From Rhizobium sophorae (GTDB lineage: Bacteria; Pseudomonadota; Alphaproteobacteria; Rhizobiales; Rhizobiaceae), in NCBI RefSeq assembly GCF_013087515.1, contig NZ_JABFCN010000003.1, positions 62,001-126,000 on the forward strand: DNA of 64,000 nt, given 5' to 3'. How positions within the stretch are numbered: position 1 is the stretch's first letter; each line of letters starts with the position of its first letter. This document shows positions 1-64,000 of this stretch, one piece after another. The position numbers and the translations under genes were made by a program. The notes below the pieces were generated by a model. The model had not been told where the DNA came from, searched no databases, and saw only the letters and a program-made list of their open reading frames with translations.

Positions 1-924
1 GAACTGATGGAGAAGGCGAAATACGACAAGAGCCAGATCACCGATATCGTCAAGATCGATGGCAAGAGCGTGATGTTCCCGCTGGCATCCTTCGTCTACC
101 CGGTCTTCGTCAACCTCGATATCGCCAAGGCCGCCGGCGTCGACAAGCTGCCGGCCACGCGCACGGAATTTGCCGAAGCCGCGAAGAAAATGACCGACGC
201 CTCGAAGAACCAGTACGGCTGGGTCCTGCCGCTATCCCTACAGTCTCCGAGCGGAATCCAGAACGACGTCATGTCCTGGGTCTGGGCCTCCGGCGCCTCG
301 ATGCTGAAGGACGGCAAGCCTGACCTCGAAAATGAAGCAGTCGTCGGCACGCTCGACTATATCGCCTCCCTCAACAAGGAAGGCGTTATTTCTCCCGGCA
401 TTTTTGCCAAGAAGGAACAGGACAAGGTCGAGGAATTCGTCAACGGCCGCGTCGGCATGATGGTGGATTCCCTCGCCCATGTGAACCTCATCCGCGAGCG
501 CAATCCGAAGCTCAATTTCGGCATCTCCGCCTTGCCGGCCACTGACGGCTACACCGGCAAGCGCGGCATGCCCTATGCATCCTGGGGCATCGGCATCAGC
601 GAGGGCAGCCAACACAAGGAAGAAGCCTGGAAGCTCGTCGAATACCTGATGAGCCCTGACGTCAACGGCCGTCTCGTCTCGATTGCCAATGCCTTCCCCG
701 GCAACGTCCATGCCAAGCCGGACTTCGTGGCCTCAGACCCGATCTTCGCGGAAGCCTTCAAAATCTTCCAGAGCGGTTATCCTGCGAACGAATTCGTCGG
801 CCTTCCGGTTGCCGAAGAGCTGATGCGCGACATGAACGTCGAAGTTCAGAAGATGTTCGATGGCCGGCAGTCAGCCAAGGAGGCAGCTGCCAATACCGAA
901 AAGGCTTGGCTGGCGAAGTTCTAA
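1..924 (+). CDS. Sugar ABC transporter substrate-binding protein (5'-partial)
   Basis: Periplasmic binding protein of the family-1 (MalE/UgpB-like, COG1653) type. The frame is open from base 1, so the signal peptide and N-terminus lie outside the window. About 307 residues are visible against a usual 410-440. The visible part has the typical C-terminal lobe, with a YASWGIGIS stretch, a GSQHKEEAWKLVEYLMSP helix and a terminal KEAAANTEKAWLAKF helix. Two permease genes follow on the same strand, so it is the capture component of that importer. The substrate cannot be read from the sequence; a mono- or oligosaccharide is likely from the family. Confidence 0.88.
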   Translation, partial: ELMEKAKYDKSQITDIVKIDGKSVMFPLASFVYPVFVNLDIAKAAGVDKLPATRTEFAEAAKKMTDASKNQYGWVLPLSLQSPSGIQNDVMSWVWASGASMLKDGKPDLENEAVVGTLDYIASLNKEGVISPGIFAKKEQDKVEEFVNGRVGMMVDSLAHVNLIRERNPKLNFGISALPATDGYTGKRGMPYASWGIGISEGSQHKEEAWKLVEYLMSPDVNGRLVSIANAFPGNVHAKPDFVASDPIFAEAFKIFQSGYPANEFVGLPVAEELMRDMNVEVQKMFDGRQSAKEAAANTEKAWLAKF

Positions 925-943
925 GCACGTCGCTTTCACGGAT

Positions 944-973
944 CACCGGCAGCGCAACCAGGCGCTGCCGGTG
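944..973 (+). promoter_or_regulatory. Intercistronic stem-loop after the binding-protein gene
   Basis: Perfect 12-bp inverted repeat CACCGGCAGCGC / GCGCTGCCGGTG with a 6-nt loop, 20 bases after the stop codon of the binding-protein gene and 40 bases before the permease start. There is no U-tract. Such hairpins commonly protect binding-protein mRNA from 3' exonucleases and lower downstream permease expression; that role is inferred. Confidence 0.55.
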
Positions 974-1012
974 CAAGTCGTCAAATTTCGGCAGAATGGA
1001 AAGTCACAGCTC

Positions 1013-1951
1013 ATGAATCATTCGGCTACGGCTCTGGTCGCTGCGCAAGCCAAAGCGCGAAGAAAAGGATGGCTTCGTTACAGCACCTTGAGGAAGCTGG
1101 TGCCGTATTTCTACGTTTCGCCGGCGACCCTGCTGCTTATCCTGCTGATGCTGTTTCCCATGATGATGGTCTTCAAATATTCACTGATGGACGGCGCCAT
1201 CATGAAAAAGGACGCTGCCTTCGCGGGCGTCCAGAATTATATGACCATCTTCGAGAATCCGGTCTTCTGGCAGTCGGTCGTGCAGACGCTTTATTTCACG
1301 ATCATGAGCGTCATCTTCCACTTCATCATCGGCCTGGCCTTCGCGCTGCTGTTGAACACCAACCGCGTCGATCCGCTCATTCGCAGCATCCTGCGCGTGC
1401 TCTTCATCCTGCCCTGGCTGTTCACGGCCGTCATCATCGCCATCATCTGGCGCCTGCTGCTCGACCCGAACGGCGTCGTCAACAGCGTGCTGATGGCGCT
1501 CCATATCATCAACTTCAAGGTCGAGTGGTTCTCCTCCACGCGCACCGCCATCCATGCTTTGACCTTCGCAAACATCTGGGCAGGCTATCCGCTCTACATG
1601 GTCAGCCTGCTCGCCGGCCTCCAGGGCATTTCGAAGGAGCTTTACGAGGCAGCCGGTATCGATGGCGCCAACGAAGTCCAAAAGTTCTGGTACATCACCA
1701 TTCCGCAACTGATGCCGATCATCATCAGCATCGCGCTCCTCGATTTCATCTGGACGATGCAGGTTTTTCCACTCGTATGGATGACGACGGGCGGCGGCCC
1801 GATCTATTCGACGGAAGTGCTCTCCACCTTCACCTACAAGCTCGCCTTCTCCCAGTATGAATTCTCGCTGGCTTCGGCGAGCGCAATGATCATCCTCATC
1901 ATCTCGATGAGCGTCACCTACTTCTACATCAAACACCAGCAGCGCAGGTGA
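1013..1951 (+). CDS. Sugar ABC transporter permease (MalF/UgpA type)
   Basis: Inner-membrane permease of 312 residues, normal for the family. The frame is open further upstream, but the first hydrophobic segment begins soon after the ATG at 1013 (MNHSATALVAAQ), and an earlier start would overlap the binding-protein gene. Six hydrophobic segments are visible. The cytoplasmic EAA loop reads YEAAGIDGANEVQKFWYIT with IPQLMP following, the docking site for the ATPase. It forms a heterodimer with the next gene, whose start is 3 bases after this stop. No ATPase gene is adjacent. Confidence 0.88.
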   Translation: MNHSATALVAAQAKARRKGWLRYSTLRKLVPYFYVSPATLLLILLMLFPMMMVFKYSLMDGAIMKKDAAFAGVQNYMTIFENPVFWQSVVQTLYFTIMSVIFHFIIGLAFALLLNTNRVDPLIRSILRVLFILPWLFTAVIIAIIWRLLLDPNGVVNSVLMALHIINFKVEWFSSTRTAIHALTFANIWAGYPLYMVSLLAGLQGISKELYEAAGIDGANEVQKFWYITIPQLMPIIISIALLDFIWTMQVFPLVWMTTGGGPIYSTEVLSTFTYKLAFSQYEFSLASASAMIILIISMSVTYFYIKHQQRR

Positions 1952-1954
1952 CCC

Positions 1955-2800
1955 ATGGCAAAGCGTTCCTTCAAAAGCTCGGTATTGCCGACCATCCTGA
2001 CCTATCTCGGCCTGGCGATCGGCCTGGTCTTTTCGGCCTTTCCGATCGTGTGGATGTTTTTCAGTTCGCTGAAATCGAATACGGAAATCTTCGCCCTTCC
2101 GCCGCGGCTGTTGCCGGATGATTTTACGGTGGCCGCCTATCTGACGATTTTCAACGATCCCGTGAAAGTGCGGTTCTTCATCAACAGCTACTTCGTCGCC
2201 GGCGTCGTCACCGGCCTGACCCTGGTCGTCGCGATCGTGACCGCCTACGGCTTCAGCCGCTATCAGTTCCGGTTCAAGAACACCTTGAACATCTTCATCA
2301 TCAGCACCCAGACCGTTCCGCCGATCACCCTTCTCATCCCCTATTTCGGAATGGTGGTCGCCTTCAGGATCTTCGATACCTATCTGGCGTTGATCCTCAC
2401 CTACATGGTCTTCACTCTGCCTTACGCCGTCCTGCTGATGACAGGCTATCTCAACACCCTGCCGAAAGAGCTGGATGAGGCCGTCCTTGTCGACGGCGGT
2501 TCAAGCTGGACGGCGCTTTGGCGCGTCATCGTTCCCGTATCCATCCCCGGGATCGTCGCCACCGCGGTCTACACCTTCCTGCTGGCCTGGAACGAATTCC
2601 TCTTCGCGCTGACGCTGACAAAGTCGATGGACCTCCGGACGGTTCCGATCGGCATTCAGCTTCTGATGGGCCAGCACGCCTTCGAATGGAACGAGATGAT
2701 GGCGATGAGCGTGCTCGGTTCCCTTCCCCTTCTGGTCCTTTACCTGGTTGCCCAACGCTATTTCCTGGCGGGCATGACCGCCGGCTCGGTCAAGAGCTGA
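1955..2800 (+). CDS. Sugar ABC transporter permease (MalG type)
   Basis: Second permease of the importer, 281 residues with six predicted membrane segments. The EAA loop is LDEAVLVDGGSSWTALWRV, followed by IVPVSIPG, as in MalG-family proteins. It begins 3 bases after the previous gene, so translational coupling is likely. The cluster ends here, tail to tail with the leftward operon; the nucleotide-binding subunit must come from elsewhere, probably a shared MsmK/UgpC-type ATPase. Confidence 0.88.
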   Translation: MAKRSFKSSVLPTILTYLGLAIGLVFSAFPIVWMFFSSLKSNTEIFALPPRLLPDDFTVAAYLTIFNDPVKVRFFINSYFVAGVVTGLTLVVAIVTAYGFSRYQFRFKNTLNIFIISTQTVPPITLLIPYFGMVVAFRIFDTYLALILTYMVFTLPYAVLLMTGYLNTLPKELDEAVLVDGGSSWTALWRVIVPVSIPGIVATAVYTFLLAWNEFLFALTLTKSMDLRTVPIGIQLLMGQHAFEWNEMMAMSVLGSLPLLVLYLVAQRYFLAGMTAGSVKS

Positions 2801-2802
2801 TG

Positions 2803-2819
2803 GAGCGCTGATCGCGCTC
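2803..2819. terminator. Possible bidirectional terminator hairpin
   Basis: Inverted repeat GAGCGC-TGATC-GCGCTC between two convergent genes (stops at 2800 and 2825). The stem is only 6 bp and there is no T-run on either side, so it is a weak candidate based mainly on position. Confidence 0.3.
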
Positions 2820-2824
2820 GAAAC

Positions 2825-3805
2825 TCATAGCGGGAGCAGAGTGCTGCGGCTAACGCCGACGTCCCAATCCCGCAGGGCAGCGCCGACCTCGGCCCTGGTT
2901 GGCGCGCCGGTACGACCGCCGAACACCTTGCATTTGAGAGCCGCTGCGATGGATGACACGCGCATCCTCTCTTCGATCGGCAAGGCCTCTGCGACAGCCA
3001 GCGCGAAAGCACCATGAAAAATATCGCCGGCTGCGAGCGTATCGACCGCCCTCACCTTCGGAGCGGTAAGATGGACGATTTCGCCGGTTCGGTCATCGAA
3101 CCAGAAAGAGCCCTTTTCGCCAGCGGTGACGCTGATGAAGGCATGCTCGAACTTTCGCTTCAGAAGGCCGACGACCTTCACCAGCTCGGCTGCACCCGCA
3201 AGGCGCTCGGCGGCCGGCTGCGAGAATACGATGTGGCTGGCCGCCGGTGCAAGCATCTCGATCACGCCATCGCCTGCGACATCGCCATCGAGAATGCCCG
3301 GTTTGCCCGCCTCTCGGGCGGCCAACAGCGTCCGCAGCGCAAGCTTCGGCCACCGGACGTCGACTAGCACCGCATCGAAAGAAGAAACGTCCTTTCTTGT
3401 GACCGGCTTGACCGTCTCGTGCAGGCCCGCATCGTAGAAAGGCACAATCAGGCGCTCGCCCTGATCATCGACGAGAATGGTCGAGACGGCCGAGCGGGCA
3501 CCGTCAACGCGCAGCATGCAGCTCGTGTCTATGCCGCTGTTGCCGAGGTCGGCAATGATGCGTTCGCCGGTGGCATCGTTGCCGACTGCGCCCCAGAGGC
3601 TGGCATTACCGCCCAGCCGGGCGACCGCAAAGGCGGCGCTCGACGCCATGCCCTCGGCGATCTGCAGCATATCGTAGGGCAGAATTTTGCCCTGGCCGGT
3701 CGGCAACGTGCGCACCCGAAAAAGGGTGTCCATGACCGCCGCGCCGACACACAAAACGCGGCGCGCCCGATCGGGAGGTACATCGAAGGCAGAGGACGTC
3801 GTCAA
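2825..3805 (-). CDS. PfkB-family carbohydrate kinase
   Basis: ATP-dependent sugar or sugar-acid kinase of the ribokinase/PfkB fold, 326 residues. The N-terminal glycine-rich strand reads LCVGAAVMDTLF and the second PfkB signature near residue 275 is VDTLAAGDIFHGAF, with the catalytic Asp of the AAGD motif. The start appears to be TTG at 3805, 18 bases after the upstream permease stop; the next in-frame ATG would remove the first beta strand. As the last gene of an operon with a DHDPS/NAL-family lyase it may phosphorylate a keto-deoxy sugar acid or the sugar released by the lyase; that substrate is inferred. Confidence 0.85.
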   Translation of the reverse strand: MTTSSAFDVPPDRARRVLCVGAAVMDTLFRVRTLPTGQGKILPYDMLQIAEGMASSAAFAVARLGGNASLWGAVGNDATGERIIADLGNSGIDTSCMLRVDGARSAVSTILVDDQGERLIVPFYDAGLHETVKPVTRKDVSSFDAVLVDVRWPKLALRTLLAAREAGKPGILDGDVAGDGVIEMLAPAASHIVFSQPAAERLAGAAELVKVVGLLKRKFEHAFISVTAGEKGSFWFDDRTGEIVHLTAPKVRAVDTLAAGDIFHGAFALAVAEALPIEERMRVSSIAAALKCKVFGGRTGAPTRAEVGAALRDWDVGVSRSTLLPL

Positions 3806-3823
3806 AGCCGTTGTCTCACCCGC

Positions 3824-4639
3824 TCACTTGACGGCTCCGGCCGTCAGGCCCGCCACGATCTGCCGTTGCGCAAACACCGTCAATATCAGCACGGGCAAGG
3901 TGACGATCAACGCCGCTGCCGCCAGCGGACCCCAACTGACCTGCTCGAACGAGAGCATGTTGTAGACCGCGACAGGAAGCGTGCGCGTCTCGCGACTGGC
4001 GAGCACGATGCCGAAGACGAAGTTGTTCCACGAGAAGATGACCGACAGGATGAAGGCGACAACAATGCCCGGCCTGGCGATCGGCAAGGCGACCAGGCGG
4101 AAAACCTGCCAGGGTGTTGCGCCATCGATGCTTGCAGCCTCCTCCAGCTCCATCGGCGTCGTCTCGAAATAACCGATCATGATCCACACGACGATCGGTA
4201 CGGTGACCACGAGATGGATGATGATCTGCGGCATGAGCGTGCCGAGCAGGTTCAGCCACTGGAACAGCAGGAAGAGCGGTATCAGGAAGGAAAGGCCAGG
4301 CGTCATGCGCGCGATCATGATAACCATGGCAGACTTCTCGGCCTTCAGCCGCGCGATGCCATATCCGGCGGGCACGCCGATCAGCAGCGCCAGAAGCGTG
4401 GCGGCACCTGTCACCAGCACCGAATTCCAGAGATAGAGGAAGAAATTGTTCTCCTCGAAAACCTTCAGATAATTCGACCAGGCCAAGCGCTCCGGGATGA
4501 AGACCGGCGGATAGGCGCCGTTGTCGATCTCATATTTCAGCGACAGCGAGATCATCCAGAGGAAGAACAGGACGACCGGCGAGATCATCACCAGGGCAAC
4601 AAACAGCAGTCCGATGCGATCGAGCGTCTTGCGCTTCAT
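3824..4639 (-). CDS. Sugar ABC transporter permease (MalG type)
   Basis: Inner-membrane permease of 271 residues. The EAA loop reads LEEAASIDGATPWQVFRLV, followed by ALPIARPG. The start ATG shares one base (TGATG) with the stop of the partner permease, a strong sign of coupled translation. It pairs with that protein to form the channel for the binding protein encoded two genes upstream. Confidence 0.88.
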   Translation of the reverse strand: MKRKTLDRIGLLFVALVMISPVVLFFLWMISLSLKYEIDNGAYPPVFIPERLAWSNYLKVFEENNFFLYLWNSVLVTGAATLLALLIGVPAGYGIARLKAEKSAMVIMIARMTPGLSFLIPLFLLFQWLNLLGTLMPQIIIHLVVTVPIVVWIMIGYFETTPMELEEAASIDGATPWQVFRLVALPIARPGIVVAFILSVIFSWNNFVFGIVLASRETRTLPVAVYNMLSFEQVSWGPLAAAALIVTLPVLILTVFAQRQIVAGLTAGAVK

Positions 4640-5577
4640 CAGCGTGCCTCCCCGTCGGACCAGTTCACGCGCTGCCGCAGCATCATAAGGACGAAGGAGA
4701 GCAGGACGATGAGGATGAAGAAGACAACCGCCATGGCCGAGCCATAGCCGATATCGTAGTAGGCGAAAGCGGTGTTGTAGAGGTAGATGTTGATCGTCTC
4801 CGACGCCGTGCCGGGACCGCCTTGGGTCATGGCATAGATGATGTCGAAACTTTTCACCGCATCGATGCTGCGGATGATCACGGCAATCATCAGGAACGGC
4901 GCGATCATCGGCAGCGTCAGATAGCGGAATTTCTGCCAGACATTGGCTCCGTCGATTTCAGCACTTTCATAGGGCTCACGTGGAACCGCCGCCAGACCGC
5001 CGAGCACGATCAACATGATAAGCGGCGTCCACTGCCAGGTCTCGACCAATACCAGCGACGGGATGACGCTGCTCTGATTGTAGATCCACTCCTGCGGGCC
5101 GATGCCGATGAAAGAGAGGAGATAGTTGAGGACGCCGAGCTGCGGATGGTACATCATCGTCCAGACCAGTGCGATGGCGACGGGTGTGGCCATCATCGGC
5201 ATCACGAATATGCCGCGGATAAGACCGCGCAACGGAAATTGAGCATCGAAGATCAGCGCGGCGAGCGTCCCTAGAAAAAGGGGGACCACCACGGAAAGCG
5301 TCGTATAGAGCACCGTATGCCACAGCGAGTCCCAGAAGCGCATGTCCCCGACCAGGCGGGCATAGTTGTCCAGTCCCGCAAAGACCTGGGACTGGCCAAG
5401 CGTCCAGCTGTTGACGCTCATCCAAAGCGTAAAAACCCATGGAAAAACAATTACGGCCGCAATGACGATCAGCGCCGGGATGACGAAAGGCCAATAGTTG
5501 GGAGCAAACCGGTCCGGTTTGCTCCTCCCTTTCGCCGTCTTGGCCACTGCGGCCGTTTCGATGCTTGTCGAGGCCAT
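4639..5577 (-). CDS. Sugar ABC transporter permease (MalF/UgpA type)
   Basis: Permease of 312 residues with six hydrophobic segments and an EAA loop YESAEIDGANVWQKFRYLT, then LPMIAPF. Both ends overlap neighbours by one base: its ATG uses the last base of the binding-protein TAA, and its TGA shares a base with the next ATG. No ATPase gene is found in the operon. Confidence 0.88.
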   Translation of the reverse strand: MASTSIETAAVAKTAKGRSKPDRFAPNYWPFVIPALIVIAAVIVFPWVFTLWMSVNSWTLGQSQVFAGLDNYARLVGDMRFWDSLWHTVLYTTLSVVVPLFLGTLAALIFDAQFPLRGLIRGIFVMPMMATPVAIALVWTMMYHPQLGVLNYLLSFIGIGPQEWIYNQSSVIPSLVLVETWQWTPLIMLIVLGGLAAVPREPYESAEIDGANVWQKFRYLTLPMIAPFLMIAVIIRSIDAVKSFDIIYAMTQGGPGTASETINIYLYNTAFAYYDIGYGSAMAVVFFILIVLLSFVLMMLRQRVNWSDGEAR

Positions 5578-6905
5578 TATCCCTCGCTTTTCGCCAGGAC
5601 GGGTTCGAACTGTGCCGTCGCTGCCTTCAGCTCGGTTTCGGGATCGGCGCCGCCGATCATGTTGGTGAGACCAACACCATAGACGTCGCGGAACTCGGTG
5701 ACCGGAATGATGACCGGCAGCGCGAGCTGCGAGATCTTGCCGGAACCGACGACGGCATCAAGCCAGGCGCCCGGCATCTTGACGCCTTCGCGGACCTTCG
5801 CATCCTCGAGGACGGACTGCCGGAAGGGAACACCGGCGCCGGCCTGCAGCAGACGTGCGCCCATTTCATGCGAAATTGCCCATTGGCAGAAGAGGTACCC
5901 GGCTTCTTTCTTCTGGCTTGCCGCGACGACGCCAAGGCCGTCGCCAAAGGTGCCTGCGGCTTGTGCCTTCGGACCTTTCGGCATGATGCCGTAACCGACC
6001 TGGCCGACGACGCGCGACTTTTCCGGATTCTCGATCGGCGGCGCAAAACCGACGCCGTCCAGCCACATGCCGATCTTGCCCTGCAGGAAGGCCGACTGCG
6101 CCTCGGCCCAGTTGAAGCCAGAAACGCCGGGAGGGGCGGTTTTGGTCATCAGCTTTTGATAGAGCTTGGCTGCATCGATCGCTTCTTGCGATGTCGTACG
6201 CAGCTTGCCATCCGGACCGAGCGGGCTCGAACCATACCCAAGCAGCAGCGACGTCCAGACCGGCGTATTGGCGTTCTTCAGGCCGCGGGCGACGAAGCCG
6301 TAGGTGTTGGTGGAAGGATCGGTGAGCGCCTCCGCAGCACTGGCGAGTTCTTCGAACGTCGTCGGGTAGGCGAGCCCCTTCTTCTCGAACAGCGTCTTGT
6401 TCCAGTAGATGATCCAGTAATCGACCGAGAATGGAAGCGAACGCAGGACGCCGTCCGGATCTCTGGCAAAAGTCAGGCCGGCTTCGGCGAAGTCGCTTTC
6501 AACCAGAGACGGGTCGGTCAGAGAGGGGTCCTTGAGAAACCCGCCAATATCAGCAAGCCAGCCGCCCTTTTCAAACTGCCGCTTCTGGACATGGTAGCTC
6601 ATGTGCACGACATCGAAGCTGGGCTTGCCGGAGCTCAGCTCGATGGTCGTTTTCTGACGCTGCTGTTGTTCGGGCGTCGCTTCGGCATTGACCTTGATGC
6701 CGGTCAGCTCCTCGAATTCGGACAAGTACTTCAGAAGTATTTCGCTGCGCGGGCTCTTGACCAGGTTGACTTCGAGCGTCGTGCCGGCAAAGCGCTTCCA
6801 ATCGACGGCAGCCGATGCCAACCGCACGCCGAGCATGCTGCTGGCGCCAAAAGCGGCCGTACCTGCCAGAAAGCCGCGTCTCGTCGGATTCAAAAACGAT
6901 GACAT
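5577..6905 (-). CDS. Sugar ABC transporter substrate-binding protein, Tat-exported
   Basis: Family-1 extracellular binding protein of 442 residues, full length. The N-terminus (SSFLNPTRRGFLAGTAAFG) is a twin-arginine signal with a cleavage region near LASAA at residues 29-33, suggesting export in folded form. The start ATG at 6905 is preceded by a strong AGGAGGAGG site. It follows the GntR regulator gene and precedes two permeases. The sugar is unknown; linkage with an NAL-family lyase suggests a sugar acid or derivative. Confidence 0.88.
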   Translation of the reverse strand: MSSFLNPTRRGFLAGTAAFGASSMLGVRLASAAVDWKRFAGTTLEVNLVKSPRSEILLKYLSEFEELTGIKVNAEATPEQQQRQKTTIELSSGKPSFDVVHMSYHVQKRQFEKGGWLADIGGFLKDPSLTDPSLVESDFAEAGLTFARDPDGVLRSLPFSVDYWIIYWNKTLFEKKGLAYPTTFEELASAAEALTDPSTNTYGFVARGLKNANTPVWTSLLLGYGSSPLGPDGKLRTTSQEAIDAAKLYQKLMTKTAPPGVSGFNWAEAQSAFLQGKIGMWLDGVGFAPPIENPEKSRVVGQVGYGIMPKGPKAQAAGTFGDGLGVVAASQKKEAGYLFCQWAISHEMGARLLQAGAGVPFRQSVLEDAKVREGVKMPGAWLDAVVGSGKISQLALPVIIPVTEFRDVYGVGLTNMIGGADPETELKAATAQFEPVLAKSEG

Positions 6906-6960
6906 GTGATTCCTCCTCCTTTTGCCGGCGATCTCCTCATCCCCGGCTGTTTATTTCCGA

Positions 6961-7620
6961 TTATATCCTGAGCGCACGATCTCTTGCATGATTGATATGT
7001 GCGACAAGGCTGTTGACGGCGTCCTCCGCCGATCGTCGTTCGATCGCCTCGAGCACCTTCAGGTGCTCAGCCATGACAGGCCCGACGTGACCTTCGATGC
7101 GAAAACGGTCCTGACTGATCAGGCGCATCTTGATCGAGTTCACCCGGTAGGCGTTCGAGATGATGGTATTTCCAAGGGCATCGATGAAGGCGTCGTGCAT
7201 GCCCCAATCGACAGCCTGCGCATGCACTTCCAATTCGTGCGATCCATCGCCGCTTCGAATGGCGTCGGCGATATCCCGATGCTGCTTCAATAGTCCGGCG
7301 ATTGTCTCGTCAGACGCAGAGCGGGTGAAAAGCGCGACCGCTTCCTTCTCCAGGAACACGCGCAGCTGGAACGCCTCGCGAATGAGGTTGAGGTCGATAT
7401 GCGCAATCTGCAAACCCCGCTGGGGCACCGTCTTGATCAGCCCTTCGGCTTCGAGCCTCGGGATGAGTTCGCGGATGGCGCCAAGCGTCAACCCCGTCAG
7501 CTCGACGAGGCGGCGCTGCGAAACGAACTGGCCGGGGCGCACGTCACGCGCAAGAAGGTGGCGTGTGAAGCTCTCATACGCCTTTTCCCGCAATGTCGGC
7601 TGCTCGTCCGTTCCGTCCAT
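6961..7620 (-). CDS. GntR-family (FCD) transcriptional regulator
   Basis: DNA-binding regulator of about 219 residues. An N-terminal winged helix-turn-helix (FVSQRRLVELTGLTLGAIRE) is followed by an all-helical FCD effector domain. I chose ATG 7620 because it is preceded by GGGAGAGG at good spacing and lies 25 bases after the upstream lyase stop; the frame is open to 7752 but that would overlap the lyase gene. It probably senses a product of the operon and controls the promoter before the lyase gene. Confidence 0.87.
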   Translation of the reverse strand: MDGTDEQPTLREKAYESFTRHLLARDVRPGQFVSQRRLVELTGLTLGAIRELIPRLEAEGLIKTVPQRGLQIAHIDLNLIREAFQLRVFLEKEAVALFTRSASDETIAGLLKQHRDIADAIRSGDGSHELEVHAQAVDWGMHDAFIDALGNTIISNAYRVNSIKMRLISQDRFRIEGHVGPVMAEHLKVLEAIERRSAEDAVNSLVAHINHARDRALRI

Positions 7621-7645
7621 CGCCTCTCCCAGAAACATCGCCGAC

Positions 7646-8530
7646 CTATGCCGCTTTCGAGCGGAAAAGAGTATCGAAGGCAAGAAAGAGTTGCGCCTGC
7701 CCTTCTGCCGATATTGAGACGAGTGGCGGACGAACCGCAAGCCAGATTTCATCCGACGTCACGTGAGAGACCATGGTTTTCACGGCGGCAGTCACCGGAA
7801 ATTTCAGCAGTTCCTCCACGAAATCCTCGACGCGGGAATCGTCCACGCCTTCCTCCGCCATCAGCTTGACCTCGCGTGGCACGAAATTCGCCATGCCGGA
7901 GATCGCACCCTGGCCGCCAAGCCGCACGCCCTTCGCCAGGTGACGTTCGTCCCCCACCAGGATGACGAGATCGCCATGCGACTTCAATAGTGTTTCCGTG
8001 AAAGGCCAGTCGCCGGAGGAATCCTTGACGCCGATAACGATGTTGGGAAAGGCGGTTCGCAGCCGCCCGATCAACGATACGGTCAGCGGCACCATGGTGA
8101 GCGAGGGAATGTTGTAGACGATAATGTCTCGCGCCTTGTCGCCGAGGATGGCGAAGACAGCGGAAAACCACTGGAAGACGCCATCGTCACTGACGTTCTT
8201 GAAATAGCACGGTGGAGCAAGAAGGATATTGCGGGCTCCCCTGGAAAGCGCACGGCCGGCCTGCATCGCCGCATCCTCGGCCGCGTCGACCAGCACACCG
8301 ACGATGATCTGATTTGCGGCTATCCCACTATCGAGCAAGGAATCGAAAACACGTTCACGTTCCTGCGTTCCGATCGAAGAGCCTTCACCCGTCGTCCCGA
8401 ACAGCGTAACGCTCGAACATCCGGCCGCGAGGCTGCGTTGCGCCTGCTCGATCATCGCCTCGATCGCGATATCCCCATTGCTGTCGAACGGTGTCGCAAG
8501 CGCGACCGAGAGCCCGAATTTCTGTGTCAA
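7646..8530 (-). CDS. Dihydrodipicolinate synthase / N-acetylneuraminate lyase family protein
   Basis: TIM-barrel aldolase or dehydratase of 294 residues. The GTTGEG phosphate/carboxylate-binding motif is near residue 45, the proton-relay Tyr is in VYNIPS (~residue 140) and the Schiff-base Lys in GVKDSSGD (~residue 168). The start is TTG at 8530, preceded by GGGAGG nine bases upstream. As first gene of an operon with a sugar importer and PfkB kinase it more likely handles a 2-keto sugar acid than lysine biosynthesis. The exact reaction cannot be decided from sequence. Confidence 0.86.
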   Translation of the reverse strand: MTQKFGLSVALATPFDSNGDIAIEAMIEQAQRSLAAGCSSVTLFGTTGEGSSIGTQERERVFDSLLDSGIAANQIIVGVLVDAAEDAAMQAGRALSRGARNILLAPPCYFKNVSDDGVFQWFSAVFAILGDKARDIIVYNIPSLTMVPLTVSLIGRLRTAFPNIVIGVKDSSGDWPFTETLLKSHGDLVILVGDERHLAKGVRLGGQGAISGMANFVPREVKLMAEEGVDDSRVEDFVEELLKFPVTAAVKTMVSHVTSDEIWLAVRPPLVSISAEGQAQLFLAFDTLFRSKAA

Positions 8531-8568
8531 ATATGCTTTCCTCCCAATTCCGCGTCAGATGTAGCAGA

Positions 8569-8580
8569 CTAACATGTTAG
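8569..8580. promoter_or_regulatory. Candidate operator for the GntR/lyase operon
   Basis: Perfect 12-bp palindrome CTAACATGTTAG, 38 bases upstream of the TTG start of the lyase gene and in the 113-base gap after repC. Position and symmetry fit a binding site for the GntR regulator of the same operon; the match is not to a defined consensus. Confidence 0.4.
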
Positions 8581-8643
8581 CTGTAAAGAGGTGATTGCAC
8601 ACTGCCTCGTTACACGATCGTCGCGGCCATAGCTTGCTAACGA

Positions 8644-9948
8644 TCAACTGGCATGCCTCGCCCCCGGTCCGTTCGCACGCACGAGCGCCATCAGCATCGG
8701 GCCGATCGCAAATTCGCCCCTTTCGGTCCTTCGGGTCAGATCTCTGAGATAACCGCCGGGCGAGTTGATGTGCCCTCCCCTTTCCAGGATGCAGGCGATC
8801 ACGGTTGCTGCGTTTTCCGGCCCCATGCCCGAGCAGGCTTCCTCATATGCCGAGGGACTGACGCCGAGCATCGAGCGCACGACGACGGCGGCCGACATCA
8901 GGTCTCGCCAATTGCCGATGCTTCCGCCAGGCCCGTAATCGAGAATACTGGGGCAGGCCTGGAGGACGAGGCCGAGCGGGAAGGATTTCAGGCTTGGTCC
9001 GGCGCCCGGATCGGCCGCGCCCCCCGCCCTGTTGCTCATCCCGCTGGAAGGCTTTTGCTGTTTCAATCTTCGTTCGTCCGACGGACCGGCGTTCGGGTCG
9101 TTATTAGCCGCTGCCTTTTCGCCCTGCTTCGTTTCGAAGCTTGGTTCAAGTTCATTAAGGGAGTCGGGATTTGAATTCTGTTTGTGATGCTCAATTTGAG
9201 ACTCATTGGCGTCTATTTTTTTTGCTTTTATCCGTCTTTCCAGCATGTTGACGATCTCTGCGCGCAGCAGCCCCATCTCGTCGAGCAGCGGTGCCAGGTC
9301 TTCGGCGGTCGCCACGCGCGGAATTCGGGCAAGAAGCGTTCGAAACATCGCCGAAATGCCCTCCCAATCACCAGAAATCCCTTCTTCGAGTGCGGCCGCT
9401 ATCAGCTTGGAGATGTCGCGCCGGCACACCGTCAGGCGTTCCCTGGTCACCCGTAACAGCTCCCGGTCGGCAACCGCCTGGGCGGCCAGGTATTCGATTT
9501 CGGCAGCACGGGCCAGAAGCGGTGCGACACTGAAGCCGAAGGCCTCGCCGATGGTCCCTGCCCTGTCGCGGCGCGCATAGCGCTTTCCATTCGGGCTGTC
9601 CTTGCGCAGGATCAGGCCGGCATCGACCAGGACGGCAAGATGCCGCCTGAGGGTGGCTGGGGTCATGCCGCGAGCGCGCAACGAAAGCTGCGCATTCGAC
9701 GGGAAGACGATCAGTCCCTTTTCCTCGGAGATTTCGTCGTCAGGGTAGAAGGTCAGAAGCGCGTCGAGCACCGTCAACGCCCGATCGGTGACGCCAAGCG
9801 CCGGTCGCGCTTCGCAGATCGCCCTGAACAGCTTCCATTTGCTGCGTTTCATTCCCGGCTCGATGGTCTCGGCCAGTTGCTGGCTTGCCAGCATGCCAAG
9901 CGACATCGGCCGCCGCCCAAAGGGCGTCGTCACATATCCACTCTCCAT
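8644..9948 (-). CDS. repC: Plasmid replication initiator RepC
   Basis: Replication initiator of repABC replicons, 434 residues, last gene of repA-repB-repC. Residues 1-160 hold the conserved N-terminal domain with GRRPMSLGMLASQQLA and the winged-helix segment FPSNAQLSLRARGMTPATLRRHL. A variable, low-complexity, hydrophilic linker (about 245-310) separates it from the C-terminal domain (SILDYGPGGSIGNWRDLM, then GGYLRDLTRR). The origin of such plasmids lies inside repC. ATG 9948 is preceded by an AAGG-containing site. Synthesis is expected to be limited by the antisense RNA in the repB-repC gap. Confidence 0.95.
   Translation of the reverse strand: MESGYVTTPFGRRPMSLGMLASQQLAETIEPGMKRSKWKLFRAICEARPALGVTDRALTVLDALLTFYPDDEISEEKGLIVFPSNAQLSLRARGMTPATLRRHLAVLVDAGLILRKDSPNGKRYARRDRAGTIGEAFGFSVAPLLARAAEIEYLAAQAVADRELLRVTRERLTVCRRDISKLIAAALEEGISGDWEGISAMFRTLLARIPRVATAEDLAPLLDEMGLLRAEIVNMLERRIKAKKIDANESQIEHHKQNSNPDSLNELEPSFETKQGEKAAANNDPNAGPSDERRLKQQKPSSGMSNRAGGAADPGAGPSLKSFPLGLVLQACPSILDYGPGGSIGNWRDLMSAAVVVRSMLGVSPSAYEEACSGMGPENAATVIACILERGGHINSPGGYLRDLTRRTERGEFAIGPMLMALVRANGPGARHAS
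9150..9245. other. Probable replication origin (oriV) within repC
   Basis: AT-rich island inside the otherwise GC-rich repC gene, including an 8-base T-run near 9220 and several TTTG/GAATT stretches. It coincides with the low-complexity linker of RepC. In studied repABC plasmids the origin maps to such an AT-rich central part of repC; assignment here is by analogy. Confidence 0.5.
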
Positions 9949-9984
9949 TTGCCTTCACCTTCGTTCAGGCAAAAGAAAACCATC

Positions 9985-9997
9985 CACCAATTTGGTG
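9985..9997. repeat. Short inverted repeat upstream of repC
   Basis: CACCAA-T-TTGGTG, 37-49 bases upstream of the repC start in the untranslated leader. It could take part in the alternative folding of the repC leader controlled by the antisense RNA. Small enough that chance is possible. Confidence 0.3.
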
Positions 9998-10007
9998 CCT
10001 AAGACGC

Positions 10008-10036
10008 TTGACTGTGATTCGGGGAAATGCGATTCT
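10008..10036 (+). promoter_or_regulatory. Promoter of the antisense ctRNA
   Basis: On the strand opposite to repABC: -35 TTGACT at 10008-10013, a 17-base spacer and -10 GATTCT at 10031-10036. The predicted start near 10043 places a short RNA across the repC leader. Confidence 0.55.
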
Positions 10037-10042
10037 CGATGT

Positions 10043-10097
10043 GCTTAAGATCTGAGAAGGGCTTCCACGGCGTCGTCGTTGGGGGCCTTTTTCTTTT
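10043..10097 (+). ncRNA. Counter-transcribed RNA of the repABC cassette (incA/RepE-type)
   Basis: Predicted antisense RNA of about 55 bases encoded opposite the repB-repC intergenic region, as in all well-studied repABC plasmids. It ends in an intrinsic terminator: arms GGCTTCCA (10060-10067) and TGGGGGCC (10080-10087), followed by TTTTTCTTTT. It should pair with the repC leader, block repC translation and act as a trans incompatibility factor. Strand, length, promoter and terminator fit the family; the start site is estimated. Confidence 0.7.
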
Positions 10098-10102
10098 GCG
10101 CG

Positions 10103-11104
10103 CTACGCTCCTCTGTCCTTGTTGAACTCCTGGAACAGGCCCTTCAGCCTTTCCTGGACGAATTGATCAAAACCGGGCGCGGTCTTGCCGTCGAAGACGA
10201 AGGTCGCACCGGATGCAGTCTTCTTGATCATGACAGGCACACCACTAACCTGGGTTTTAGCCACCGCCGGCTTCGGCGCAGCCGTCTTCTTCGTTGCCAG
10301 AACGAGTGCCCGCTGAAACCGCTCGTCGCTCGAAATTTTGCGCGCGTCGTCCGCGGACAACTCCGCGATGATTTTCTCGACGTCGGCTTTCTCAAGCCGC
10401 TCGCCCAGTTCCAACCATCGCCGGCGGCCGATATCAGGTGCCGCGCCTATGGCGTTGACGAGCTCCAGGGGGACCTGCCGGATGACGATCAGCATTCTCG
10501 ACAGCGCCGCCTTGTCCACGCCGAGAGCCGCCATGATCACATCGCGGCCAAAGCTGCGTTCCTCGAGCCGCGATGCAAAGAGCGCGCGCTCGATGTAGGA
10601 GAGATTGGTTCGAGCGCTGTTTTCCTGTCCCTGGCTGACGACCAACTGACCGTCGGTGAGATCGCGGACGACCGCACGCACCCGGATGCCGATTTCTCGG
10701 GTGGCAGCCAGGCGCCGATGGCCGTAGGCGACCTGATAGCGTCCCCTGGTTTCGGGATGCGGGCGGACAAGGATCGGAACCTGCTGCCCATGCTCGCGGA
10801 TCTGCTCGACAAGTTGCGCGAGTTCCGCCGCATCGATCGCCAATCGATCGCTGACGAACGAAGCGTCGATCAGGCCGGGATCGAGTTCGACGATAGTCTG
10901 GCCGGTGGCAAGCTGCCGTTCCAGCTCACTCGCTCGCTCCATTTTCTCGGTAATGTTGCCGAGCGTCTTGGTAATGCCGCCGACCGGCGCGGCACTGCGC
11001 TCCTGCGGCACGAACCCGGCGATCGGACGATTGTCGCGCGGCGCGACTGCTTCCGCCCTTGCCGGGTTCGGAGCGGAAATTTCGATGAGGTTTTTGCGCG
11101 CCAT
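10103..11104 (-). CDS. repB: Plasmid partitioning protein RepB (ParB family)
   Basis: Centromere-binding partition protein, 333 residues. The ParB core shows box I around VPILVRPHP, box II GRYQVAYGHRRLAATRE and box III QGQENSARTNLSYIERALFA, followed by a helix-turn-helix near DVIMAALGVDKAALSRML. The C-terminal part carries the RepB-specific dimerisation region (GFDQFVQERLKGLFQEF). It starts 4 bases after repA, so they are translationally coupled. RepB binds parS and stimulates the RepA ATPase. I did not find a clear parS copy of the usual 16-base form nearby. Confidence 0.95.
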   Translation of the reverse strand: MARKNLIEISAPNPARAEAVAPRDNRPIAGFVPQERSAAPVGGITKTLGNITEKMERASELERQLATGQTIVELDPGLIDASFVSDRLAIDAAELAQLVEQIREHGQQVPILVRPHPETRGRYQVAYGHRRLAATREIGIRVRAVVRDLTDGQLVVSQGQENSARTNLSYIERALFASRLEERSFGRDVIMAALGVDKAALSRMLIVIRQVPLELVNAIGAAPDIGRRRWLELGERLEKADVEKIIAELSADDARKISSDERFQRALVLATKKTAAPKPAVAKTQVSGVPVMIKKTASGATFVFDGKTAPGFDQFVQERLKGLFQEFNKDRGA

Positions 11105-11108
11105 CTAT

Positions 11109-12302
11109 CTATTTCCTCCCCCAGGTGGAGCGAATATGCGCCTCGATCTCGCCGTTCACGAGGTTGAGCGACTCCAGTGCCCGATCGTAGGTTCCGCGTG
11201 TGAACTGCGACCGCTCGACCTCGTAGAGTGTCTGCTTGGTGACGCCGGCGTCGGCGACCGCCGTCGACTTCACCATGGCGTTGTGGAGCATTCGATTGCC
11301 GAAGATCGCTCGCATGAAGCCGGTCATCTGGCTTTGCGGTCCGTCGTTCGGTTCGAACCGCGTCACGAGATAGCGCATCCAGTCATAGCTGGTACGCCCG
11401 CCGGCCTTTTCCACGACCGACATCAGCTCACTCGTCATCGTCAGAAACTGCGACATCGACATGACATCCAGCATCTGTGGGTGAACCGTGATCAATACCG
11501 AGGTTGCCGCACAGAGCGCCGACATCGTCAAGAACCCCAGCTGCGGCGGGCAGTCGATGACCACGACGTCGTAAAGGCTTTCGATCTCCGTCAGGACCTC
11601 GCCGATGCGGGCAAAGAACATCGTCTCCGCCGTCCCCGACGCCATCGCCTTTGGGGTCTCGTGCTCGAATTCCATCAGCTCGAGATTGCCCGGAATGAGA
11701 TGCAGATTGGGCGTGTAGGTGGCGCGCACGATGTCGGCGATGGGGCGTGGCTCCTCATATCGGATCGCACCGTAGATCGTTTCACCCTCTCCGACATCGA
11801 ACTCCGGCTGATGGCCGAACAAGGCGGACAAAGAGGCCTGCGGATCGAGGTCGACGGCGAGCACGCGGTAGCCCCTGAGCGCCATGAACTGCGCCAGATG
11901 GGCCGCAGTGGTGGTCTTGCCCGAGCCACCCTTGAAATTCATGACAGAGATGATCTGGAGTTTTTCGCCCGGCCTGCGAGCCGGCACATATTTCGGTGTT
12001 CCGTTTCGCTCGTCGAGGACCCGACGAATCCGATCCATATCCGTTGCACTGTAAAGCCGCCGTCCGTTTGCGAGCGGATCGGGCCCATGGCCGTCGGCGG
12101 CCACCTGGCGGAGATAGCCTTCGCCGATGCCGATGAAGGCCGCAGCTTCCGCCGGCGAAAATGTTCTGATGGTTTTTTGCGACAGCGGGGGGAAGATTTT
12201 TGCCTGATGCTGCTGAAGTTGATAGGATAACTCCTTCGCATCTGTTGCCAGAAGCGACGGGAGGTGCTCTTGATCGTCCTGAAGAGCAAGACTCGGCTGC
12301 AT
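11109..12302 (-). CDS. repA: Plasmid partitioning ATPase RepA (ParA family)
   Basis: Type Ia ParA ATPase of 397 residues. An N-terminal helix-turn-helix of about 110 residues (FSPAEAAAFIGIGEGYLRQVA) precedes the deviant Walker A motif NFKGGSGKTTTAAHL, Walker A' LAVDLDPQASLSALFG and Walker B VVVIDCPPQLGFLTM. It segregates the replicon with RepB and represses the repABC promoter. First gene of the cassette, with a palindromic operator just upstream. Weak GGGA-type ribosome site before ATG 12302. Confidence 0.95.
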   Translation of the reverse strand: MQPSLALQDDQEHLPSLLATDAKELSYQLQQHQAKIFPPLSQKTIRTFSPAEAAAFIGIGEGYLRQVAADGHGPDPLANGRRLYSATDMDRIRRVLDERNGTPKYVPARRPGEKLQIISVMNFKGGSGKTTTAAHLAQFMALRGYRVLAVDLDPQASLSALFGHQPEFDVGEGETIYGAIRYEEPRPIADIVRATYTPNLHLIPGNLELMEFEHETPKAMASGTAETMFFARIGEVLTEIESLYDVVVIDCPPQLGFLTMSALCAATSVLITVHPQMLDVMSMSQFLTMTSELMSVVEKAGGRTSYDWMRYLVTRFEPNDGPQSQMTGFMRAIFGNRMLHNAMVKSTAVADAGVTKQTLYEVERSQFTRGTYDRALESLNLVNGEIEAHIRSTWGRK

Positions 12303-12316
12303 GATCTTTTTCCCAA

Positions 12317-12361
12317 GTAACTGCGCAATTCTGAACGAAAGCGCTTCAGTTGCGCAGTTAC
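12317..12361. promoter_or_regulatory. Palindromic operator upstream of repA
   Basis: Interrupted palindrome: outer arms GTAACTGCGCAA (12317-12328) and TTGCGCAGTTAC (12350-12361) are perfect 12-bp complements, with inner CTGAA/TTCAG arms. It lies 15-59 bases before the repA ATG, and its distal arm overlaps a -10-like TATAGT (minus strand, 12365-12360). This is where RepA/RepB autoregulation of repABC promoters acts; it could also serve as a partition/incompatibility site. No good -35 was found. Confidence 0.6.
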
Positions 12362-12576
12362 TATATGCCTCGATTCGTTACCAATTTACAAATGCTTAAC
12401 CAAACCGCCCGTTTCAGCCCGCCGAGACGGCCGGAGACGTAAGGCAGATTTCAAGCGATATAGGCAATGCAATTGGCTCGAAATGACTGATAAGCCGGGT
12501 GGCTTTCAAGCCGAGCGGGAGGGCAATGAATTCGCCGCAGAAATCCAAGTTCGTCAATATGTTGGGCGCCGTCAGG

Positions 12577-13014
12577 CTATTTCCCGTCATCCTTCAGGTA
12601 GTTGTTGCCGTTGATCACCAGAAGCCCGTCGGAGCCTTTGTCGGGTTCGAATATGCTCATGCTTTCCGTCTTGCCGCTCGCGTCGGTCAGGTCGAGACGG
12701 TAACCGGAAAGCTTGTAGCGTCCGCTTGCGCCCGGCCGGTTGCCTGATGTGGTGATGCCCGATCGCGATCCGCCGATTTCGTTCGTCATCGAGGCGCCGG
12801 ACCAGCCTGTGCGTTCGAAAGTACCGTTTCGATGAAGCGTCAGCGTATGGCTGGACGCCACCGACCCCGATGAAGTCGCGGTCATGCCGCTCGAGGCAAA
12901 GGTGGAGACCCATTCGCCGTCGAGCGTCGTGCCCTCATCAAATGGCGGGACGGCCTTTGAGACGCTAAAGGTGATCTTACGGGCCTCGCCTTCCCTTGGA
13001 AAAGGGGCCGCCAA
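12577..13014 (-). CDS. Hypothetical protein, possibly 5'-truncated
   Basis: Unrecognised reading frame of about 145 codons. The protein is hydrophilic and Ser/Gly/Thr-rich, with a beta-strand-like pattern (TLDGEWVSTFASSG, HTLTLHRNGTFERTGW, GRYKLSGYRLDLTDASGK) that resembles a small lipocalin-like or calycin-type domain. There is no ATG: the only starts are a TTG at 13014 or none, and the frame stays open to 13056 without a start, so it may be the C-terminal remnant of a longer gene. Neighbours give no functional hint. Confidence 0.5.
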   Translation of the reverse strand: MAAPFPREGEARKITFSVSKAVPPFDEGTTLDGEWVSTFASSGMTATSSGSVASSHTLTLHRNGTFERTGWSGASMTNEIGGSRSGITTSGNRPGASGRYKLSGYRLDLTDASGKTESMSIFEPDKGSDGLLVINGNNYLKDDGK

Positions 13015-13056
13015 ATCGCGTCGGCGTCTCCCATACGGACTATTGGCCGCATGAGC

Positions 13057-13429
13057 TCACCTTCATCAGTCGGACACGCTCTGGGCTGTTCTCATCGCAG
13101 CTGACGATCTGTGGGGAAGCGCGCTTAAGCTAATTTCGGGAAAGATCGTTCCGCTCACCGTGATTGCCACTGGCACGGCGAAGCATGGGGGCGTTTGAGA
13201 CGAGATGACGAGGCTGGAAGCAACGTGGCTTTTCCAGATGTTTCGTCCGAGATCTCATCAACCCTACTTTTGAATAGTGCGCGCTCTTGGTCGTCGGCAC
13301 TCGCGTGTCGAGCGACTGCTGCTCCCACATTTAGGCGATGGTGCTTCCAACGCAGTAGGGTATGGCCAAGTCCAACGAGGTTCTGCAATGGAACTGTTGG
13401 GGAAAGCGGGGAGAACCTTTCCGCTGGGT
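13057..13429. other. Non-coding gap before the amidohydrolase gene
   Basis: About 370 bases. Short open frames exist on both strands but none has a convincing ribosome site or recognisable motif, and composition is less GC-rich than the neighbours. Probably decayed sequence; nothing identified. Confidence 0.35.
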
Positions 13430-15235
13430 TCAATTTTCCCCATGATAGCTGCCGAAGTATTTTAGGGGTGACCAAGCCGGAAGGATCTCCGGCAGTTTTG
13501 GCGATAGAGCGCTATAGTCCTGCGCACCAAACACGACCTCGCCGTCCATGATCGTGAGCACAGAAGAGATGGATTTGATCTGATCTTCCGACACGGTGAA
13601 GTAATCCCTGTCGAGCACAACAAAGTCCGCCAGGTATCCGGGGGCGATTACGCCCATTTCGGATTCTGTATTCATGAACCACGCTGCACCATTGGTAAAC
13701 AGTTTCAGCGCCTCGGTGCGGGATAGGCGATTGTCCTTAGCAAGAATTTCGGATCCGGACACAGACTTGCCAGATACCATCCAACTTATACCGACCCAAG
13801 GGTTGAATGTGGCTGCCCGGAAGGCGTCGGTGGTCATGGCCAGCGGCATGCCGCTATCCACGAGCTTGCGCAGACGCGGGGTCTCCAGAGCCTTCTCGCG
13901 ACCATGGGTTTTGATGAAACCATCGCCGTGCAGCGCCATTTTGGCGTCCAAGGCAATTCCCCCACCCAGCTTTTTCACCCGATCGATGTTCTCCGGATTG
14001 ATGGTCTCAGCGTGCTCGAGACTCCATTTCAGGCCATCGAGCGGGGTCGTTTCGTTCACCTTCTCAAGAGCGTCGAGAAAGGGGGAGATGTTCTCGTCGT
14101 AGCTGACGTGGATGCGAAACGGGATACGCCGCTGGACCAGCTTCGTCACATCCTGCTCGACGAAGCGTCGCATCTTCTCGGGCTCGATGATGACCGCCGG
14201 ACGGTCGAAGTTCTCATGATCGTGCACTTCCCCGCTCAGAACCTCCCCGGCCCCTCGATATTCATGGCCATGTGCCAGGGTGGGGTGCAGGTTTTGTCCT
14301 GGGCTTATCGGCGCCGTTTTCGTGATCGCCTCGACTTCCAGATCCACCATGTTTACCGGCCCGCCGTCGCCGAGTTGCAAGTCCACAAAGGGCATGCGCA
14401 CATTGAGGCGGTTGTCTCGTGCAAGCACGCCCACCCTCTCCTGGGCCTCCGGGTATGGCCACCTGCCGCCGTTATCGATGATCGAGGTCACGCCGAACCG
14501 GTTCAGACCGTGAATGCTATAGATCAACGAACTCACTTCTTCGTCGAACGTGGGCTGCGGTACCATGCTCTCGAGGGCGAGAAACAACCAGGTATAGCCG
14601 TGGACCACACCGGTCGGATTGCCGCGGCTGTCCCTTTCGAATTCGGTGTCCGGCAACGTCGGGAACCGACCGGTGCCCACGCCAAGTGCCTCCATCGCCT
14701 GTTTGTTCAAGAAGGCGCGGTTGTAGGCATATTGCACGATCATGGGTCGGTCGGGCACGGCCTCGTGCAGTTCGCCCAGCGTGGGAAAGCGGTTCTCCTC
14801 AAACTGGTAGGGGGACCAGCCTCCGATCACCTTGACCCACTGACCCTCAGGCGTGCGTTGGGCCTGCTCGCTGAGCATCGTCAACGCCTTACGCAGCGTC
14901 GGCACGCCATCCCATCTTACATTGTAGTTGTAGGCCATGTCGTTGAGGACGTGCGTATGCGCATCGATGATGCCGGGGATGAGCCTCCGGCTGCGTGCAT
15001 CAATCACTTTGGTAGTGGAATTCTTTAGACCGAGAATGTCCACATCAGATCCGACCGAATAGATGCGGCCTTTCTTGACGGCTACAGCAGAAGCTTCGGC
15101 CTGCCCCCGGTTGCCGGTGAAGATCTTTGCATTGATAACGATCAGATCAGCGCCGGGTCGTTCTTGCGTCGTTTGTGCCTGAACCGCAGAGAAAGAAGAA
15201 ATCGTCACAAACGCGATGAATATTTTTCTGATCAT
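13430..15235 (-). CDS. Secreted amidohydrolase family protein (YtcJ-like)
   Basis: Metal-dependent hydrolase of about 601 residues. ATG 15235 is preceded by GAGGG and opens a Sec signal peptide (MIRKIFIAFVTISSFSAVQA), so the enzyme should be periplasmic. The amidohydrolase fold is marked by IPGIIDAHTHVLND (first HxH metal pair, about residue 85), the HVSYDEN region and a C-terminal LADFVVLDRDYF strand. The family (amidohydrolase_3) acts on N-acyl or cyclic amides; the substrate is unknown. It is divergent from a LysR gene, its probable regulator. The start could be moved to 15280, but that lacks a ribosome site and hides the signal peptide. Confidence 0.85.
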   Translation of the reverse strand: MIRKIFIAFVTISSFSAVQAQTTQERPGADLIVINAKIFTGNRGQAEASAVAVKKGRIYSVGSDVDILGLKNSTTKVIDARSRRLIPGIIDAHTHVLNDMAYNYNVRWDGVPTLRKALTMLSEQAQRTPEGQWVKVIGGWSPYQFEENRFPTLGELHEAVPDRPMIVQYAYNRAFLNKQAMEALGVGTGRFPTLPDTEFERDSRGNPTGVVHGYTWLFLALESMVPQPTFDEEVSSLIYSIHGLNRFGVTSIIDNGGRWPYPEAQERVGVLARDNRLNVRMPFVDLQLGDGGPVNMVDLEVEAITKTAPISPGQNLHPTLAHGHEYRGAGEVLSGEVHDHENFDRPAVIIEPEKMRRFVEQDVTKLVQRRIPFRIHVSYDENISPFLDALEKVNETTPLDGLKWSLEHAETINPENIDRVKKLGGGIALDAKMALHGDGFIKTHGREKALETPRLRKLVDSGMPLAMTTDAFRAATFNPWVGISWMVSGKSVSGSEILAKDNRLSRTEALKLFTNGAAWFMNTESEMGVIAPGYLADFVVLDRDYFTVSEDQIKSISSVLTIMDGEVVFGAQDYSALSPKLPEILPAWSPLKYFGSYHGEN

Positions 15236-15486
15236 TTTACCCTCGTTCGACTGATTTTTATGAATTGCGGTCATGCACAAGCCGGCGCCTTACGGATGCG
15301 TGCGATGGACGAAGAAGTGAGTTGAAGCCGTTAGATAGCCTATGGAAAAAGTCCTATATTGGCGGTTCGTGAGGCAGGTCGCGAGGATGCCCCACGGAGA
15401 GTCAGCCGCAGCGAAGTTGTCATTCTCCCCTTTGCCTTGGTAGTCCTCAGTCGTGTGAAGCCGTGTTGCAAAATAAGGAACGCTTT

Positions 15487-16356
15487 GTGGAACTTGAGGA
15501 TCTGAGAATATTTGTCGAAGTTGCTGATGCGGGCGGAGTATCGTCTGCAGCGCTGCGACTGGGTATCTCCAAGTCGATGGTCAGCCGGCGGATCACCAGG
15601 CTTGAGGCGGAACTCGGCGCACAGCTATTTGCAAGGACGACCCGTGGTATAGCGCTCACGGAAGCAGGTTTTACATTCAGAGATTACGCAGCACGGGTTT
15701 CTGCTGACTTGGATGTGGTGCGCGAAACGATCCTGCCCGCCGGTGAGCTTCGAGGCCGCATGCGCGTAGCCGCGCCCCTATCATTTGGTCCGACCTATTT
15801 TGCTCCCGTCCTCTCCCAGATGGCTAGCCGACACCCGCAGCTGCAAATCCTTTCCTCCTATACTGATCGCTTCGTAGATCTCGTGGGAGAGGGTTTTGAT
15901 TGCGCAATCCGGCTGGGGCATCTGCCGGACTCGAACCTTGTCGCAAGACGTATCGGACCGATCTTTGGCAAGCTGGTTGCGAGTCCTGCCTACATCGAGG
16001 CTCACGGCGCCCCCGAAACACCGGACGAGATTTTGAATCACCAAGTCGTTATGCGGGACGCCGAGAAGTGGCAATTCATGAATGGCGACGAGATTGTCAC
16101 GGTGCGTCCCCAGGGACGCTTCATAGCTGATAACGCGTTGTCCCTCGTAGCGGCCGCTCTGGATGGGCTCGGGGTCGCCTATCTGCCAGAACCGCTTGTC
16201 GCGGACCATATATGTTCGGGCGCACTGGTGCCGATCATGACGCGTCATCCGATTCCGCCGGCCGGCATCTTCGTCGTGAGGCCGCCCGGCCAGTATCCCT
16301 CTCGAAAAGTACGAACCCTCACTGAGATGCTTATCGACCGATTTGGAACTCGTTAA
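15487..16356 (+). CDS. LysR-family transcriptional regulator
   Basis: Regulator of 289 residues. N-terminal winged HTH (LEDLRIFVEVADAGGVSSAA, then LGISKSMVSRRITRLEAELG), followed by a two-lobed effector domain beginning near GELRGRMRVAAPLSFG. GTG 15487 has AAGGAA at good spacing; another GTG in frame at 15463 is possible. It is divergent from the secreted amidohydrolase and probably controls it through the 251-base gap. Its stop codon directly abuts a decayed insertion sequence, so its 3' end may have been altered by that insertion. Confidence 0.88.
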   Translation: MELEDLRIFVEVADAGGVSSAALRLGISKSMVSRRITRLEAELGAQLFARTTRGIALTEAGFTFRDYAARVSADLDVVRETILPAGELRGRMRVAAPLSFGPTYFAPVLSQMASRHPQLQILSSYTDRFVDLVGEGFDCAIRLGHLPDSNLVARRIGPIFGKLVASPAYIEAHGAPETPDEILNHQVVMRDAEKWQFMNGDEIVTVRPQGRFIADNALSLVAAALDGLGVAYLPEPLVADHICSGALVPIMTRHPIPPAGIFVVRPPGQYPSRKVRTLTEMLIDRFGTR

Positions 16357-16515
16357 TCACAGCCAGAAGATGACGGAAGCTGCGATGCAGATTGCCGAGA
16401 AGAAGGTGTGGGCACAACGGTCATATCGTGTTGCGATGCGCCTCCAATCCTTGAGTTTGGCGAATAGGCCTCGACCTTGTGTCTGCTACGATAGAGAACT
16501 TTGTCCTAGACGCAT
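16357..16515 (-). pseudogene. Transposase C-terminal fragment, frameshifted
   Basis: A fragment reading KVLYRSRHKVE in one frame continues as LFAKLKDWRRIATRYD in another, the break falling near 16464, consistent with a one-base loss. An ATG at 16515 sits where the IS start should be but runs into a stop after nine codons. The DDE core is absent. Clearly non-functional. Confidence 0.68.
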
Positions 16516-16597
16516 GGTTTCTTCCGGCTTTTAGAGGAGAGGATGATGGAGGCTCTGAATCACACCTCAAACGAAATTAATAGGTCCTGACCCTAGA
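16357..16597 (-). mobile_element. Remnant of an IS5-family insertion sequence
   Basis: On the minus strand the sequence ends in a frame reading FAKLKDWRRIATRYDRCAH then TFFSAICIAASVIFWL and stop, the typical C-terminus of IS5-group transposases common in rhizobia. The element begins at 16597 with GGGTCAGGACCTATTAATTTC, which looks like the terminal inverted repeat of that group. The catalytic middle of the transposase is missing, so the element cannot move by itself. The other terminus is not clearly preserved next to the LysR stop. Confidence 0.7.
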
Positions 16598-16746
16598 TGA
16601 GTAGCATCCGTTTCCCGGAAACTTACCTGAAAGCGCGAGAGCAGTTTCCCCAACATCGGGCGACGGCCGCGACAAAGACGAGCGATTGAACGCTCAGTGT
16701 GGCAGATCAATTTAAGTCTCTACTTATCGCGAGAAAAGTGGCATGC

Positions 16747-17499
16747 CTACTCAATCATCGATTGGTAGAGCCAGTCGGAAAGCGTCTGACGCGCTACGCG
16801 CGCACCGGCGCCGGGGATCAGTGCGTCGTCGGTCAGTTCGACGCCGAAATACGGCGTGGATCGATCGGTTATCACCTGCCGTTCGTCTTCATTCGCGGCG
16901 AGATAGATCCGGGCAATTTCATCGATGCCGAACTGCGCCGGGCCGCCGATTTCGACGACATCGCCCGAGGGAGCGCCGGCTGCCAGTTCCGCCAGGAATG
17001 CAGCGACATCCCCGACCGCGACCGGCCTCATCAAGGCCGATGGCAACCGTAAGACATTGCCTTCAGCCCCGATGTCAATCAATCCGTTTATGAACTCGTA
17101 AAATTGCGTGGAGCGGAGGATCGTATAGGGTCGACCTGAAGCCCGGATCAGATTTTCCTGCACCATTTTCGCGCGAAAATAGTCGCTCTCCACGAGGCGC
17201 GGCGTGCCAACCACGGAGAGTGCGAGATAGTGCCGGACGCCGGCTTGCGCCGCAGCTGCGAGCAAGTTCTTCGTCGACGCCTTGAAGAAATCAAACGCCG
17301 AACTGTCACCGAACGATGCGGCATTGGTCACGTCCACAACGACTTCGGTTCCCGCCATCGCCACATCAAGTCCCTTGCCGGTAACCGTGTCGACGCCAAG
17401 CGACAATGATGCGGCCGCGACGTCGTGGCCCGATCGGCGCAACTTCTCGCTGAGCCGCGTTCCGATGAGACCGCTTGCTCCCACCACCGTGACTTTCAT
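16747..17499 (-). CDS. NAD(P)-binding NmrA-like SDR family protein
   Basis: Atypical short-chain dehydrogenase of 250 residues. The N-terminal Rossmann motif is VTVVGASGLIGTRLSEKL. A central FFKASTKNLLAAAAQAGVRHYL-like stretch (given in part) and YTILRSTQFYEF fit NmrA/YwnB-type proteins, which bind NAD(P)H and often act as redox sensors or reductases rather than classical dehydrogenases. ATG 17499 is preceded by AGAGGA. No operon partner. The substrate is unknown. Confidence 0.8.
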   Translation of the reverse strand: MKVTVVGASGLIGTRLSEKLRRSGHDVAAASLSLGVDTVTGKGLDVAMAGTEVVVDVTNAASFGDSSAFDFFKASTKNLLAAAAQAGVRHYLALSVVGTPRLVESDYFRAKMVQENLIRASGRPYTILRSTQFYEFINGLIDIGAEGNVLRLPSALMRPVAVGDVAAFLAELAAGAPSGDVVEIGGPAQFGIDEIARIYLAANEDERQVITDRSTPYFGVELTDDALIPGAGARVARQTLSDWLYQSMIE

Positions 17500-17711
17500 A
17501 TCGGCATCCTCTGTTGCATGTCTTCTGCAATGCTTCACGCGGATCGACAATGACCGGAAAGCCGGACGCCTTCCATCGTGCCTGAGGTCTGGCGCCCTAG
17601 CCGTAGGGCTTAGCGGAGCCAGCCTGAAGTCTAGAATGTGCCATCGGGAAACAGAACAGTCTTCCGATCCGTCGTTCGCCCGAAAATTCCGGCTACATTC
17701 CCGCGCAATGC

Positions 17712-20700
17712 ATGGGTTTCCATGAGTTGCGGTTGTGGTGCGGCGGGACTACGCTTCGCAACATGAGCTCTCCCGCCCCGAAATCGAGAACGACTGCTGC
17801 AGGAAATGCTGACGCCCCCCCGGTTCTCTCTGTCCGGCAGGAGCAGTTGATGCTGAGCGTCTGGTCGCACCGTCCCCAGTTCCTGCATCTGGGGCTTTTC
17901 TGCCTCGCCTACGTGCTCGCCTGCGGCTTCGCACAGTCGCTGGCAATCGTGCCGGGAACGGGTATTTCCATCTGGCCCCCGGGCGGGCTTTTCGTGGCTA
18001 CGCTCATCCTCGCCTCCAGGCGCAGCTGGCCGTGGTGGATCCTGGCGGGTTGCCTGGCAGAGATGTTCAGCAATTTCCTATGGTTCTACAGCCCCGTGCC
18101 TGCGGCCTTCCTGATTTATGTCGGCAACGCTCTTGGAGCAATGGTCGCGGCATGGCTGGTGAATCGGACCTTGAAGCACCCTGTTCAGCTGGAAACTCTG
18201 CAGGAAGTTCTCACATTCGTCATCCTGGCTGCCGGAATTGCACCAATCGTGAGCGCGACCGTGGGAAGTGCCACGCTTGCCTGGTTCGCGATTCAATCGC
18301 AATCCTTCGCGACGGCCTGGCCGCTATGGTGGATCGGAGACGCAACCGGTGTCCTCATCGTCGCACCGCTGGCGTTGGTCCTCTTTCGCAGCTGGCGCAG
18401 CAAGACGGAGTTCTCGGCCGCGCAATGGCTGGAAGCCTGCGTCCTGGGGCTGATCTTTCTCGGTGTCGCAGCTCTTTCGCTGAGCGGCTACCTTCCTTTC
18501 GCCTATATCATCATGCCGCCTCTTCTTTGGGCCGCGGTCCGCTTCGAGTTCAAGGGCGCCGCGGTATCGCTCGCTCTGCTTGCTCTGATCACAGCGGTAT
18601 TCACGATAACAGGCGCCAGCCAGTTTGCCGGTGATCCCGAATCCCAGAAACACAATCAGATCATGCTGCAGCTCTTTCTGGCCATCTCGGCATTTTCAGC
18701 ACTGATTGTCGCCGCCATATCGCGACAGCACCAGCTGGCAGTGCTCAGATTGCACCAAAACGTGGAGACGTTGCGCGACCGGGAACTGGAGCTCTCGCAG
18801 CTCGTAGACATGGTTCCCAGCCATGTCTGGCGCCTGACGCCCGAGGGCGAGCCGACCTTCTTCAATAGGCGGATGGTCGATTTCCTCGGTCTTGACGTGG
18901 CGGACTCGGACAGACCGGGCATGAGCCGGCTGGAGGCCGTCCTGCAGGCCACCGTTCATCCCGATGATACAGCCGGTTTCAGGGACGCCCTTCGCCATTG
19001 CCTCGCCACCGGCGAGACCTTCGTCATGCGGTATCGGCTGCGCCGCGCCGACGGTCTCTATCGCTGGATGTCGAGCCGTGCCGAGCCGATGCGCGATCAG
19101 GCCGGAAACATCGTCCAGTGGTACGGCCTTTGTCACGATATCGATGATCAGGTGCATGCCGAAGAGACCGTGCGCCGGAGCGAACGGCAGCTTCAGCAGA
19201 TGATCGACGCCGTGCCGGTCCGCATATGGAGCGTGGAACCGACAGGCGGATCGATCTACTTCAACAAACGCCACCGGGATCATTTCCACGCCGTCATCGC
19301 CAATTTTGACGCGCAGGCCGAACCGCGCATCGACGAGCTCCTGCAGCAGCTGATCCATCCCGAGGATGCGTCCGACGTGCAGCGCACGCTGCGTAATTGT
19401 TTCGAAACCGGCGGCGGCACCGCCATGCGGTTCCGCTGGCTTGAAAAGGATGGCGTCTACCGCTGGGCCGAATGCAGGGTGGAGCCGCGCCGCAATGACG
19501 ACGGAACGGTCGTGCAATGGTACGGCGTCTCCCTCGACATCGACGAGGAGGTGCGCGCGCTGGAGGCGCTGCGCCACCGCGAACGCGAGCTGTCGCAGCT
19601 CGTGGACATGGTCCCGGCCCAGATCAGGCGCCTGACGCCGGAAGGCGAACCGGTCTTCTTCAACAAGCGCCTCATTGACTTTTTCGGTCTCGACGTGGGC
19701 GATATGGATAGGCCCGGCATGAGCCGTCTCTCCTCGGTCATCCACACCCTCGTCCATCCCGACGACGCATCAAGGTTGCTCGAGACGGTTCATCATTCCC
19801 TCGCCAGCGGCGATCCCTTCTCTATAAAATATCGCATGCGCCGTTTCGACGGAGCCTATCGCTGGGTCGATGGCCGAGCCGAGCCGCTGCGCGATCAAAG
19901 CGGCGCGATCACGCAATGGTATGTCATATCCGTCGACATCGACGATGAAATGCGTGCGCAGGAAACGCTTCGCGACCGGGAGCGGGAGCTTTCGCAACTC
20001 GTGGACATGGTTCCGAGCCTGCTCTGGCGGCTCAATCCGGAAGGCGCTCCGACCTTCTTCAACCAGCGCTTGGTGGATTTTTTGGGTCTCGACATTGCCG
20101 ATACGGAAAAGTCGGGCGTGAGCCGGCTGGCGGCGCTCATCGAGGCCGCCGTCCATCCCGACGATGCAGCCGGCCTCGAGCAAGCGCTCAGCCATTCTCT
20201 CGCCACCGGGGAACGCTTCTCCAGCCAATATCGCCTGCGGCGCGCCGACGGTGTCTACCGATGGGTGAAAGGCAGCGCGGAGCCGCTGCGGGATGATAAT
20301 GGACGGATCGTTCAGTGGTACGGCCTCTCGCATGACATCGACGATCAACTGCGCGTCGAGGACGCACTGCGGGAGAGAGAACGATCGCTCTGGCAGCTCG
20401 TTGAAACGCTGCCGGCAATGATCGATTGCGCGGCACCTGATGGAGAGCCGATCTATCGCAGCCAGCAACTGCGCGACTTCCTCGGTTATAATCTTGAAGA
20501 GCTGGATGGAACGGGCAAAACCCGGCTGGACGGCACACTCGATGCCGGTGTTCATCCCGACGATTTGGCAGGGGTCAAGGAAAACTATGCCCATTCATTG
20601 TCCACTGGCGAGCCCTATGCGCGCCGGCACCGTCTGCGGCGCCATGATGGTGAATATCGCTGGGTCGAGACGCGTGCGGCAGCGATGCGCAATGCCGAAG

Positions 20701-21485
20701 GCGCCATCGTCCAGTGGAATGTCATCTGCCTTGATATCGACGGTGAGGTTCACGCGGAGGAAGATCTGCGTCGAGCGCGAGAGGGTCTTGCACGGGCGAG
20801 TCAAGTGGCGAGCCTGGCCGAACTTTCAGCCTCCATTGCGCACGAGGTGAACCAGCCGCTCGCGGCCGTCGTGGCTAACTCACACGCCTGCCAGCGCTGG
20901 CTCATGGCCGAGCCGCCGAATATGGAGCGGGCACAGAGGACGGTCGAGCGCATCATCCGGGATGCCAACTCGGCGGCGGATGTCGTCAGCCGCATTCGCG
21001 CTCTGTTCAAGCAATCCGTAGACAGGAGGACCCCATCGACGCTCTCCGGTATCGTCAACGAAGCGCGCAACCTCATGGCCGACGAGGCCTGGCGTCGTCA
21101 CGTTCGGATGGAGGTGGGGGTCGACGCCACCCTTCCGCTCATCGCAATCGACCGCGTCCAGATCCAGCAAGTTCTGATCAATCTCATCCGCAACGGCATC
21201 GAGGCAATGGACGCCACGACAGGCGACAGGGTCATTGAAATCCGCGTACGCCAGATCGGGAATATCCTCCAGACCGAGGTCAGCGATCGCGGCCAGGGCA
21301 TCGAATTTCCCGAAAAGATGTTCGAGCCGTTCTTTACGACCAAGGAAAAAGGCATGGGCATGGGGCTGGCCATCTGCCGCTCGATCGTCGAACTGCACGG
21401 CGGGCGATTGTGGGCCGAGAAGAACAATCCGTGCGGAGCGACGTTGATCTTCACATTGCCTATTGAAACGAAGGCGGCGCTATGA
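17712..21485 (+). CDS. MASE1 multi-PAS sensor histidine kinase
   Basis: Very large membrane sensor kinase, 1257 residues. Residues about 50-335 form a MASE1 domain with eight or so hydrophobic segments (GTGISIWPPGGLFVA, WWIGDATGVLIVAPLAL). From about 350 to 1010 there are five tandem PAS units of about 133 residues, each ending in a YRW-VQWYG/WN core and an I/LDID linker. The kinase core follows: H-box ASIAHEVNQPLAAVV with the phospho-accepting His, N-box LINLIRNGIEAM, G1 SDRGQGIEF and G2 KGMGMGLAICRSIVE. It overlaps the next gene by four bases (ATGA), so it phosphorylates the regulators encoded downstream. ATG 17763 is an alternative start. The signal is unknown; the FixL-like core suggests respiration or small-molecule sensing. 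Confidence 0.92.
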   Translation: MGFHELRLWCGGTTLRNMSSPAPKSRTTAAGNADAPPVLSVRQEQLMLSVWSHRPQFLHLGLFCLAYVLACGFAQSLAIVPGTGISIWPPGGLFVATLILASRRSWPWWILAGCLAEMFSNFLWFYSPVPAAFLIYVGNALGAMVAAWLVNRTLKHPVQLETLQEVLTFVILAAGIAPIVSATVGSATLAWFAIQSQSFATAWPLWWIGDATGVLIVAPLALVLFRSWRSKTEFSAAQWLEACVLGLIFLGVAALSLSGYLPFAYIIMPPLLWAAVRFEFKGAAVSLALLALITAVFTITGASQFAGDPESQKHNQIMLQLFLAISAFSALIVAAISRQHQLAVLRLHQNVETLRDRELELSQLVDMVPSHVWRLTPEGEPTFFNRRMVDFLGLDVADSDRPGMSRLEAVLQATVHPDDTAGFRDALRHCLATGETFVMRYRLRRADGLYRWMSSRAEPMRDQAGNIVQWYGLCHDIDDQVHAEETVRRSERQLQQMIDAVPVRIWSVEPTGGSIYFNKRHRDHFHAVIANFDAQAEPRIDELLQQLIHPEDASDVQRTLRNCFETGGGTAMRFRWLEKDGVYRWAECRVEPRRNDDGTVVQWYGVSLDIDEEVRALEALRHRERELSQLVDMVPAQIRRLTPEGEPVFFNKRLIDFFGLDVGDMDRPGMSRLSSVIHTLVHPDDASRLLETVHHSLASGDPFSIKYRMRRFDGAYRWVDGRAEPLRDQSGAITQWYVISVDIDDEMRAQETLRDRERELSQLVDMVPSLLWRLNPEGAPTFFNQRLVDFLGLDIADTEKSGVSRLAALIEAAVHPDDAAGLEQALSHSLATGERFSSQYRLRRADGVYRWVKGSAEPLRDDNGRIVQWYGLSHDIDDQLRVEDALRERERSLWQLVETLPAMIDCAAPDGEPIYRSQQLRDFLGYNLEELDGTGKTRLDGTLDAGVHPDDLAGVKENYAHSLSTGEPYARRHRLRRHDGEYRWVETRAAAMRNAEGAIVQWNVICLDIDGEVHAEEDLRRAREGLARASQVASLAELSASIAHEVNQPLAAVVANSHACQRWLMAEPPNMERAQRTVERIIRDANSAADVVSRIRALFKQSVDRRTPSTLSGIVNEARNLMADEAWRRHVRMEVGVDATLPLIAIDRVQIQQVLINLIRNGIEAMDATTGDRVIEIRVRQIGNILQTEVSDRGQGIEFPEKMFEPFFTTKEKGMGMGLAICRSIVELHGGRLWAEKNNPCGATLIFTLPIETKAAL
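18775..20756 (+). repeat. Five tandem PAS-coding units
   Basis: Five successive segments of about 390-400 bases, starting near 18775, 19165, 19560, 19957 and 20357, code for similar PAS/PAC modules. Shared words include RERELSQLVDMVP, FFN.R.VDF.GLD and VQWYG. Units 1, 3 and 4 are most alike, which points to recent internal duplication or gene conversion. Confidence 0.75.
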
Positions 21486-22123
21486 CGGCCGACGACCATA
21501 TCGTCTTCATCGTCGACGACGATGAACGTATCCGGGAAGCGCTCGTCGAGCTGCTGGACTCGCACGGCATGCACGCCATCGCCTTCGAATCGGCCTGCGA
21601 CTACGTGAGAGCGGACAAGCCGGATGTGCCCGCCTGCCTCGTTCTGGATATCGAGCTGCCTGACATCAACGGTCTCGATTTGCAGAGACAGATCGCAGAC
21701 AGGGATCATCCACCGATCGTCTTCATTACGGGACATGGCGACATTCCCTCCTCCGTGCGTGCGATCAAGCATGGCGCGGTGGACTTCTTGACCAAGCCGT
21801 TCAGCGATGCGGATCTCATGGCGGCAATCCATGCGGCGATTGCTCAGGATCGGGAAAAGAGAGCCGAGCGCGCCGAGATCGACATGCTCAGACAACACTA
21901 TCTCGACCTGACGCCGCGCGAGCGCGAGGTGCTTCCGCTGGTCGTCAGCGGCCTTCTCAACAAGCAGGCCGCAGCCGAATTGGGGATCAGCGAAGTCACG
22001 CTGCAGATCCACAGAAGAAACGTGATGCAGAAAATGGCCGCGGCATCGCTCGCCGATCTGGTGCGGATCGCGGAGAGATTGGAAATACCGATAACCCACT
22101 CGCGCAGAGTGGGAGGGAATTGA
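21482..22123 (+). CDS. FixJ/NarL-type response regulator
   Basis: Two-domain regulator of 213 residues. Receiver domain: acidic pair FIVDDDERIREAL, phospho-Asp in LVLDIELPDINGL and conserved Lys in FLTKPFSDADL. C-terminal LuxR-type HTH: LTPREREVLPLVVSGLLNKQ, AAELGISEVTLQIHRRNV. Coupled to the kinase by an ATGA overlap, so it is the direct partner. Expected to bind DNA as a phosphorylated dimer. Confidence 0.92.
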   Translation: MTADDHIVFIVDDDERIREALVELLDSHGMHAIAFESACDYVRADKPDVPACLVLDIELPDINGLDLQRQIADRDHPPIVFITGHGDIPSSVRAIKHGAVDFLTKPFSDADLMAAIHAAIAQDREKRAERAEIDMLRQHYLDLTPREREVLPLVVSGLLNKQAAAELGISEVTLQIHRRNVMQKMAAASLADLVRIAERLEIPITHSRRVGGN

Positions 22124-22125
22124 AG

Positions 22126-22503
22126 ATGAACAAGACAAGACATGTCGTGGCAATTGTAGATGACGATCCAAGGTTGCTTGAATCGATGGGCGACCTTTTG
22201 GAATCTGCGGGTTATGTGGCCCGCAGCTTCTCATCGGCGGGCTCGCTGCTCGTCAACGGGCTGTCGGACCTCGACCTTCTCATCACCGATATCGGAATGC
22301 CCGGCATCGACGGCTTCGAACTTCGTGACCTGGTGAGGAAGTCGCGTCCGGAACTGCCGGTATTCATGATCACGGGCCGCCATGAGATAGCCGATCAGGG
22401 ACGCGCTCAAGGCGCAAGCGGATTTTTCCGCAAGCCCTTCGATGCCCAGGCCTTGCTGGCCGCCATTGCCAACGCTTTGCATAAATCGACAGATGGAGGG
22501 TGA
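22126..22503 (+). CDS. Single-domain response regulator receiver
   Basis: Stand-alone receiver of 125 residues, no output domain. Acidic pocket AIVDDDPRLLESM, phospho-Asp in LLITDIGMPGIDGF, switch Thr in FMITGRH and Lys in FFRKPFDAQAL. ATG 22126 is preceded by GGAGGGAATTGAAG. Lying between two FixJ-like regulators, it probably acts as a phosphate sink, a shuttle or a protein-protein modulator of the same kinase. Confidence 0.9.
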   Translation: MNKTRHVVAIVDDDPRLLESMGDLLESAGYVARSFSSAGSLLVNGLSDLDLLITDIGMPGIDGFELRDLVRKSRPELPVFMITGRHEIADQGRAQGASGFFRKPFDAQALLAAIANALHKSTDGG

Positions 22504-22504
22504 C

Positions 22505-23200
22505 ATGAGAGTTGACCAGCCGTTGCTGCGGAGATCGGCGCCGTTATCATTGCAATGCAGTTATGAAGAAAATCAGCCGCTTGTCATTATCGTCGATGAC
22601 GACGCATCGGTCCGCGAGGCGCTGTCGGAGTTGATCCTGTCGGCGGGTTTCCAATCAGCCAGTTATGCCTCAACCCGCGAACTGCTTGACGCCGATATCC
22701 TGGATAGCCCCGGCTGCCTGATCCTCGACGTGCGCATGCCAGGCGCAAGCGGCCTTCACCTGCAGAGCCATCTGGCCGAAAACGGCATTTCCAAGCCGAT
22801 CATCTTCCTGACCGGGCATGGCGACATCCCGATGACCGTCCAGGCGATGAAGGCCGGCGCCGTGGATTTTCTCACCAAACCGGTGCGGGACCAGACGCTG
22901 CTCGACGCTGTGACTGCCGGCATTGCGATGGATGCCGAGCGGCGAGCCGAAGCGGCGATCACCAAGCGCAATATCAAGCGCCTGGAGACCCTGACGCAGC
23001 GCGAGCGCGAGGTCCTGCATGAAGTGGCGCGCGGCCGCCTCAACAAGCAGATCGCCTTCGACCTCGGCATCAGCGAGGTGACGGTCAAGCTGCATCGCAG
23101 CAATGTCATGCACAAGATGGAGGCGGCCTCCATCGGCGAACTGATCCGGGCCTGGGAAACGCTGCCCGCGCAAATGCGCCAGGTCGGCCCGCGCCAGTAG
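22505..23200 (+). CDS. FixJ/NarL-type response regulator (second copy)
   Basis: Response regulator of 231 residues with an N-terminal extension of about 25 residues before the receiver (VIIVDDDASVREALSELI; phospho-Asp in LILDVRMPGASGL; Lys in FLTKPVRDQTL). LuxR-type HTH: LTQREREVLHEVARGRLNKQ, then IAFDLGISEVTVKLHRSNV. The start ATG 22505 has GGAGGG just upstream and lies one base after the previous stop. It resembles the first regulator of the operon, so both are likely to read the same kinase. Confidence 0.91.
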   Translation: MRVDQPLLRRSAPLSLQCSYEENQPLVIIVDDDASVREALSELILSAGFQSASYASTRELLDADILDSPGCLILDVRMPGASGLHLQSHLAENGISKPIIFLTGHGDIPMTVQAMKAGAVDFLTKPVRDQTLLDAVTAGIAMDAERRAEAAITKRNIKRLETLTQREREVLHEVARGRLNKQIAFDLGISEVTVKLHRSNVMHKMEAASIGELIRAWETLPAQMRQVGPRQ

Positions 23201-23390
23201 GCGCAGGATGCCGGCCTCGAACATGATCTGCCGCCGCTGTCCATTTGATGCGCGCCGTATCCGATTCGCGCCGGAAAAGACGATGCGGCGCCGATAATGG
23301 GTTTCGGCCCCGCACCCATGCGTTATCTCTAAATTAAAGCTCGGGGATATGACCAGATACCCGGCTTTGGTTCCCCAAGGAGATCTCGCT

Positions 23391-23744
23391 TTGAACAATC
23401 AATCGTCAGCCGCGCCTTCCCCTGAAACCAACACCTTCGACAACGAAGCAAACTTCCTGTCGGCTATGGGGAATGCCAAACGGCTTCACATTCTGCATCT
23501 GCTGGCCGAAGGAGAAATGTCCGTGAGCGTCCTGGCCGACGAGGTGGGATTGAGCCAATCTTCGACTTCCCAGCATTTGGCAATTCTTCGAGAACAGGAA
23601 CTCGTGCGGACGCGAAGGGATGCCCAGACGATCTACTATTCACTTCAATCCGCCGCGGCCACAGCGATGCTCGATACGCTCGCCGATATCTTCGGATGGC
23701 ACCCTCGCTCCCCAGCGAAACGCGGCCGAGCCGTAGGCACCTGA
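23391..23744 (+). CDS. ArsR-family HTH transcriptional regulator
   Basis: Small winged-helix repressor of about 117 residues: MGNAKRLHILHLLAEGEMSV, then LADEVGLSQSSTSQHLAILR and a QTIYYSL wing. I prefer the TTG start at 23391 because a perfect AAGGAG lies eight bases upstream; an ATG at 23349 is in frame but lacks such a site. The metal-binding ELCVCDL motif of ArsR/SmtB is absent and no paired Cys is seen, so it is probably a redox or metabolite-type member. It lies upstream of two flavin-dependent reductases on the same strand. Confidence 0.85.
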   Translation: MNNQSSAAPSPETNTFDNEANFLSAMGNAKRLHILHLLAEGEMSVSVLADEVGLSQSSTSQHLAILREQELVRTRRDAQTIYYSLQSAAATAMLDTLADIFGWHPRSPAKRGRAVGT

Positions 23745-24089
23745 CAAAATGACGAAGCGTTGCTCTTGCGGCTCATGATTGGAGCATGCTCTTGTAGGCA
23801 ACTCGGGATCGGCGCCGCGGCAACGAAGAGCAGCGCAATGGCGAAGACGGCGAAAGAGATGACTGCGGCTTGAGCGTAAGCGCCAAGCTGAGGCCGTTCA
23901 GGGGCGTCATTCCAGGCCGAGATGCCCGTGGCGCGGGAGTCCAGCAATGCTTCGCCCACATGCCCCCGAACGCATCGATCCCTGATGTACGTTTGATCTA
24001 CGCCTCCTAGACCACGGTGTGATTACGCCTCCATTGCGAATGGAGATAATGAACGACATCAGGAACCGAACAGTCAGGAGGAAGCGGCC
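23745..24089. other. Gap between regulator and nitroreductase
   Basis: About 345 bases without a supported gene. A minus-strand frame here would encode one hydrophobic segment, but has no ribosome site or family resemblance. It probably carries the promoter for the downstream reductase genes; no clear -35/-10 pair was identified. Confidence 0.35.
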
Positions 24090-24146
24090 ATGAGTATGGA
24101 CGTAACGAACGGCCAGCGCCATGGAGGCGATCATGGACGTATATGA
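24090..24146 (+). CDS. Short upstream ORF (leader peptide candidate)
   Basis: An 18-codon ORF (MSMDVTNGQRHGGDHGRI) starts at ATG 24090, six bases after a strong GGAGG. Its end overlaps the start of the nitroreductase gene by 14 bases in another frame. It may couple translation into the nitroreductase gene, or be a leader peptide. Chance occurrence is possible because GGAGG words are frequent. Confidence 0.35.
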   Translation: MSMDVTNGQRHGGDHGRI

Positions 24147-24798
24147 AGCAGTCACAAGCCGACGGGCGGTGCGTGGATTCAAAGGCGAGCCTGTGAAGAG
24201 GGAGGTGCTTGAGCGAGTGCTGTCCGCCGCAGCTTGGTCGCCGTCAGGATCGAACATCCAGCCGTGGAACACCTATGTGATGACCGGCGCACCGCTGGCT
24301 GAGCTCAAGACGTCCGCCGTCGAGCGCGTGGCCCATGGCGACGCCTGGGATAAGCGGCAGTACGAGATGTACCCGCCCGTGCTGAAGTCCCCCTACGGGG
24401 AGCGCCGATCCGCCTTCGGCAAGGAGCGCTACAGCGCGCTCGGCATTGCGCGCGAGGACTGGGAGGCGCGCCAGCGGGCAGCGATCGCCAACTGGAACTG
24501 TTTCGGCGCGCCCGCCGCCCTGTTCTGCTACATCGACCGTGACCTGGGCCTATCCCAATGGGCCGATGTCGGCATGTATCTGCAGACCGTCATGCTGCTG
24601 CTCCGCGCCGAAGGTCTGCACAGTTGCCCGCAGATGGCGTGGTCGCAGGTTCGCGAGACGGTCGCAGAAGTCCTGTCACCCCCGGACGAGCTCATCCTCT
24701 TCTGCGGCATGTCGATCGGGTACGAGGATCCCACAGTCAGTTACACCCGCACAGGCCGCGCGCCGCTCGACGAGACGGTCACGTTCGTCGGCGAGTAG
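24133..24798 (+). CDS. Nitroreductase family protein
   Basis: FMN-dependent NAD(P)H oxidoreductase of 221 residues. N-terminal FMN-phosphate motif VTSRRAVRGF, then WSPSGSNIQPWNTYV, and the C-terminal GMSIGYED segment are typical of the NfsB/FRP fold. ATG 24133 has GGAGG six bases upstream, better than ATG 24121. Probably cytosolic, reducing nitroaromatics, quinones or related electrophiles. The next gene encodes an FMN reductase, so the two may form a redox-stress pair under the upstream ArsR-type regulator. Confidence 0.88.
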   Translation: MDVYEAVTSRRAVRGFKGEPVKREVLERVLSAAAWSPSGSNIQPWNTYVMTGAPLAELKTSAVERVAHGDAWDKRQYEMYPPVLKSPYGERRSAFGKERYSALGIAREDWEARQRAAIANWNCFGAPAALFCYIDRDLGLSQWADVGMYLQTVMLLLRAEGLHSCPQMAWSQVRETVAEVLSPPDELILFCGMSIGYEDPTVSYTRTGRAPLDETVTFVGE

Positions 24799-24882
24799 TT
24801 GCCTGCGATCGAAGGACAAGAGACCCTTCTTTGATTTTTGCGTATGATAGGTCCTTTATCATGCGAGATATTGGAGAACGCC

Positions 24883-25455
24883 ATGACCACGCATAAAGTA
24901 GGCTATCTCATCGGCAGCCTCGCAAAGGGCTCGATCAACCGCAAGCTCGCCAAGGCGTTGGTGCGGTTCGCCCCGCCGGAGCTTGAAATGTCGGAAATAT
25001 CCTTCAAGGACCTGCCGCTCTACAGCTACGACTATGACGCCGACTACCCTCCGGCTGGCAAGGCATTCAAGGCGGCAATAGCGGCCGTCGACGCCGTGCT
25101 GTTTGTGACGCCCGAATACAATCGATCCATACCCGGTGGGCTGAAAAATGCAATCGACTGGGCGAGCCGCCCCTACGGCACCAACTCGTTCACACGCAAG
25201 CCGTCAGCGGTGATCGGCACGTCGCCGGGCGCGATAGGCACAGCAGTCGCCCAGCAGAATTTGCGCAGTGTACTCAGCTTCTGCAACTCTCCCCAGATGA
25301 ATGCCCCGGAAGCCTACATCCAGTTCACACCGGGGCTGATCACTGATGACGGCGAGGTCACGAACGACAAAACGGCCGATTTCCTTCGCACGTTCATGCG
25401 GGACTTCCATGTCTTCATTGCAAGGGTTCGCTCAGTGCTGCCGAAAGATGCCTAG
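24883..25455 (+). CDS. NADPH-dependent FMN reductase
   Basis: Flavodoxin-like reductase of 190 residues. N-terminal phosphate-binding loop GYLIGSLAKGSINRKLAKAL and the family motif LFVTPEYNRSIPGGLKNAID are clear. ATG 24883 is preceded by GGAGAACGCC; the longer frame from 24838 lacks a site. Members (ChrR/ArsH/YieF-like) reduce FMN, quinones or chromate using NADPH. It follows the nitroreductase gene by 84 bases. Confidence 0.9.
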   Translation: MTTHKVGYLIGSLAKGSINRKLAKALVRFAPPELEMSEISFKDLPLYSYDYDADYPPAGKAFKAAIAAVDAVLFVTPEYNRSIPGGLKNAIDWASRPYGTNSFTRKPSAVIGTSPGAIGTAVAQQNLRSVLSFCNSPQMNAPEAYIQFTPGLITDDGEVTNDKTADFLRTFMRDFHVFIARVRSVLPKDA

Positions 25456-25523
25456 AAGCTCGTCCTGCGGGAGCTGGCCGGGCCATCCGGGCGGCCAGCT
25501 CCTGTTTCAAGCGGGCAATGCCC

Positions 25524-26711
25524 TCAGGCGAAGGCATAGGAGCCGTCGGGCCGCTTCGGCACGCGTCGCTGCCAATGGATGTAACCTTCCTCTTCCATCG
25601 CCTTCTCGTCCATTTCGACGCCCCAGCCCGGCCGGTCGGGACGCAGCTCCAGATAGCCGTCCTTCGGCAGATAGGGATCGACGACGTAACGGGTTTCCCC
25701 CTCCCGCTTCTCGATATCGAGGCCGCCATAGACATAGGCCTGTCCCTTCGGCAGCCGGTATTCGAGGATGCGAAAATTCTGCGCCGCCGCCGAAAAATGA
25801 ACGTTGACCGCCGTCGCAAGCGGACCCATCGGGTTGTGCGGCGCCACGCCGACGAAGAAGGCTTCGGCGAGTGTGGCGATGCGGCGCATTTCGCTGATGC
25901 CGCCGACGACGCAGATGTCGGGCTGGATGAGGTCGGCGCCCTTGACCTGCAGCAGCCGCAGGAACTCGTTTTTGTTGTAGAGCGACTCGCCGGTCGCAAG
26001 TGTGCAGTTGAGCCCTTGCTTCAGGTCGCCCCAAGCCTCGATGTTCTCGGGACGCAGCGGCTCCTCGAAAAACAGCGGATCATAAGGCGCCAGCGCATTG
26101 CCGAGCTGGCGAGCGGCGATTGGCTCGAAAATCTTCGCATGGGCATCGAAGGCGATTTCGTATTCGTCATTGACCGTTTCGCGAAGCGAACGGAAATAAT
26201 CCGCCGAGGCTTTCACGACATTACCCCAGCGGTTGGAGTGCATGTCGATCCGCCAGGGGCTGAGCTTGAAGGCGGTAAATCCCCATCCCTCCTTCAGGCG
26301 ATCGAACTCGTCGCGCGCCGCCGGCGCATCCGGCGCGGTATAGACCCCGGCATAGACCTTGATGCGGTCGCGCACCTCGCCCCCCAGCAGCTTGTAGACC
26401 GGGACATTCGCTGCCTTGGCCGCAAGGTCCCACAAGCAGTGATCGAGCGCTGAGATCGCGGCAAGGCCAAGTGCGCCCGGCGGAAACCGGCTCTGCTGGA
26501 TCAGCAGATTGACGAGATAGTCGACGCGTGTCGGGTCCTGGCCGGAGAGAAATCCGTAGAGATAATCCAAGAGCGGCGGCAGCGCCTTGTCCGGGCCGTG
26601 ATTGTAGCATTCGCCCCAACCTGTCAGCCCGTCATCGGTGTCGAGCGCGACGATCACGCGCGGACGGTCCTTGTCGCGGGTCATGAAAACCCGCATGCGG
26701 TCGATCTTCAT
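25524..26711 (-). CDS. Enolase-superfamily sugar-acid dehydratase (MR/MLE family), copy 1
   Basis: Mandelate-racemase-like enzyme of 395 residues. N-terminal capping domain, then a beta/alpha barrel with metal ligands in EIAFDAHAKI (Asp), LFFEEPLRPEN (Glu) and LATGESLYNK (Glu), and a downstream APHNPMGPLATA His loop acting as base. The family converts aldonates or aldarates to 2-keto-3-deoxy acids. Last gene of the leftward transport operon, 12 bases after a second dehydratase. A galactonate/galactarate-type substrate is inferred from the neighbouring uronate oxidation genes. Confidence 0.87.
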   Translation of the reverse strand: MKIDRMRVFMTRDKDRPRVIVALDTDDGLTGWGECYNHGPDKALPPLLDYLYGFLSGQDPTRVDYLVNLLIQQSRFPPGALGLAAISALDHCLWDLAAKAANVPVYKLLGGEVRDRIKVYAGVYTAPDAPAARDEFDRLKEGWGFTAFKLSPWRIDMHSNRWGNVVKASADYFRSLRETVNDEYEIAFDAHAKIFEPIAARQLGNALAPYDPLFFEEPLRPENIEAWGDLKQGLNCTLATGESLYNKNEFLRLLQVKGADLIQPDICVVGGISEMRRIATLAEAFFVGVAPHNPMGPLATAVNVHFSAAAQNFRILEYRLPKGQAYVYGGLDIEKREGETRYVVDPYLPKDGYLELRPDRPGWGVEMDEKAMEEEGYIHWQRRVPKRPDGSYAFA

Positions 26712-26723
26712 TTTTCTGTCCTT

Positions 26724-27935
26724 CTAGCGATTGAAATAGCTGCGGCGCGACAGGCGCGTCTGCACGTAGAGATGCTCATTGTCGGTTCCGGGATTGTAGG
26801 CGCCGGCGCTTTGCGGCACCGAGACATTGCCGTCGCTGGGGAAGCGCGCCACGAAGGCCTCGTCGATATCGCAGCCAAGTCCCGGGCCATCAGGAACGGC
26901 GATCAAACCGTCGACCTGTTGCGGATGCGGCACGATCGTCTGGCGGCGGCCGTCCCAGTCGTCGTCGAGCCGCTCGAGGATGAGGGCGTTGGGGATCGCC
27001 GCAAGCAGATGCAAAGCCGCATATTCCGCCACCGGCCCGAGCGAACCCGAATGCGGCGCCATCTGGATATGATGGGCTTCCGCCATCGCGGCGATCTTCT
27101 TCATCTGGGTGATGCCGCCGGCCCGCCCGGTATCCGGCTGGATCACGTCGACCAGTTCCTTCTCGATGAGCTCCCGCTCGCCGAAGATGGTCGCCGAGCG
27201 CTCGCCGGCGGCAAGCGGCACATGCGCTGCGTCGCGGATGCGCCGGTAGCCGTCGACATTCTCCGGCGCGATCGGATCTTCCACCCACATCAATTCATAG
27301 GGTTCGAGCGCCCGAACCAGCCGGCAGGCATCCGCAGGCGTCAGCCACGGCGGCCCATGCAGATCGATGGCGATGTCCATGTCGTCGCCGACGGCCTCAC
27401 GCAGGGCGGCGACCTTGCGGACCGGATCGACGACGCCTCCGCACTTGATCGCCTTTATGCCGCGCTCCTTGAGGGCAAGCGCGCGCTCGGGTGTATTCGC
27501 ATGCGAATAGATTGGGATCCGGTCGCGCACCTTGCCGCCGAGCAGCATCCAGACGGGCACGCCGAGCGCCTTGCCCTTGATGTCCCATAGCGCCATGTCG
27601 ATGCCGGTCATCGCACCGCCGCCGACCGTCCCGAGCATGCCATGGCCCATCATGGCGATATGCATCTTCTGCCACAGCCGCTCGGTATGGGCCGGATCTT
27701 CGCCGATGAGGAGTGGGGCGAGATCATGGATCGCCGTCTCGACAACGCGCGGCCAGCCGGAGCATTCACCGATGCCGGTGATGCCCTCATCGGTATCGAT
27801 CTTCAGAAAGAGCCAATTTCTGGTGCCGCCGAACTGTTTCGAGGCGCCACTACCGGACCGTTGGCCGGAAACCCAGTTCGCGGGATCGGGCTGACCGACA
27901 TGCATGAGAAAAGTGCGGATCCCGGTGATTTTCAT
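26724..27935 (-). CDS. Enolase-superfamily sugar-acid dehydratase (MR/MLE family), copy 2
   Basis: MR/MLE-type dehydratase of 403 residues, clearly different from its downstream neighbour. Metal ligands: DIAIDLHGPPW (Asp), MWVEDPIAPEN (Glu), PLAAGERSAT (Glu). Base loop: MAPHSGSLGPVAEYAAL. Its ATG overlaps the stop of the ATPase gene by four bases, so it is cotranslated with the importer. Two non-identical dehydratases suggest that two epimeric acids (for example gluco- and galacto-series) are processed. Confidence 0.87.
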   Translation of the reverse strand: MKITGIRTFLMHVGQPDPANWVSGQRSGSGASKQFGGTRNWLFLKIDTDEGITGIGECSGWPRVVETAIHDLAPLLIGEDPAHTERLWQKMHIAMMGHGMLGTVGGGAMTGIDMALWDIKGKALGVPVWMLLGGKVRDRIPIYSHANTPERALALKERGIKAIKCGGVVDPVRKVAALREAVGDDMDIAIDLHGPPWLTPADACRLVRALEPYELMWVEDPIAPENVDGYRRIRDAAHVPLAAGERSATIFGERELIEKELVDVIQPDTGRAGGITQMKKIAAMAEAHHIQMAPHSGSLGPVAEYAALHLLAAIPNALILERLDDDWDGRRQTIVPHPQQVDGLIAVPDGPGLGCDIDEAFVARFPSDGNVSVPQSAGAYNPGTDNEHLYVQTRLSRRSYFNR

Positions 27936-29653
27936 CGCTGAAAACTCCCATTCTTCAAAGTGTCCGGCGCGACGTAGCGGAAACGCCGCGAATGATCGCG
28001 ATCACGCGGATCGGGGCGCGGGATCGCTGATATGAGCGCCTGCGTATAGGCATGCTCGGGCGTGCGGCAGACCTGCTCCGCGTCACCGATTTCGACGAGC
28101 TGGCCTTTGTACATGACGCCCACACGGTCACACATGTAACGGATAACGCCGATGTCATGACTGATGAAGATATAGGCAAGCCCGAGTTCGTCCTGCAGGC
28201 GCATCAACAGGTCGAGCACCTGCGAGCGCACGGAAACGTCGAGCGCCGAGGTTGCTTCATCGGCAACGATGACACGCGGATTGAGCGTGATGGCGCGAGC
28301 AATGCCGATGCGCTGGCGCTGGCCGCCGGAGAATGCGTGTGGGTAGCGTTCTCGCGCCCTCGGGTCGAGGCCAACCTGCTCCATCAGATGGCAAACGCGC
28401 TCCTCCAGCGCCCGCCCTTTTGCGACGCCATTGACGAGCAACGGCTCGCCAATGATCTGGGAGACGGTCATGCGCGGGTTGAGGGAGCCGAAAGGATCCT
28501 GAAACACCATCCGCAATTCCCGCCGTGCGGCGGCGAGCGTCTGACCTTTTGCCGTTGCCAGATCGATGATGTCGCCGTCGGCGCGGCGATAAAGGATTTC
28601 GCCTGCAGTCGGATCGATCAGCCGCATGATCGAGCGACCCATCGTCGTCTTGCCGGATCCGCTCTCGCCGACGATGCCGAGCGTTTCGCCCGGCAGAAGC
28701 GAAATGGAAACATCGTCCAGCGCTTTCACCTCGCCGAAATCCATCGAGACATTACGGAGTTCGAGGATCGGTGGCGCCGTCGTGTCGAGCGGCGCGCGCG
28801 CCAGCCGGATTTCGGCCTTCGCTTCCAGCTTCAGCACCGAGCCAATCAGCATCCGGGTATAGTCGTCTTTCGGCGCATGAAAAATCTGCTCGACTGGCGC
28901 ATATTCCTTGGCGACGCCGTTATGCATGACCAGCACATCGTCGGCAATCTGCGCCACAACGCCCATGTCATGCGTGATGAAGAGAACGGCCATGCCCTTG
29001 GCCTTCTGCAGCCGGGCGATCAGGTCGAGAATTTCGGCCTGCGTCGTCACGTCGAGGGCCGTGGTCGGCTCGTCGGCGATCAGCAGCTGGGGTTTGCATG
29101 CAAGCGCCATGGCGATCATCGCGCGCTGGCGCATCCCGCCGGAATATTGAAAGGCATATCGGTCCAGTGCTTTTTCCGGCGAGGGAATCTCGACTTGGCT
29201 GAGCAGCGATATAGCTTCCGCGCGCGCCTCTGCCTTGCTCATCCGGGTGTGAAGGCGAAGCGCTTCGACGATCTGGTTGCCCACCGTGTGGATTGGCGAC
29301 AGCGACGACATCGGCTCCTGGAAGATCATGGCGATGTCTCGGCCGCGGATCGCTCGGATCTGACGCCCGCGCGGATTGAGGCTGGTCAGATCGATCGAGC
29401 CGCCGTTCCGATCATTCAGTATGATCGACCCGCCGGATATGCGGCCAGGCGCATCGACGATCTGTAGGATCGAACGCGCCGTCACCGACTTGCCGGATCC
29501 GCTTTCGCCGACGACACAGAGCGTCTTGCCCGGCTCGATCGAGAAAGACAGATCGCTGACGGCGCGAAAGACGCCGGTGCGCAGTGGGAACTCGACCGTC
29601 AGATTTTTCACCTGCAACAGAGGCCTGCCGGCAATGGGAAGGATATCGGTCAT
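27932..29653 (-). CDS. Fused dipeptide/oligopeptide-type ABC ATPase (two NBDs)
   Basis: Single polypeptide of 573 residues with two nucleotide-binding domains (DppD-DppF fusion). NBD1: Walker [15 protein letters not shown], signature [16 protein letters not shown], Walker [16 protein letters not shown]2: Walker [15 protein letters not shown], signature [15 protein letters not shown], Walker [13 protein letters not shown], where Ala replaces the usual Pro. Each NBD is followed by an oligopeptide-type C-terminal extension. ATG 29653 lies 7 bases after the permease stop with GAGG upstream. It powers the importer encoded by the three genes before it. Confidence 0.9.
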
Positions 29654-29660
29654 GCCGGCC

Positions 29661-30782
29661 TCATTTGTTGTAGGGGTCGGCCGCATCGCGCAGGCCGTCG
29701 CCGAGAAGGTTGAGCGCCATCACGGCGACCACGACGGCACAGCCCGGCATGAAGAGCCATGGCGCGGTGGCGATCGAGCGAATGTTCTGGGCCTCGCGCA
29801 GAAGCACGCCCCAGGAGATGGTCGGCGGCTGCAGACCGAGCCCCAGGAAGGAGAGAGAGGTTTCGGCAAGGATCATTGCCGGCACCGCCAACGTGATCGA
29901 CGCGATGATATGGCTGGCGAAACTCGGCAGCATGTGACGAAAGATGATGCGTCTTTCGCGAACGCCGTCGAGCCTCGCGGCGGCGACGAATTCCTCGGTG
30001 CGCAAAGACAGGAAGCGGCCGCGAACTACGCGGGCGAGCTGCGCCCAGCCGGTCAGCGACAGGATGATCGTGATCATCATATATTGCAGCGTCGCAGGCC
30101 AGTCCTGCGGCAGGGCGGCGGCCATCGCCAGCCAGATCGGGATCGTCGGCAGCGACAGCACGAAATCGATCACCCGCTGCAAGAAGAAATCGATGCGGCC
30201 GCCGTAGTAGCCCGAAATGCCACCGAGCACGATGCCGAGCATCAGCGAGAAGAAGACACCGACGAGGCCGATCGACAACGAAATCTGCGAGCCCTGCACC
30301 GTTCGGCTGAAGACGTCGCGCCCAAGCCTGTCGGCGCCGAAGAGAAGCAGCGGCGTCGTCTTGTCGGGTGAGGCGATCAGATGGATGTTGGTCCTGAACA
30401 GGCCGAACACGGAATATTCATAACCGCGCCCGAAGAACTGGACATCGACACGCTTCGTCGTGTCTTCCTTGTAGATGGCGGCCAGCGTTTCCGGATCGCG
30501 GGTCAGCTTCATCGGATAATAATGCGGGCCGAAGGAGAACCCGTTCTCAGTATCGATCAGATGCAATTTCTGCGGCGGGTGAAAGGTCGCCCGCGCATTT
30601 TGCAGGTACGGATCGTTGATGGCGAAGAAGCCGGGAATGAGGGCGACGATATACATCAGCACGGTGACGACAAGCGCCACCATGGCCAGCCGGTGCCGGC
30701 GGAAAGCCCACCAGATGAGCTGCCACTGCGATGCAACGGCGGCGCGATCCGGGGGAATGTTTGTAACGGTGATGTCGGCCAT
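29661..30782 (-). CDS. Oligopeptide-type ABC transporter permease (DppC/OppC type)
   Basis: Permease of 373 residues. An N-terminal segment is followed by a long periplasmic insertion (about residues 60-145), longer than standard DppC, then LLLFGADRLGRDVFSRTVQG, a DppC hallmark. EAA loop: EFVAAARLDGVRERRIIFRH, then MLPSF. Partner of the DppB-type protein encoded 9 bases upstream. Confidence 0.9.
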   Translation of the reverse strand: MADITVTNIPPDRAAVASQWQLIWWAFRRHRLAMVALVVTVLMYIVALIPGFFAINDPYLQNARATFHPPQKLHLIDTENGFSFGPHYYPMKLTRDPETLAAIYKEDTTKRVDVQFFGRGYEYSVFGLFRTNIHLIASPDKTTPLLLFGADRLGRDVFSRTVQGSQISLSIGLVGVFFSLMLGIVLGGISGYYGGRIDFFLQRVIDFVLSLPTIPIWLAMAAALPQDWPATLQYMMITIILSLTGWAQLARVVRGRFLSLRTEEFVAAARLDGVRERRIIFRHMLPSFASHIIASITLAVPAMILAETSLSFLGLGLQPPTISWGVLLREAQNIRSIATAPWLFMPGCAVVVAVMALNLLGDGLRDAADPYNK

Positions 30783-30791
30783 GTGAGGCTC

Positions 30792-31778
30792 CTATTCCAA
30801 CCGGATGCGGGGATCGACCAGCGCAAGCAGGATGTCGCTGATCAGAGAGCCTATCAGCGTCAGCGCGCAGATCAGCAGGACGAAGGCGCCGGCGAGATAC
30901 ATGTCCTGGGCCATCAGCGCCTGCAGCAGCAAAGGAGCCGCCGTCGGCAGATTGAGGACGATGGCAACGACGACCGAGCCGGAAATGAGATTGGGCAGCA
31001 GCCAGGCGATCGTCGAGATGAACGGATTGAGGGCGATCATCAGAGGATATTTCATCAGCAGCCGGAACTCAGAGAGCCCTTTTGCCCGTGCCGTGGTCAC
31101 GTAAGGCTTCGGCAGTTCATCGAGCATGTTGGCGCGCATGACGCGGATGAGGCTCGCCGTCGAGGAGACGGCAAGGATGATGACGGGAAGCCAGAGATGC
31201 GAGAAGAGGTCGACCATCTTGGCGAAGCTCCAGGACGCGTTCTCATATTCCGGCGAAAAGAGCCCGCCGACATCCTGTCCGAATTCGACCGCCGCGATGT
31301 ACATCAGCACCAGCGCCAGCAGGAAGGATGGAACAGCCAGGCCGAAAAAGGTGAAGGCGGTGAAGAAATAGTCGCCGATCGAATATTTGCGCACAGCGGA
31401 AAAGACGCCGATCGGCAGTGCGATCGCCCAGGTGGCGATCAATGTCGAAAGGGCCAAAACGAGCGTCAGCGCCATGCGTTCCCAGATCAGGTCCGAGACC
31501 GGCTGCTGCCATTCGAAGGAGATGCCGAAATCGCCGCGCGTGAGAATGCCCCATATCCATTTGAAATATTGGACGAGCATCGGGTCGCCGAGGCCGAAGC
31601 GCTCACGCAATTGCGCCGCCGTGTTCTGATCGACGATTTCGTTGGAGGCTGCCAGCGTCGCAATATAGGTCGTGACATAATCGCCCGGCGGCAGCTGGAT
31701 CAGCACGAAAGCCAAGAAGCTGACGGCAAACAGCGACGGAATCATCCATAGGAAGCGTTTGACGATAAAGACCAGCAT
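30792..31778 (-). CDS. Oligopeptide-type ABC transporter permease (DppB/OppB type)
   Basis: Permease of 328 residues beginning MLVFIVKRFLWMIPSLF, the standard N-terminal helix of DppB proteins, with RFGLGDPMLVQYFKW in the first periplasmic loop and PYVTTARAKGLSEFRLLMKY as the EAA region. It follows the binding-protein gene after a 123-base gap carrying a stem-loop. Confidence 0.9.
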   Translation of the reverse strand: MLVFIVKRFLWMIPSLFAVSFLAFVLIQLPPGDYVTTYIATLAASNEIVDQNTAAQLRERFGLGDPMLVQYFKWIWGILTRGDFGISFEWQQPVSDLIWERMALTLVLALSTLIATWAIALPIGVFSAVRKYSIGDYFFTAFTFFGLAVPSFLLALVLMYIAAVEFGQDVGGLFSPEYENASWSFAKMVDLFSHLWLPVIILAVSSTASLIRVMRANMLDELPKPYVTTARAKGLSEFRLLMKYPLMIALNPFISTIAWLLPNLISGSVVVAIVLNLPTAAPLLLQALMAQDMYLAGAFVLLICALTLIGSLISDILLALVDPRIRLE

Positions 31779-31811
31779 GAGGCGCCTCTTGCGTTGAACG
31801 CCGCCTTCCGG

Positions 31812-31840
31812 GCCTTGTCGACCGTCAGTACCGACAAGGC
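31812..31840 (-). promoter_or_regulatory. Stem-loop between binding-protein and permease genes
   Basis: Perfect 9-bp arms GCCTTGTCG / CGACAAGGC with an 11-base loop. It follows the binding-protein stop by 62 bases and precedes the permease start by 34. No U-tract on the coding strand. Likely an mRNA-stabilising or attenuating hairpin giving more binding protein than permease; function inferred from position. Confidence 0.5.
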
Positions 31841-31901
31841 ATCTCGGAGGGCGAACTGAAAGAAAGCGCCCTACCTGATGGTACGGCGCTCAAGACGAAA
31901 A

Positions 31902-33839
31902 TCAGCTCGTGAAGGTGAATTGCTGCGGCATTGCAGGGCCGGGATTGGGCCAGGACCAGCTATCCGGCTCCTTCTCGGGAACATTGCGCAGATTGTTGCG
32001 GATGATGCCGAAGCCGCCGACGGCAAGGCAAAGGCCGACTGTCTCGAATTCCTCGGCGGCGATGTCGAAGATCTGCTTCATGATCGCACCGCGTTTGTCG
32101 AGGTCGGCAGTCGAACGCGCTTCGTCGAAAAGCTTCATGCGCTTTTTCTGGCTTTCCGGCGGTTCTTCACCGCGTGCACCGTTGGAGGTGTACCAAAGCG
32201 TCCACGGAATGGCGTAACGCGAACCCTGCGGATGGAAGGCGAAGAAATCGCGCGGATCGAGCATCGGATCGAGGCCGCCAGGACCCGGCCACACCGCCGC
32301 ATCATGGGCGTTGTCGTCGCCGCGGGTGTAATAGAGCGCCCGCTCGATCGTGTTGACCTTCATGTCGATACCGATCTGGGCCCAATGCGCCTTGACCAGT
32401 TCCAGGGCATCGACGAGGTCGGGATAGAGCGTCGGAATGACGTCGATCGAGAAGAACACCTTCTGGCCGTCGGGCCGGAGGCGAAAACCGTCGCCGCCTT
32501 TCTTGTAACCGGCCTCATCGAGCATCGCGCCGGCCTTGTCGGCGTCAAATTCGGTGAATTGGCGCGCGTATTTCTCGTTATACCAGGGGTGGGTCGGACG
32601 CGGCCCGGCCTGGTAGGGCTCGCTCTGTCCGAAATAGACGATGTCGATGAGCTCCTGGCGATTGATGCCGATCGAGAGCGCTTGCCGGAACGATTTGTCG
32701 GCAAACATCTTGCGCATGGCGGGATCTTTGTGGGTGATGTTGAAATAGATCTGGCACTGTTGCGAGGCCGAAGGCACGAGCGTTAGCAGCCGATAATCGC
32801 CCTTTTCCATGTTCTTGGACAGCGTCGGCTTGTTGGCGAGCACGCTGATGTGACGTTCCTGGATGTCGATCTTTCCGGAGATGACGTTCAGCATCAGCGA
32901 TTCGACGTCCTGCGAGATGCCGAAGTTGATTTCATCGATGTAGGGGAGCTGATTGCCCTCGGTATCGACCTGCCAGAAATAAGGGTTGCGGGTCATGACG
33001 ACGCGCGTGGCACCGCCGGCATAGGGCTCCTTGACCACCCATGGATCGAGCGTCGGCTTGTCGACATTGCCCCATCGCGACGGGATCTCGATATCGCCGC
33101 AACGGCTGCGGAACAGTTCCGTCCAGCTGGTGACGCCGGCCTTCTTCGCATCGGCCTCAAGATTGGGATTATATTTCGGCAGGAATTGGCTGCAATAATG
33201 CTTCGGAAACAGCGTCGGATGCTGGCCAAGCGGTGTGGCGAGGTTTTCCAGGTAAAGTGCGTTGGCCGCAGCAAAGGTGAACTTCACTGTATAGTCGTCA
33301 ATCTTCTCGACGGTGACCGGCTTGCCGGCGACGGCAAGCTGCGCCGGTGTCGAGCTGTAGAGCTCTGTGTTCTTGACACAGTCTTCAATCGCGAAAACGA
33401 CGTCATCGGCCGTAAAGGGATGACCGTCGGACCAGCGCACGCCTTCGATCAGATGGAAGGTGAATTGTGTTGCGTCGTCGCTGACTTCCCAGCGCTCGGC
33501 AAGGTTCGGCTGCACGGCGGTAAAATCGAGGTTCCAGCGCACAAGGCTCTGGTTGCCGACCATACGCAGGATGCCGTTGTGGTCGGATGAACCGCGAAGG
33601 CCGCGGCGCAGCGAACCGCCATAGGTGCCGACCTTCTCGAACGGCGTCACGACCATCGGCCTTTTCGGCAGGCGCTCGGCGAGCGGCGGCAGCTTTCCAT
33701 CCTTGGCGAGCTGCGCTAGGGCCGGCGCTTCGCCGCCTGCGGCAGAGACGCGACCGGCGATAGACAGCGCCGCGACGCCAGCCATGCCGCCAAGCACGGC
33801 GCGGCGGGTGATGCCACGCGACAGTATTTCTTTGGCCAT
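31902..33839 (-). CDS. ABC transporter substrate-binding protein, family 5 (peptide/oligosaccharide type), Tat signal
   Basis: Large binding protein of 645 residues, at the long end of family 5. N-terminus MAKEILSRGITRRAVLGGMA is a twin-arginine signal with cleavage near VSAAGG. The family signature region reads AERWEVSDDATQFTFHLIEG, then VRWSDGHPFTADDVVFAIED. Start preceded by GGGAGG. Long family-5 proteins in rhizobia often bind oligosaccharides rather than peptides, which fits the dehydratase genes downstream in this operon. Divergent from the GntR gene, so probably controlled by it. Confidence 0.9.
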   Translation of the reverse strand: MAKEILSRGITRRAVLGGMAGVAALSIAGRVSAAGGEAPALAQLAKDGKLPPLAERLPKRPMVVTPFEKVGTYGGSLRRGLRGSSDHNGILRMVGNQSLVRWNLDFTAVQPNLAERWEVSDDATQFTFHLIEGVRWSDGHPFTADDVVFAIEDCVKNTELYSSTPAQLAVAGKPVTVEKIDDYTVKFTFAAANALYLENLATPLGQHPTLFPKHYCSQFLPKYNPNLEADAKKAGVTSWTELFRSRCGDIEIPSRWGNVDKPTLDPWVVKEPYAGGATRVVMTRNPYFWQVDTEGNQLPYIDEINFGISQDVESLMLNVISGKIDIQERHISVLANKPTLSKNMEKGDYRLLTLVPSASQQCQIYFNITHKDPAMRKMFADKSFRQALSIGINRQELIDIVYFGQSEPYQAGPRPTHPWYNEKYARQFTEFDADKAGAMLDEAGYKKGGDGFRLRPDGQKVFFSIDVIPTLYPDLVDALELVKAHWAQIGIDMKVNTIERALYYTRGDDNAHDAAVWPGPGGLDPMLDPRDFFAFHPQGSRYAIPWTLWYTSNGARGEEPPESQKKRMKLFDEARSTADLDKRGAIMKQIFDIAAEEFETVGLCLAVGGFGIIRNNLRNVPEKEPDSWSWPNPGPAMPQQFTFTS

Positions 33840-34145
33840 CGAATTCCTCCCTTTTGTGCCGGCGCAGCCTTTGCACCGGCTGATGCGGCGGGCTCCCGAC
33901 CCGACGCTGACGCCCTCCTCGGCGCTACGACCGAGACCATAGACACGTTCTCAAATGATTACAAGAGTTGACAGATAATTACAAATTTTGTAGCCATACC
34001 GCATTGAAATGCGACGTTGTGCCGCCGAAAGACGGCAAACAGGACGTTGGATCTGTCAGATGCTGTCGCCGTCCTGATCATTATGGCCGGCGTCAGCCAG
34101 GTGCGGCCGGTGAACCGACGCACGCGGCGTTGAGAGAAAAGGACC
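33840..34145. promoter_or_regulatory. Divergent promoter region of the sugar-acid island
   Basis: 306 bases between the leftward binding-protein operon and the rightward GntR operon. It holds an odd-centred palindrome TACAAA-T-TTTGTA at 33980-33992 and two ATTACAA words (around 33958 and 33979). A TTGACA at 33968-33973 could be the rightward -35, with a weak -10 near 33991, so the palindrome would lie between them. This is where a FadR-type GntR repressor would control both directions. Confidence 0.5.
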
Positions 34146-34862
34146 ATGATGACATTCGCCGTCGATGCCGTTTCGAACAGAGGCGCAACGCGCTTCAGCG
34201 ACATTATCTACGAGAAGATCGTGGGGATGATCGCCGACGGCAACTTTCCGGTGAACGAACGGCTGCCGCCGGAGACGAAGCTCGCCGCTGATTTCGGCGC
34301 ATCGAGACCTGTCGTGCGCGAAGCGCTCGAACGCTTGAGAGCCGATGGCCTGGTCGTTTCGCGCAAGGGTTCCGGTTCCTATGTCAGGCAAAGGCCGGAT
34401 TCGTCGATGCTGAAAATGGTGCCGGTCGGCTCCTTGGCCGATGTCCAGCGGTTCTTCGAATTCCGCGCCGGTCTCGAAGCCGAGGCGGCGGAGCTTGCGG
34501 CGCGAAACTGGCAACCGGTCGACAAGGAACGGATAACGGCAGCGCTTCTTTCGATCGAGCAATGTTTGCGCAACGGGCAGCTTGGCGCCGAGGAGGACCA
34601 GGCCCTGCATGATGCAATTGCCATGGCGACCGGTAACCAGTTCCACATCACCCTGCGCGAGTGGTTCAAGCCGCATTTCGCCATCGGGCATTCCGTTACG
34701 CGAAGCTTGAGCTTGAAGCGGACGCCGGAACAGATCCGCAGCGTCCAGGATGAGCATGCGGTGATCGTCGAGGCGATCTTCGCGCACCGGGAAACCGAAG
34801 CGCATGACGCAATGAAAAGACACATACTGAATGCTCGTGCCCGCATGTTCCAGGGCGTTTGA
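34146..34862 (+). CDS. GntR-family (FadR/FCD) transcriptional regulator
   Basis: Regulator of 238 residues. Winged HTH: DIIYEKIVGMIADGNFPVNE, then LPPETKLAADFGASRPVVRE and a GLVVSRKGSGSYV wing. FCD domain from about residue 95 (FEFRAGLEAEAAELAARNW) with His-containing helices (ALHDAIAMATGN, DEHAVIVEAIFAHR) that in this family bind a metal and a carboxylate ligand. First gene of the uronate-type operon and divergent from the dehydratase operon, so it likely responds to a sugar acid and controls both. Confidence 0.9.
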   Translation: MMTFAVDAVSNRGATRFSDIIYEKIVGMIADGNFPVNERLPPETKLAADFGASRPVVREALERLRADGLVVSRKGSGSYVRQRPDSSMLKMVPVGSLADVQRFFEFRAGLEAEAAELAARNWQPVDKERITAALLSIEQCLRNGQLGAEEDQALHDAIAMATGNQFHITLREWFKPHFAIGHSVTRSLSLKRTPEQIRSVQDEHAVIVEAIFAHRETEAHDAMKRHILNARARMFQGV

Positions 34863-34881
34863 GCGATATGAGGGAGAGACG

Positions 34882-35712
34882 ATGAAACGGGTCGCTATGA
34901 CGGGTGCTGCCGGACGTGTAGGGACGCTGCTGCGCCCGTTTCTTCGGTCACATGTCGAGCACCTCAGCCTGATCGATCTCCAGGAACCTGACGGGCTTGG
35001 CGAAAACGAGAATTTCGTCAGGGCCGACCTTACAAAGCTCGACGAGGCGACGGCTGCGCTGAAGGATATCGATGGCGTCGTCCATCTGGCGGGTATCGCA
35101 AGCGGCATCGATATGAACGCCATTCTGCACGCGAACGTGCTTGGAACATACAATCTCTATGAAGCGGCGCGGATCAACAAGGTCCAGCGGGTCGTCTATG
35201 CATCGAGCAATCATGCCACGGGCTTTTATCCGCGCGGCCAGCTCGTGTCGCCGCTCGACCCGATGCGCCCCGACAGCCCATATGGGCTTTCCAAATGCTG
35301 GGGCGAACTTGTGGCGGGGCTCTATTACGACACATCAGGCATTCGCTCCCTTTCCATCCGCATCGGCAATGCGGGCACCTATCCCAACAGCGAGCGATCC
35401 ATTGCGATCTGGATCAGCGCGCGAGACCTGGCGCAATTGGTCAGGATCGGCCTTTCGCACCCGTCGATCGCAGCAACAGTGGTCTACGGCGTTTCCGACA
35501 CCGAGGAGATGTGGTGGGAGAACGATCTGGCGGCACGATTGGGTTACCGGCCGCAGGACCGGCCGCGTGACCACGCCCTGATCGAAGAGCGGTCCGAAGG
35601 GCCGGTCGCTCTGGCTTTCCAGGGCGGCGGGTTCTGTGAGATCAATCACGACGGCACCATCCGCATGCGCGATGCCGAGGGCCTGGCCGAGAGCCCGGAG
35701 ACGGTTGAATGA
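34882..35712 (+). CDS. NAD-dependent uronate-dehydrogenase-like SDR
   Basis: Extended SDR of 276 residues that closely follows the pattern of uronate dehydrogenases: N-terminal VAMTGAAGRVGTLLRPF, GTYNLYEAARINKVQRVVYA, SSNHATGFYPRG and the catalytic YGLSKCWGE (Tyr/Lys), then an FQGG C-terminal motif. Such enzymes oxidise glucuronate or galacturonate to the aldarolactone. ATG 34882 has GGGAGAG just upstream. The stop overlaps the start of the lactonase gene by four bases, matching successive pathway steps. Confidence 0.85.
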   Translation: MKRVAMTGAAGRVGTLLRPFLRSHVEHLSLIDLQEPDGLGENENFVRADLTKLDEATAALKDIDGVVHLAGIASGIDMNAILHANVLGTYNLYEAARINKVQRVVYASSNHATGFYPRGQLVSPLDPMRPDSPYGLSKCWGELVAGLYYDTSGIRSLSIRIGNAGTYPNSERSIAIWISARDLAQLVRIGLSHPSIAATVVYGVSDTEEMWWENDLAARLGYRPQDRPRDHALIEERSEGPVALAFQGGGFCEINHDGTIRMRDAEGLAESPETVE

Positions 35713-36599
35713 CCGCGCCTCGGGTCATCCGCCCGGACGTCCGTCCGATGTTCCGGCAGCCGCTGACGGTCGGTGAATCGCCGGTATGGGACGAGAAGAC
35801 CGGCACTTTGTGGTTCGTCGATATTCTGGCGCCGGCGCTCGTCCGGCTTTCGCCTTCAGGAAAGATCGACCGCTTCGACATGCCGGCCGCAATCGGCGCC
35901 CTCGGGCTTTGCCGCGATCACAGGATCGTCGTGGCGCTCCAGACGGGCGTCCATCTCTTCGATCCTGTCTCGGGAGATTTCGAGCTTGTGTCGGATCCAG
36001 TTGGGCGCCACATCAACTGCCGCCTCAATGACGGAAAGGTCGGCCCCGACGGGCACTTCTGGATTGGCTCGTTCAGCGAAGCCAAGCCGCAGACCGATGA
36101 GGCCGCACTTTACCGCGTAGGCGCCGATGGTCGCACGCGGACCGTTGCAACCGGACTGACGAGTTCCAACGGCCTTGCCTGGTCGCCGGACGGCCGGCGG
36201 ATGTATCACTCCGACAGCCGGCAATGCTTCCTGCAGGCATTCGACTTCGATCCTGATACGGGCGAACTCGGCGATGGGCGCCGGCTCCGCAGCTTCACGG
36301 AAGACGAGGGTCGGCCGGACGGAGCGACAACCGATCGTGACGGGTTCTACTGGAGTGCCGGCGTTTCCGCCGGTCGCCTCAACCGAATATCGCCCGAAGG
36401 TGAAATCGTCGAAATCTACATTCTGCCGGTCCCCGCACCGACGATGCCGTGTTTCGGAGGGCCGGAGCTACGCACCCTCTTTGTCACGAGCCTGTCGACG
36501 GATCGCAGCGGGCGTTTCGAGGCGGGCACGGTGATCGCCTTCGACGTGGATGCAGAGGGCCTGCCGCCCTTCCGCTTCGGGGATCATCCCGTCGGATGA
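35709..36599 (+). CDS. SMP-30/gluconolactonase family lactonase
   Basis: Six-bladed beta-propeller lactonase of 296 residues. Metal-site motifs of the SMP-30 family are visible: GESPVWDEKTGTLWFVD (Glu), NCRLNDGKVGPDGHFWIG (Asn), GLTSSNGLAWSPDGRRMYHS (Asn/Asp; Asp of EGRPDGATTDRDG later). It should open the aldarolactone made by the uronate dehydrogenase. Start ATG overlaps the previous stop (ATGA). No signal peptide, so cytosolic. Confidence 0.88.
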   Translation: MTAPRVIRPDVRPMFRQPLTVGESPVWDEKTGTLWFVDILAPALVRLSPSGKIDRFDMPAAIGALGLCRDHRIVVALQTGVHLFDPVSGDFELVSDPVGRHINCRLNDGKVGPDGHFWIGSFSEAKPQTDEAALYRVGADGRTRTVATGLTSSNGLAWSPDGRRMYHSDSRQCFLQAFDFDPDTGELGDGRRLRSFTEDEGRPDGATTDRDGFYWSAGVSAGRLNRISPEGEIVEIYILPVPAPTMPCFGGPELRTLFVTSLSTDRSGRFEAGTVIAFDVDAEGLPPFRFGDHPVG

Positions 36600-36658
36600 C
36601 AGCGTGCCGATCACCCTTCGGGGACGGCGGATTTTTGGAAAGATAACGGGGAAGAAAG

Positions 36659-37609
36659 ATGAGCATCGCAACCATGCGCAAGGCGCTTACAGGCGTATCT
36701 GGTGTTCCGGTCACCGCCTATGACGGCAAGGGTGAAGTCGAACCCCGGATCACGGCGAAGGTCTATGAGCGGGTGGCGGCAGCGGGTATCCACAACATCG
36801 TCGCCGCCGGCAATACCGGGGAGTTCTATGCTCTGACGCCGCAGGAAATCAGGATCGTCCACGAAGCGGCGGTTTCAGGCGTTGCCGGCAAGGCGCCGGT
36901 GACGGCGGCGATCGGCCGGTCGCTGCGCGAGGCGATCGGTATGGCGAAAGATGCGGCCGCGATCGGCGCATCCGCCGTCATGTCGCATCAACCCGTCGAT
37001 CCTTTCGCAGCACCTGCGGCCCAGATCGACTATTTCTGCAATCTTGCGGATGCTTCCGCCCTGCCGCTCATCGCCTATGTCAGGGCGGATGGTTTCGCCG
37101 TCGCCGATATCGTCCGCCTCGCAAGTCACGGCAATATTGCCGGCATCAAATTCGCCACGACCGATCTGATGTTGTTGTCGAGAGCGATCCCGGCGGCGAG
37201 CCCCGGCGGCGCGCTGTTCGTCTGCGGCTTGGCGGAGAGCTGGGCGCCGACATTTACCGCAGCCGGCGCCCGAGGCTTCACGTCCGGCCTCGTCAATGTC
37301 GCGCCGAAGCTCTCGCTTGCGGTCCACGCTGCGCTTGAAAAAGGCGACTTTGCCGCCGCCAGGGCGATCGTCAACAAGCTCGAGCCATTCGAGCGGATGC
37401 GAACCAAATTCCGCAATGGCACGAACGTGACCGTCGTCAAGGAAGCCGTCACCTATTCCGGTCTCGATGTCGGTCCCGTGCGTGTGCCGGGATTGCCGCA
37501 GCTCGACCACCAGGACCGCGAGGAGCTTCATCGGCTGCTTCAAGGCTGGGAGGCCGAAGGCGACATTCAAACTCATTCAGACCAGACGGCCGTAAAGGCG
37601 GCCGGCTGA
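36659..37609 (+). CDS. DHDPS-family lyase/dehydratase (KDG-dehydratase-like)
   Basis: TIM-barrel class I aldolase-family protein of 316 residues. The motif AAGNTGEFYAL is of the GNTGEF form seen in 5-dehydro-4-deoxyglucarate dehydratases. The Schiff-base Lys is in IAGIKFATTD; the expected relay Tyr appears as LIAYVRADG rather than the common YN. By position after dehydrogenase and lactonase it probably removes water and CO2 from the keto-deoxy-aldarate to give alpha-ketoglutarate semialdehyde, or cleaves it to pyruvate and tartronate semialdehyde. ATG 36659 lies 59 bases after the lactonase. Confidence 0.82.
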   Translation: MSIATMRKALTGVSGVPVTAYDGKGEVEPRITAKVYERVAAAGIHNIVAAGNTGEFYALTPQEIRIVHEAAVSGVAGKAPVTAAIGRSLREAIGMAKDAAAIGASAVMSHQPVDPFAAPAAQIDYFCNLADASALPLIAYVRADGFAVADIVRLASHGNIAGIKFATTDLMLLSRAIPAASPGGALFVCGLAESWAPTFTAAGARGFTSGLVNVAPKLSLAVHAALEKGDFAAARAIVNKLEPFERMRTKFRNGTNVTVVKEAVTYSGLDVGPVRVPGLPQLDHQDREELHRLLQGWEAEGDIQTHSDQTAVKAAG

Positions 37610-37650
37610 TTTCGACACTATCACAAACAACAGGATTGGGAGGTCTTGAG

Positions 37651-39237
37651 ATGCTGAGACAAGTACTGACAACGATCGCAATTGCCGGCGCCCTGACGAC
37701 GGCGCAGCCCAGCTTCGCGGCGTCGCCGCCCAATATGCTGGTGATCGGCACCAATCTCACCGGTATAAGGACGCTCGATCCGGCGCAGAACAATGCCCGC
37801 ACGGTTTCCGAACTGATCTCGAACCTCTACGACAACCTCGTGCAGCTGTCGCCAGACGATCTTAAGACGCTGAAGCCGATGCTCGCGACGCAATGGAGCG
37901 TCTCGGCGGATGGTAAGATCATCACGCTGACATTACGCGACGACGCGCTCTTCCAGAGCGGCAACAAGGTGACCGCCGAGGATGCGGCCTGGTCGATCCA
38001 GCGCGTGATCAAGATGGGCCAGGTCGGCTCCACCGACATCGCGCTCTGGGGATTTACGCCTGAAAACGTCGAAAAGCTCGTTCGCGCAAAAGACGAACAC
38101 ACGCTCGAGATCGAGCTGCCGCAGTCGGTCAATACCGATCTAGTGCTCTATTCGCTGGCGGGCTCGTCGATCGGCATCGTCGACAAGAAGACGGTTCTGT
38201 CGCACGAGGCGAACGGCGATTTCGGCGGCGCCTGGCTTTCCGCCAATTCCGCCGGCAGTGGCCCATTCAGTCTGGCGCAGTGGCGGCCGAACGATGTCGC
38301 GATCTTCAATGCGCAGCCGAAATACTGGGGCGGCAAGCCGGCCATGGCGCGCGTCGTCGCTCGTCATATCCCGGAATCCGGCAATCTCCGGCTTCAGCTC
38401 GAAGCCGGCGACGTCGATGTCGGCCAGTATGTGGCAAGCGGCGATCTCGATGCGCTCGCCACTAAGAAAGACATGGTCATCGAGAATGTCCCGGGTCTCG
38501 GCTTCTACTATATCGCCCTCAATCAGAAAGACCCGGATCTGCAGAAGCCGAAGGTTCGCGAGGCCTTCCAGCACGCCTTCAACTGGAAAGCGATCTCCGG
38601 CAATATCATGCGCCATACGGGCTTTCCCTGGCAGTCGATGATCCCGCGCGGCATGATCGGCGCTCCCGGCGAGGCGGAGGTGCGCTACGATTACGATCCC
38701 GCCAAGGCCAAGCAACTGCTGGCGGAGGCCGGATATCCCAATGGCCTGAAGAAGGTGCTCAATCCGTCGGGAGCCCCGACCCTGCCCTTCGCCGAAGCGC
38801 TGCAGGCGAGTGCCCGCGCCGCCGGCATCGATCTCGATCTCGTGCCCGGCGAGTTCACGCCCGCCTTCCGCGAGCGCAAATTCGAAGTGCTGCTCGGCAA
38901 TTCCGGCGCCCGCCTGCCCGATCCCTTCGCGGTCGCCACGCAATATGCCTTCAACCCCGACAATAGCGACGAAGCACGCCTCGGCAGCTATTACCTCTGG
39001 CGCACAGGCATGAAGGTGGACGAGCTCAACACGCTCATCGACCAATCGATGAAGGAGCGCGACACGGAAAAGCGTACCGACATCTTCAAGAAGATGGACG
39101 GCATCTATGCCGGCATGGCTTCGCCCCTGGTCATCTTCTTCCAGCGAACCGACCCCTATGTCATGCGCGCCAACGTGAAGGGCTACCACGGGCATACGAC
39201 ATGGTCGACGCGCTGGCACGACGTGACCAAGGAGTAG
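37651..39237 (+). CDS. ABC transporter substrate-binding protein, family 5 (second system)
   Basis: Binding protein of 528 residues. ATG 37651 follows a GGGAGG site and opens a Sec signal peptide (LRQVLTTIAIAGALTTAQPS, cleavage near FAA). Family signature: MLATQWSVSADGKIITLTLR, then DALFQSGNKVTAEDAAWSI. Followed by a full set of DppBCDF-type genes. Distinct from the long Tat-exported binding protein of the leftward operon, so the island has two importers, probably for different oligomers or acids. Confidence 0.9.
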   Translation: MLRQVLTTIAIAGALTTAQPSFAASPPNMLVIGTNLTGIRTLDPAQNNARTVSELISNLYDNLVQLSPDDLKTLKPMLATQWSVSADGKIITLTLRDDALFQSGNKVTAEDAAWSIQRVIKMGQVGSTDIALWGFTPENVEKLVRAKDEHTLEIELPQSVNTDLVLYSLAGSSIGIVDKKTVLSHEANGDFGGAWLSANSAGSGPFSLAQWRPNDVAIFNAQPKYWGGKPAMARVVARHIPESGNLRLQLEAGDVDVGQYVASGDLDALATKKDMVIENVPGLGFYYIALNQKDPDLQKPKVREAFQHAFNWKAISGNIMRHTGFPWQSMIPRGMIGAPGEAEVRYDYDPAKAKQLLAEAGYPNGLKKVLNPSGAPTLPFAEALQASARAAGIDLDLVPGEFTPAFRERKFEVLLGNSGARLPDPFAVATQYAFNPDNSDEARLGSYYLWRTGMKVDELNTLIDQSMKERDTEKRTDIFKKMDGIYAGMASPLVIFFQRTDPYVMRANVKGYHGHTTWSTRWHDVTKE

Positions 39238-39243
39238 AACGCC

Positions 39244-40341
39244 GTGGCAAGCGCCGATATGACATCGAAGGGGGGGAGCAGCCGACACTCCCCGGCGGGC
39301 GGGTTCGCCGAGGCGGCCCCGCACCCGGCACTGAGCCTGCTGCGGCGCCTGGCGGGACGTATTGTGGCCGTCGTGACGACGCTGCTCGGCCTGCTCTTCC
39401 TGACCTTCTCGATGGGTCGCCTGCTGCCCGCCGACCCGGTGCTCGCCATCACCGGGGCGGAGGTCAGCAAGGAGGTTTACGATCGCGTCTATAACGAGTT
39501 GGGTCTTGGGCAGCCCATCTGGATGCAGTTCCTCTCCTACGTCGGCAAGATCGCCACAGGCGATCTCGGCATGTCGGCGACGACGGGCCAGCCGATCCTC
39601 ACCGATCTCCTGACGATCTTTCCCGCGACGATCGAACTTGCGATCATCGCCATGATCATCGGGGCGATCGTCGGCATTCCTTTAGGGATCACCGCTGCGG
39701 TCAGGCGCGGAACCGTGATCGACCACATCGCGCGGATCGTCGCCCTTGCCGGCCACTCCATCCCGATCTTCTGGACCGGGCTGATGGCGCTCTTCGTCTT
39801 TTATGCGAAGCTGAAGCTCGTCGGTGCCTCGGGCCGGATCGATGTCTTCTATGAAGGCCTTGTCACGCCGATGACGGGCTTTCTCCTGATCGACGCGGCG
39901 ATTCAAGGCCAATGGGACGTGTTTTACAACGCCCTTGGCCACATCATCCTGCCGGCGGCAATCCTCGGCTACTATTCCGTCGCCTATATCAGCCGCATGT
40001 CGCGGAGCTTCATGCTGGAGCAACTGAGCCAGGAATACATCATCACCGCCCGGGCCAAGGGGCTCGGCACCCGCAAGGTGGTCTGGCGCCATGCATTCAA
40101 GAACATCCGCGTACAACTCCTGACGATCATGGCGCTGACCTTCGGCGGGCTGCTCGAAGGCGCAGTGCTGATCGAGACCGTCTTCGGGTGGCCGGGGCTC
40201 GGCCAGTACCTGACCCGAGGGCTACAGATGAACGACATGAATGTGGTCATGGGTTCGGTGCTGACGATCGGCGCCGTCTTCCTGACGATCAACATCCTGT
40301 CGGACTTCCTTTATCGCATTCTTGATCCGAGGACACGGTGA
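39244..40341 (+). CDS. Oligopeptide-type ABC transporter permease (DppB type)
   Basis: Permease of 365 residues. GTG 39244 is nine bases after AAGGAG; ATG 39259 is an alternative. A 30-residue hydrophilic extension precedes the first helix (AGRIVAVVTTLLGLLFLTFS). Typical DppB words: NELGLGQPIWMQFLSYVGKI and the EAA region YIITARAKGLGTRKVVWRHA. Six membrane segments. Confidence 0.9.
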   Translation: MASADMTSKGGSSRHSPAGGFAEAAPHPALSLLRRLAGRIVAVVTTLLGLLFLTFSMGRLLPADPVLAITGAEVSKEVYDRVYNELGLGQPIWMQFLSYVGKIATGDLGMSATTGQPILTDLLTIFPATIELAIIAMIIGAIVGIPLGITAAVRRGTVIDHIARIVALAGHSIPIFWTGLMALFVFYAKLKLVGASGRIDVFYEGLVTPMTGFLLIDAAIQGQWDVFYNALGHIILPAAILGYYSVAYISRMSRSFMLEQLSQEYIITARAKGLGTRKVVWRHAFKNIRVQLLTIMALTFGGLLEGAVLIETVFGWPGLGQYLTRGLQMNDMNVVMGSVLTIGAVFLTINILSDFLYRILDPRTR

Positions 40342-40345
40342 CGCC

Positions 40346-41281
40346 ATGACGATCTCCTCTGAGCACGCAGACAGCGTCAACACCGGCGGCCTTCGCAACT
40401 GGCTGCTCGCACCGGAGCCTCGAGGCTGGTTCCAGTCATCGGCGCAACAAATTTACCAGGGCTGGCGGAAATTCAGCCTGCACCCGCTTGGATTGGCCGG
40501 ATTGGCCATCATCCTGCTGCTGATCGTCGTGGCGCTGGCCGCACCCCTGCTGACGAGCTACGATCCGATCGTTCAGGACATGGCCGGGCGGCTTGCCGCG
40601 CCATCGGCGAGCCATTGGCTCGGCACCGACAATTTCGGCCGCGACGTCTTTTCCCGGGTCATCTATGGCGCCCGCACGACGCTCTACATCATCATGCTCG
40701 TCACGGTGATCGTCGCCCCGCTCGGCCTGCTGATCGGCACCGTCTCGGGTTATTTCGGCGGCATTGTCGATGAAATCCTGATGCGCGTCACCGATATTTT
40801 TCTCTCCTTCCCCGGCCTCGTGCTGGCGCTGGGCTTTGCCGCAGCGCTCGGTCCAGGCATCACCAATGCGATCATCGCGATTTCACTGACCGCCTGGCCA
40901 CCGATCGCGCGCCTGGCGCGCGCCGAGACGCTCAGCCTCCGCAAGGCGGATTACATCGCCGCCGTACGCCTGCAGGGCGCGACATCAATCGCAATCATCA
41001 CTCGTCACATCCTGCCGATGTGCATTCCCTCGGTGATCGTCCGCGTCACCCTCAACATGGCTGGCATCATCATCACTGCCGCCGGTCTCGGCTTCCTCGG
41101 CCTCGGCGCGCAGCCGCCATGGCCGGAATGGGGGTCGATGGCGGCCAGCGGACGTGAATTCATGCTCGACAGCCCCTGGGTCATCGCGGCACCCGGCATT
41201 GCCATTGCGCTCGTCAGCCTCGCCTTCAACCTTGTCGGCGATGCGCTTCGCGATGTTCTCGATCCCCGAGGTTCGGAATGA
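40346..41281 (+). CDS. Oligopeptide-type ABC transporter permease (DppC type)
   Basis: Permease of about 311 residues. HWLGTDNFGRDVFSRVIYGA is the DppC hallmark and YIAAVRLQGATSIAIITRHI is the EAA loop. ATG 40346 lies 4 bases after the DppB stop and fits the usual N-terminus better than an upstream in-frame alternative. Pairs with the preceding permease. Confidence 0.9.
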   Translation: MTISSEHADSVNTGGLRNWLLAPEPRGWFQSSAQQIYQGWRKFSLHPLGLAGLAIILLLIVVALAAPLLTSYDPIVQDMAGRLAAPSASHWLGTDNFGRDVFSRVIYGARTTLYIIMLVTVIVAPLGLLIGTVSGYFGGIVDEILMRVTDIFLSFPGLVLALGFAAALGPGITNAIIAISLTAWPPIARLARAETLSLRKADYIAAVRLQGATSIAIITRHILPMCIPSVIVRVTLNMAGIIITAAGLGFLGLGAQPPWPEWGSMAASGREFMLDSPWVIAAPGIAIALVSLAFNLVGDALRDVLDPRGSE

Positions 41282-42132
41282 CTGATCTGATCGATATTCA
41301 GAACCTCGAAATCGCCTTCGGCGGCGGACAGGTCCGGGCCGTGCGCGGCGTGAGCTTTTCGCTTGGACAGGAAAAGCTCGGGATCGTCGGTGAATCCGGA
41401 TCAGGAAAGTCGACCGTTGGCCGCGCCATCATGAAGCTGCTGCCACCGACCGCGATCGTCAATGCCGAGCGGATGCGCTTTCGCGACGTCGATCTGCTCA
41501 AGGCGAACGAAAAAACGATGATGACGATCAGGGGGCGGCGGATCGGCCTGATCCTGCAGGATCCGAAATATTCGCTCAATCCCGTCATGCGGATCGGCGA
41601 ACAGATCGCCGAGACCTACCGCTCTCATCATCCGAGGACGAGCACCAAGAAGACCTGGCAGAAGGCGCTCGATATGCTCGAGGCCGTCCAGATCCGGGAT
41701 CCGGAGCGTGTGGCCTGCCTTTATCCACACGAAATCTCGGGCGGCATGGGCCAGCGGGCGATGATCGCCATGATGCTGATTGCCCAACCCGAAGTGCTGA
41801 TCGCCGACGAACCGACGTCAGCACTCGACGTGACGGTGAGGCTCGAGATCCTGGCCCTGCTCGACGAGCTCGTCTTGCGCCGCAATCTCGGGCTGATCTT
41901 CATCAGTCACGATCTCAATCTCATCAGGAATTTCTGCGATCGCGTCCTCATCATGTATGCGGGGCGGGTCGTGGAAGTGCTCGAGGCGCGCGATCTCGAC
42001 AAGGCCCGACATCCTTATACCCAAGGCTTGCTGGCATCCCTGCCGACGATCGAAGATCCCCCTGCCCGGCTGCCGATCCTGAAACGAGATCCGGCCTGGC
42101 TTGAAGAATTCGCATTGGAGCCGCCGCGGTGA
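41278..42132 (+). CDS. Oligopeptide-type ABC ATPase (DppD type)
   Basis: ATPase of 284 residues. Walker [15 protein letters not shown], signature [16 protein letters not shown], in which Gly replaces the usual Arg, Walker [14 protein letters not shown]-loop [10 protein letters not shown]-terminal oligopeptide-type extension ([20 protein letters not shown]). Overlaps the permease stop by four bases (ATGA) and the next ATPase start by four bases. Confidence 0.9.
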
Positions 42133-42872
42133 TTAAAATCGACAATCTTACGGTCCGTTTCGGACCCGGGCAGCGACCTGTCGTTCGAGACGTAAGCTTC
42201 GCCATCGAAAAGGGAACTGCTTTCGGCCTGGTCGGCGAGTCCGGCTGCGGGAAGTCCACTGTCCTGAGGGCGCTTTCCGGCCTCAACGCCAACTATGACG
42301 GCCGGATCGAGCTCCACGGCGAGCCGTTAAATCAACAGCGCAGCCGGCCATTCTTCCGCCGGGTGCAGATGGTGTTCCAGGACCCCTACGGATCCCTCCA
42401 TCCCCGCAAGACCATCCGCTCGCAGCTGAAGGAACCGCTGCGCAACCAGGGCCTGGATACGAATGCCGTCGACGTGAACGCCGTCCTGAGATCGGTCGGC
42501 CTCGATCCGGCGCTGAGCTACAGATTTCCCCACCAGCTCTCCGGCGGGCAGCGCCAGCGCGTGGCGATCGCCCGTGCCCTGATGCTGGATCCGGATGTAC
42601 TGCTTCTCGACGAACCGACATCGGCGCTCGACGTGTCGGTTCAGGCCGAAATCCTCAATCTTCTCCAGGATTTGCGCGTCAATCGCGGTCTGACCTATCT
42701 GCTCGTCAGCCACGACCTCGCCGTCATCTCGCACATGTGCAGCCGCGTCGCCATCATGGAAGCGGGCGAGATCGTCGAACAGGTCGATGTCGGCGCCCTC
42801 CGAAGAGGTGCGGTCGAACACCCCTATTCGCAAAGCCTGCTGCGGGCGAGCCGGATGTACGGAAGGGCGTAA
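42129..42872 (+). CDS. Oligopeptide-type ABC ATPase (DppF type)
   Basis: ATPase of 247 residues beginning with GTG in a GTGA overlap. Walker [18 protein letters not shown], signature [16 protein letters not shown], Walker [14 protein letters not shown]-loop LVSHDLAVI. Shorter than many DppF proteins: the C-terminal extension stops soon after [13 protein letters not shown]. Last gene of the rightward operon. Confidence 0.9.
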
Positions 42873-42963
42873 TTCTCGATCGATACGCGCCTGCTTCTTG
42901 GCGTCGTCGCAGACCCGCCATCCACATCAATCCGATCCGGCTGCGGAGATTCCCAATCCAAAG

Positions 42964-43410
42964 TTATCCGCTCGATCTGGAGTACAGGCCAAGGTCGCTT
43001 CTCATAGCAAATTCGCAACGCTGATAGAACTCCGACAGCGCCCCTGCTCGCTGTGAGATCAGCCAGACGCTGCTACATCCTTCAGCTGTGGCTGTTTCGA
43101 ACATTGCAGAAAGTAGAGCGGTCCCTATTCCCTTACCCTGTGCGTCGGGCTGCACTGAAAGCTCGTCCAAATAGATGACGGGGCCGGTATGGCGCCGCTG
43201 TCGTATCCCGAGCGCAATGCCGAGCACCTTGCCTCCGTCAACTGCCGCAAGTGCAATTGACCTGGGAGTTTCAAGCACATAGGTCACATTCTCTGCAGCC
43301 GCTTCAAGGGACCAGCTCTCATTCCACGGTGGCAGGGCGTAGGCATTTACCAATACGACGGCCGCGCCGCCAATGTGTTTTTCAACCAGACGCTCGATAC
43401 GAAATGACAT
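42964..43410 (-). CDS. GNAT family N-acetyltransferase
   Basis: Acyl-CoA-dependent acetyltransferase of 148 residues. Motif A (acetyl-CoA pyrophosphate binding) is VQPDAQGKGIGTALLSAM, preceded by the strand VIYLDELS; motif B is near SSVWLISQRAGALSEFYQRC. The substrate is unknown. Monocistronic, convergent with the dppF-type gene. A 10-bp-arm palindrome just upstream of its start may be its operator. Confidence 0.85.
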   Translation of the reverse strand: MSFRIERLVEKHIGGAAVVLVNAYALPPWNESWSLEAAAENVTYVLETPRSIALAAVDGGKVLGIALGIRQRRHTGPVIYLDELSVQPDAQGKGIGTALLSAMFETATAEGCSSVWLISQRAGALSEFYQRCEFAMRSDLGLYSRSSG

Positions 43411-43414
43411 AAAC

Positions 43415-43437
43415 TCACCTCACGCCACGTGAGGTGA
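43415..43437. promoter_or_regulatory. Palindrome upstream of the GNAT gene
   Basis: Perfect inverted repeat TCACCTCACG-CCA-CGTGAGGTGA, only 5 bases upstream of the GNAT ATG (minus strand). A related half-site CACCTCACGTGA recurs at 43589-43600. Could be a repressor operator, or a hairpin in the mRNA leader masking the start. Confidence 0.5.
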
Positions 43438-43888
43438 CATTCGCCGAAGGCTATTGGTTTCGCAATGGCGTGTCGGCTGAATCCGCAGGTTTTTCCCCGA
43501 GCTTGTCCCCAAAAATGGTAAAGATCGCGCTGCGCCAGGAAGGTCCGGGCCAGTCCGCTGGCTGAGCCAGCATTGAATGCTCTATTTCCACCTCACGTGA
43601 AGCCGCAAAATCCCAAGCGGGACTGGACTAATGATCTCTTCGGCTGCAGGCAGCATCTTTTCTTTTCGGCAAACCCGCGGGGCGACGCAGTTAACGCACT
43701 GGTTCAGGACCGTCCGGTGAATGCTGAGCAGATCGAGAATGCGGCAATCCCTTTCAGCGCGCATGGGCAGCATTGGTAGTTTGATCCTGTTGAAACGCGT
43801 GCTCCGCGGCGAGCTAATACGCCCCATACGGAACCAATTCACCGCCGAGTGGTTATATGACACCCTCCACCTCGAAGAGCCGAGCGTC
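43438..43888. other. Gap between GNAT and secreted protein genes
   Basis: About 450 bases. Apart from the CACCTCACGTGA word at 43589-43600 I see nothing definite. Short frames on both strands lack ribosome sites and recognisable domains; the lower-GC composition suggests decayed or regulatory sequence. Confidence 0.35.
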
Positions 43889-44437
43889 ATGATGCGGATG
43901 TTAATCGGCCCGAAAGTGACTCAGATGATCAATGTCCTTGCCTGCGCCATTGCCGCTGCGACGGCGTCAATGCTCATGGCCGGCTCCGCCAATGCCGACG
44001 AGTCTGCTTTCCTCAAGACATTGGCAGGAAATTGGAGCGGTAAGGGTACGGTGAAAGTGCGGACAAATGCACCCACTTTGAACGTCACTTGCCGTTTCAA
44101 GTCGGATGCGAATGCAAGTTCCCTTGCACTCAATGGGCGCTGCACCAGTCTCGCCATTTTTTCCCGTGTCATCCGCGCTAACCTCAAGGCCAGCGGTGAA
44201 ACCTACACCGGCTCCTACGTGGGCGCGGGCACCGGCACCGCGGGCCTCGGCGGAAAACGCGCCGGTAATGCCATAAACCTCGCGATCAAATGGGCGAAAG
44301 AAGTGAATGGCGACCGACGTGCGCAGATGACGATCGAAAAAACCGGGGCGTCGGGCATGCGTCTCACAACCATCGATACCGACCCCGCGACAGGTCGATC
44401 GGTTGTCACGAGCCGCATTGAGCTTCGTCGGAGCTGA
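43889..44437 (+). CDS. Small secreted protein of unknown function
   Basis: Protein of about 182 residues with a Sec signal peptide ([21 protein letters not shown]) and an all-beta mature part: [31 protein letters not shown] and [17 protein letters not shown]. The two Cys of the mature part (TCRFK, GRCTS) could form a disulphide. Start is uncertain: ATGs at 43889, 43898 and 43925 all leave a signal peptide. I do not recognise the family; the GNWSGKG motif recalls small periplasmic lipocalin-like proteins. Confidence 0.75.
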
Positions 44438-44549
44438 TATCTTTTTGCGTTCAAATAGCCGTTGGCGTGCTAAAGGGTTGATAGAGACGCCCCGAAGCTA
44501 TAGTTTCGCCTTCGCAAATCGTCGAACGATACAAGGAAATAGTTATCTC

Positions 44550-44753
44550 ATGCCGACAGGTACCGTTAAATTCTTCAATGACGACAAGGGCTTCGGCTTC
44601 ATTACCCCTGAGGGTGGCGGCCAGGACGTTTTTGTTCACGTGTCTGCGCTGCAGAGCGGCGGGTCGCTCCGCGAAGGCGACAAGGTCAGCTTCGAAATTG
44701 GACAGGATCGCAAGACCGGAAAATCGAAGGCTGAGAACGTCTCGACGCTCTGA
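44550..44753 (+). CDS. Cold-shock protein (CspA family)
   Basis: Single cold-shock domain, 67 residues. RNP1 is KGFGFITP and RNP2 is DVFVHVSAL, both intact for single-stranded nucleic acid binding. ATG 44550 is preceded by AAGGAA 11 bases upstream. A leader of about 100 bases follows the previous gene, as expected for cold-regulated csp mRNAs. Acts as an RNA chaperone. Confidence 0.93.
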
Positions 44754-44831
44754 TCGAAATCAAAGATGGCCCAGCCTGCGTTGAGCGGGTTGGGCTCATC
44801 GTGACGAGTCGCGGGCGCGAATGCCTTCGTA

Positions 44832-44865
44832 CTCTAAAGCGCATCGTGATCTTCGCGCTTTAGAG
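44832..44865. repeat. Palindromic intergenic repeat / hairpin downstream of the cold-shock gene
   Basis: Perfect 11-bp arms CTCTAAAGCGC / GCGCTTTAGAG with a 12-base loop, 79 bases after the csp stop. CTCTAAAGCGC-type palindromes are of the kind dispersed in rhizobial intergenic regions. It may also act as a terminator between converging units; there is no T-run. Confidence 0.5.
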
Positions 44866-44939
44866 CGCTTGTGTTACGCATGTCGTTGTCGCAAAGCCGC
44901 TGCACAGTTCGCGCCACACGCTTTAAGCCGAAACGCCGA

Positions 44940-45197
44940 CGATTGCCCGTTGAGGCCGGCTTCCGCCGCCGTCCTCATCATCCAGTCGGTGCGTGGATTG
45001 CCCATGCATTAGAGATAGCCGATCGGCACATGCACCCAATGATACTGGTCGCTGCCGCCGGCCTCGAGCAGAAGGACGCGGCTTATCGGATCGGCCGACA
45101 GTCGGTTGGCCAGAACGCATCCGGCCGATCCCGCGCCGACGATGATGAAGTCGTAGCTTCCCGCATCAATGGCTGCATCATCCACACGCATATTCAC
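44940..45197 (-). pseudogene. GMC oxidoreductase gene fragment with in-frame stop
   Basis: The reading frame starts with GTG in a GTGA overlap with the FGGY kinase stop and encodes the FAD-binding N-terminus of a GMC-family dehydrogenase: [20 protein letters not shown], then [15 protein letters not shown] and VPIGYL. A TAA at 45011-45009 replaces the usual aromatic codon after VPIGYL, but the same frame continues CMGNPRTDWMMRTAAEAGLN before homology ends near 44940. The remaining roughly 450 codons are missing. It was the last gene of the polyol operon and is dead. Confidence 0.82.
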
Positions 45198-46723
45198 GCC
45201 GCCGCTCCCGCTGCCGCCGGCGAGACCGCCGTCAGACGGCGCCAGAGCGGCACCATCGCCTCGGCGATATCCTGATAGAGAGCGTAGCGTCGCGCGTAAT
45301 GCGCCTCAAGCGAGACATCCGGACGATAATGCCGCTCGGCCCGGACCATGGCCGCAGCACCAGCGCCGAAATCCGCGAAGATGCCGACGCCGGTTCCCGC
45401 CGCAATCGCCGCCCCCAGTGCACCGGTTTCGCGCGAGCGGGCGACAGTGACGGGTACGCCAAGCACATCGGCAAAGATCTGCGGCCAGATCAGGCTGCGC
45501 GAGCCGCCGCCGGAGAGCACCGCCTCGTTGAACACCGCCCCGGCCTTTCGGATCGTCTCGATGTGCTGGCGATGACCGAAGGCGACACCTTCGAGAAGCG
45601 CGCGAAGGAGATGGCCTTTGGTGTGCCAACCGGCAATGCCGTAGAAGCCGGCGCGCGCGTGACCGTCCTGCTGAGCGCCATAGAGATAGGGATGGTAGAG
45701 CGGGTCGTCTGCCGCGGGTTCAACCGCCCCGGCCAGTGCGCAGCAGGCATCGAAGGGCGAAACGCCTTCTGCATGCTCGCCTTCGAAGAACTCCCGCACC
45801 AACCATTCGAGATTGGCAGCCGAGGTGGCGCTGTTCTCCATCGCCATGTAACGGCTGCGGTCGAAGGTCGAGGACATGAAGACCGGCCCGTCCAGGTCGG
45901 GACTGTCTATAACGACCTGGTTGATGCTCCATGTGCCGGCAATGATCGAGGCGCTGCCGGTGCGCGCAACGCCCGAGCCGAGCGCCGAAGCGACAACGTC
46001 GAACAGCCCGCCGACTACAGGCGTACCGGCGGCGAGCCCGGTTTGCGTCGCCACCTCTTCCGTTACCGTACCGGCAATGTCGGCGCTTTCGATGAGCGGC
46101 GGCAAGAGGTCCATGCAATCCCCCAGTCCATAGGCCTCCATCAGCGCCTTGTCGTAGCGGCGCGCGGCAAGATCGAGGAGACCCGCCCCCGACATGTCGG
46201 ATACTTCGCTGACGCGACGGCCGGTCAGGCGGTTGACGACGAAATCCTTGGAGAAGAACACCGTACCGATGCGGTTGAACAGTTCCGGCTGGTGACGCTT
46301 CAGCCACGCTAGCAATGTCGGTGTCTGTGATGGCCACGGACGCTGGCGGGCAACCGGATAGGTCCGGTCTCCAACGCCGGCTTCTCGCCATTCATCGACC
46401 AGCCCGGCCGCGCGCGTGTCGAGCGACTGGATGCCGATGAGCGGAGCGCCGTCGCGATCAAGCGCATAGAGACCGTTGCCATGCCCGGCGCAACCGATCG
46501 CGGCGATTTCCTCCGGCGGGATCTCTGCCCTTTCGAGACAGGCGCGGATGACCTGCCGAGCATTCGCCCATAATTCGTCCAGACCCCGCTCGACATGCCC
46601 CGGGCTCGGCATGCGGCTGTGTCCCTCTTCCGACGCAGCCGCGATCTCGTTGCCCGTCCGGTCGAAAATTACCGCCTTGATGACGGTGTTTCCAGCATCG
46701 AGCCCCAAAAGATAGTTTCCCAT
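45194..46723 (-). CDS. FGGY-family carbohydrate kinase
   Basis: Sugar/polyol kinase of 509 residues. N-terminal ATPase motif [23 protein letters not shown] family regions near [16 protein letters not shown] and [17 protein letters not shown], with the C-terminal signature [20 protein letters not shown]. Preceded by GGGAGGGG. Phosphorylates the incoming polyol, sugar or AI-2-like compound so the dehydrogenase and aldolase of the operon can act. EryA-, LyxK- and LsrK-like roles are all possible. Confidence 0.88.
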
Positions 46724-46755
46724 GCAGAACCCCTCCCAAGGTTCGAAATCGCTAC

Positions 46756-47598
46756 TCAGCCCTGCTGGTAGAGCGCAAAGGCCTGTTCGCCGGTCGCATC
46801 CTCATGCACGATCGCCATCAGCCCGCGCACCACAGCACTCGGATTGGCGTGCTGATAGATGTTGCGCCCATAAACCATGCCCATTGCGCCCTGTCGCATC
46901 AAGGCGGCGGATTTGTCGAAGACGGCACGAAGATCTTCCTTGCCGCCGCCACGCACCAGAACCGGGCAACGGGCTGCTTCCACCACTCTGTGGAAATCCT
47001 CGGCATTGGTGGTCGGATCCGCCTTGACGATATCCGCCCCCATCTCGCGGGCGAGCCGCGTCAACGTAACGATCTTGTCGGCATCGCCATCGACCATGTA
47101 ACCGCCCTTTTCGGTGACCGGCTGCATCACCAGCGGCTCGATCATCAGCGGCATGCCATACTTGTCGCAATCGGCCCGCACGCGGGAAATGTTCTGCACG
47201 CATTGGCGGAACAGGTCCGGCTCGTCCGGCAGCATGAACAGGTTGACGACGACGCAGGCTGCATCCATTTCGATCGCGCCGACCAACGGCTCGGCCTCGT
47301 TCTGCAGCACCGCCCACATGTCGCGGTGGCGGATCCGGTTGTAGGGGTTGCCCATGTCGATGCGCATGACCAGCGCCGGCTTGTCCTTGCCGGGCACGTC
47401 CTGTAGCAGGTCTGCCTGGCCATAATTCATCTGGATTGCATCCGGCGCGGCAGAGACCAGCGCCTTGACGACGGCCTGAATGTCCTCCAGCCCGTTGAGG
47501 AAGGACGGTTCGTTGCAGACGCCGTGATCGATCGCCACGTCGAGGCAGCGGCCGCCGCCGAACAGCCGGTTCATCCGGACTTTGCTGTTGTGTCGCAT
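46756..47598 (-). CDS. Class I aldolase (DeoC/FbaB/LsrF type)
   Basis: TIM-barrel aldolase of 280 residues. N-terminal CLDVAIDHGVCNEPSFLNGL, the strand GADIVKADPTT with the probable Schiff-base Lys, and CPVLVRGGGKEDLRAVF with the phosphate-binding GGG match the archaeal-type FbaB/LsrF family. ATG 47598 is preceded by AAGGAG and overlaps the end of the GlpD-like gene by 28 bases. Likely cleaves a ketose phosphate into dihydroxyacetone phosphate and an aldehyde, or, if LsrF-like, transfers an acetyl group. Confidence 0.85.
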   Translation of the reverse strand: MRHNSKVRMNRLFGGGRCLDVAIDHGVCNEPSFLNGLEDIQAVVKALVSAAPDAIQMNYGQADLLQDVPGKDKPALVMRIDMGNPYNRIRHRDMWAVLQNEAEPLVGAIEMDAACVVVNLFMLPDEPDLFRQCVQNISRVRADCDKYGMPLMIEPLVMQPVTEKGGYMVDGDADKIVTLTRLAREMGADIVKADPTTNAEDFHRVVEAARCPVLVRGGGKEDLRAVFDKSAALMRQGAMGMVYGRNIYQHANPSAVVRGLMAIVHEDATGEQAFALYQQG

Positions 47599-49319
47599 TC
47601 TATGCTCCTTGGTTCGTTCCTTGCCGAAAGCATGTCTTCGTCGACGCCGTGGCGTTCGTTGAGAAGGGTGAGAAAACGGTCACGCTCACGGGCGCGATGC
47701 GTGAGCGTCCAATGCTTTTCCTGCGCCAGAAGGTCGAGTACGGCATCCATCATATCGAGCGAAAGCTCGCCCGAAACGGCCAGCGTCGTGCGCCGCAAAA
47801 GCAGGTCGTCCAGATGTTCCACCGCTTCACAGCGGATCAGGAACTGCAATTCGCGAACCGAGTAGCCGGCGTGCGGCAGCACTGCATCGGGGCCCGCCGC
47901 GATGAAACCGGCAACCGCCTCGGCATCCGTGCCGTATCGCGCAAACAGCTCAGCCATGCGCCCGTCGGAAAGGCCATTGCTGGCCGCCACCTGCGCAAGC
48001 CAGACAGGCGCGTTGGCGGGAAATGCCTGCCCGCCGCCGATCGGCCGATTGGTTGTCGCAACACGGCGCTGCCTGCTTAGCCGTTCCAGAGCCATGTCGG
48101 CCGCCAGCTCCCCGAAGGACCGGAATGTCGTCCATTTGCCGCCGATCATGCACAGAACCGGTGGGCCACCATCCTTCGGCTCTACGACCGTGCAGAAATG
48201 ATCGCGCGGAATGCGCCCGGTAAAACTGTCGGTGCTGGCCGGCAGCGGCCGCACGCCGGAAAACTGGAAAACGATCTGCTCCGGCCGGACGGCGATATCA
48301 GGCAACACGAAGGCGAGCGATTGCAGAATATAATCCCGCTCGTCCGCCTCGCAGCGCACTGATTCCGGATCGTCGACGCGGATATCGGTCGAACCGACGA
48401 GAACCTTTCCGAGATAGGGAAACAGGATACAGATCCGCCCGTCCTCGTTCTCATAGTAGATCATGTGATCGGCCAGCGCGTCGCGCAGGTCCGCATTGTC
48501 GACGATCAGATGCGAGCCCTTGGTGCCGCCCATCAGCGGAGCCGGCCGCCCTTCTGGCGAAAACAGGGTCTGATTGGCGATGTCGATCCAGCCGCCGGTG
48601 GCGTTGATGATCAGCGTCGGTTCGACGGCAACGGACGCGCCGCCGATCTGGTCTTCGAGGCGGTACTGACCATCCTCTGTCCGACGCAGTTCCGCATAAT
48701 TCAGCGCCATCGCTCCGAACTTTGTCGAAAGACCATCCTGCAGAAGCTCGATGCCCAGCCGCTCCGGATGGCTGACCCAGGCGTCGAAATAGGTAGCTGA
48801 ACTCCTGATGTCGGGATTGAGCGCCGGCCATTTGGCAAGGGTCGAGCGCCTGCCGCGGAACTGGTGGCGCGGCATCAGCGCCCGTTTGCGCGTCAGGAAA
48901 TCATAGATGCTCAGGCCCGCCTTGATGGCGACGGCGCCACGCCGGCTCGGGCGGCGGCTGAGACCCAGGAAGCGAACGATGCCATTTCCGAGGCCGGAAA
49001 AGATATCGAACACCGGCACCGTCGTCGGCAGCGGCGCGACGTAATGCGGCGCATTGCGCAGCAGGCGGTCCCGCTCGACCAGCGATTCCTGCACCAGCTT
49101 GAATTCGCCGTTTTCAAGATAGCGAAGCCCGCCATGCACCATACGCGACAGCGCCGAACTGGCCCCGGAGCAATAGTCGTGTTTCTCGACGAGCAGCACA
49201 TTCAGCCCCTGCAGCGACAGCTCCCGAAAGACGCTGATGCCGTTGATGCCGCCACCGATGACACAGACGTCCACCTTCGGGCTCTGGCGGAGCCCGTCCA
49301 ATATCTCTTGCCGTTTCAT
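47571..49319 (-). CDS. GlpD-like FAD-dependent polyol-phosphate dehydrogenase
   Basis: FAD-dependent dehydrogenase of 582 residues, longer than GlpD (about 500). N-terminal dinucleotide-binding motif VDVCVIGGGINGISVFREL, then the GlpD pattern SGASSALSRMVHGGLRYLE and FPYLGKVLVGSTDI, and CMIGGKWTTFRSFGELAADM. Found with an FGGY kinase and aldolase rather than glycerol genes, so it may oxidise another polyol phosphate, as EryB does for erythritol phosphate. Membrane-associated, electrons to quinone (family knowledge). Confidence 0.87.
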   Translation of the reverse strand: MKRQEILDGLRQSPKVDVCVIGGGINGISVFRELSLQGLNVLLVEKHDYCSGASSALSRMVHGGLRYLENGEFKLVQESLVERDRLLRNAPHYVAPLPTTVPVFDIFSGLGNGIVRFLGLSRRPSRRGAVAIKAGLSIYDFLTRKRALMPRHQFRGRRSTLAKWPALNPDIRSSATYFDAWVSHPERLGIELLQDGLSTKFGAMALNYAELRRTEDGQYRLEDQIGGASVAVEPTLIINATGGWIDIANQTLFSPEGRPAPLMGGTKGSHLIVDNADLRDALADHMIYYENEDGRICILFPYLGKVLVGSTDIRVDDPESVRCEADERDYILQSLAFVLPDIAVRPEQIVFQFSGVRPLPASTDSFTGRIPRDHFCTVVEPKDGGPPVLCMIGGKWTTFRSFGELAADMALERLSRQRRVATTNRPIGGGQAFPANAPVWLAQVAASNGLSDGRMAELFARYGTDAEAVAGFIAAGPDAVLPHAGYSVRELQFLIRCEAVEHLDDLLLRRTTLAVSGELSLDMMDAVLDLLAQEKHWTLTHRARERDRFLTLLNERHGVDEDMLSARNEPRSIECDTTAKSG

Positions 49320-49331
49320 GATGGCGATCCG

Positions 49332-50327
49332 CTACCTGTCCATGTCAGTCAGTTTCGCCGCTATGGCCGTATCGATGGCCGCAAGATCGGCCGCATCCAG
49401 CCGGATGGTCCCGGCTCGCGCATTGTCGAGCGCTTGCACCGAATTGCGCGCCCCACAAAGTGCAAAGGTGATGCCCGGCTGCGCCAACGTCCACGCAATC
49501 ACGATCTGGGCGATGCTCGCGCCGTGTTTTTCCGCTACGGGGCCGATGGCGTCGGCAAGCGCCGTTGCCTTCTGGCGATTGCCGACTGAAAAACGCGGAT
49601 TGCCCTTGCGCTGGTCGTCGCCTGAGAACACCCGGTCGGGACCGATAGTGCCGGACAGCAACCCCAGCGCCAGCGACGAGTAGCTCAGCGTCGCAATGCT
49701 GTTGACCTCGGTCAGCGGCAGAAGCTCCGCCTCGATCTCCCGGTCGATCATGCTGAACCGCTCCTGGATCGCATCGAGACCACCGGCTGCGATATAAGCA
49801 TTGAGGTCGTCGGGGCTGACATTGCTTGCGCCGATCGCCCGGATCTTGCCCGATCTGCGCAGGTCTTCCAGCGCCCGCATCGTTTCCTCGATCGGGGTCG
49901 TCGGATCCTGCCAATGGGTGATGTAGAGGTCGATATAGTCGGTTCCGAGCCGCCTCAGGCTTTCCTCGACCTCATGCAGGATCGCGTCGCGGCCGAGATA
50001 ACGGTGGACAGGCCTGCCGTCCTGGTCGAAGAAATGACGGCCCTTCTGCGTATGCCAGACAAGGCCGCATTTGGTGGCGATGACAGCCTTGTCGCGGCGC
50101 CCGGTCAGCGCCTTTCCTACGATCTCCTCGGAACGTCCAAGCCCATAGGCCGGCGCCGTGTCGATCAACGTCACGCCGGCATCGAGCGATGCCTGGATCG
50201 CAGCGATGGATTCGGCCTCATCGGTCCCGCCCCACATCCAGCCGCCGATCGCCCAGGTGCCCAGTCCGACCGCCGAGGCTGAAACGCCCGATTTGCCGAT
50301 CTCACGTGTCAGTTGCTGTCCGCTCAT
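49332..50327 (-). CDS. Aldo/keto reductase
   Basis: NADPH-dependent reductase of about 331 residues. Catalytic tetrad: Asp and Tyr in TLIDTAPAYGLGRSE, Lys in AVIATKCGLVW, His in DLYITHWQDP. C-terminal cofactor loop near ITFALCGARNSVQALDNARA. ATG 50327 overlaps the regulator stop (ATGA) and has GAAGGA at good spacing; ATG 50333 is also possible. Probably interconverts the aldehyde and polyol forms of the imported or cleaved substrate. Confidence 0.87.
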   Translation of the reverse strand: MSGQQLTREIGKSGVSASAVGLGTWAIGGWMWGGTDEAESIAAIQASLDAGVTLIDTAPAYGLGRSEEIVGKALTGRRDKAVIATKCGLVWHTQKGRHFFDQDGRPVHRYLGRDAILHEVEESLRRLGTDYIDLYITHWQDPTTPIEETMRALEDLRRSGKIRAIGASNVSPDDLNAYIAAGGLDAIQERFSMIDREIEAELLPLTEVNSIATLSYSSLALGLLSGTIGPDRVFSGDDQRKGNPRFSVGNRQKATALADAIGPVAEKHGASIAQIVIAWTLAQPGITFALCGARNSVQALDNARAGTIRLDAADLAAIDTAIAAKLTDMDR

Positions 50328-51328
50328 GCCCATTTTCCTTCGCCATTCGCCAGTGCCAGCACGCGGGCACCCGTTGCCTCATCGGTCACCAGCGTATCCA
50401 GATGATTGCCCCTGAGAACGCTGAGGATCGGGCCTGCCTTGTTCGGGCCGCTCGCCACACCGATCTTGGTGGGGATCGAGGCGAATTCCGGCAACGTCAA
50501 CGACACCAGCGAACGGTTGAGGCTGTAGTCGCAGACCTGGCCATGATCGTCGAGCAGATGCGCCAGCAGTTCGCAGGAGGCGCCGGAGCGCTCGATCGCG
50601 GCGCGGTCGGTGCTCGAGGAGGGATGCAGGTCGTAATAGCTCGAGTCGTCCGACAGGATCGAGCCGATGCCGACCACCGCGACCTTCGCCTCGCGCGCCC
50701 GTTTGAAAACGTCGGCGACCGAACGCATGTTGATCAGCATCGCCCGCTGCTCCGCATCGTCCGCAAAGAGGGGCGCATGAATCTGGTAGGAACGCCCCCC
50801 AAGACGGTCGGCCATCAGGGTCGAAACATGATTGACATCGGTATAGTGCTTACCTTGCACGCAGCCGGTTGCAGGGATGACCTCGACATTGAAACGACGC
50901 GGCGGCTGCAGACCGGCAACGACGGCGCTTACCCCTTTGCCGCCGGTGATGCAGATCGTATCGCCGTCGGTGATCTCTTCCAGCAGCAACCTTGCTGCCG
51001 CTTCGCCGACGGCTTGAAGCGCCGTCTGCGGGTTTTCGGACACTGTCGGCACCACCACGGCGCGACCGATGCCGCCAAGCGCTCTTAGCCGTTCTTCCAT
51101 ATTGACCAGCGGCTCGACCGGCGACTTTATCTTGATCTCGACCAGACCGAGCTGACGGCCGCGCTTGATCAGCCGGTTGACGGTAGCGTGCGAGATGCCG
51201 AGCTGATCGGCAATCTGCGCCTGTGTCAGTCCCTCGAGGAAATGCAGGACCAGAGCCTGGTGCATCTGCCGGGCGATGACGATTTCCTCGCGCGGCGCAT
51301 TTGCAGGTTTGATCTTGGCTATCGGCAT
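50324..51328 (-). CDS. SorC/DeoR-type sugar-binding transcriptional regulator
   Basis: Regulator of 334 residues. N-terminal HTH: GLTQAQIADQLGISHATVNR, followed by a SorC sugar-phosphate-binding domain with TICITGGKGVSAVVAGL and VAVVGIGSILSDDSSY. Same family as LsrR and EryD. ATG 51328 lies one base after the permease stop. It probably responds to the phosphorylated substrate made by the FGGY kinase and controls the promoter before the binding-protein gene. Confidence 0.88.
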   Translation of the reverse strand: MPIAKIKPANAPREEIVIARQMHQALVLHFLEGLTQAQIADQLGISHATVNRLIKRGRQLGLVEIKIKSPVEPLVNMEERLRALGGIGRAVVVPTVSENPQTALQAVGEAAARLLLEEITDGDTICITGGKGVSAVVAGLQPPRRFNVEVIPATGCVQGKHYTDVNHVSTLMADRLGGRSYQIHAPLFADDAEQRAMLINMRSVADVFKRAREAKVAVVGIGSILSDDSSYYDLHPSSSTDRAAIERSGASCELLAHLLDDHGQVCDYSLNRSLVSLTLPEFASIPTKIGVASGPNKAGPILSVLRGNHLDTLVTDEATGARVLALANGEGKWA

Positions 51329-51329
51329 A

Positions 51330-52322
51330 TCAGGCAGCCTTCCGCTTGTGCAGAAAATGGTCGATCGAGACGGCGGCAAGCAGAATGCAGCCTTTGATCA
51401 TGTCTTGCCAATAGACAGACACGTCGAGCAAGATCAACGAGCTTGTTACGACCGACAGAAGGGCAATACCGAGGATTGCCCCGAGGATCGTGCCGGAACC
51501 GCCATTCAGCGACGCACCGCCGATCACCGCAGCTGCGATGATGTTGAGTTCCATGCCAACGCCAAAGGTCGGGGTCGCGGCACCGAAGCGGGACATGTAG
51601 ATCACCCCGGCAACACCGGACAGCGTGGCGCAGAGCACCGTCACCCAGAACTTCACCTGGTTGGTCTTGATACCGGAATAGAGCGCCGCCTTCTCGTTGC
51701 TGCCGGTGTAGAACACCTTGCGGAAGGCGGTTGCCCGGCGCAGCAGGAAATCGAACAGCACGACGACGGCAACAAAAATCAGGATCACATAGGGGACACC
51801 ATAGAACGTGCCCTGCCCCACCGCCTTGAACGAGGGCGGCAAGGTGAACAGCGACAGCGGCGTGCCCTTGGTGATGATCAGGCAAATACCGCGCACGATG
51901 ACCATCGCCGCAAGCGAGGTGATGAAGTGGTTGAGCCCGACGACGGTGACGAAGAGGCCCATGACACAGCCGATCAGGCCGCTGGCAATGATCCCGATCA
52001 GGGATGCGCTCCATGGATCGAGCCCCATCAGGAACAGCGAGCCCGACAGCACCATCGAGAAGCAGACGACCGAGCCGACCGACAGGTCGATGCCGCCGAC
52101 GATCAACAGGATGGTCATGCCGACGACGACGATCCCTTCCACCGAAAACGACATCAGCATCGCCCGGAAGTTGCCGAGCGTCAGAAAATGCGGCGAGGCA
52201 AAGCTCATGACTATGCAGAGCGCCAGGATGATCGCGATCAATCCCGCCTCGCGCATCGTCCCCAGCCGTTTCCAGCCAGGCGCGCGTGCCTGATGTGCCG
52301 TTGCCAATGTAGCGTCCGCCAT
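51330..52322 (-). CDS. Ribose-type ABC transporter permease (RbsC family)
   Basis: Permease of 330 residues, eight or more hydrophobic segments. Family words: VVVGMTILLIVGGIDLSVGS and the C-terminal GMELNIIAAAVIGGASLNGG, GTILGAILGI. ATG 52322 follows GGAGACAGGG at proper spacing and leaves a 28-base gap after the ATPase gene. Only one permease gene is present, so it should act as a homodimer. Confidence 0.9.
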   Translation of the reverse strand: MADATLATAHQARAPGWKRLGTMREAGLIAIILALCIVMSFASPHFLTLGNFRAMLMSFSVEGIVVVGMTILLIVGGIDLSVGSVVCFSMVLSGSLFLMGLDPWSASLIGIIASGLIGCVMGLFVTVVGLNHFITSLAAMVIVRGICLIITKGTPLSLFTLPPSFKAVGQGTFYGVPYVILIFVAVVVLFDFLLRRATAFRKVFYTGSNEKAALYSGIKTNQVKFWVTVLCATLSGVAGVIYMSRFGAATPTFGVGMELNIIAAAVIGGASLNGGSGTILGAILGIALLSVVTSSLILLDVSVYWQDMIKGCILLAAVSIDHFLHKRKAA

Positions 52323-52350
52323 GACCCTGTCTCCTGCCCCTGCTTTTTCC

Positions 52351-53892
52351 CTACGCGGCATGCTCTGATGCCTTCGAATTATCGTGGCCGCCGATCCCCG
52401 AGGCGAGCCGCATGATCGCTTCTTCCGTCATCGCCGCGCCCTCGACCTCGCCTGCCACCGTACTTTCGTGGATGACCAGCACCCGGTCGCACAGACCGAG
52501 AAGCTCCGGCAGTTCCGACGAGATGACGATGATACCGATGCCGGAGCGCGCGAGATCGCGCAGCAGCCGGTGGATTTCCGATTTGGCGCCGACATCGATG
52601 CCGCGGGTCGGCTCGTCCATAAGGATGACCTTGGGATTGACCGCCAGCTGCTTGGCAATCGCCACCTTCTGCTGGTTTCCGCCCGACAGCGATGAGACCG
52701 GCATGTCGATGCCACCCATCCGTACGCCGAGCCGCCGGACCAGGTCGCGGGCACGATCTGCCTCGGCCTTGGAATTCAACAGTCCCAGCGGTCCGGTCAG
52801 CGATTTCAAATCGAGAACGGCAATGTTCTGGGCGATGGAAAGATCGAGAAAGATCCCGGAACCTTTTCGGTCTTCCGACAGATAGACGACGCCCGCCTTC
52901 GCGGCCTGCGCATAGGAGCGCGCCCGCAGCCGCTCTCCATGCAACTGCACCGCGCCGGCGATCACCGGTCGCAATCCGCAAATGCCTTCGGCGATCTCGG
53001 TGCGGCCCGAGCCGATCAGCCCACCGACGCCGAGAATTTCCCCTTTGTGCAGTTCGAAGCTCACATTCGTGAAGCGGCTGCCGTCGCCGAGATCGCGGAC
53101 GCTCAGGATGATCTCATCGGTCCGCTCCGCCGGCGCCTGCTTTTCCGGATAGAGCTGGGTGATCTCGCGCCCGACCATGCGGCGCACCACATCATCCGGT
53201 GTCAAATCCGCCACCTTCTCCGTCGAGACATAACGTCCATCGCGAAACACGGTGACCCGGTCGCACAGGCTGAAGATTTCGGCCATGCGGTGGCTGATAT
53301 AGATGATCGAAATACCCTGCGCCTTGAGGTCGCGGATGATTGCGAACAGGATCTGCGTCTCCGACTCCGTCAATGCGGCCGTTGGCTCGTCGAAAATCAG
53401 CACCCGGCAATCGAGCGTCAGCGCCTTGGCAATCTCGACAAGCTGCTGGCTTGATATCGACAAGTCGCCGACTTTGCGACGCACGTCGATTGGTGCCAGA
53501 CGGTTCATCACGACCTGCGCATCCCGCTCCAGCCGGCCATAGTTCATGAAAGGCGAGCGGCGGCGGTTGGTCGCGGCCATGAACATGTTCTCGGCCACCG
53601 TCGCATCGGGGCAGAGCGCGATTTCCTGATGCACGAGCCCCAGCCCCAGCGATTGTGCCACGGCCGGCGACGTTACCTTTACCGGCGCGCCATCGACGAG
53701 AACGTCTCCCTGGCTCGGCTGCAGCACGCCGGCAATGATGTTCATCAGCGTCGACTTGCCCGCGCCGTTTTCGCCGCAAAGCGCATGAACCTCGCCTCTT
53801 TCCAGGCTGATGCTCACCTCCGTCAACGCCTTCACCGCACCGAAGTGCTTGCTGACATTGCGGATTTCCAGAACCGGCACCGACACCATCAT
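52351..53892 (-). CDS. Ribose-type ABC transporter ATPase (RbsA/MglA family)
   Basis: Tandem-NBD ATPase of 513 residues. NBD1: Walker [16 protein letters not shown], Walker [19 protein letters not shown]2: degenerate Walker [15 protein letters not shown], signature [16 protein letters not shown], Walker [17 protein letters not shown], normal for this family, where only one site hydrolyses well. Start preceded by AGGAGGGGACG. It lies between binding-protein and permease genes. Confidence 0.92.
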
Positions 53893-53957
53893 CGTCCCCT
53901 CCTCACACTCGCGGCGGCTGTCCGAAGCATCACGCCCCGGACAGCCGGCGCAAAAGT

Positions 53958-54986
53958 CTACTCCTCGATGCCTTTGGTGCCCCGCCGCTTCAGGTACTTG
54001 TCCCAGTAGAAGTCGTCGGCATTAGCAGCCGTGACGATCGACAGGCCGTTGTCGACGAACGGAATGCTCATCGGATTGAAGCCGACGCGCTTGGCGTCGT
54101 TCATCGGGTCGATGAGTTCCGGATGCTTGGCAAGCCACAGGAGCATGAAGCCCATGTAACCCTGCATGCCCTGGTTCGGGTTGATCGAGCCGAACACTTC
54201 GCCCGCCTTGATCATGTCGAGAATGTTGGCGTTGACGTCGGCGCACATCACGAGAATCTTGCCGCCGCTTTCCTTGTTGGCCTGCGAAGCACCGATGGCC
54301 GAATTCGCTTCCGGCATGAAGACGGCGCCAATGTTCGGATGTGCCTGCACCAAGCTCATCAGACCCTGATAGGCCTTGTTCGGGTCCTGGTTGGAAGCAG
54401 CGCGGCCGACCAGCTTCATATTAGGATATTTTTCCTCCATACGGGCGATGAAGGCGGCGATACGCTTGTCGTGGTTGTCCTGGCCCGGATTTTCGAGAAC
54501 GGCATATTCACCCTTGCCACCCATCTTTTCGGCAATCGCGTCGGCCGCATAGGTGCCTTCGCGGGTATTGTCCGAGGTGACGAACGAGATGCGCTTGGAG
54601 AGCGGCGCATCGGCTGCGAAGGTCACAACCGCCGTGCCCTGGTCGATCGCCCGGTTGATCGGCTCGATGAACGGATCCGAGTTCATCGGATGAACGAGAA
54701 TACCGGCCGGGTTCTGGGCCAGCGCCTGGTCGAAAGTGGCAATCTGCTTGTTGACGTCATATTCCGGCGTGCCGGTGTAGGCCGTCTCGCAACCGAGCTG
54801 CTGACCGGCCTGCTTGAACATTTCATAGACCGGGAACCAATATTCGACGCCCGATACCATGACGTTCATGACGTATTTTTCACCCGGCTTGCAGCGGAAC
54901 GGATTTTCCGTGTTCGCGCTGGCCACGCCGGCGAAAAGCGTCGTTGCAAGGACCGCCAATGCGGTCGTGCTTAGAAATGTGCGCAA
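53958..54986 (-). CDS. Ribose-type sugar ABC transporter substrate-binding protein
   Basis: Periplasmic binding protein (Peripla_BP_4) of 342 residues. I place the start at TTG 54986, preceded by AGGAGGAAAC, since it opens a clear signal peptide ([19 protein letters not shown], cleavage after ASA). The frame is open further upstream but without a site. Hinge-domain words: [48 protein letters not shown]. First gene of the polyol/AI-2-like operon. Confidence 0.88.
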
Positions 54987-55335
54987 GTTTCCTCCTCGAG
55001 GCCGAAGCCCCTCCCAAATATCCGGCGGCGCCTCAGCGGCTGCCGATGATCCATTGAAGACCGGAGTTCCTCCTCGAAATCCGGTATGGGCAGATAATCG
55101 CAACGGCACAGCGCTGTCAATATAATTCATACTGAGAAATATATTTCAGCGTCATCCACCTGTGTGGCGGCCGAAGGGTTCATGCCGGTCGTCATGGCGA
55201 CTGGCGATGTCGCCCTGTTCCGCAAACGACCCCAGCCAGAGCACGTCCGCTTTTCTCCGCGTCACGGAAACGCTCTATCTTTTGTTTTCGCGCAATTCGG
55301 GGCGCAAGACCGCTGCGCAGTTTGGTGGAATTGCT
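54987..55335 (-). promoter_or_regulatory. Promoter region of the polyol/AI-2-like operon
   Basis: 349 bases without a gene. On the minus strand a perfect -35 TTGACA (plus coordinates 55115-55120) is followed at 15 bases by GATTAT (55094-55099). Just upstream of the -35 a 12-bp palindrome GAAATATATTTC (55136-55147), extended as CTGAGAAATATATTTCAG, could bind the SorC regulator. The rest is the 5' leader and the intergenic space after the ATPase gene of the neighbouring operon. Confidence 0.55.
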
Positions 55336-56277
55336 CTACAGCCGATTGGCGCACAATAGAGTGTCACGAGACAAATATCCCGCAAGCGTCCCGTCGGCGG
55401 CTCTGACATGCAGGCCCGGCATCTCACCGGAGAGGATGAGCGCCAAGGCATCGTGAACCGTAGCGTCAGCGGCGATCTCGGCATCGCCGTTGGACGGTTC
55501 CGGCGCGGTCATGATCATCGATACGGCAATCAAGCTCAGCCTTTTTATGGCTCGGTCAGGGCCGAGGAAACTCTCGACGAATTCATTGACGGGACGCGCG
55601 AGGATTTCCTGCGGGGTATCATATTGAAGGAGGCGGCCGTCGCGCATGATGGCGATGCGATCACCCATCTTGATTGCCTCATCGAGGTCATGGGTGACGA
55701 TGACGACGGTCTTCTTCACCTTCCTGAGAATATCGCGGAATTCGTCCTGAAGCCGAACGCGGGTGATCGGATCGATCGCGCCGAACGGTTCGTCCATCAG
55801 CATGATGGCAGGGTCGGCGGCGAGCGCGCGCGCGAAACCGACGCGCTGACGCTGCCCGCCCGACAATTCGTGTGGCAGGCGCTGCCGCATGATGGCCGGA
55901 TCAAGCCCCACGAGATCCAGCAGCTCGTCGACCCGGCGATCGCTGCGCGCCTTTTCCCAACCGAGAAGCCGCGGCACGGTCGCGACATTGCGTGCGATCG
56001 ACATATGTGGAAACAGACCGACTTGCTGGATGACATAGCCGATGCTGCGGCGCAGCTCTTTCTGATCGACTCGGGCGATATCTCTGCCGTCGACCAGCAC
56101 ACGCCCCGCCGTGGGCGTCTCCAACTGATTGATCATGCGCATGGTTGTGGTCTTGCCGCAGCCCGAAGGACCGATAAGCGCAACCGTCGAACCGGTCTCG
56201 ATCAGGAGATCGAGATTGTCGACCGCATGCGAGCCGCTTCCGTCGTAATTCTTCGTAACATGGTCGAGATGAATCAT
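55336..56277 (-). CDS. Quaternary-amine ABC transporter ATPase (OpuCA/ProV family)
   Basis: ATPase of 313 residues. Walker A GPSGCGKTTTMRMINQLE, signature [16 protein letters not shown], Walker B IMLMDEPFGAIDPITR, H-loop VTHDLDEAIKMGDRIAIM. A C-terminal CBS-like segment of about 60 residues (TVHDALALILSGEMPGLHVR) is shorter than the paired CBS of OpuCA. ATG 56277 fits the family N-terminus. Last gene of the operon; drives the two permeases before it. Confidence 0.9.
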   Translation of the reverse strand: MIHLDHVTKNYDGSGSHAVDNLDLLIETGSTVALIGPSGCGKTTTMRMINQLETPTAGRVLVDGRDIARVDQKELRRSIGYVIQQVGLFPHMSIARNVATVPRLLGWEKARSDRRVDELLDLVGLDPAIMRQRLPHELSGGQRQRVGFARALAADPAIMLMDEPFGAIDPITRVRLQDEFRDILRKVKKTVVIVTHDLDEAIKMGDRIAIMRDGRLLQYDTPQEILARPVNEFVESFLGPDRAIKRLSLIAVSMIMTAPEPSNGDAEIAADATVHDALALILSGEMPGLHVRAADGTLAGYLSRDTLLCANRL

Positions 56278-56299
56278 CCTGATATCCGCTTTCGGCCGC

Positions 56300-56935
56300 T
56301 TAGCGCCGTTGAGTGAAGACGCGCTCCAGGGCGCCGAACGCCAATTCCGCAAAGATCGCGAGCAGGGCGATCGGAACCGCTCCGACGAGAAGGCGCGGCA
56401 TGTTCATGATCGCGATGCCGGCATTGATGAAATCGCCAAGCCCGCCGCCGCCGATGAAGGAGGCCAGCGCCGCCCCGCCGATGACCTGGATGGCACTCGT
56501 CCTGACGCCTGACAGAATCGACGGAACGGCCAGCGGAAGTTCGATCTCCCACAGCATCTGCCCGGCGCTCATACCCATTCCGTCGGCCGCATCGATCACA
56601 GAGGCGTCGATCTCCCGGATGCCGATGATCGTGCTCAACAGCAGCGGCGGTACGGCAAGGACGATGAGGGCGACCACCGACGGCAACAATCCGATGCCGA
56701 GAAACGGCATCGCTGCCGACAGGATCGCAAGGCTCGGTATGGAGCGCAAGGCGCCGGCAATATTGACCACTGCAAAGGCGGCGCGAGGTGCCCGTGCGAC
56801 GGCAAATCCGAGTGGCACGGCAATGACGAAAGCGATGCCGAGCGATAGGACGCACATCAGAAGATGGCGATTGAAAGCGTTGAAGAAGGCGCCGGAGTTG
56901 CTGAAGATCCAGCTGAATGCATCGATAACGATCAT
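56300..56935 (-). CDS. Quaternary-amine ABC transporter permease (OpuCB/OpuBB family), copy 1
   Basis: Permease of 211 residues, standard size for OpuB/OpuC. Conserved words: SLAILSAAMPFLGIGLLPSV, IREIDASVIDAADGMGMSAG (EAA loop) with WEIELPLAVPSILSGVRTS, then ALASFIGGGGLGDFI. Overlaps the other permease gene by four bases (ATGA). The two should form a heterodimer. Confidence 0.9.
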   Translation of the reverse strand: MIVIDAFSWIFSNSGAFFNAFNRHLLMCVLSLGIAFVIAVPLGFAVARAPRAAFAVVNIAGALRSIPSLAILSAAMPFLGIGLLPSVVALIVLAVPPLLLSTIIGIREIDASVIDAADGMGMSAGQMLWEIELPLAVPSILSGVRTSAIQVIGGAALASFIGGGGLGDFINAGIAIMNMPRLLVGAVPIALLAIFAELAFGALERVFTQRR

Positions 56936-57564
56936 GCTGCTTTACCTCCACTGCGCCGGCGCAGCAGCTTTTCGAAGGATGCAAAACAGTAGTCGGCAAA
57001 GAGCGCCAGAAATGACGTCAGCAGCCCGCCGGCGATGATCTTTTCGGGAAACCGCTGGTCGATGCCTTCGAAAATGATGACGCCGAGCCCGCCGGCATTG
57101 ATATAGGCGGCAACGGTCGCGATGCCGATGACCGTCACCATGGCAATGCGGATGCCGCCGACGATATAGGGCATCGCCAGCGGGAGCTCGACCTCCCAGA
57201 TCCGGCGCGCCGTGCCGTAGCCCATGCCATCGGCAGCTTCGAGTATGTCACGTGGAATTGCCTGAAACCCCATGCCGATATTGCGGATCAGGATCATCAG
57301 CGAGTAGGCGGCAAGACCGGTAATCGCGGGTGCCGCCCCAATCCCCATGACAGGAATAAGAAGCGCAAACAGCGCCAGGCTCGGCACGGCGAACAGGATA
57401 CCGGTGAAGATGATGATAACCGCGAAGCTCCGCGGCCGCCTTGCCGCCCATATCCCGACGATCAGCGAGATCACCAGGGCAATGCCGACCGAGGAAAAGA
57501 CGAGATACAGGTGCTCCAACAGCGCTTCGAGCAGCCGATCGAGGTGTTTAGGAACCCATTTCAT
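56932..57564 (-). CDS. Quaternary-amine ABC transporter permease (OpuCD/OpuBD family), copy 2
   Basis: Permease of 210 residues. ATG 57564 follows GGAGG; a longer frame exists but would add a hydrophilic, unlikely N-terminus overlapping the upstream gene. EAA loop: PRDILEAADGMGYGTARRIW, EVELPLAMPYIVGGIRIA; later YINAGGLGVIIFEGIDQR. Same transport family as the OpuC, OsmU and EgtU systems for betaines and ergothioneine. Confidence 0.9.
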   Translation of the reverse strand: MKWVPKHLDRLLEALLEHLYLVFSSVGIALVISLIVGIWAARRPRSFAVIIIFTGILFAVPSLALFALLIPVMGIGAAPAITGLAAYSLMILIRNIGMGFQAIPRDILEAADGMGYGTARRIWEVELPLAMPYIVGGIRIAMVTVIGIATVAAYINAGGLGVIIFEGIDQRFPEKIIAGGLLTSFLALFADYCFASFEKLLRRRSGGKAA

Positions 57565-57601
57565 CGTCGAGACCTCCGCGTCCGGGCGCTCGTTCGCCTG
57601 T

Positions 57602-58420
57602 CTACCATGAGATCCCCAATCTGCGATCGGCGTCGTCGGCTCTCTGCGGCAGGACATCGTAGGTAGACGGAGCGACCGCCGAAAATCGTCTGAGGCCGAG
57701 CCGTTCCAAAGCCGCCGCTCCCTCAGGCGTTTCATGCAACGTCACGAGGCTCCGCTGTAACGCTGTGGCGATGTCCGCGGGCAATGTTTGCGCGGCAACC
57801 AATAGCGGCGCGGGAAGCGGATCGGTCGTCGCTAGAATACGAAGACCACCGATCGCGTCGCGTTCGTGCATCGACAACAATTGGAAGGCATAAGCGTCGA
57901 TCGCGCCCGCATCGATCCTGCCGTCCTTGAGAGCGGCGATGATGCCTGAAGGGTTGAGCAGCGGTCCGACCGTCATGCTCGGCTTCATTTTCCCGGCAAA
58001 CTGGCCGGCAAGGAAGGAACGCGCAGCGTGGTAGCCCGATTGGGAATCGCGCACGGTCCAGCCCCAGCGTGTCGCAGCGAGATCCGCCACCGCGTTCACC
58101 GGCCCGGTGGAGGCGACGAGGATGTGGCTGGCATAGAACGGCTGGTCCAAAGACCATGCTTCGTTCGAGACGGGTGCCGCAAGGGCCGCCGGTCTTAAGC
58201 CCTCCGGCATGCGCGAAAACGGATAGCCGCACATGAAGACCGCTCCCATGTCCGGCCTTGTCCATAATTCCGACAAGGGAGCTGGAGCTGCGTGAGCGAT
58301 GATCTCCAGCTCGACGCCGGAACGTAGGCTGACCAGCGCGAACAGCGCGTCCCACAGGCCGCGAATGCGCGGGCTGAGATTATACATTCTCGAACAGGCG
58401 ATTGGCTTGCATATAACCAT
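57602..58420 (-). CDS. PhnD/SsuA-like substrate-binding-fold protein, no signal peptide
   Basis: Protein of 272 residues with the PhnD-like type-2 periplasmic-binding fold: MYNLSPRIRGLWDALF at the N-terminus, VFMCGYPFSRM, a central WGWTVRDSQSGYHAARSFLA and GRIDAGAIDAYAFQLL. No signal peptide or lipobox is visible, so it may be cytosolic, or its true start may differ (ATG 58387 is an alternative). It lies between the ornithine-cyclodeaminase-like gene (6-base gap) and the permeases. A sensory or accessory binding role is possible. Confidence 0.78.
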   Translation of the reverse strand: MVICKPIACSRMYNLSPRIRGLWDALFALVSLRSGVELEIIAHAAPAPLSELWTRPDMGAVFMCGYPFSRMPEGLRPAALAAPVSNEAWSLDQPFYASHILVASTGPVNAVADLAATRWGWTVRDSQSGYHAARSFLAGQFAGKMKPSMTVGPLLNPSGIIAALKDGRIDAGAIDAYAFQLLSMHERDAIGGLRILATTDPLPAPLLVAAQTLPADIATALQRSLVTLHETPEGAAALERLGLRRFSAVAPSTYDVLPQRADDADRRLGISW

Positions 58421-58426
58421 GGCTAT

Positions 58427-59431
58427 TTATGCAAACCGCAGCCGCTGGCCGATATTCATCACCCTGGCCTTCTCCACCATGGCGGCGCCGAGCGCCACGT
58501 CGGTCGTGCTGAGGCCGCGATGCCAGAACAGGATCGTCTCCTCATCACTTTCGCGGCCGGGCTTCATGCCGCAGACGATCTGGCCGATTTCGGCATGCAA
58601 GTTCTCGGCCGTCACCTTGCCCTCGTCGACGTGACGGCGAAGCGCTCCGAAAGGCTTGCCGGGGCCGCATTGTCCCCAATCGTCGACGACGACCTTGTCC
58701 ATGATATCGGTGAGATCGAATTCAAGAGCGCTCATCGTGCCATAGGGCACGACGAAGGCTCCCTTCTTCACCCATTCCGTCTTGAACAGCGGCGCCGGTT
58801 CCGGCAGGCGGCTGGCCTCGACCATGATATCGGCGCCTTTGAGGCAATCCTCCCAATTGTCGGTGACGATGATCTTCTTGCCGAGATCCGCCTCAAGACG
58901 CTTTGCGAAGGCATCACGGCTTTCCGGGCGACGTGAGTGTACGCGGATTTCATCGAAATCGAAGAGATGATCGAGAAGCCGGACATTCCAGTAAGAGGTT
59001 CCGCGGGCACCGATATGGCCGAGAATCTTGCTGTCCATGCGGGCGAGATATTTTGCGCCAAGGGCGGTCACGGCGCCGGTGCGCATGTCGGTGATGGCAG
59101 TTGCGTCGATGATGGCCTTCGGTACGCCGGTGTTCGGATCGAACAGGTTGAGGACCGCAAGCTCCGAGGGCAGATCGACCTTGTAGTTGTCGACGAAGTC
59201 ACCGACGACTTTGACGCCGGCATAATTCAGCGCTTTGACATAGCCGCGAAGCACGTTGAAATGGCCTTTGTCGGAGCTCTCCGGCACAAGATGAACACGC
59301 GGCTCGATGACGGTTTCGCCCCTGCCCTGCGCATCCAGCGCTTTCGACACCGCATCGAGAATCTCGTCATTCGTCAGCGCCAGTGCCTTGGCATCGAGGG
59401 CATTGAGATAATCGATCCAGATTTCCTGCAT
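58427..59431 (-). CDS. Ornithine cyclodeaminase / mu-crystallin family protein
   Basis: NAD(P)-binding protein of 334 residues. Substrate-side motifs near IEPRVHLVPESSDKGHFNVL and the Rossmann segment AKYLARMDSKILGHIGARGT, followed by FDEIRVHSRRPESRDAFAKR. Resembles the subgroup annotated as tyramine oxidase subunit B. The family includes ornithine cyclodeaminase, ketimine reductases and amino-acid dehydrogenases. ATG 59431 follows GGAGAAGTGGG; the frame upstream is not coding-like. In this operon it may handle an imino or amino acid made from the imported betaine. Confidence 0.83.
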   Translation of the reverse strand: MQEIWIDYLNALDAKALALTNDEILDAVSKALDAQGRGETVIEPRVHLVPESSDKGHFNVLRGYVKALNYAGVKVVGDFVDNYKVDLPSELAVLNLFDPNTGVPKAIIDATAITDMRTGAVTALGAKYLARMDSKILGHIGARGTSYWNVRLLDHLFDFDEIRVHSRRPESRDAFAKRLEADLGKKIIVTDNWEDCLKGADIMVEASRLPEPAPLFKTEWVKKGAFVVPYGTMSALEFDLTDIMDKVVVDDWGQCGPGKPFGALRRHVDEGKVTAENLHAEIGQIVCGMKPGRESDEETILFWHRGLSTTDVALGAAMVEKARVMNIGQRLRFA

Positions 59432-59497
59432 TTCCCACTTCTCCACATTCCTGTCCGGCTGCTGAGCGGACGGATTTTCGAACAAACACCGTAAGAA

Positions 59498-59551
59498 GAT
59501 TGTCACGCCAGGTCGCGGCCGGATCGATATCCGGCCGCGGGCGTGACAATC
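59498..59551 (-). promoter_or_regulatory. Large composite hairpin after the betaine-binding-protein gene
   Basis: Outer arms GATTGTCACGCC (59498-59509) / GGCGTGACAATC (59540-59551) and inner arms CGCGGCCGGAT (59514-59524) / ATCCGGCCGCG (59529-59539) with a CGAT loop: 23 pairs interrupted by one 4-base bulge. It begins at the stop codon of the binding-protein gene. There is no T-run after it, so it probably stabilises the upstream message or attenuates the downstream genes. Confidence 0.65.
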
Positions 59552-60437
59552 ATTTCGGCAGCAGGCCGTTTTCCTTGAGGAACTCGACCGCCACGTCCTT
59601 GGCTTCCTCGTGATCGGTCTCGACCTTGGCATTGAGGACACGCATTTTCTCATTGTCGAGATGGGAGCCGACCGCTTCCAGCAGTTCGGCAACCTTCGGA
59701 TTGGCCTTCAGCACGTCCTGGCGGACAACAGGTGCCACGTAGTAGGGCGGAAACAGACCCTTGTCGTCTGCCAGCGGCACGAGGTTCTTCGAGCCGATCT
59801 GCCAGTCGGTCGCGGCGCCATTGGCGACGTCGATGTCCTTTTGTTCCAGCGCGTCATAACGAAGGCCAAGCTTGGCAAACTGCTTGAACTCCTTGAACTC
59901 GGCGTCATAGACACGCTTAAGGCCGGGCAGGCCATCGGCGCGGTCGGGAAATTCAGCGCCGCCGCCGAAGACCAGGGTCTTGGAAACCTTGGCGAGATCC
60001 GACAGGCTCTTCAGATTGTTGGCCTGCGCCGTTTCCTGTCGGACGACGATCACATAGCCATTGTTGATGCCGCTCGGCTTCAGCCAGGTGAGGTTGAACT
60101 GCTTGGCGTAGAAATCCTTGACCTGCGTGTAGACCTTCTCGGCATCGGTCGACATCTCACCCTTGACGACAGAAGCCAGCGCCGTCCCGGTATATTCCGG
60201 ATAAAGATCGATCTCGCCGGCCACCAATGCCTGGTGAGCAATCAGCGTACCGCCGAGATTGATCTTGCGCTCGACGGTGATGCCGGCATTTTCCAGAACG
60301 GCAGCGTACATTTCGGCGAGGATGAACTGCTCGGTGAAATTCTTGCTGCCAACCTTGATGGTCTCTGCGGATGCAGACTGGAACATGGCGGCTGCCATGA
60401 TGCCCGCTGCGAAGAAGCCTTTTGTCCAACTTTTCAT
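59550..60437 (-). CDS. Quaternary-amine ABC transporter substrate-binding protein (OpuCC/OsmF family)
   Basis: Binding protein of 295 residues with a Sec signal peptide (KSWTKGFFAAGIMAAAMFQS, cleavage after ASA). The family signature ETIKVGSKNFTEQFILAEMY and DLYPEYTGTALASVV are unmistakable. ATG 60437 lies six bases after GAGGGA; ATG 60443 abuts the site directly. Members bind glycine betaine, choline, carnitine and, in the EgtU branch, ergothioneine through an aromatic cage. Position after a HAL-like lyase argues for a histidine-derived betaine here. Confidence 0.9.
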   Translation of the reverse strand: MKSWTKGFFAAGIMAAAMFQSASAETIKVGSKNFTEQFILAEMYAAVLENAGITVERKINLGGTLIAHQALVAGEIDLYPEYTGTALASVVKGEMSTDAEKVYTQVKDFYAKQFNLTWLKPSGINNGYVIVVRQETAQANNLKSLSDLAKVSKTLVFGGGAEFPDRADGLPGLKRVYDAEFKEFKQFAKLGLRYDALEQKDIDVANGAATDWQIGSKNLVPLADDKGLFPPYYVAPVVRQDVLKANPKVAELLEAVGSHLDNEKMRVLNAKVETDHEEAKDVAVEFLKENGLLPK

Positions 60438-60518
60438 AGTCATTCCCTCTTGTTGACTTTTCAATGAACGGACTGACGGCATTCTCCGGAATGATCGTCA
60501 GCATGACCGATCGGCGCC

Positions 60519-60538
60519 CTGCCCTTCTGCCGGGGCAG
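60519..60538 (-). promoter_or_regulatory. Stem-loop between lyase and binding-protein genes
   Basis: Arms CTGCCC / GGGCAG with an 8-base loop in the 113-base gap between the HAL-like lyase stop and the binding-protein start. Too short to be a good terminator and has no T-run. Confidence 0.3.
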
Positions 60539-60550
60539 TGGCGAACCGGC

Positions 60551-62056
60551 TTATTGCGGGCCGAGCCCGATCAATGCGGCAATCGTCGCAAAATCCGGCC
60601 CTTGCGCGCGATCCTCTTCAAGTGCCGGAACGTGGGTGCGGACAAAGGCATAGGCTTCCGCCGATCCCTTGCCCAATTCACCTGAGACGCCTCTGAGCTC
60701 GACGGCCTGCACCGATGCGATCAGTTCGATGGCAACCAGATAGCGCAGGCGCTCGACGATCGCCTGCGCCTTTGCCAAAACGCTGGGAGCCATCGATGCC
60801 TGGTCTTCGACGCCATCGGCGACAGGAATGGGCGAAAGCGAAACCGGCATGGCCAGATGGCGGATTTCGGCTTCCATGGCCGAGACGGTCTTTTGCACGG
60901 TCGCAAAACCGGTACGGCTCTGGCCCATCGGGGTCAGGAAGCGTGGCAGGTCGGACATGCCAGGCGACATGATCTTCATAATCCGATAGGCGGTGCCTGC
61001 CGCGCAATGCGCCATCGCCTGCCCCAACCTTTCCCAGGCGAGCACAAAAGCGGTCATGTCAAAATTGCCGTGTGAAAGAATGACGCCCTCGGATGCGATC
61101 ACGACGGGATTGTCGCTGGAACTGACGAGCTCTATGTCAGTCGCCTGCCTTGCCTCATCGATCGCATGCCTCAACGCGCCCCAGACCTGCGGTGTGCAGC
61201 GGTAGCTCAAAGGATCTTGGAGACGTCTTGCTGCATCGGCTACAAGCAAGGAGCTGCCCGAAAGAAGCTCCATCAACTGAGCGGCGACGCGGCGCTGCCC
61301 AAAGGCCGGTCTGGCAGCCAGAGCGCGGTCGTCGAAGGCACTGACATTGGCCCGGAACGCTTCGAAATTAACGGCAATCGCCTTCAGGGACCAATCGAAC
61401 AGCCGCTCGATATCCACAAGCGTCAAGCAGGCGAGGCCGATGGAGAGGCTGTTGGCCACAACAAGCGCATGCCCGTCCTTTGGCGCGAATTCGAGGGGCT
61501 TCAAGCCGGCCCTTTCAAGGGCGACGGCGGCCGGCAGCACGTCGCCGTCAAGCTCGATGTCGCCGAAGCCGAGAAGGCCGCGGCTCATATGGGCAAGCGG
61601 AGCCAAATCCGCCGCACCGATCGAGCCCAATGATGGGACGACAGGATGAATACCTGCATTGATGGCGGCAATCAGACCCTGGAAGACTTTCAGCGAAACG
61701 CCGGAACCGCCCGCCGCCATGCCGGCGGCCCTGACGGCCATCATCGCCCGCACGGATTCCCGGGCAAGCGGTTCTCCGACGCCGACCGCGCGGGCTTGCG
61801 GCACACGCATCTGGAACGCCACCAGATCTTCCGTCGCAAGTCGTGTATCGACCCCTGCCCCAAGTCCCGTCGTCAAGCCATAGACCGGCAGATCCTTTTC
61901 CGTATAGCGATCGACGACGGCGCGCGCGGCCACAATCCGGGCATCGACCTCGGCGGAGATCTCGATCCTGGCGTGACGACGGGCAATTGCTGCGATGTCC
62001 TCGATCGTGGGCGGCGCCGAGCTGAAGATGATCGATGGAGAATTGGTGGCGCTCAC
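60551..62056 (-). CDS. Aromatic amino acid lyase homologue (HutH-like) lacking the MIO triad
   Basis: Histidine/phenylalanine ammonia-lyase superfamily protein of 501 residues, normal length. The Tyr loop is VYGLTTGLGAGVD (residues 58-70), and PLSYRCTPQVWGALRH, SSSDNPVVIASEGVILSHGN and GVEDQASMAP correspond to other HAL active-site segments. At the MIO position HAL has GASGDLAPLAH, but here residues 144-156 read GSIGAADLAPLAH: the Ser-Gly needed for MIO is absent. Ergothionase, which eliminates trimethylamine from ergothioneine, is a known MIO-free member. GTG 62056 overlaps the HutC-like stop (GTGA) with GGAGAG upstream. Classical histidine deamination is unlikely. Confidence 0.85.
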   Translation of the reverse strand: MSATNSPSIIFSSAPPTIEDIAAIARRHARIEISAEVDARIVAARAVVDRYTEKDLPVYGLTTGLGAGVDTRLATEDLVAFQMRVPQARAVGVGEPLARESVRAMMAVRAAGMAAGGSGVSLKVFQGLIAAINAGIHPVVPSLGSIGAADLAPLAHMSRGLLGFGDIELDGDVLPAAVALERAGLKPLEFAPKDGHALVVANSLSIGLACLTLVDIERLFDWSLKAIAVNFEAFRANVSAFDDRALAARPAFGQRRVAAQLMELLSGSSLLVADAARRLQDPLSYRCTPQVWGALRHAIDEARQATDIELVSSSDNPVVIASEGVILSHGNFDMTAFVLAWERLGQAMAHCAAGTAYRIMKIMSPGMSDLPRFLTPMGQSRTGFATVQKTVSAMEAEIRHLAMPVSLSPIPVADGVEDQASMAPSVLAKAQAIVERLRYLVAIELIASVQAVELRGVSGELGKGSAEAYAFVRTHVPALEEDRAQGPDFATIAALIGLGPQ

Positions 62057-62820
62057 TGTTTCTCTCCGAGAATGGCGACGGGTTTGGAGGGACCCTTGGT
62101 GGATCGTGCTTCCAGCCGATATTGCGCGCCGGGATAGTATAACAGCGCACATGTGACGACGGCCTCGCCCGACCAGGTCCGTCGAAAGACGCGCAAACAA
62201 GGATGATCGTTCTTCAGGCCAAGATATTTGCGTATGGCCGTATCCGGTTTGACAGCCTGGACGATATGTTCGAACGCCGTTATCGGAGCCACCTTCGTGA
62301 GATATTCATGCGGCGTCATGCTGCGGAAGTCGGTCGAGAGATAGTCGGGCGCGACCAGGGGATTGACGTAGCGTTCCTCGACCTGAATGGGCTGGTCGTT
62401 TTCCATGTGCACGATCAGCGAATGCATCACTTCAGCGCCGAGGATGAGCTCAAGCGCATCGGCAACGTTGGCATCCGCCTTCATCAAGCCGGCCTTAACG
62501 ACTGCCGCCGTATGCTTGTGGCCCCGTTCCAGTATTTCGTCGGCTATGTTGCGGATCTGAAGCAGATCGACGTCGAGGTGTTTTGGCGACACGAATGTTC
62601 CGATCCCGGCGGATCGCTTGAGAACACCTTCGAACATCAGCTCCCGCAGCGCCCGGTTCGCCGTCATCCGGCTGACGCCGAATGCCGCCACCAATTCGCT
62701 TTCGGAGGATACCCGGTCTCCCGGCTGCAGCTTGCCCTCGGCGATCTCGGTCAGGATCTGATCCTTGATCCTGATATAATGGCGCGCCTCGCCGGCGGCC
62801 GGTTTGACCGCTTTCGTCAT
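62053..62820 (-). CDS. HutC-like GntR/UTRA transcriptional regulator
   Basis: Regulator of 255 residues. GntR HTH: YIRIKDQILTEIAEGKLQPG, then SESELVAAFGVSRMTANRAL and a RSAGIGTFV wing. The UTRA domain carries words typical of HutC: NIADEILERGHKH, HSLIVHMENDQPIQVEERYV, NPLVAPDYLS. HutC proteins sense urocanate and repress histidine-utilisation genes, so this one may sense an (thio)urocanate-like product of the coupled lyase. ATG 62820 overlaps the MaoC stop (ATGA); its own stop overlaps the lyase GTG. Confidence 0.9.
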   Translation of the reverse strand: MTKAVKPAAGEARHYIRIKDQILTEIAEGKLQPGDRVSSESELVAAFGVSRMTANRALRELMFEGVLKRSAGIGTFVSPKHLDVDLLQIRNIADEILERGHKHTAAVVKAGLMKADANVADALELILGAEVMHSLIVHMENDQPIQVEERYVNPLVAPDYLSTDFRSMTPHEYLTKVAPITAFEHIVQAVKPDTAIRKYLGLKNDHPCLRVFRRTWSGEAVVTCALLYYPGAQYRLEARSTKGPSKPVAILGEKQ

Positions 62821-63668
62821 GACAACCTCGCGATGCCATTGTCGAGGATGGTCGCGCCGCGAGAAGCAACGAGGCCGCGGAAGCGGATCTCGGCATCGTT
62901 CCGCCACATCTGCACGGTGATCGTTTCGCCGGGAAAGATCGGCGCGCTGAAACGCGCCGCGATCGCGCTCAAGCCGCTGGCCATGCTTGGATCGATAGCA
63001 GCGACAATGGCGTAGCCCGCATAACCGAAGCTGCAGAGCCCATGCAGGATCGGCCGGTCAAAGCCGCTCCTGCCGGCTGCCTGCGGATCGACATGCAGCG
63101 GATTGAGATCGCCGTTCAGGCGATAGAGCAGTGCGGCGTTGTCAGGGATGTCGATATTGAATTCAAGGTCCGGCTCTCTGTCCGGGACTTTCGGCAAGGG
63201 TTCGGGCGCAGATCCCGCCGAGCCGCATCCACCGTCGCCGCGGCACGCATTGGTCTGGACGATGGTCGCGATCGGCTCATCACTGTCTGCGGTTGCGATT
63301 AGGCGCTCGAAGCTGACGAACACTCCTTTCTCAACGCCGCGATCGACCACCGACAAGACGCGCGACCGAGAGATGAGCGGCACATCGAGGGGGACCGGCC
63401 GATGGATCGTCAGGCGATGTTCGGAATGCACCAGACGCGCCCAGTCGACGCCTGCGTCCTTCATCCATGGCCCCGGATGCGCCACGATATTGGCAAGGGT
63501 CGGTGCGGTCACGAGATCGCGTTCATAGACGTACTTCAATGTCTTGTTGTCGTCAGGCCCGTCGGTGCCGTAGCCAACCGAGAGGGCGTAGAGGATGGCA
63601 TCCCTTGCCGTAACTACATGTGTCGCCTGCGGCACCGGGAAATCGAGAATGGATTGAGCCGACAGCAT
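62817..63668 (-). CDS. MaoC-like double hot-dog hydratase
   Basis: Enoyl-CoA hydratase 2 / MaoC family protein of 283 residues. The C-terminal hot dog holds the hydratase-2 signature RLNGDLNPLHVDPQAAGRSG with catalytic Asp and His, then PILHGLCSFGYAG. The N-terminal hot dog (about residues 10-125) has no catalytic motif, as in eukaryotic-type hydratase 2. Start is ATG 63668 (TGATG with the SDR stop) or GTG 63671. It acts on CoA thioesters, suggesting that a side chain is processed by a beta-oxidation-like step. Confidence 0.86.
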   Translation of the reverse strand: MLSAQSILDFPVPQATHVVTARDAILYALSVGYGTDGPDDNKTLKYVYERDLVTAPTLANIVAHPGPWMKDAGVDWARLVHSEHRLTIHRPVPLDVPLISRSRVLSVVDRGVEKGVFVSFERLIATADSDEPIATIVQTNACRGDGGCGSAGSAPEPLPKVPDREPDLEFNIDIPDNAALLYRLNGDLNPLHVDPQAAGRSGFDRPILHGLCSFGYAGYAIVAAIDPSMASGLSAIAARFSAPIFPGETITVQMWRNDAEIRFRGLVASRGATILDNGIARLS

Positions 63669-64000
63669 CACGATGCAGCTCCCCCCGATGTCGCGGGTTT
63701 GCGAACGCCACCGGACAGGCGGATGCCGCCGTCAACGGAAAGCAATTCGCCGGTGACGAAGTCGGCACCCTGAACAAGCCAGACAATGGCGCCGGCAACG
63801 TCTTCCGGTGTTGCAACCCGGCCAAGCGGGGCGGTTTCCGAAAATCGCTTGGCAATGGCTCCATAGGCATCCGGCCCGAGCGTATCGCGCATCCAGCGCG
63901 TATCGATGATGCCGGGACAAACGGCATTGACGCGGATATCGGGACCGCAGGTGCGGGCCAAGGCCAAAGTCAGCGCATTGAGCGCACCCTTGGAGGCCGT
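63668..64000 (-). CDS. Short-chain dehydrogenase/reductase (5'-partial)
   Basis: C-terminal 110 residues of a classical SDR; the gene runs off the window. The first visible residues, TASKGALNALTLALA, contain the Lys of the YxxxK active site, whose Tyr lies just outside. The NAVCPGIIDTRW loop and the end FVTGELLSVDGGIRLSG are typical of FabG-like enzymes. It overlaps the MaoC gene and probably oxidises the hydroxy product of that hydratase. Confidence 0.88.
   Translation of the reverse strand, partial: TASKGALNALTLALARTCGPDIRVNAVCPGIIDTRWMRDTLGPDAYGAIAKRFSETAPLGRVATPEDVAGAIVWLVQGADFVTGELLSVDGGIRLSGGVRKPATSGGAAS

Follow-up and report, generated by a model that had tools for sequence, protein, structure and literature searches.

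A MIO-less lyase operon in Rhizobium sophorae that is likely a sister to ergothioneine breakdown, for another histidine betaine

Which compound is degraded by a rhizobial operon that combines a complete importer for quaternary amines with a HAL-family lyase lacking the MIO triad? The operon lies at the end of a window of 64,000 nucleotides (positions 62,001 to 126,000 of contig NZ_JABFCN010000003.1) of Rhizobium sophorae, a host placed in the Rhizobium leguminosarum group, and is split by the edge of that window (Table 1). Comparison of its proteins and gene neighborhoods suggests that the operon is likely a sister to ergothioneine breakdown that serves another histidine betaine. Fungi and some bacteria synthesize ergothioneine, and plants and animals obtain it from them; the literature searched offered little on the fate of its spent, oxidised forms in soil.

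Table 1. Features of the operon in the window of R. sophorae
Feature	Position	Strand	Basis
ABC ATPase, ProV-like	55336..56277	-	PF00005; TIGR01186 314.4 bits vs cut-off 326.6
ABC permease 2, ProW-like	56300..56935	-	PF00528
ABC permease 1	56932..57564	-	PF00528
PhnD/AioX-like protein	57602..58420	-	PF12974
OCD/mu-crystallin-family protein	58427..59431	-	PF02423
OpuAC-type substrate-binding protein	59550..60437	-	ORF open to 60482; PF04069 228.4 bits
MIO-less HAL-family lyase, predicted trimethylamine lyase	60551..62056	-	501 aa, GTG start, PF00221
GSIGAADLAPLAH, MIO triad lost via one-residue deletion	61589..61627	-	sequence + alignment
HutC-family GntR/UTRA regulator	62053..62820	-	TIGR02018, PF07702, PF00392
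MaoC-family dehydratase/hydratase	62817..63668	-	PF01575, PF22622
SDR oxidoreductase, truncated by window edge	63668..64000	-	PF13561

The reading frame of the lyase is intact, and its profile score is well above the family threshold (456.7 bits vs a cut-off of 27.3 for PF00221). Alignment with the HAL of P. putida places its Ala-Ser-Gly triad one residue short, which is the same loss that is seen in the ergothionase of Treponema denticola (PDB 6s7j/6s7q). The latter is also the top PDB match of the lyase (6s7j; 265.5 bits vs 238 for HAL), and the two proteins have in common their PF00221 fold family, the replacement of Y280 by Leu, and the residues Y53, R283, F329, and E414. Among the NCBIfam matches of eight lyases tested (E up to 1e-10), there was no ergothionase model. 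The operon resembles the hut operon in that it encodes a HAL-family protein and a HutC-family regulator and in the hut genes that adjoin related modules, whereas the lyase differs from HutH by the absence of the MIO triad and by a score below the curated cut-off (383.8 vs 539.15 bits). The regulator scores above the cut-off of the HutC model TIGR02018 (279.1 vs 220 bits) and below that of PRK14999 (236.8 vs 424 bits), and the TGA of its gene (62055-62053) overlaps the GTG of the lyase at 62056. The OpuC/ProV-type importer is complete, comprising an OpuAC binding protein, two permeases, and an ATPase on the same strand, although the TIGR01186 score of the latter is slightly under the cut-off. 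The preliminary description of this DNA had already recognized the MIO-less HutH-like protein, the overlap of its start with the stop of a HutC-type gene, and the complete importer in the same operon, and all three observations hold.

Despite these similarities to ergothionase, the lyase belongs to a separate lineage. It falls into a clade of 31 rows (100/97) distinct from that of the ergothionases (99/95), which is set apart by a branch of 97/93 that does not include the window lyase. The active site differs as well: in HAL numbering, the lyase carries R83, V195, and D411, in contrast to H83, S195, and G411 in the ergothionase clade. When rows were assigned by motif and locus to the type of the window lyase (query-type), the ergothionase clade, or MIO proteins, R83 was found in 182 of the 187 query-type rows (the other five have His) and D/E411 in 186, as against H83 and G411 in all six ergothionase-clade rows and H83/A411 in all 13 MIO rows. 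In the comparison with ergothionases and HutH that the preliminary description had proposed, Y53, R283, F329, and E414 are retained and H83, S195, and G411 are replaced.

Like EgtU (PMC9732360), the binding protein belongs to an OpuC-type importer, and eight ligand positions of EgtU are retained (K242, T275, T296, N339, Y341, E375, R379, and D381). However, passages of that paper name G244 and a Y-to-F switch (F293/Y337) as the criteria for ergothioneine, and these determinants are absent from the window protein, where they are replaced (G244F, F293Y, and Y337I).

Moreover, the source genome has a canonical locus for ergothioneine elsewhere. Contig C22 encodes a complete ergothioneine pathway, with four enzymes over their NCBIfam cut-offs. 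The window operon shares a MIO-less lyase and the presence of catabolic genes with the ergothioneine utilisation cluster represented in NCBIfam (ErtD, ErtE, thiohydantoin desulfurase, and thiourocanate hydratase) but lacks all of its downstream enzymes; both thiourocanate hydratase and thiohydantoin desulfurase are located on C22, and unlike ergothionase, the window lyase has no thiourocanate pathway genes nearby. Thiourocanate hydratase was over the cut-off in each of the six Rhizobium genomes with a window-type lyase that were checked. The source genome has no match to EgtD (PF10017), which renders self-made ergothioneine via the EgtD route unlikely. That the window encodes a second ergothioneine operon, as first proposed, is therefore highly improbable, even though ergothionase is the top PDB match of the lyase and several ligand positions are common to the binding protein and EgtU: tree, active-site signature, binding protein, and the C22 cluster all speak against ergothioneine as the substrate. 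Of the original reading, the absence of thiourocanate hydratase from the operon is borne out, a histidine-type betaine stays plausible in view of the hut-linked modules described below, and the evidence overall now favors its fallback, in which the betaine differs or the pathway is a variant.

The gene neighborhood offers further clues. A search upstream of position 64000, as had been suggested, revealed that the operon extends on contig L046 with the rest of the SDR gene, a CoA-transferase, and, at its head and adjoining a LysR gene, a YeiH-family exporter. The OCD-like and PhnD-like genes stand amid the importer genes on the same strand. Searching the genome collection with the lyase recovered 41 distinct loci, of which 40 have OCD-like and PhnD-like neighbors, which argues against a chance arrangement. 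The OCD-like protein belongs to a tight subfamily (62-100% identity among the loci fetched), and its gene co-occurs with a MIO-less lyase in nine of 11 genomes in the phylum sample. In the class-wide sample, which includes some short contigs, a HAL-family gene was present in only five of the 26 fetched loci and absent from the other 21, and the notion that the OCD subfamily is a dedicated marker of MIO-less lyases was dropped. OCD and PhnD genes also adjoin MIO-containing HutH (L120, L123, and L128). The PhnD-like protein has AioX as its top PDB match, no evident signal peptide, and an invariant Cys64 (19 of 19 rows).

The YeiH homolog is the sole PF03601 protein of the source genome. Of the 41 loci, 17 have a YeiH gene upstream of the lyase and 24 have none nearby; in Polaromonas and Paracoccus, YeiH lies within 9 kb of a lyase without the MIO triad. 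Among 14 relatives with the OCD gene, YeiH is absent from one (G303), represented by a sub-cut-off match only in another (G568), and present as one copy in each of the other 12, indicating that a single copy is usual; of these, only G281 and G658 have it close to the operon. According to PMC12880088, YeiH confers sulfite resistance in Salmonella. The likeness to that YeiE/YeiH system consists in a YeiH-family gene beside a LysR gene; the protein encoded here is over the cut-off of PF03601 but under that of TIGR00698 (134.9 vs 232.6 bits).

Related loci tie the importer-lyase module to histidine degradation, which makes a histidine-type betaine plausible. In G568, one of two other lineages in which the module is hut-linked, the genes for the ATPase, permeases, PhnD-like and OCD-like proteins, binding protein, and lyase adjoin hutG and hutI, with hutU two genes on, and a similar module adjoins a hutU fragment in G977. 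Genes of the ergothionase clade are found together with OCD and hutU in Paraburkholderia and with OCD, YeiH, and hut genes in Paracoccus.

We tentatively predict that the imported betaine is ergothioneine sulfonate and that its cleavage by the lyase would release trimethylamine and yield a urocanate-type acid. This possible substrate is suggested by one active-site residue (Arg83) and one neighbor (YeiH), and it best accounts for Arg83, the exporter, and the hut link, with hercynine as the main rival. After binding by the importer, the conserved Tyr53 would take the beta-proton and trimethylamine would leave without MIO, while the 2-sulfonate would be held by Arg83. The sulfonate might then be lost as sulfite to give urocanate, perhaps by hydride transfer to the imidazole C2 through the OCD-like protein together with the PhnD-like protein, although the case for OCD in desulfonation is weak because its subfamily is not dedicated to lyases. 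Urocanate would be sensed by HutC and passed to the hut enzymes, and sulfite would be exported by YeiH. An unlikely, more far-reaching version holds that the Arg83/Asp411 clade represents an independent, second type of MIO-free betaine lyase that is specific for 2-sulfonated ergothioneine, and that an OCD-family enzyme of a new type reductively removes sulfite with the help of an AioX-like protein that is cytosolic and has an invariant Cys, with urocanate going to the hut enzymes and sulfite to a dedicated YeiH. The CoA-transferase, SDR, and MaoC genes fall outside the proposed sulfonate scheme and are not explained by it.

Hercynine (histidine betaine), which the lyase would convert to urocanate and trimethylamine in a single step and leave the rest to the hut enzymes, is a less probable substrate than the sulfonate but deserves consideration. 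It agrees with the HutC-family regulator within the operon, with the adjoining hutG, hutI, and hutU in G568 and the hutU fragment in G977, and with a binding protein that keeps Glu375 and the carboxylate positions without the ergothioneine determinants; G568 even carries the module without an over-cut-off YeiH. Yet hercynine leaves no job for the near-invariant Arg83 (182/187), the YeiH of the operon, and the OCD-like and PhnD-like genes.

If the substrate were instead an aromatic betaine without imidazole, such as hypaphorine, the CoA-transferase would activate the resulting arylacrylate, which the MaoC hydratase and the SDR dehydrogenase would then shorten. The operon indeed comprises all three genes, many hosts are legume symbionts, and the residues that contact the ring in HAL are changed in query-type lyases. 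This reading is nevertheless quite improbable, as the CoA-transferase, present in 23 of the 41 loci, is missing from 18, no thiolase or CoA-ligase was recognized by eye among the genes called in L046, and the HutC-family regulator and the hut genes adjoining the module in relatives point to imidazole. Only slightly more credible is a function other than betaine cleavage, be it the elimination of a different good leaving group or a role without catalysis. Catalysis is predicted here from sequence, and an adjacent importer is missing for some of the query-type lyases (e.g., L081 and L086-L088); on the other hand, Y53, R283, and E414 are retained in all 187 query-type rows, and the window lyase shares its operon with an OpuC-type importer.

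If ergothioneine sulfonate is the substrate, legume symbionts would carry separate sister pathways for ergothioneine and for its sulfonate, which literature passages describe as an oxidation product in people. A catabolic pathway for ergothioneine sulfonate (Yan, Huang, Zhang 2022, ACS Catal. 12, 4825) is cited in passages of PMC13405746 and PMC9967237, the former citing it for an ergothionase of A. radiobacter; the passages searched contain a bare citation or nothing on the pathway. By these citations, it has the proposed substrate in common with the window operon, whose counterpart in R. johnstonii 3841 is RL_RS36630-RL_RS36685 with RL_RS36655 as the lyase; if the window lyase were an orthologue of the lyase of that pathway, the operon would be largely known already. 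Literature listings for hypaphorine, for ergothioneine combined with ornithine cyclodeaminase, and for rhizobial ergothioneine returned nothing usable. The prediction would also imply that a large clade now named "histidine ammonia-lyase" consists of betaine lyases of another specificity.

Several database records named hutH encode proteins without the MIO triad, and the annotation of such proteins as "hutH" is therefore misleading.

The operon is real, and its lyase is misnamed histidine ammonia-lyase (HAL) in databases. The preliminary description had noted a MIO-less HutH-like protein whose GTG overlaps the stop of a HutC-family gene, together with a complete importer. All of this was confirmed: the lyase is a 501-aa PF00221 protein containing GSIGAADLAPLAH, and the importer has two permeases and a ProV-like ATPase besides its OpuAC binding protein. 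The operon also extends past the upstream window edge, where a check for more genes revealed the remainder of the SDR gene, a CoA-transferase, and an exporter of the YeiH family, plus a LysR gene in divergent orientation. Judging by its closest named relatives, the host genome belongs to the Rhizobium leguminosarum group. The same operon is present on pRL12 of R. johnstonii 3841, where the lyase (RL_RS36655, 97% identical) is annotated as histidine ammonia-lyase.

Coordinates of the features discussed in the text (G000, this genome; C22, C23, and C45, its contigs; L, fetched loci)
Feature	Position	NCBIfam score (cut-off)
Window, in the 7.5-Mb host genome	G000:C23:62001-126000	
MIO-less lyase (minus strand)	window 60551-62056	
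Motif replacing the MIO triad	window 61589-61627	
OCD-like gene	window 58427-59431	
PhnD-like gene	window 57602-58420	
Ergothioneine utilization cluster	L050:9492-16862 = G000:C22:73492-80862	
Thiourocanate hydratase	C22, after lyase	1059.2 (930)
Thiohydantoin desulfurase	C22, after lyase	604.7 (440)
Hydantoin-5-propionate amidohydrolase ErtD	C22, after lyase	780.8 (600)
N-carbamyl-glutamate amidohydrolase ErtE	C22, after lyase	635 (520)
MIO-less paralogue, hut region of C45	L048:8290-9777	
MIO-less paralogue, R. rhizogenes	L016:556-2106	
MIO-less paralogue, genome G568	L126:15477-17111	
Lyase with EgtB- and EgtD-like genes	L095:8639-13381	
Ergothionase-clade lyase, S. meliloti pSymA	L102:9929-18605	
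Importer, monooxygenases, lyase, OCD gene	L119:6710-11501	
Importer, monooxygenases, lyase, OCD gene	L125:6596-12296	
Tandem HAL-like genes	L181:11441-14505	

The closest PDB match of the lyase is the ergothionase of T. denticola (265.5 bits; HAL, 238), yet the two belong to different clades. In an alignment with the HAL of P. putida, it is one residue short in the MIO triad and has Leu for Tyr280; Tyr53, Arg283, Phe329, and Glu414 are retained. In an unrooted tree (midpoint drawn) of 50 rows picked from the sequences in hand, with near-copies excluded, it falls into a clade of 31 MIO-less rows (support 100/97). The T. denticola ergothionase, a row of deviating amino-acid composition, clusters (99/95) with lyases from Burkholderia, Polaromonas, Paracoccus, Sinorhizobium, and Paraburkholderia; the MIO enzymes fall into a single group (100/100). 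In a 214-row alignment, where types were set by motif and locus rather than by the tree and the remaining rows were taken as lyases of the window type, the latter have Arg at HAL position 83 (182 of 187) and Asp or Glu at position 411 (186 of 187), whereas the ergothionase clade has His83 and Gly411 (6/6); MIO rows have His83 and Ala411 (13/13). The separate clade and the differing signature speak against the ergothionase assignment originally proposed.

The operon is a sister of the ergothioneine pathway, not that pathway itself. The genome contains four HAL-family matches: the window lyase, a HutH with the MIO triad and a MIO-less homolog on C45, and a MIO-less lyase on C22, a long branch of unsure placement in the 50-row tree, which leads an ergothioneine utilization cluster. 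Thiourocanate hydratase scored above cut-off in all six of the Rhizobium genomes checked that have a window-type lyase (5/5 in one set, plus G281) but in none of the other nine of the ten genomes in the set of G281. Among these nine is G568, which possesses the window-type module, so that module and ergothioneine pathway are separable. The literature already describes EgtU, the ergothioneine pathway, and trimethylamine lyases that lack MIO.

Compared with the binding domain of S. pneumoniae EgtU, the binding protein of the window retains K242, T275, T296, N339, Y341, E375, R379, and D381, but G244 is replaced by Phe, F293 by Tyr, and Y337 by Ile. The EgtU paper names G244 and the Y/F switch as determinants for ergothioneine (PMC9732360). 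Judged from its residues, the protein is compatible with an imidazole-bearing betaine; ergothioneine, previously suggested as the imported substrate, would fit less well.

The neighborhoods of relatives suggest a urocanate-type product. G568 carries the ATPase, both permeases, the PhnD-like and OCD-like proteins, the binding protein, and a lyase of 61% identity as a module that lies downstream of hutG, hutI, another MIO-less lyase, one further gene, and then hutU. In G977, the OCD, binding protein, lyase (47%), permease, and ATPase genes adjoin a fragment of hutU, situated where the contig ends, and a gene resembling hutD by eye. Ergothionase-clade lyases cluster with an OCD gene, YeiH, and hutF, hutI, hutH, hutG, and hutU in Paracoccus saliphilus, and with OCD and hutU in Paraburkholderia. 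In this genome, however, hutH and hutU are located on a different contig from the operon.

MIO-less lyases occur also in other contexts. The C45 paralog (L048; GSAGYL, with an even shorter MIO loop) lies beside an amino-acid-type ABC importer; similar paralogs are present in R. rhizogenes, with its own OpuC-type importer, and in G568. At L095, the genes immediately after a MIO-less lyase resemble EgtB (named by eye from the initial residues) and EgtD (PF10017), so this lyase adjoins genes of ergothioneine or hercynine synthesis. The pSymA lyase has an ABC importer and a gene annotated as dimethylsulfoniopropionate lyase nearby.

Among histidine betaines, we tentatively prefer ergothioneine sulfonate as the substrate, at somewhat less than an even chance. 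The genome has no PF03601 match other than the YeiH of the operon, and PMC12880088 describes Salmonella YeiH as driving sulfite resistance under a sulfite-binding LysR regulator. YeiH is found near the lyase also in Polaromonas, Paracoccus, and two further loci (L031, L033), and Arg83, in place of the His of ergothionase, would suit an anionic sulfonate. Hercynine ranks second and is rather unlikely, but it is still a live rival because YeiH is mostly not near the lyase (absent nearby in 24 of 41 loci, which counts against the sulfonate) and a single copy is usual. Among 14 OCD-bearing relatives, YeiH had no match in one and just a sub-cut-off match in a second; the remaining 12 have a single copy each, which is proximal to the operon in no more than two, G281 and G658, and distant, for example, in three R. 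rhizogenes genomes; the single copy is thus often located elsewhere. For an A. radiobacter ergothionase, PMC13405746 cites a 2022 paper on an ergothioneine sulfonate pathway; if that paper covers the operon's ortholog, the sulfonate reading is largely known.

The most conserved companions of the lyase are the OCD-like and PhnD-like genes, both kept in 40 of the 41 loci retrieved with the lyase as search query (L036 lacks OCD); HutC-family genes (25), OpuAC proteins (24), CoA-transferases (23), and YeiH (17) are less frequent. R. tropici-type loci retain lyase, OCD-like, and PhnD-like genes, with most other operon genes absent. The OCD subfamily is tight (84 matches in 72,556 plasmid records, all of at least 60% identity even at E 1e-40), and has conserved motifs that the alanine dehydrogenase of A. 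fulgidus lacks; the best 120 protein matches to it carry generic names only. It occurred in 11 of 398 genomes of a phylum sample, nine times adjoining a window-type lyase (MIO triad loss read directly in seven; G069 and G105 assigned by 41% identity to the window lyase); in G476 it adjoins a MIO HutH, and G303 has neither within the fetched stretch. In a class sample (27 of 385 genomes), five of 26 fetched loci, some shortened by contig ends, contained a HAL-family gene, three of them window-type, which marks it as a broader enzyme recruited to this operon. We weakly propose that the OCD-like protein might desulfonate the lyase product.

The PhnD-like protein (also called AioX/PtxB-like) has no evident signal peptide and resembles AioX (E 1.7e-12). 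A cysteine present in 19/19 rows aligns with an AioX cysteine that we take to be the arsenite ligand. The protein is probably a periplasmic-binding fold converted to another use. At L120, L123 (partial, unannotated OCD match), and L128, the OCD-like/PhnD-like pair adjoins a normal MIO-containing HutH and is therefore not restricted to betaine lyases. At L119 and L125, an importer of the OpuC type and a pair of LLM flavin monooxygenases precede a window-type lyase and an OCD gene; in L125, both monooxygenases pass the NtaA/DmoA family model. At L181, an OCD gene lies roughly 3 kb from a tandem pair of highly divergent HAL-like genes, which have ASAD-type loops.
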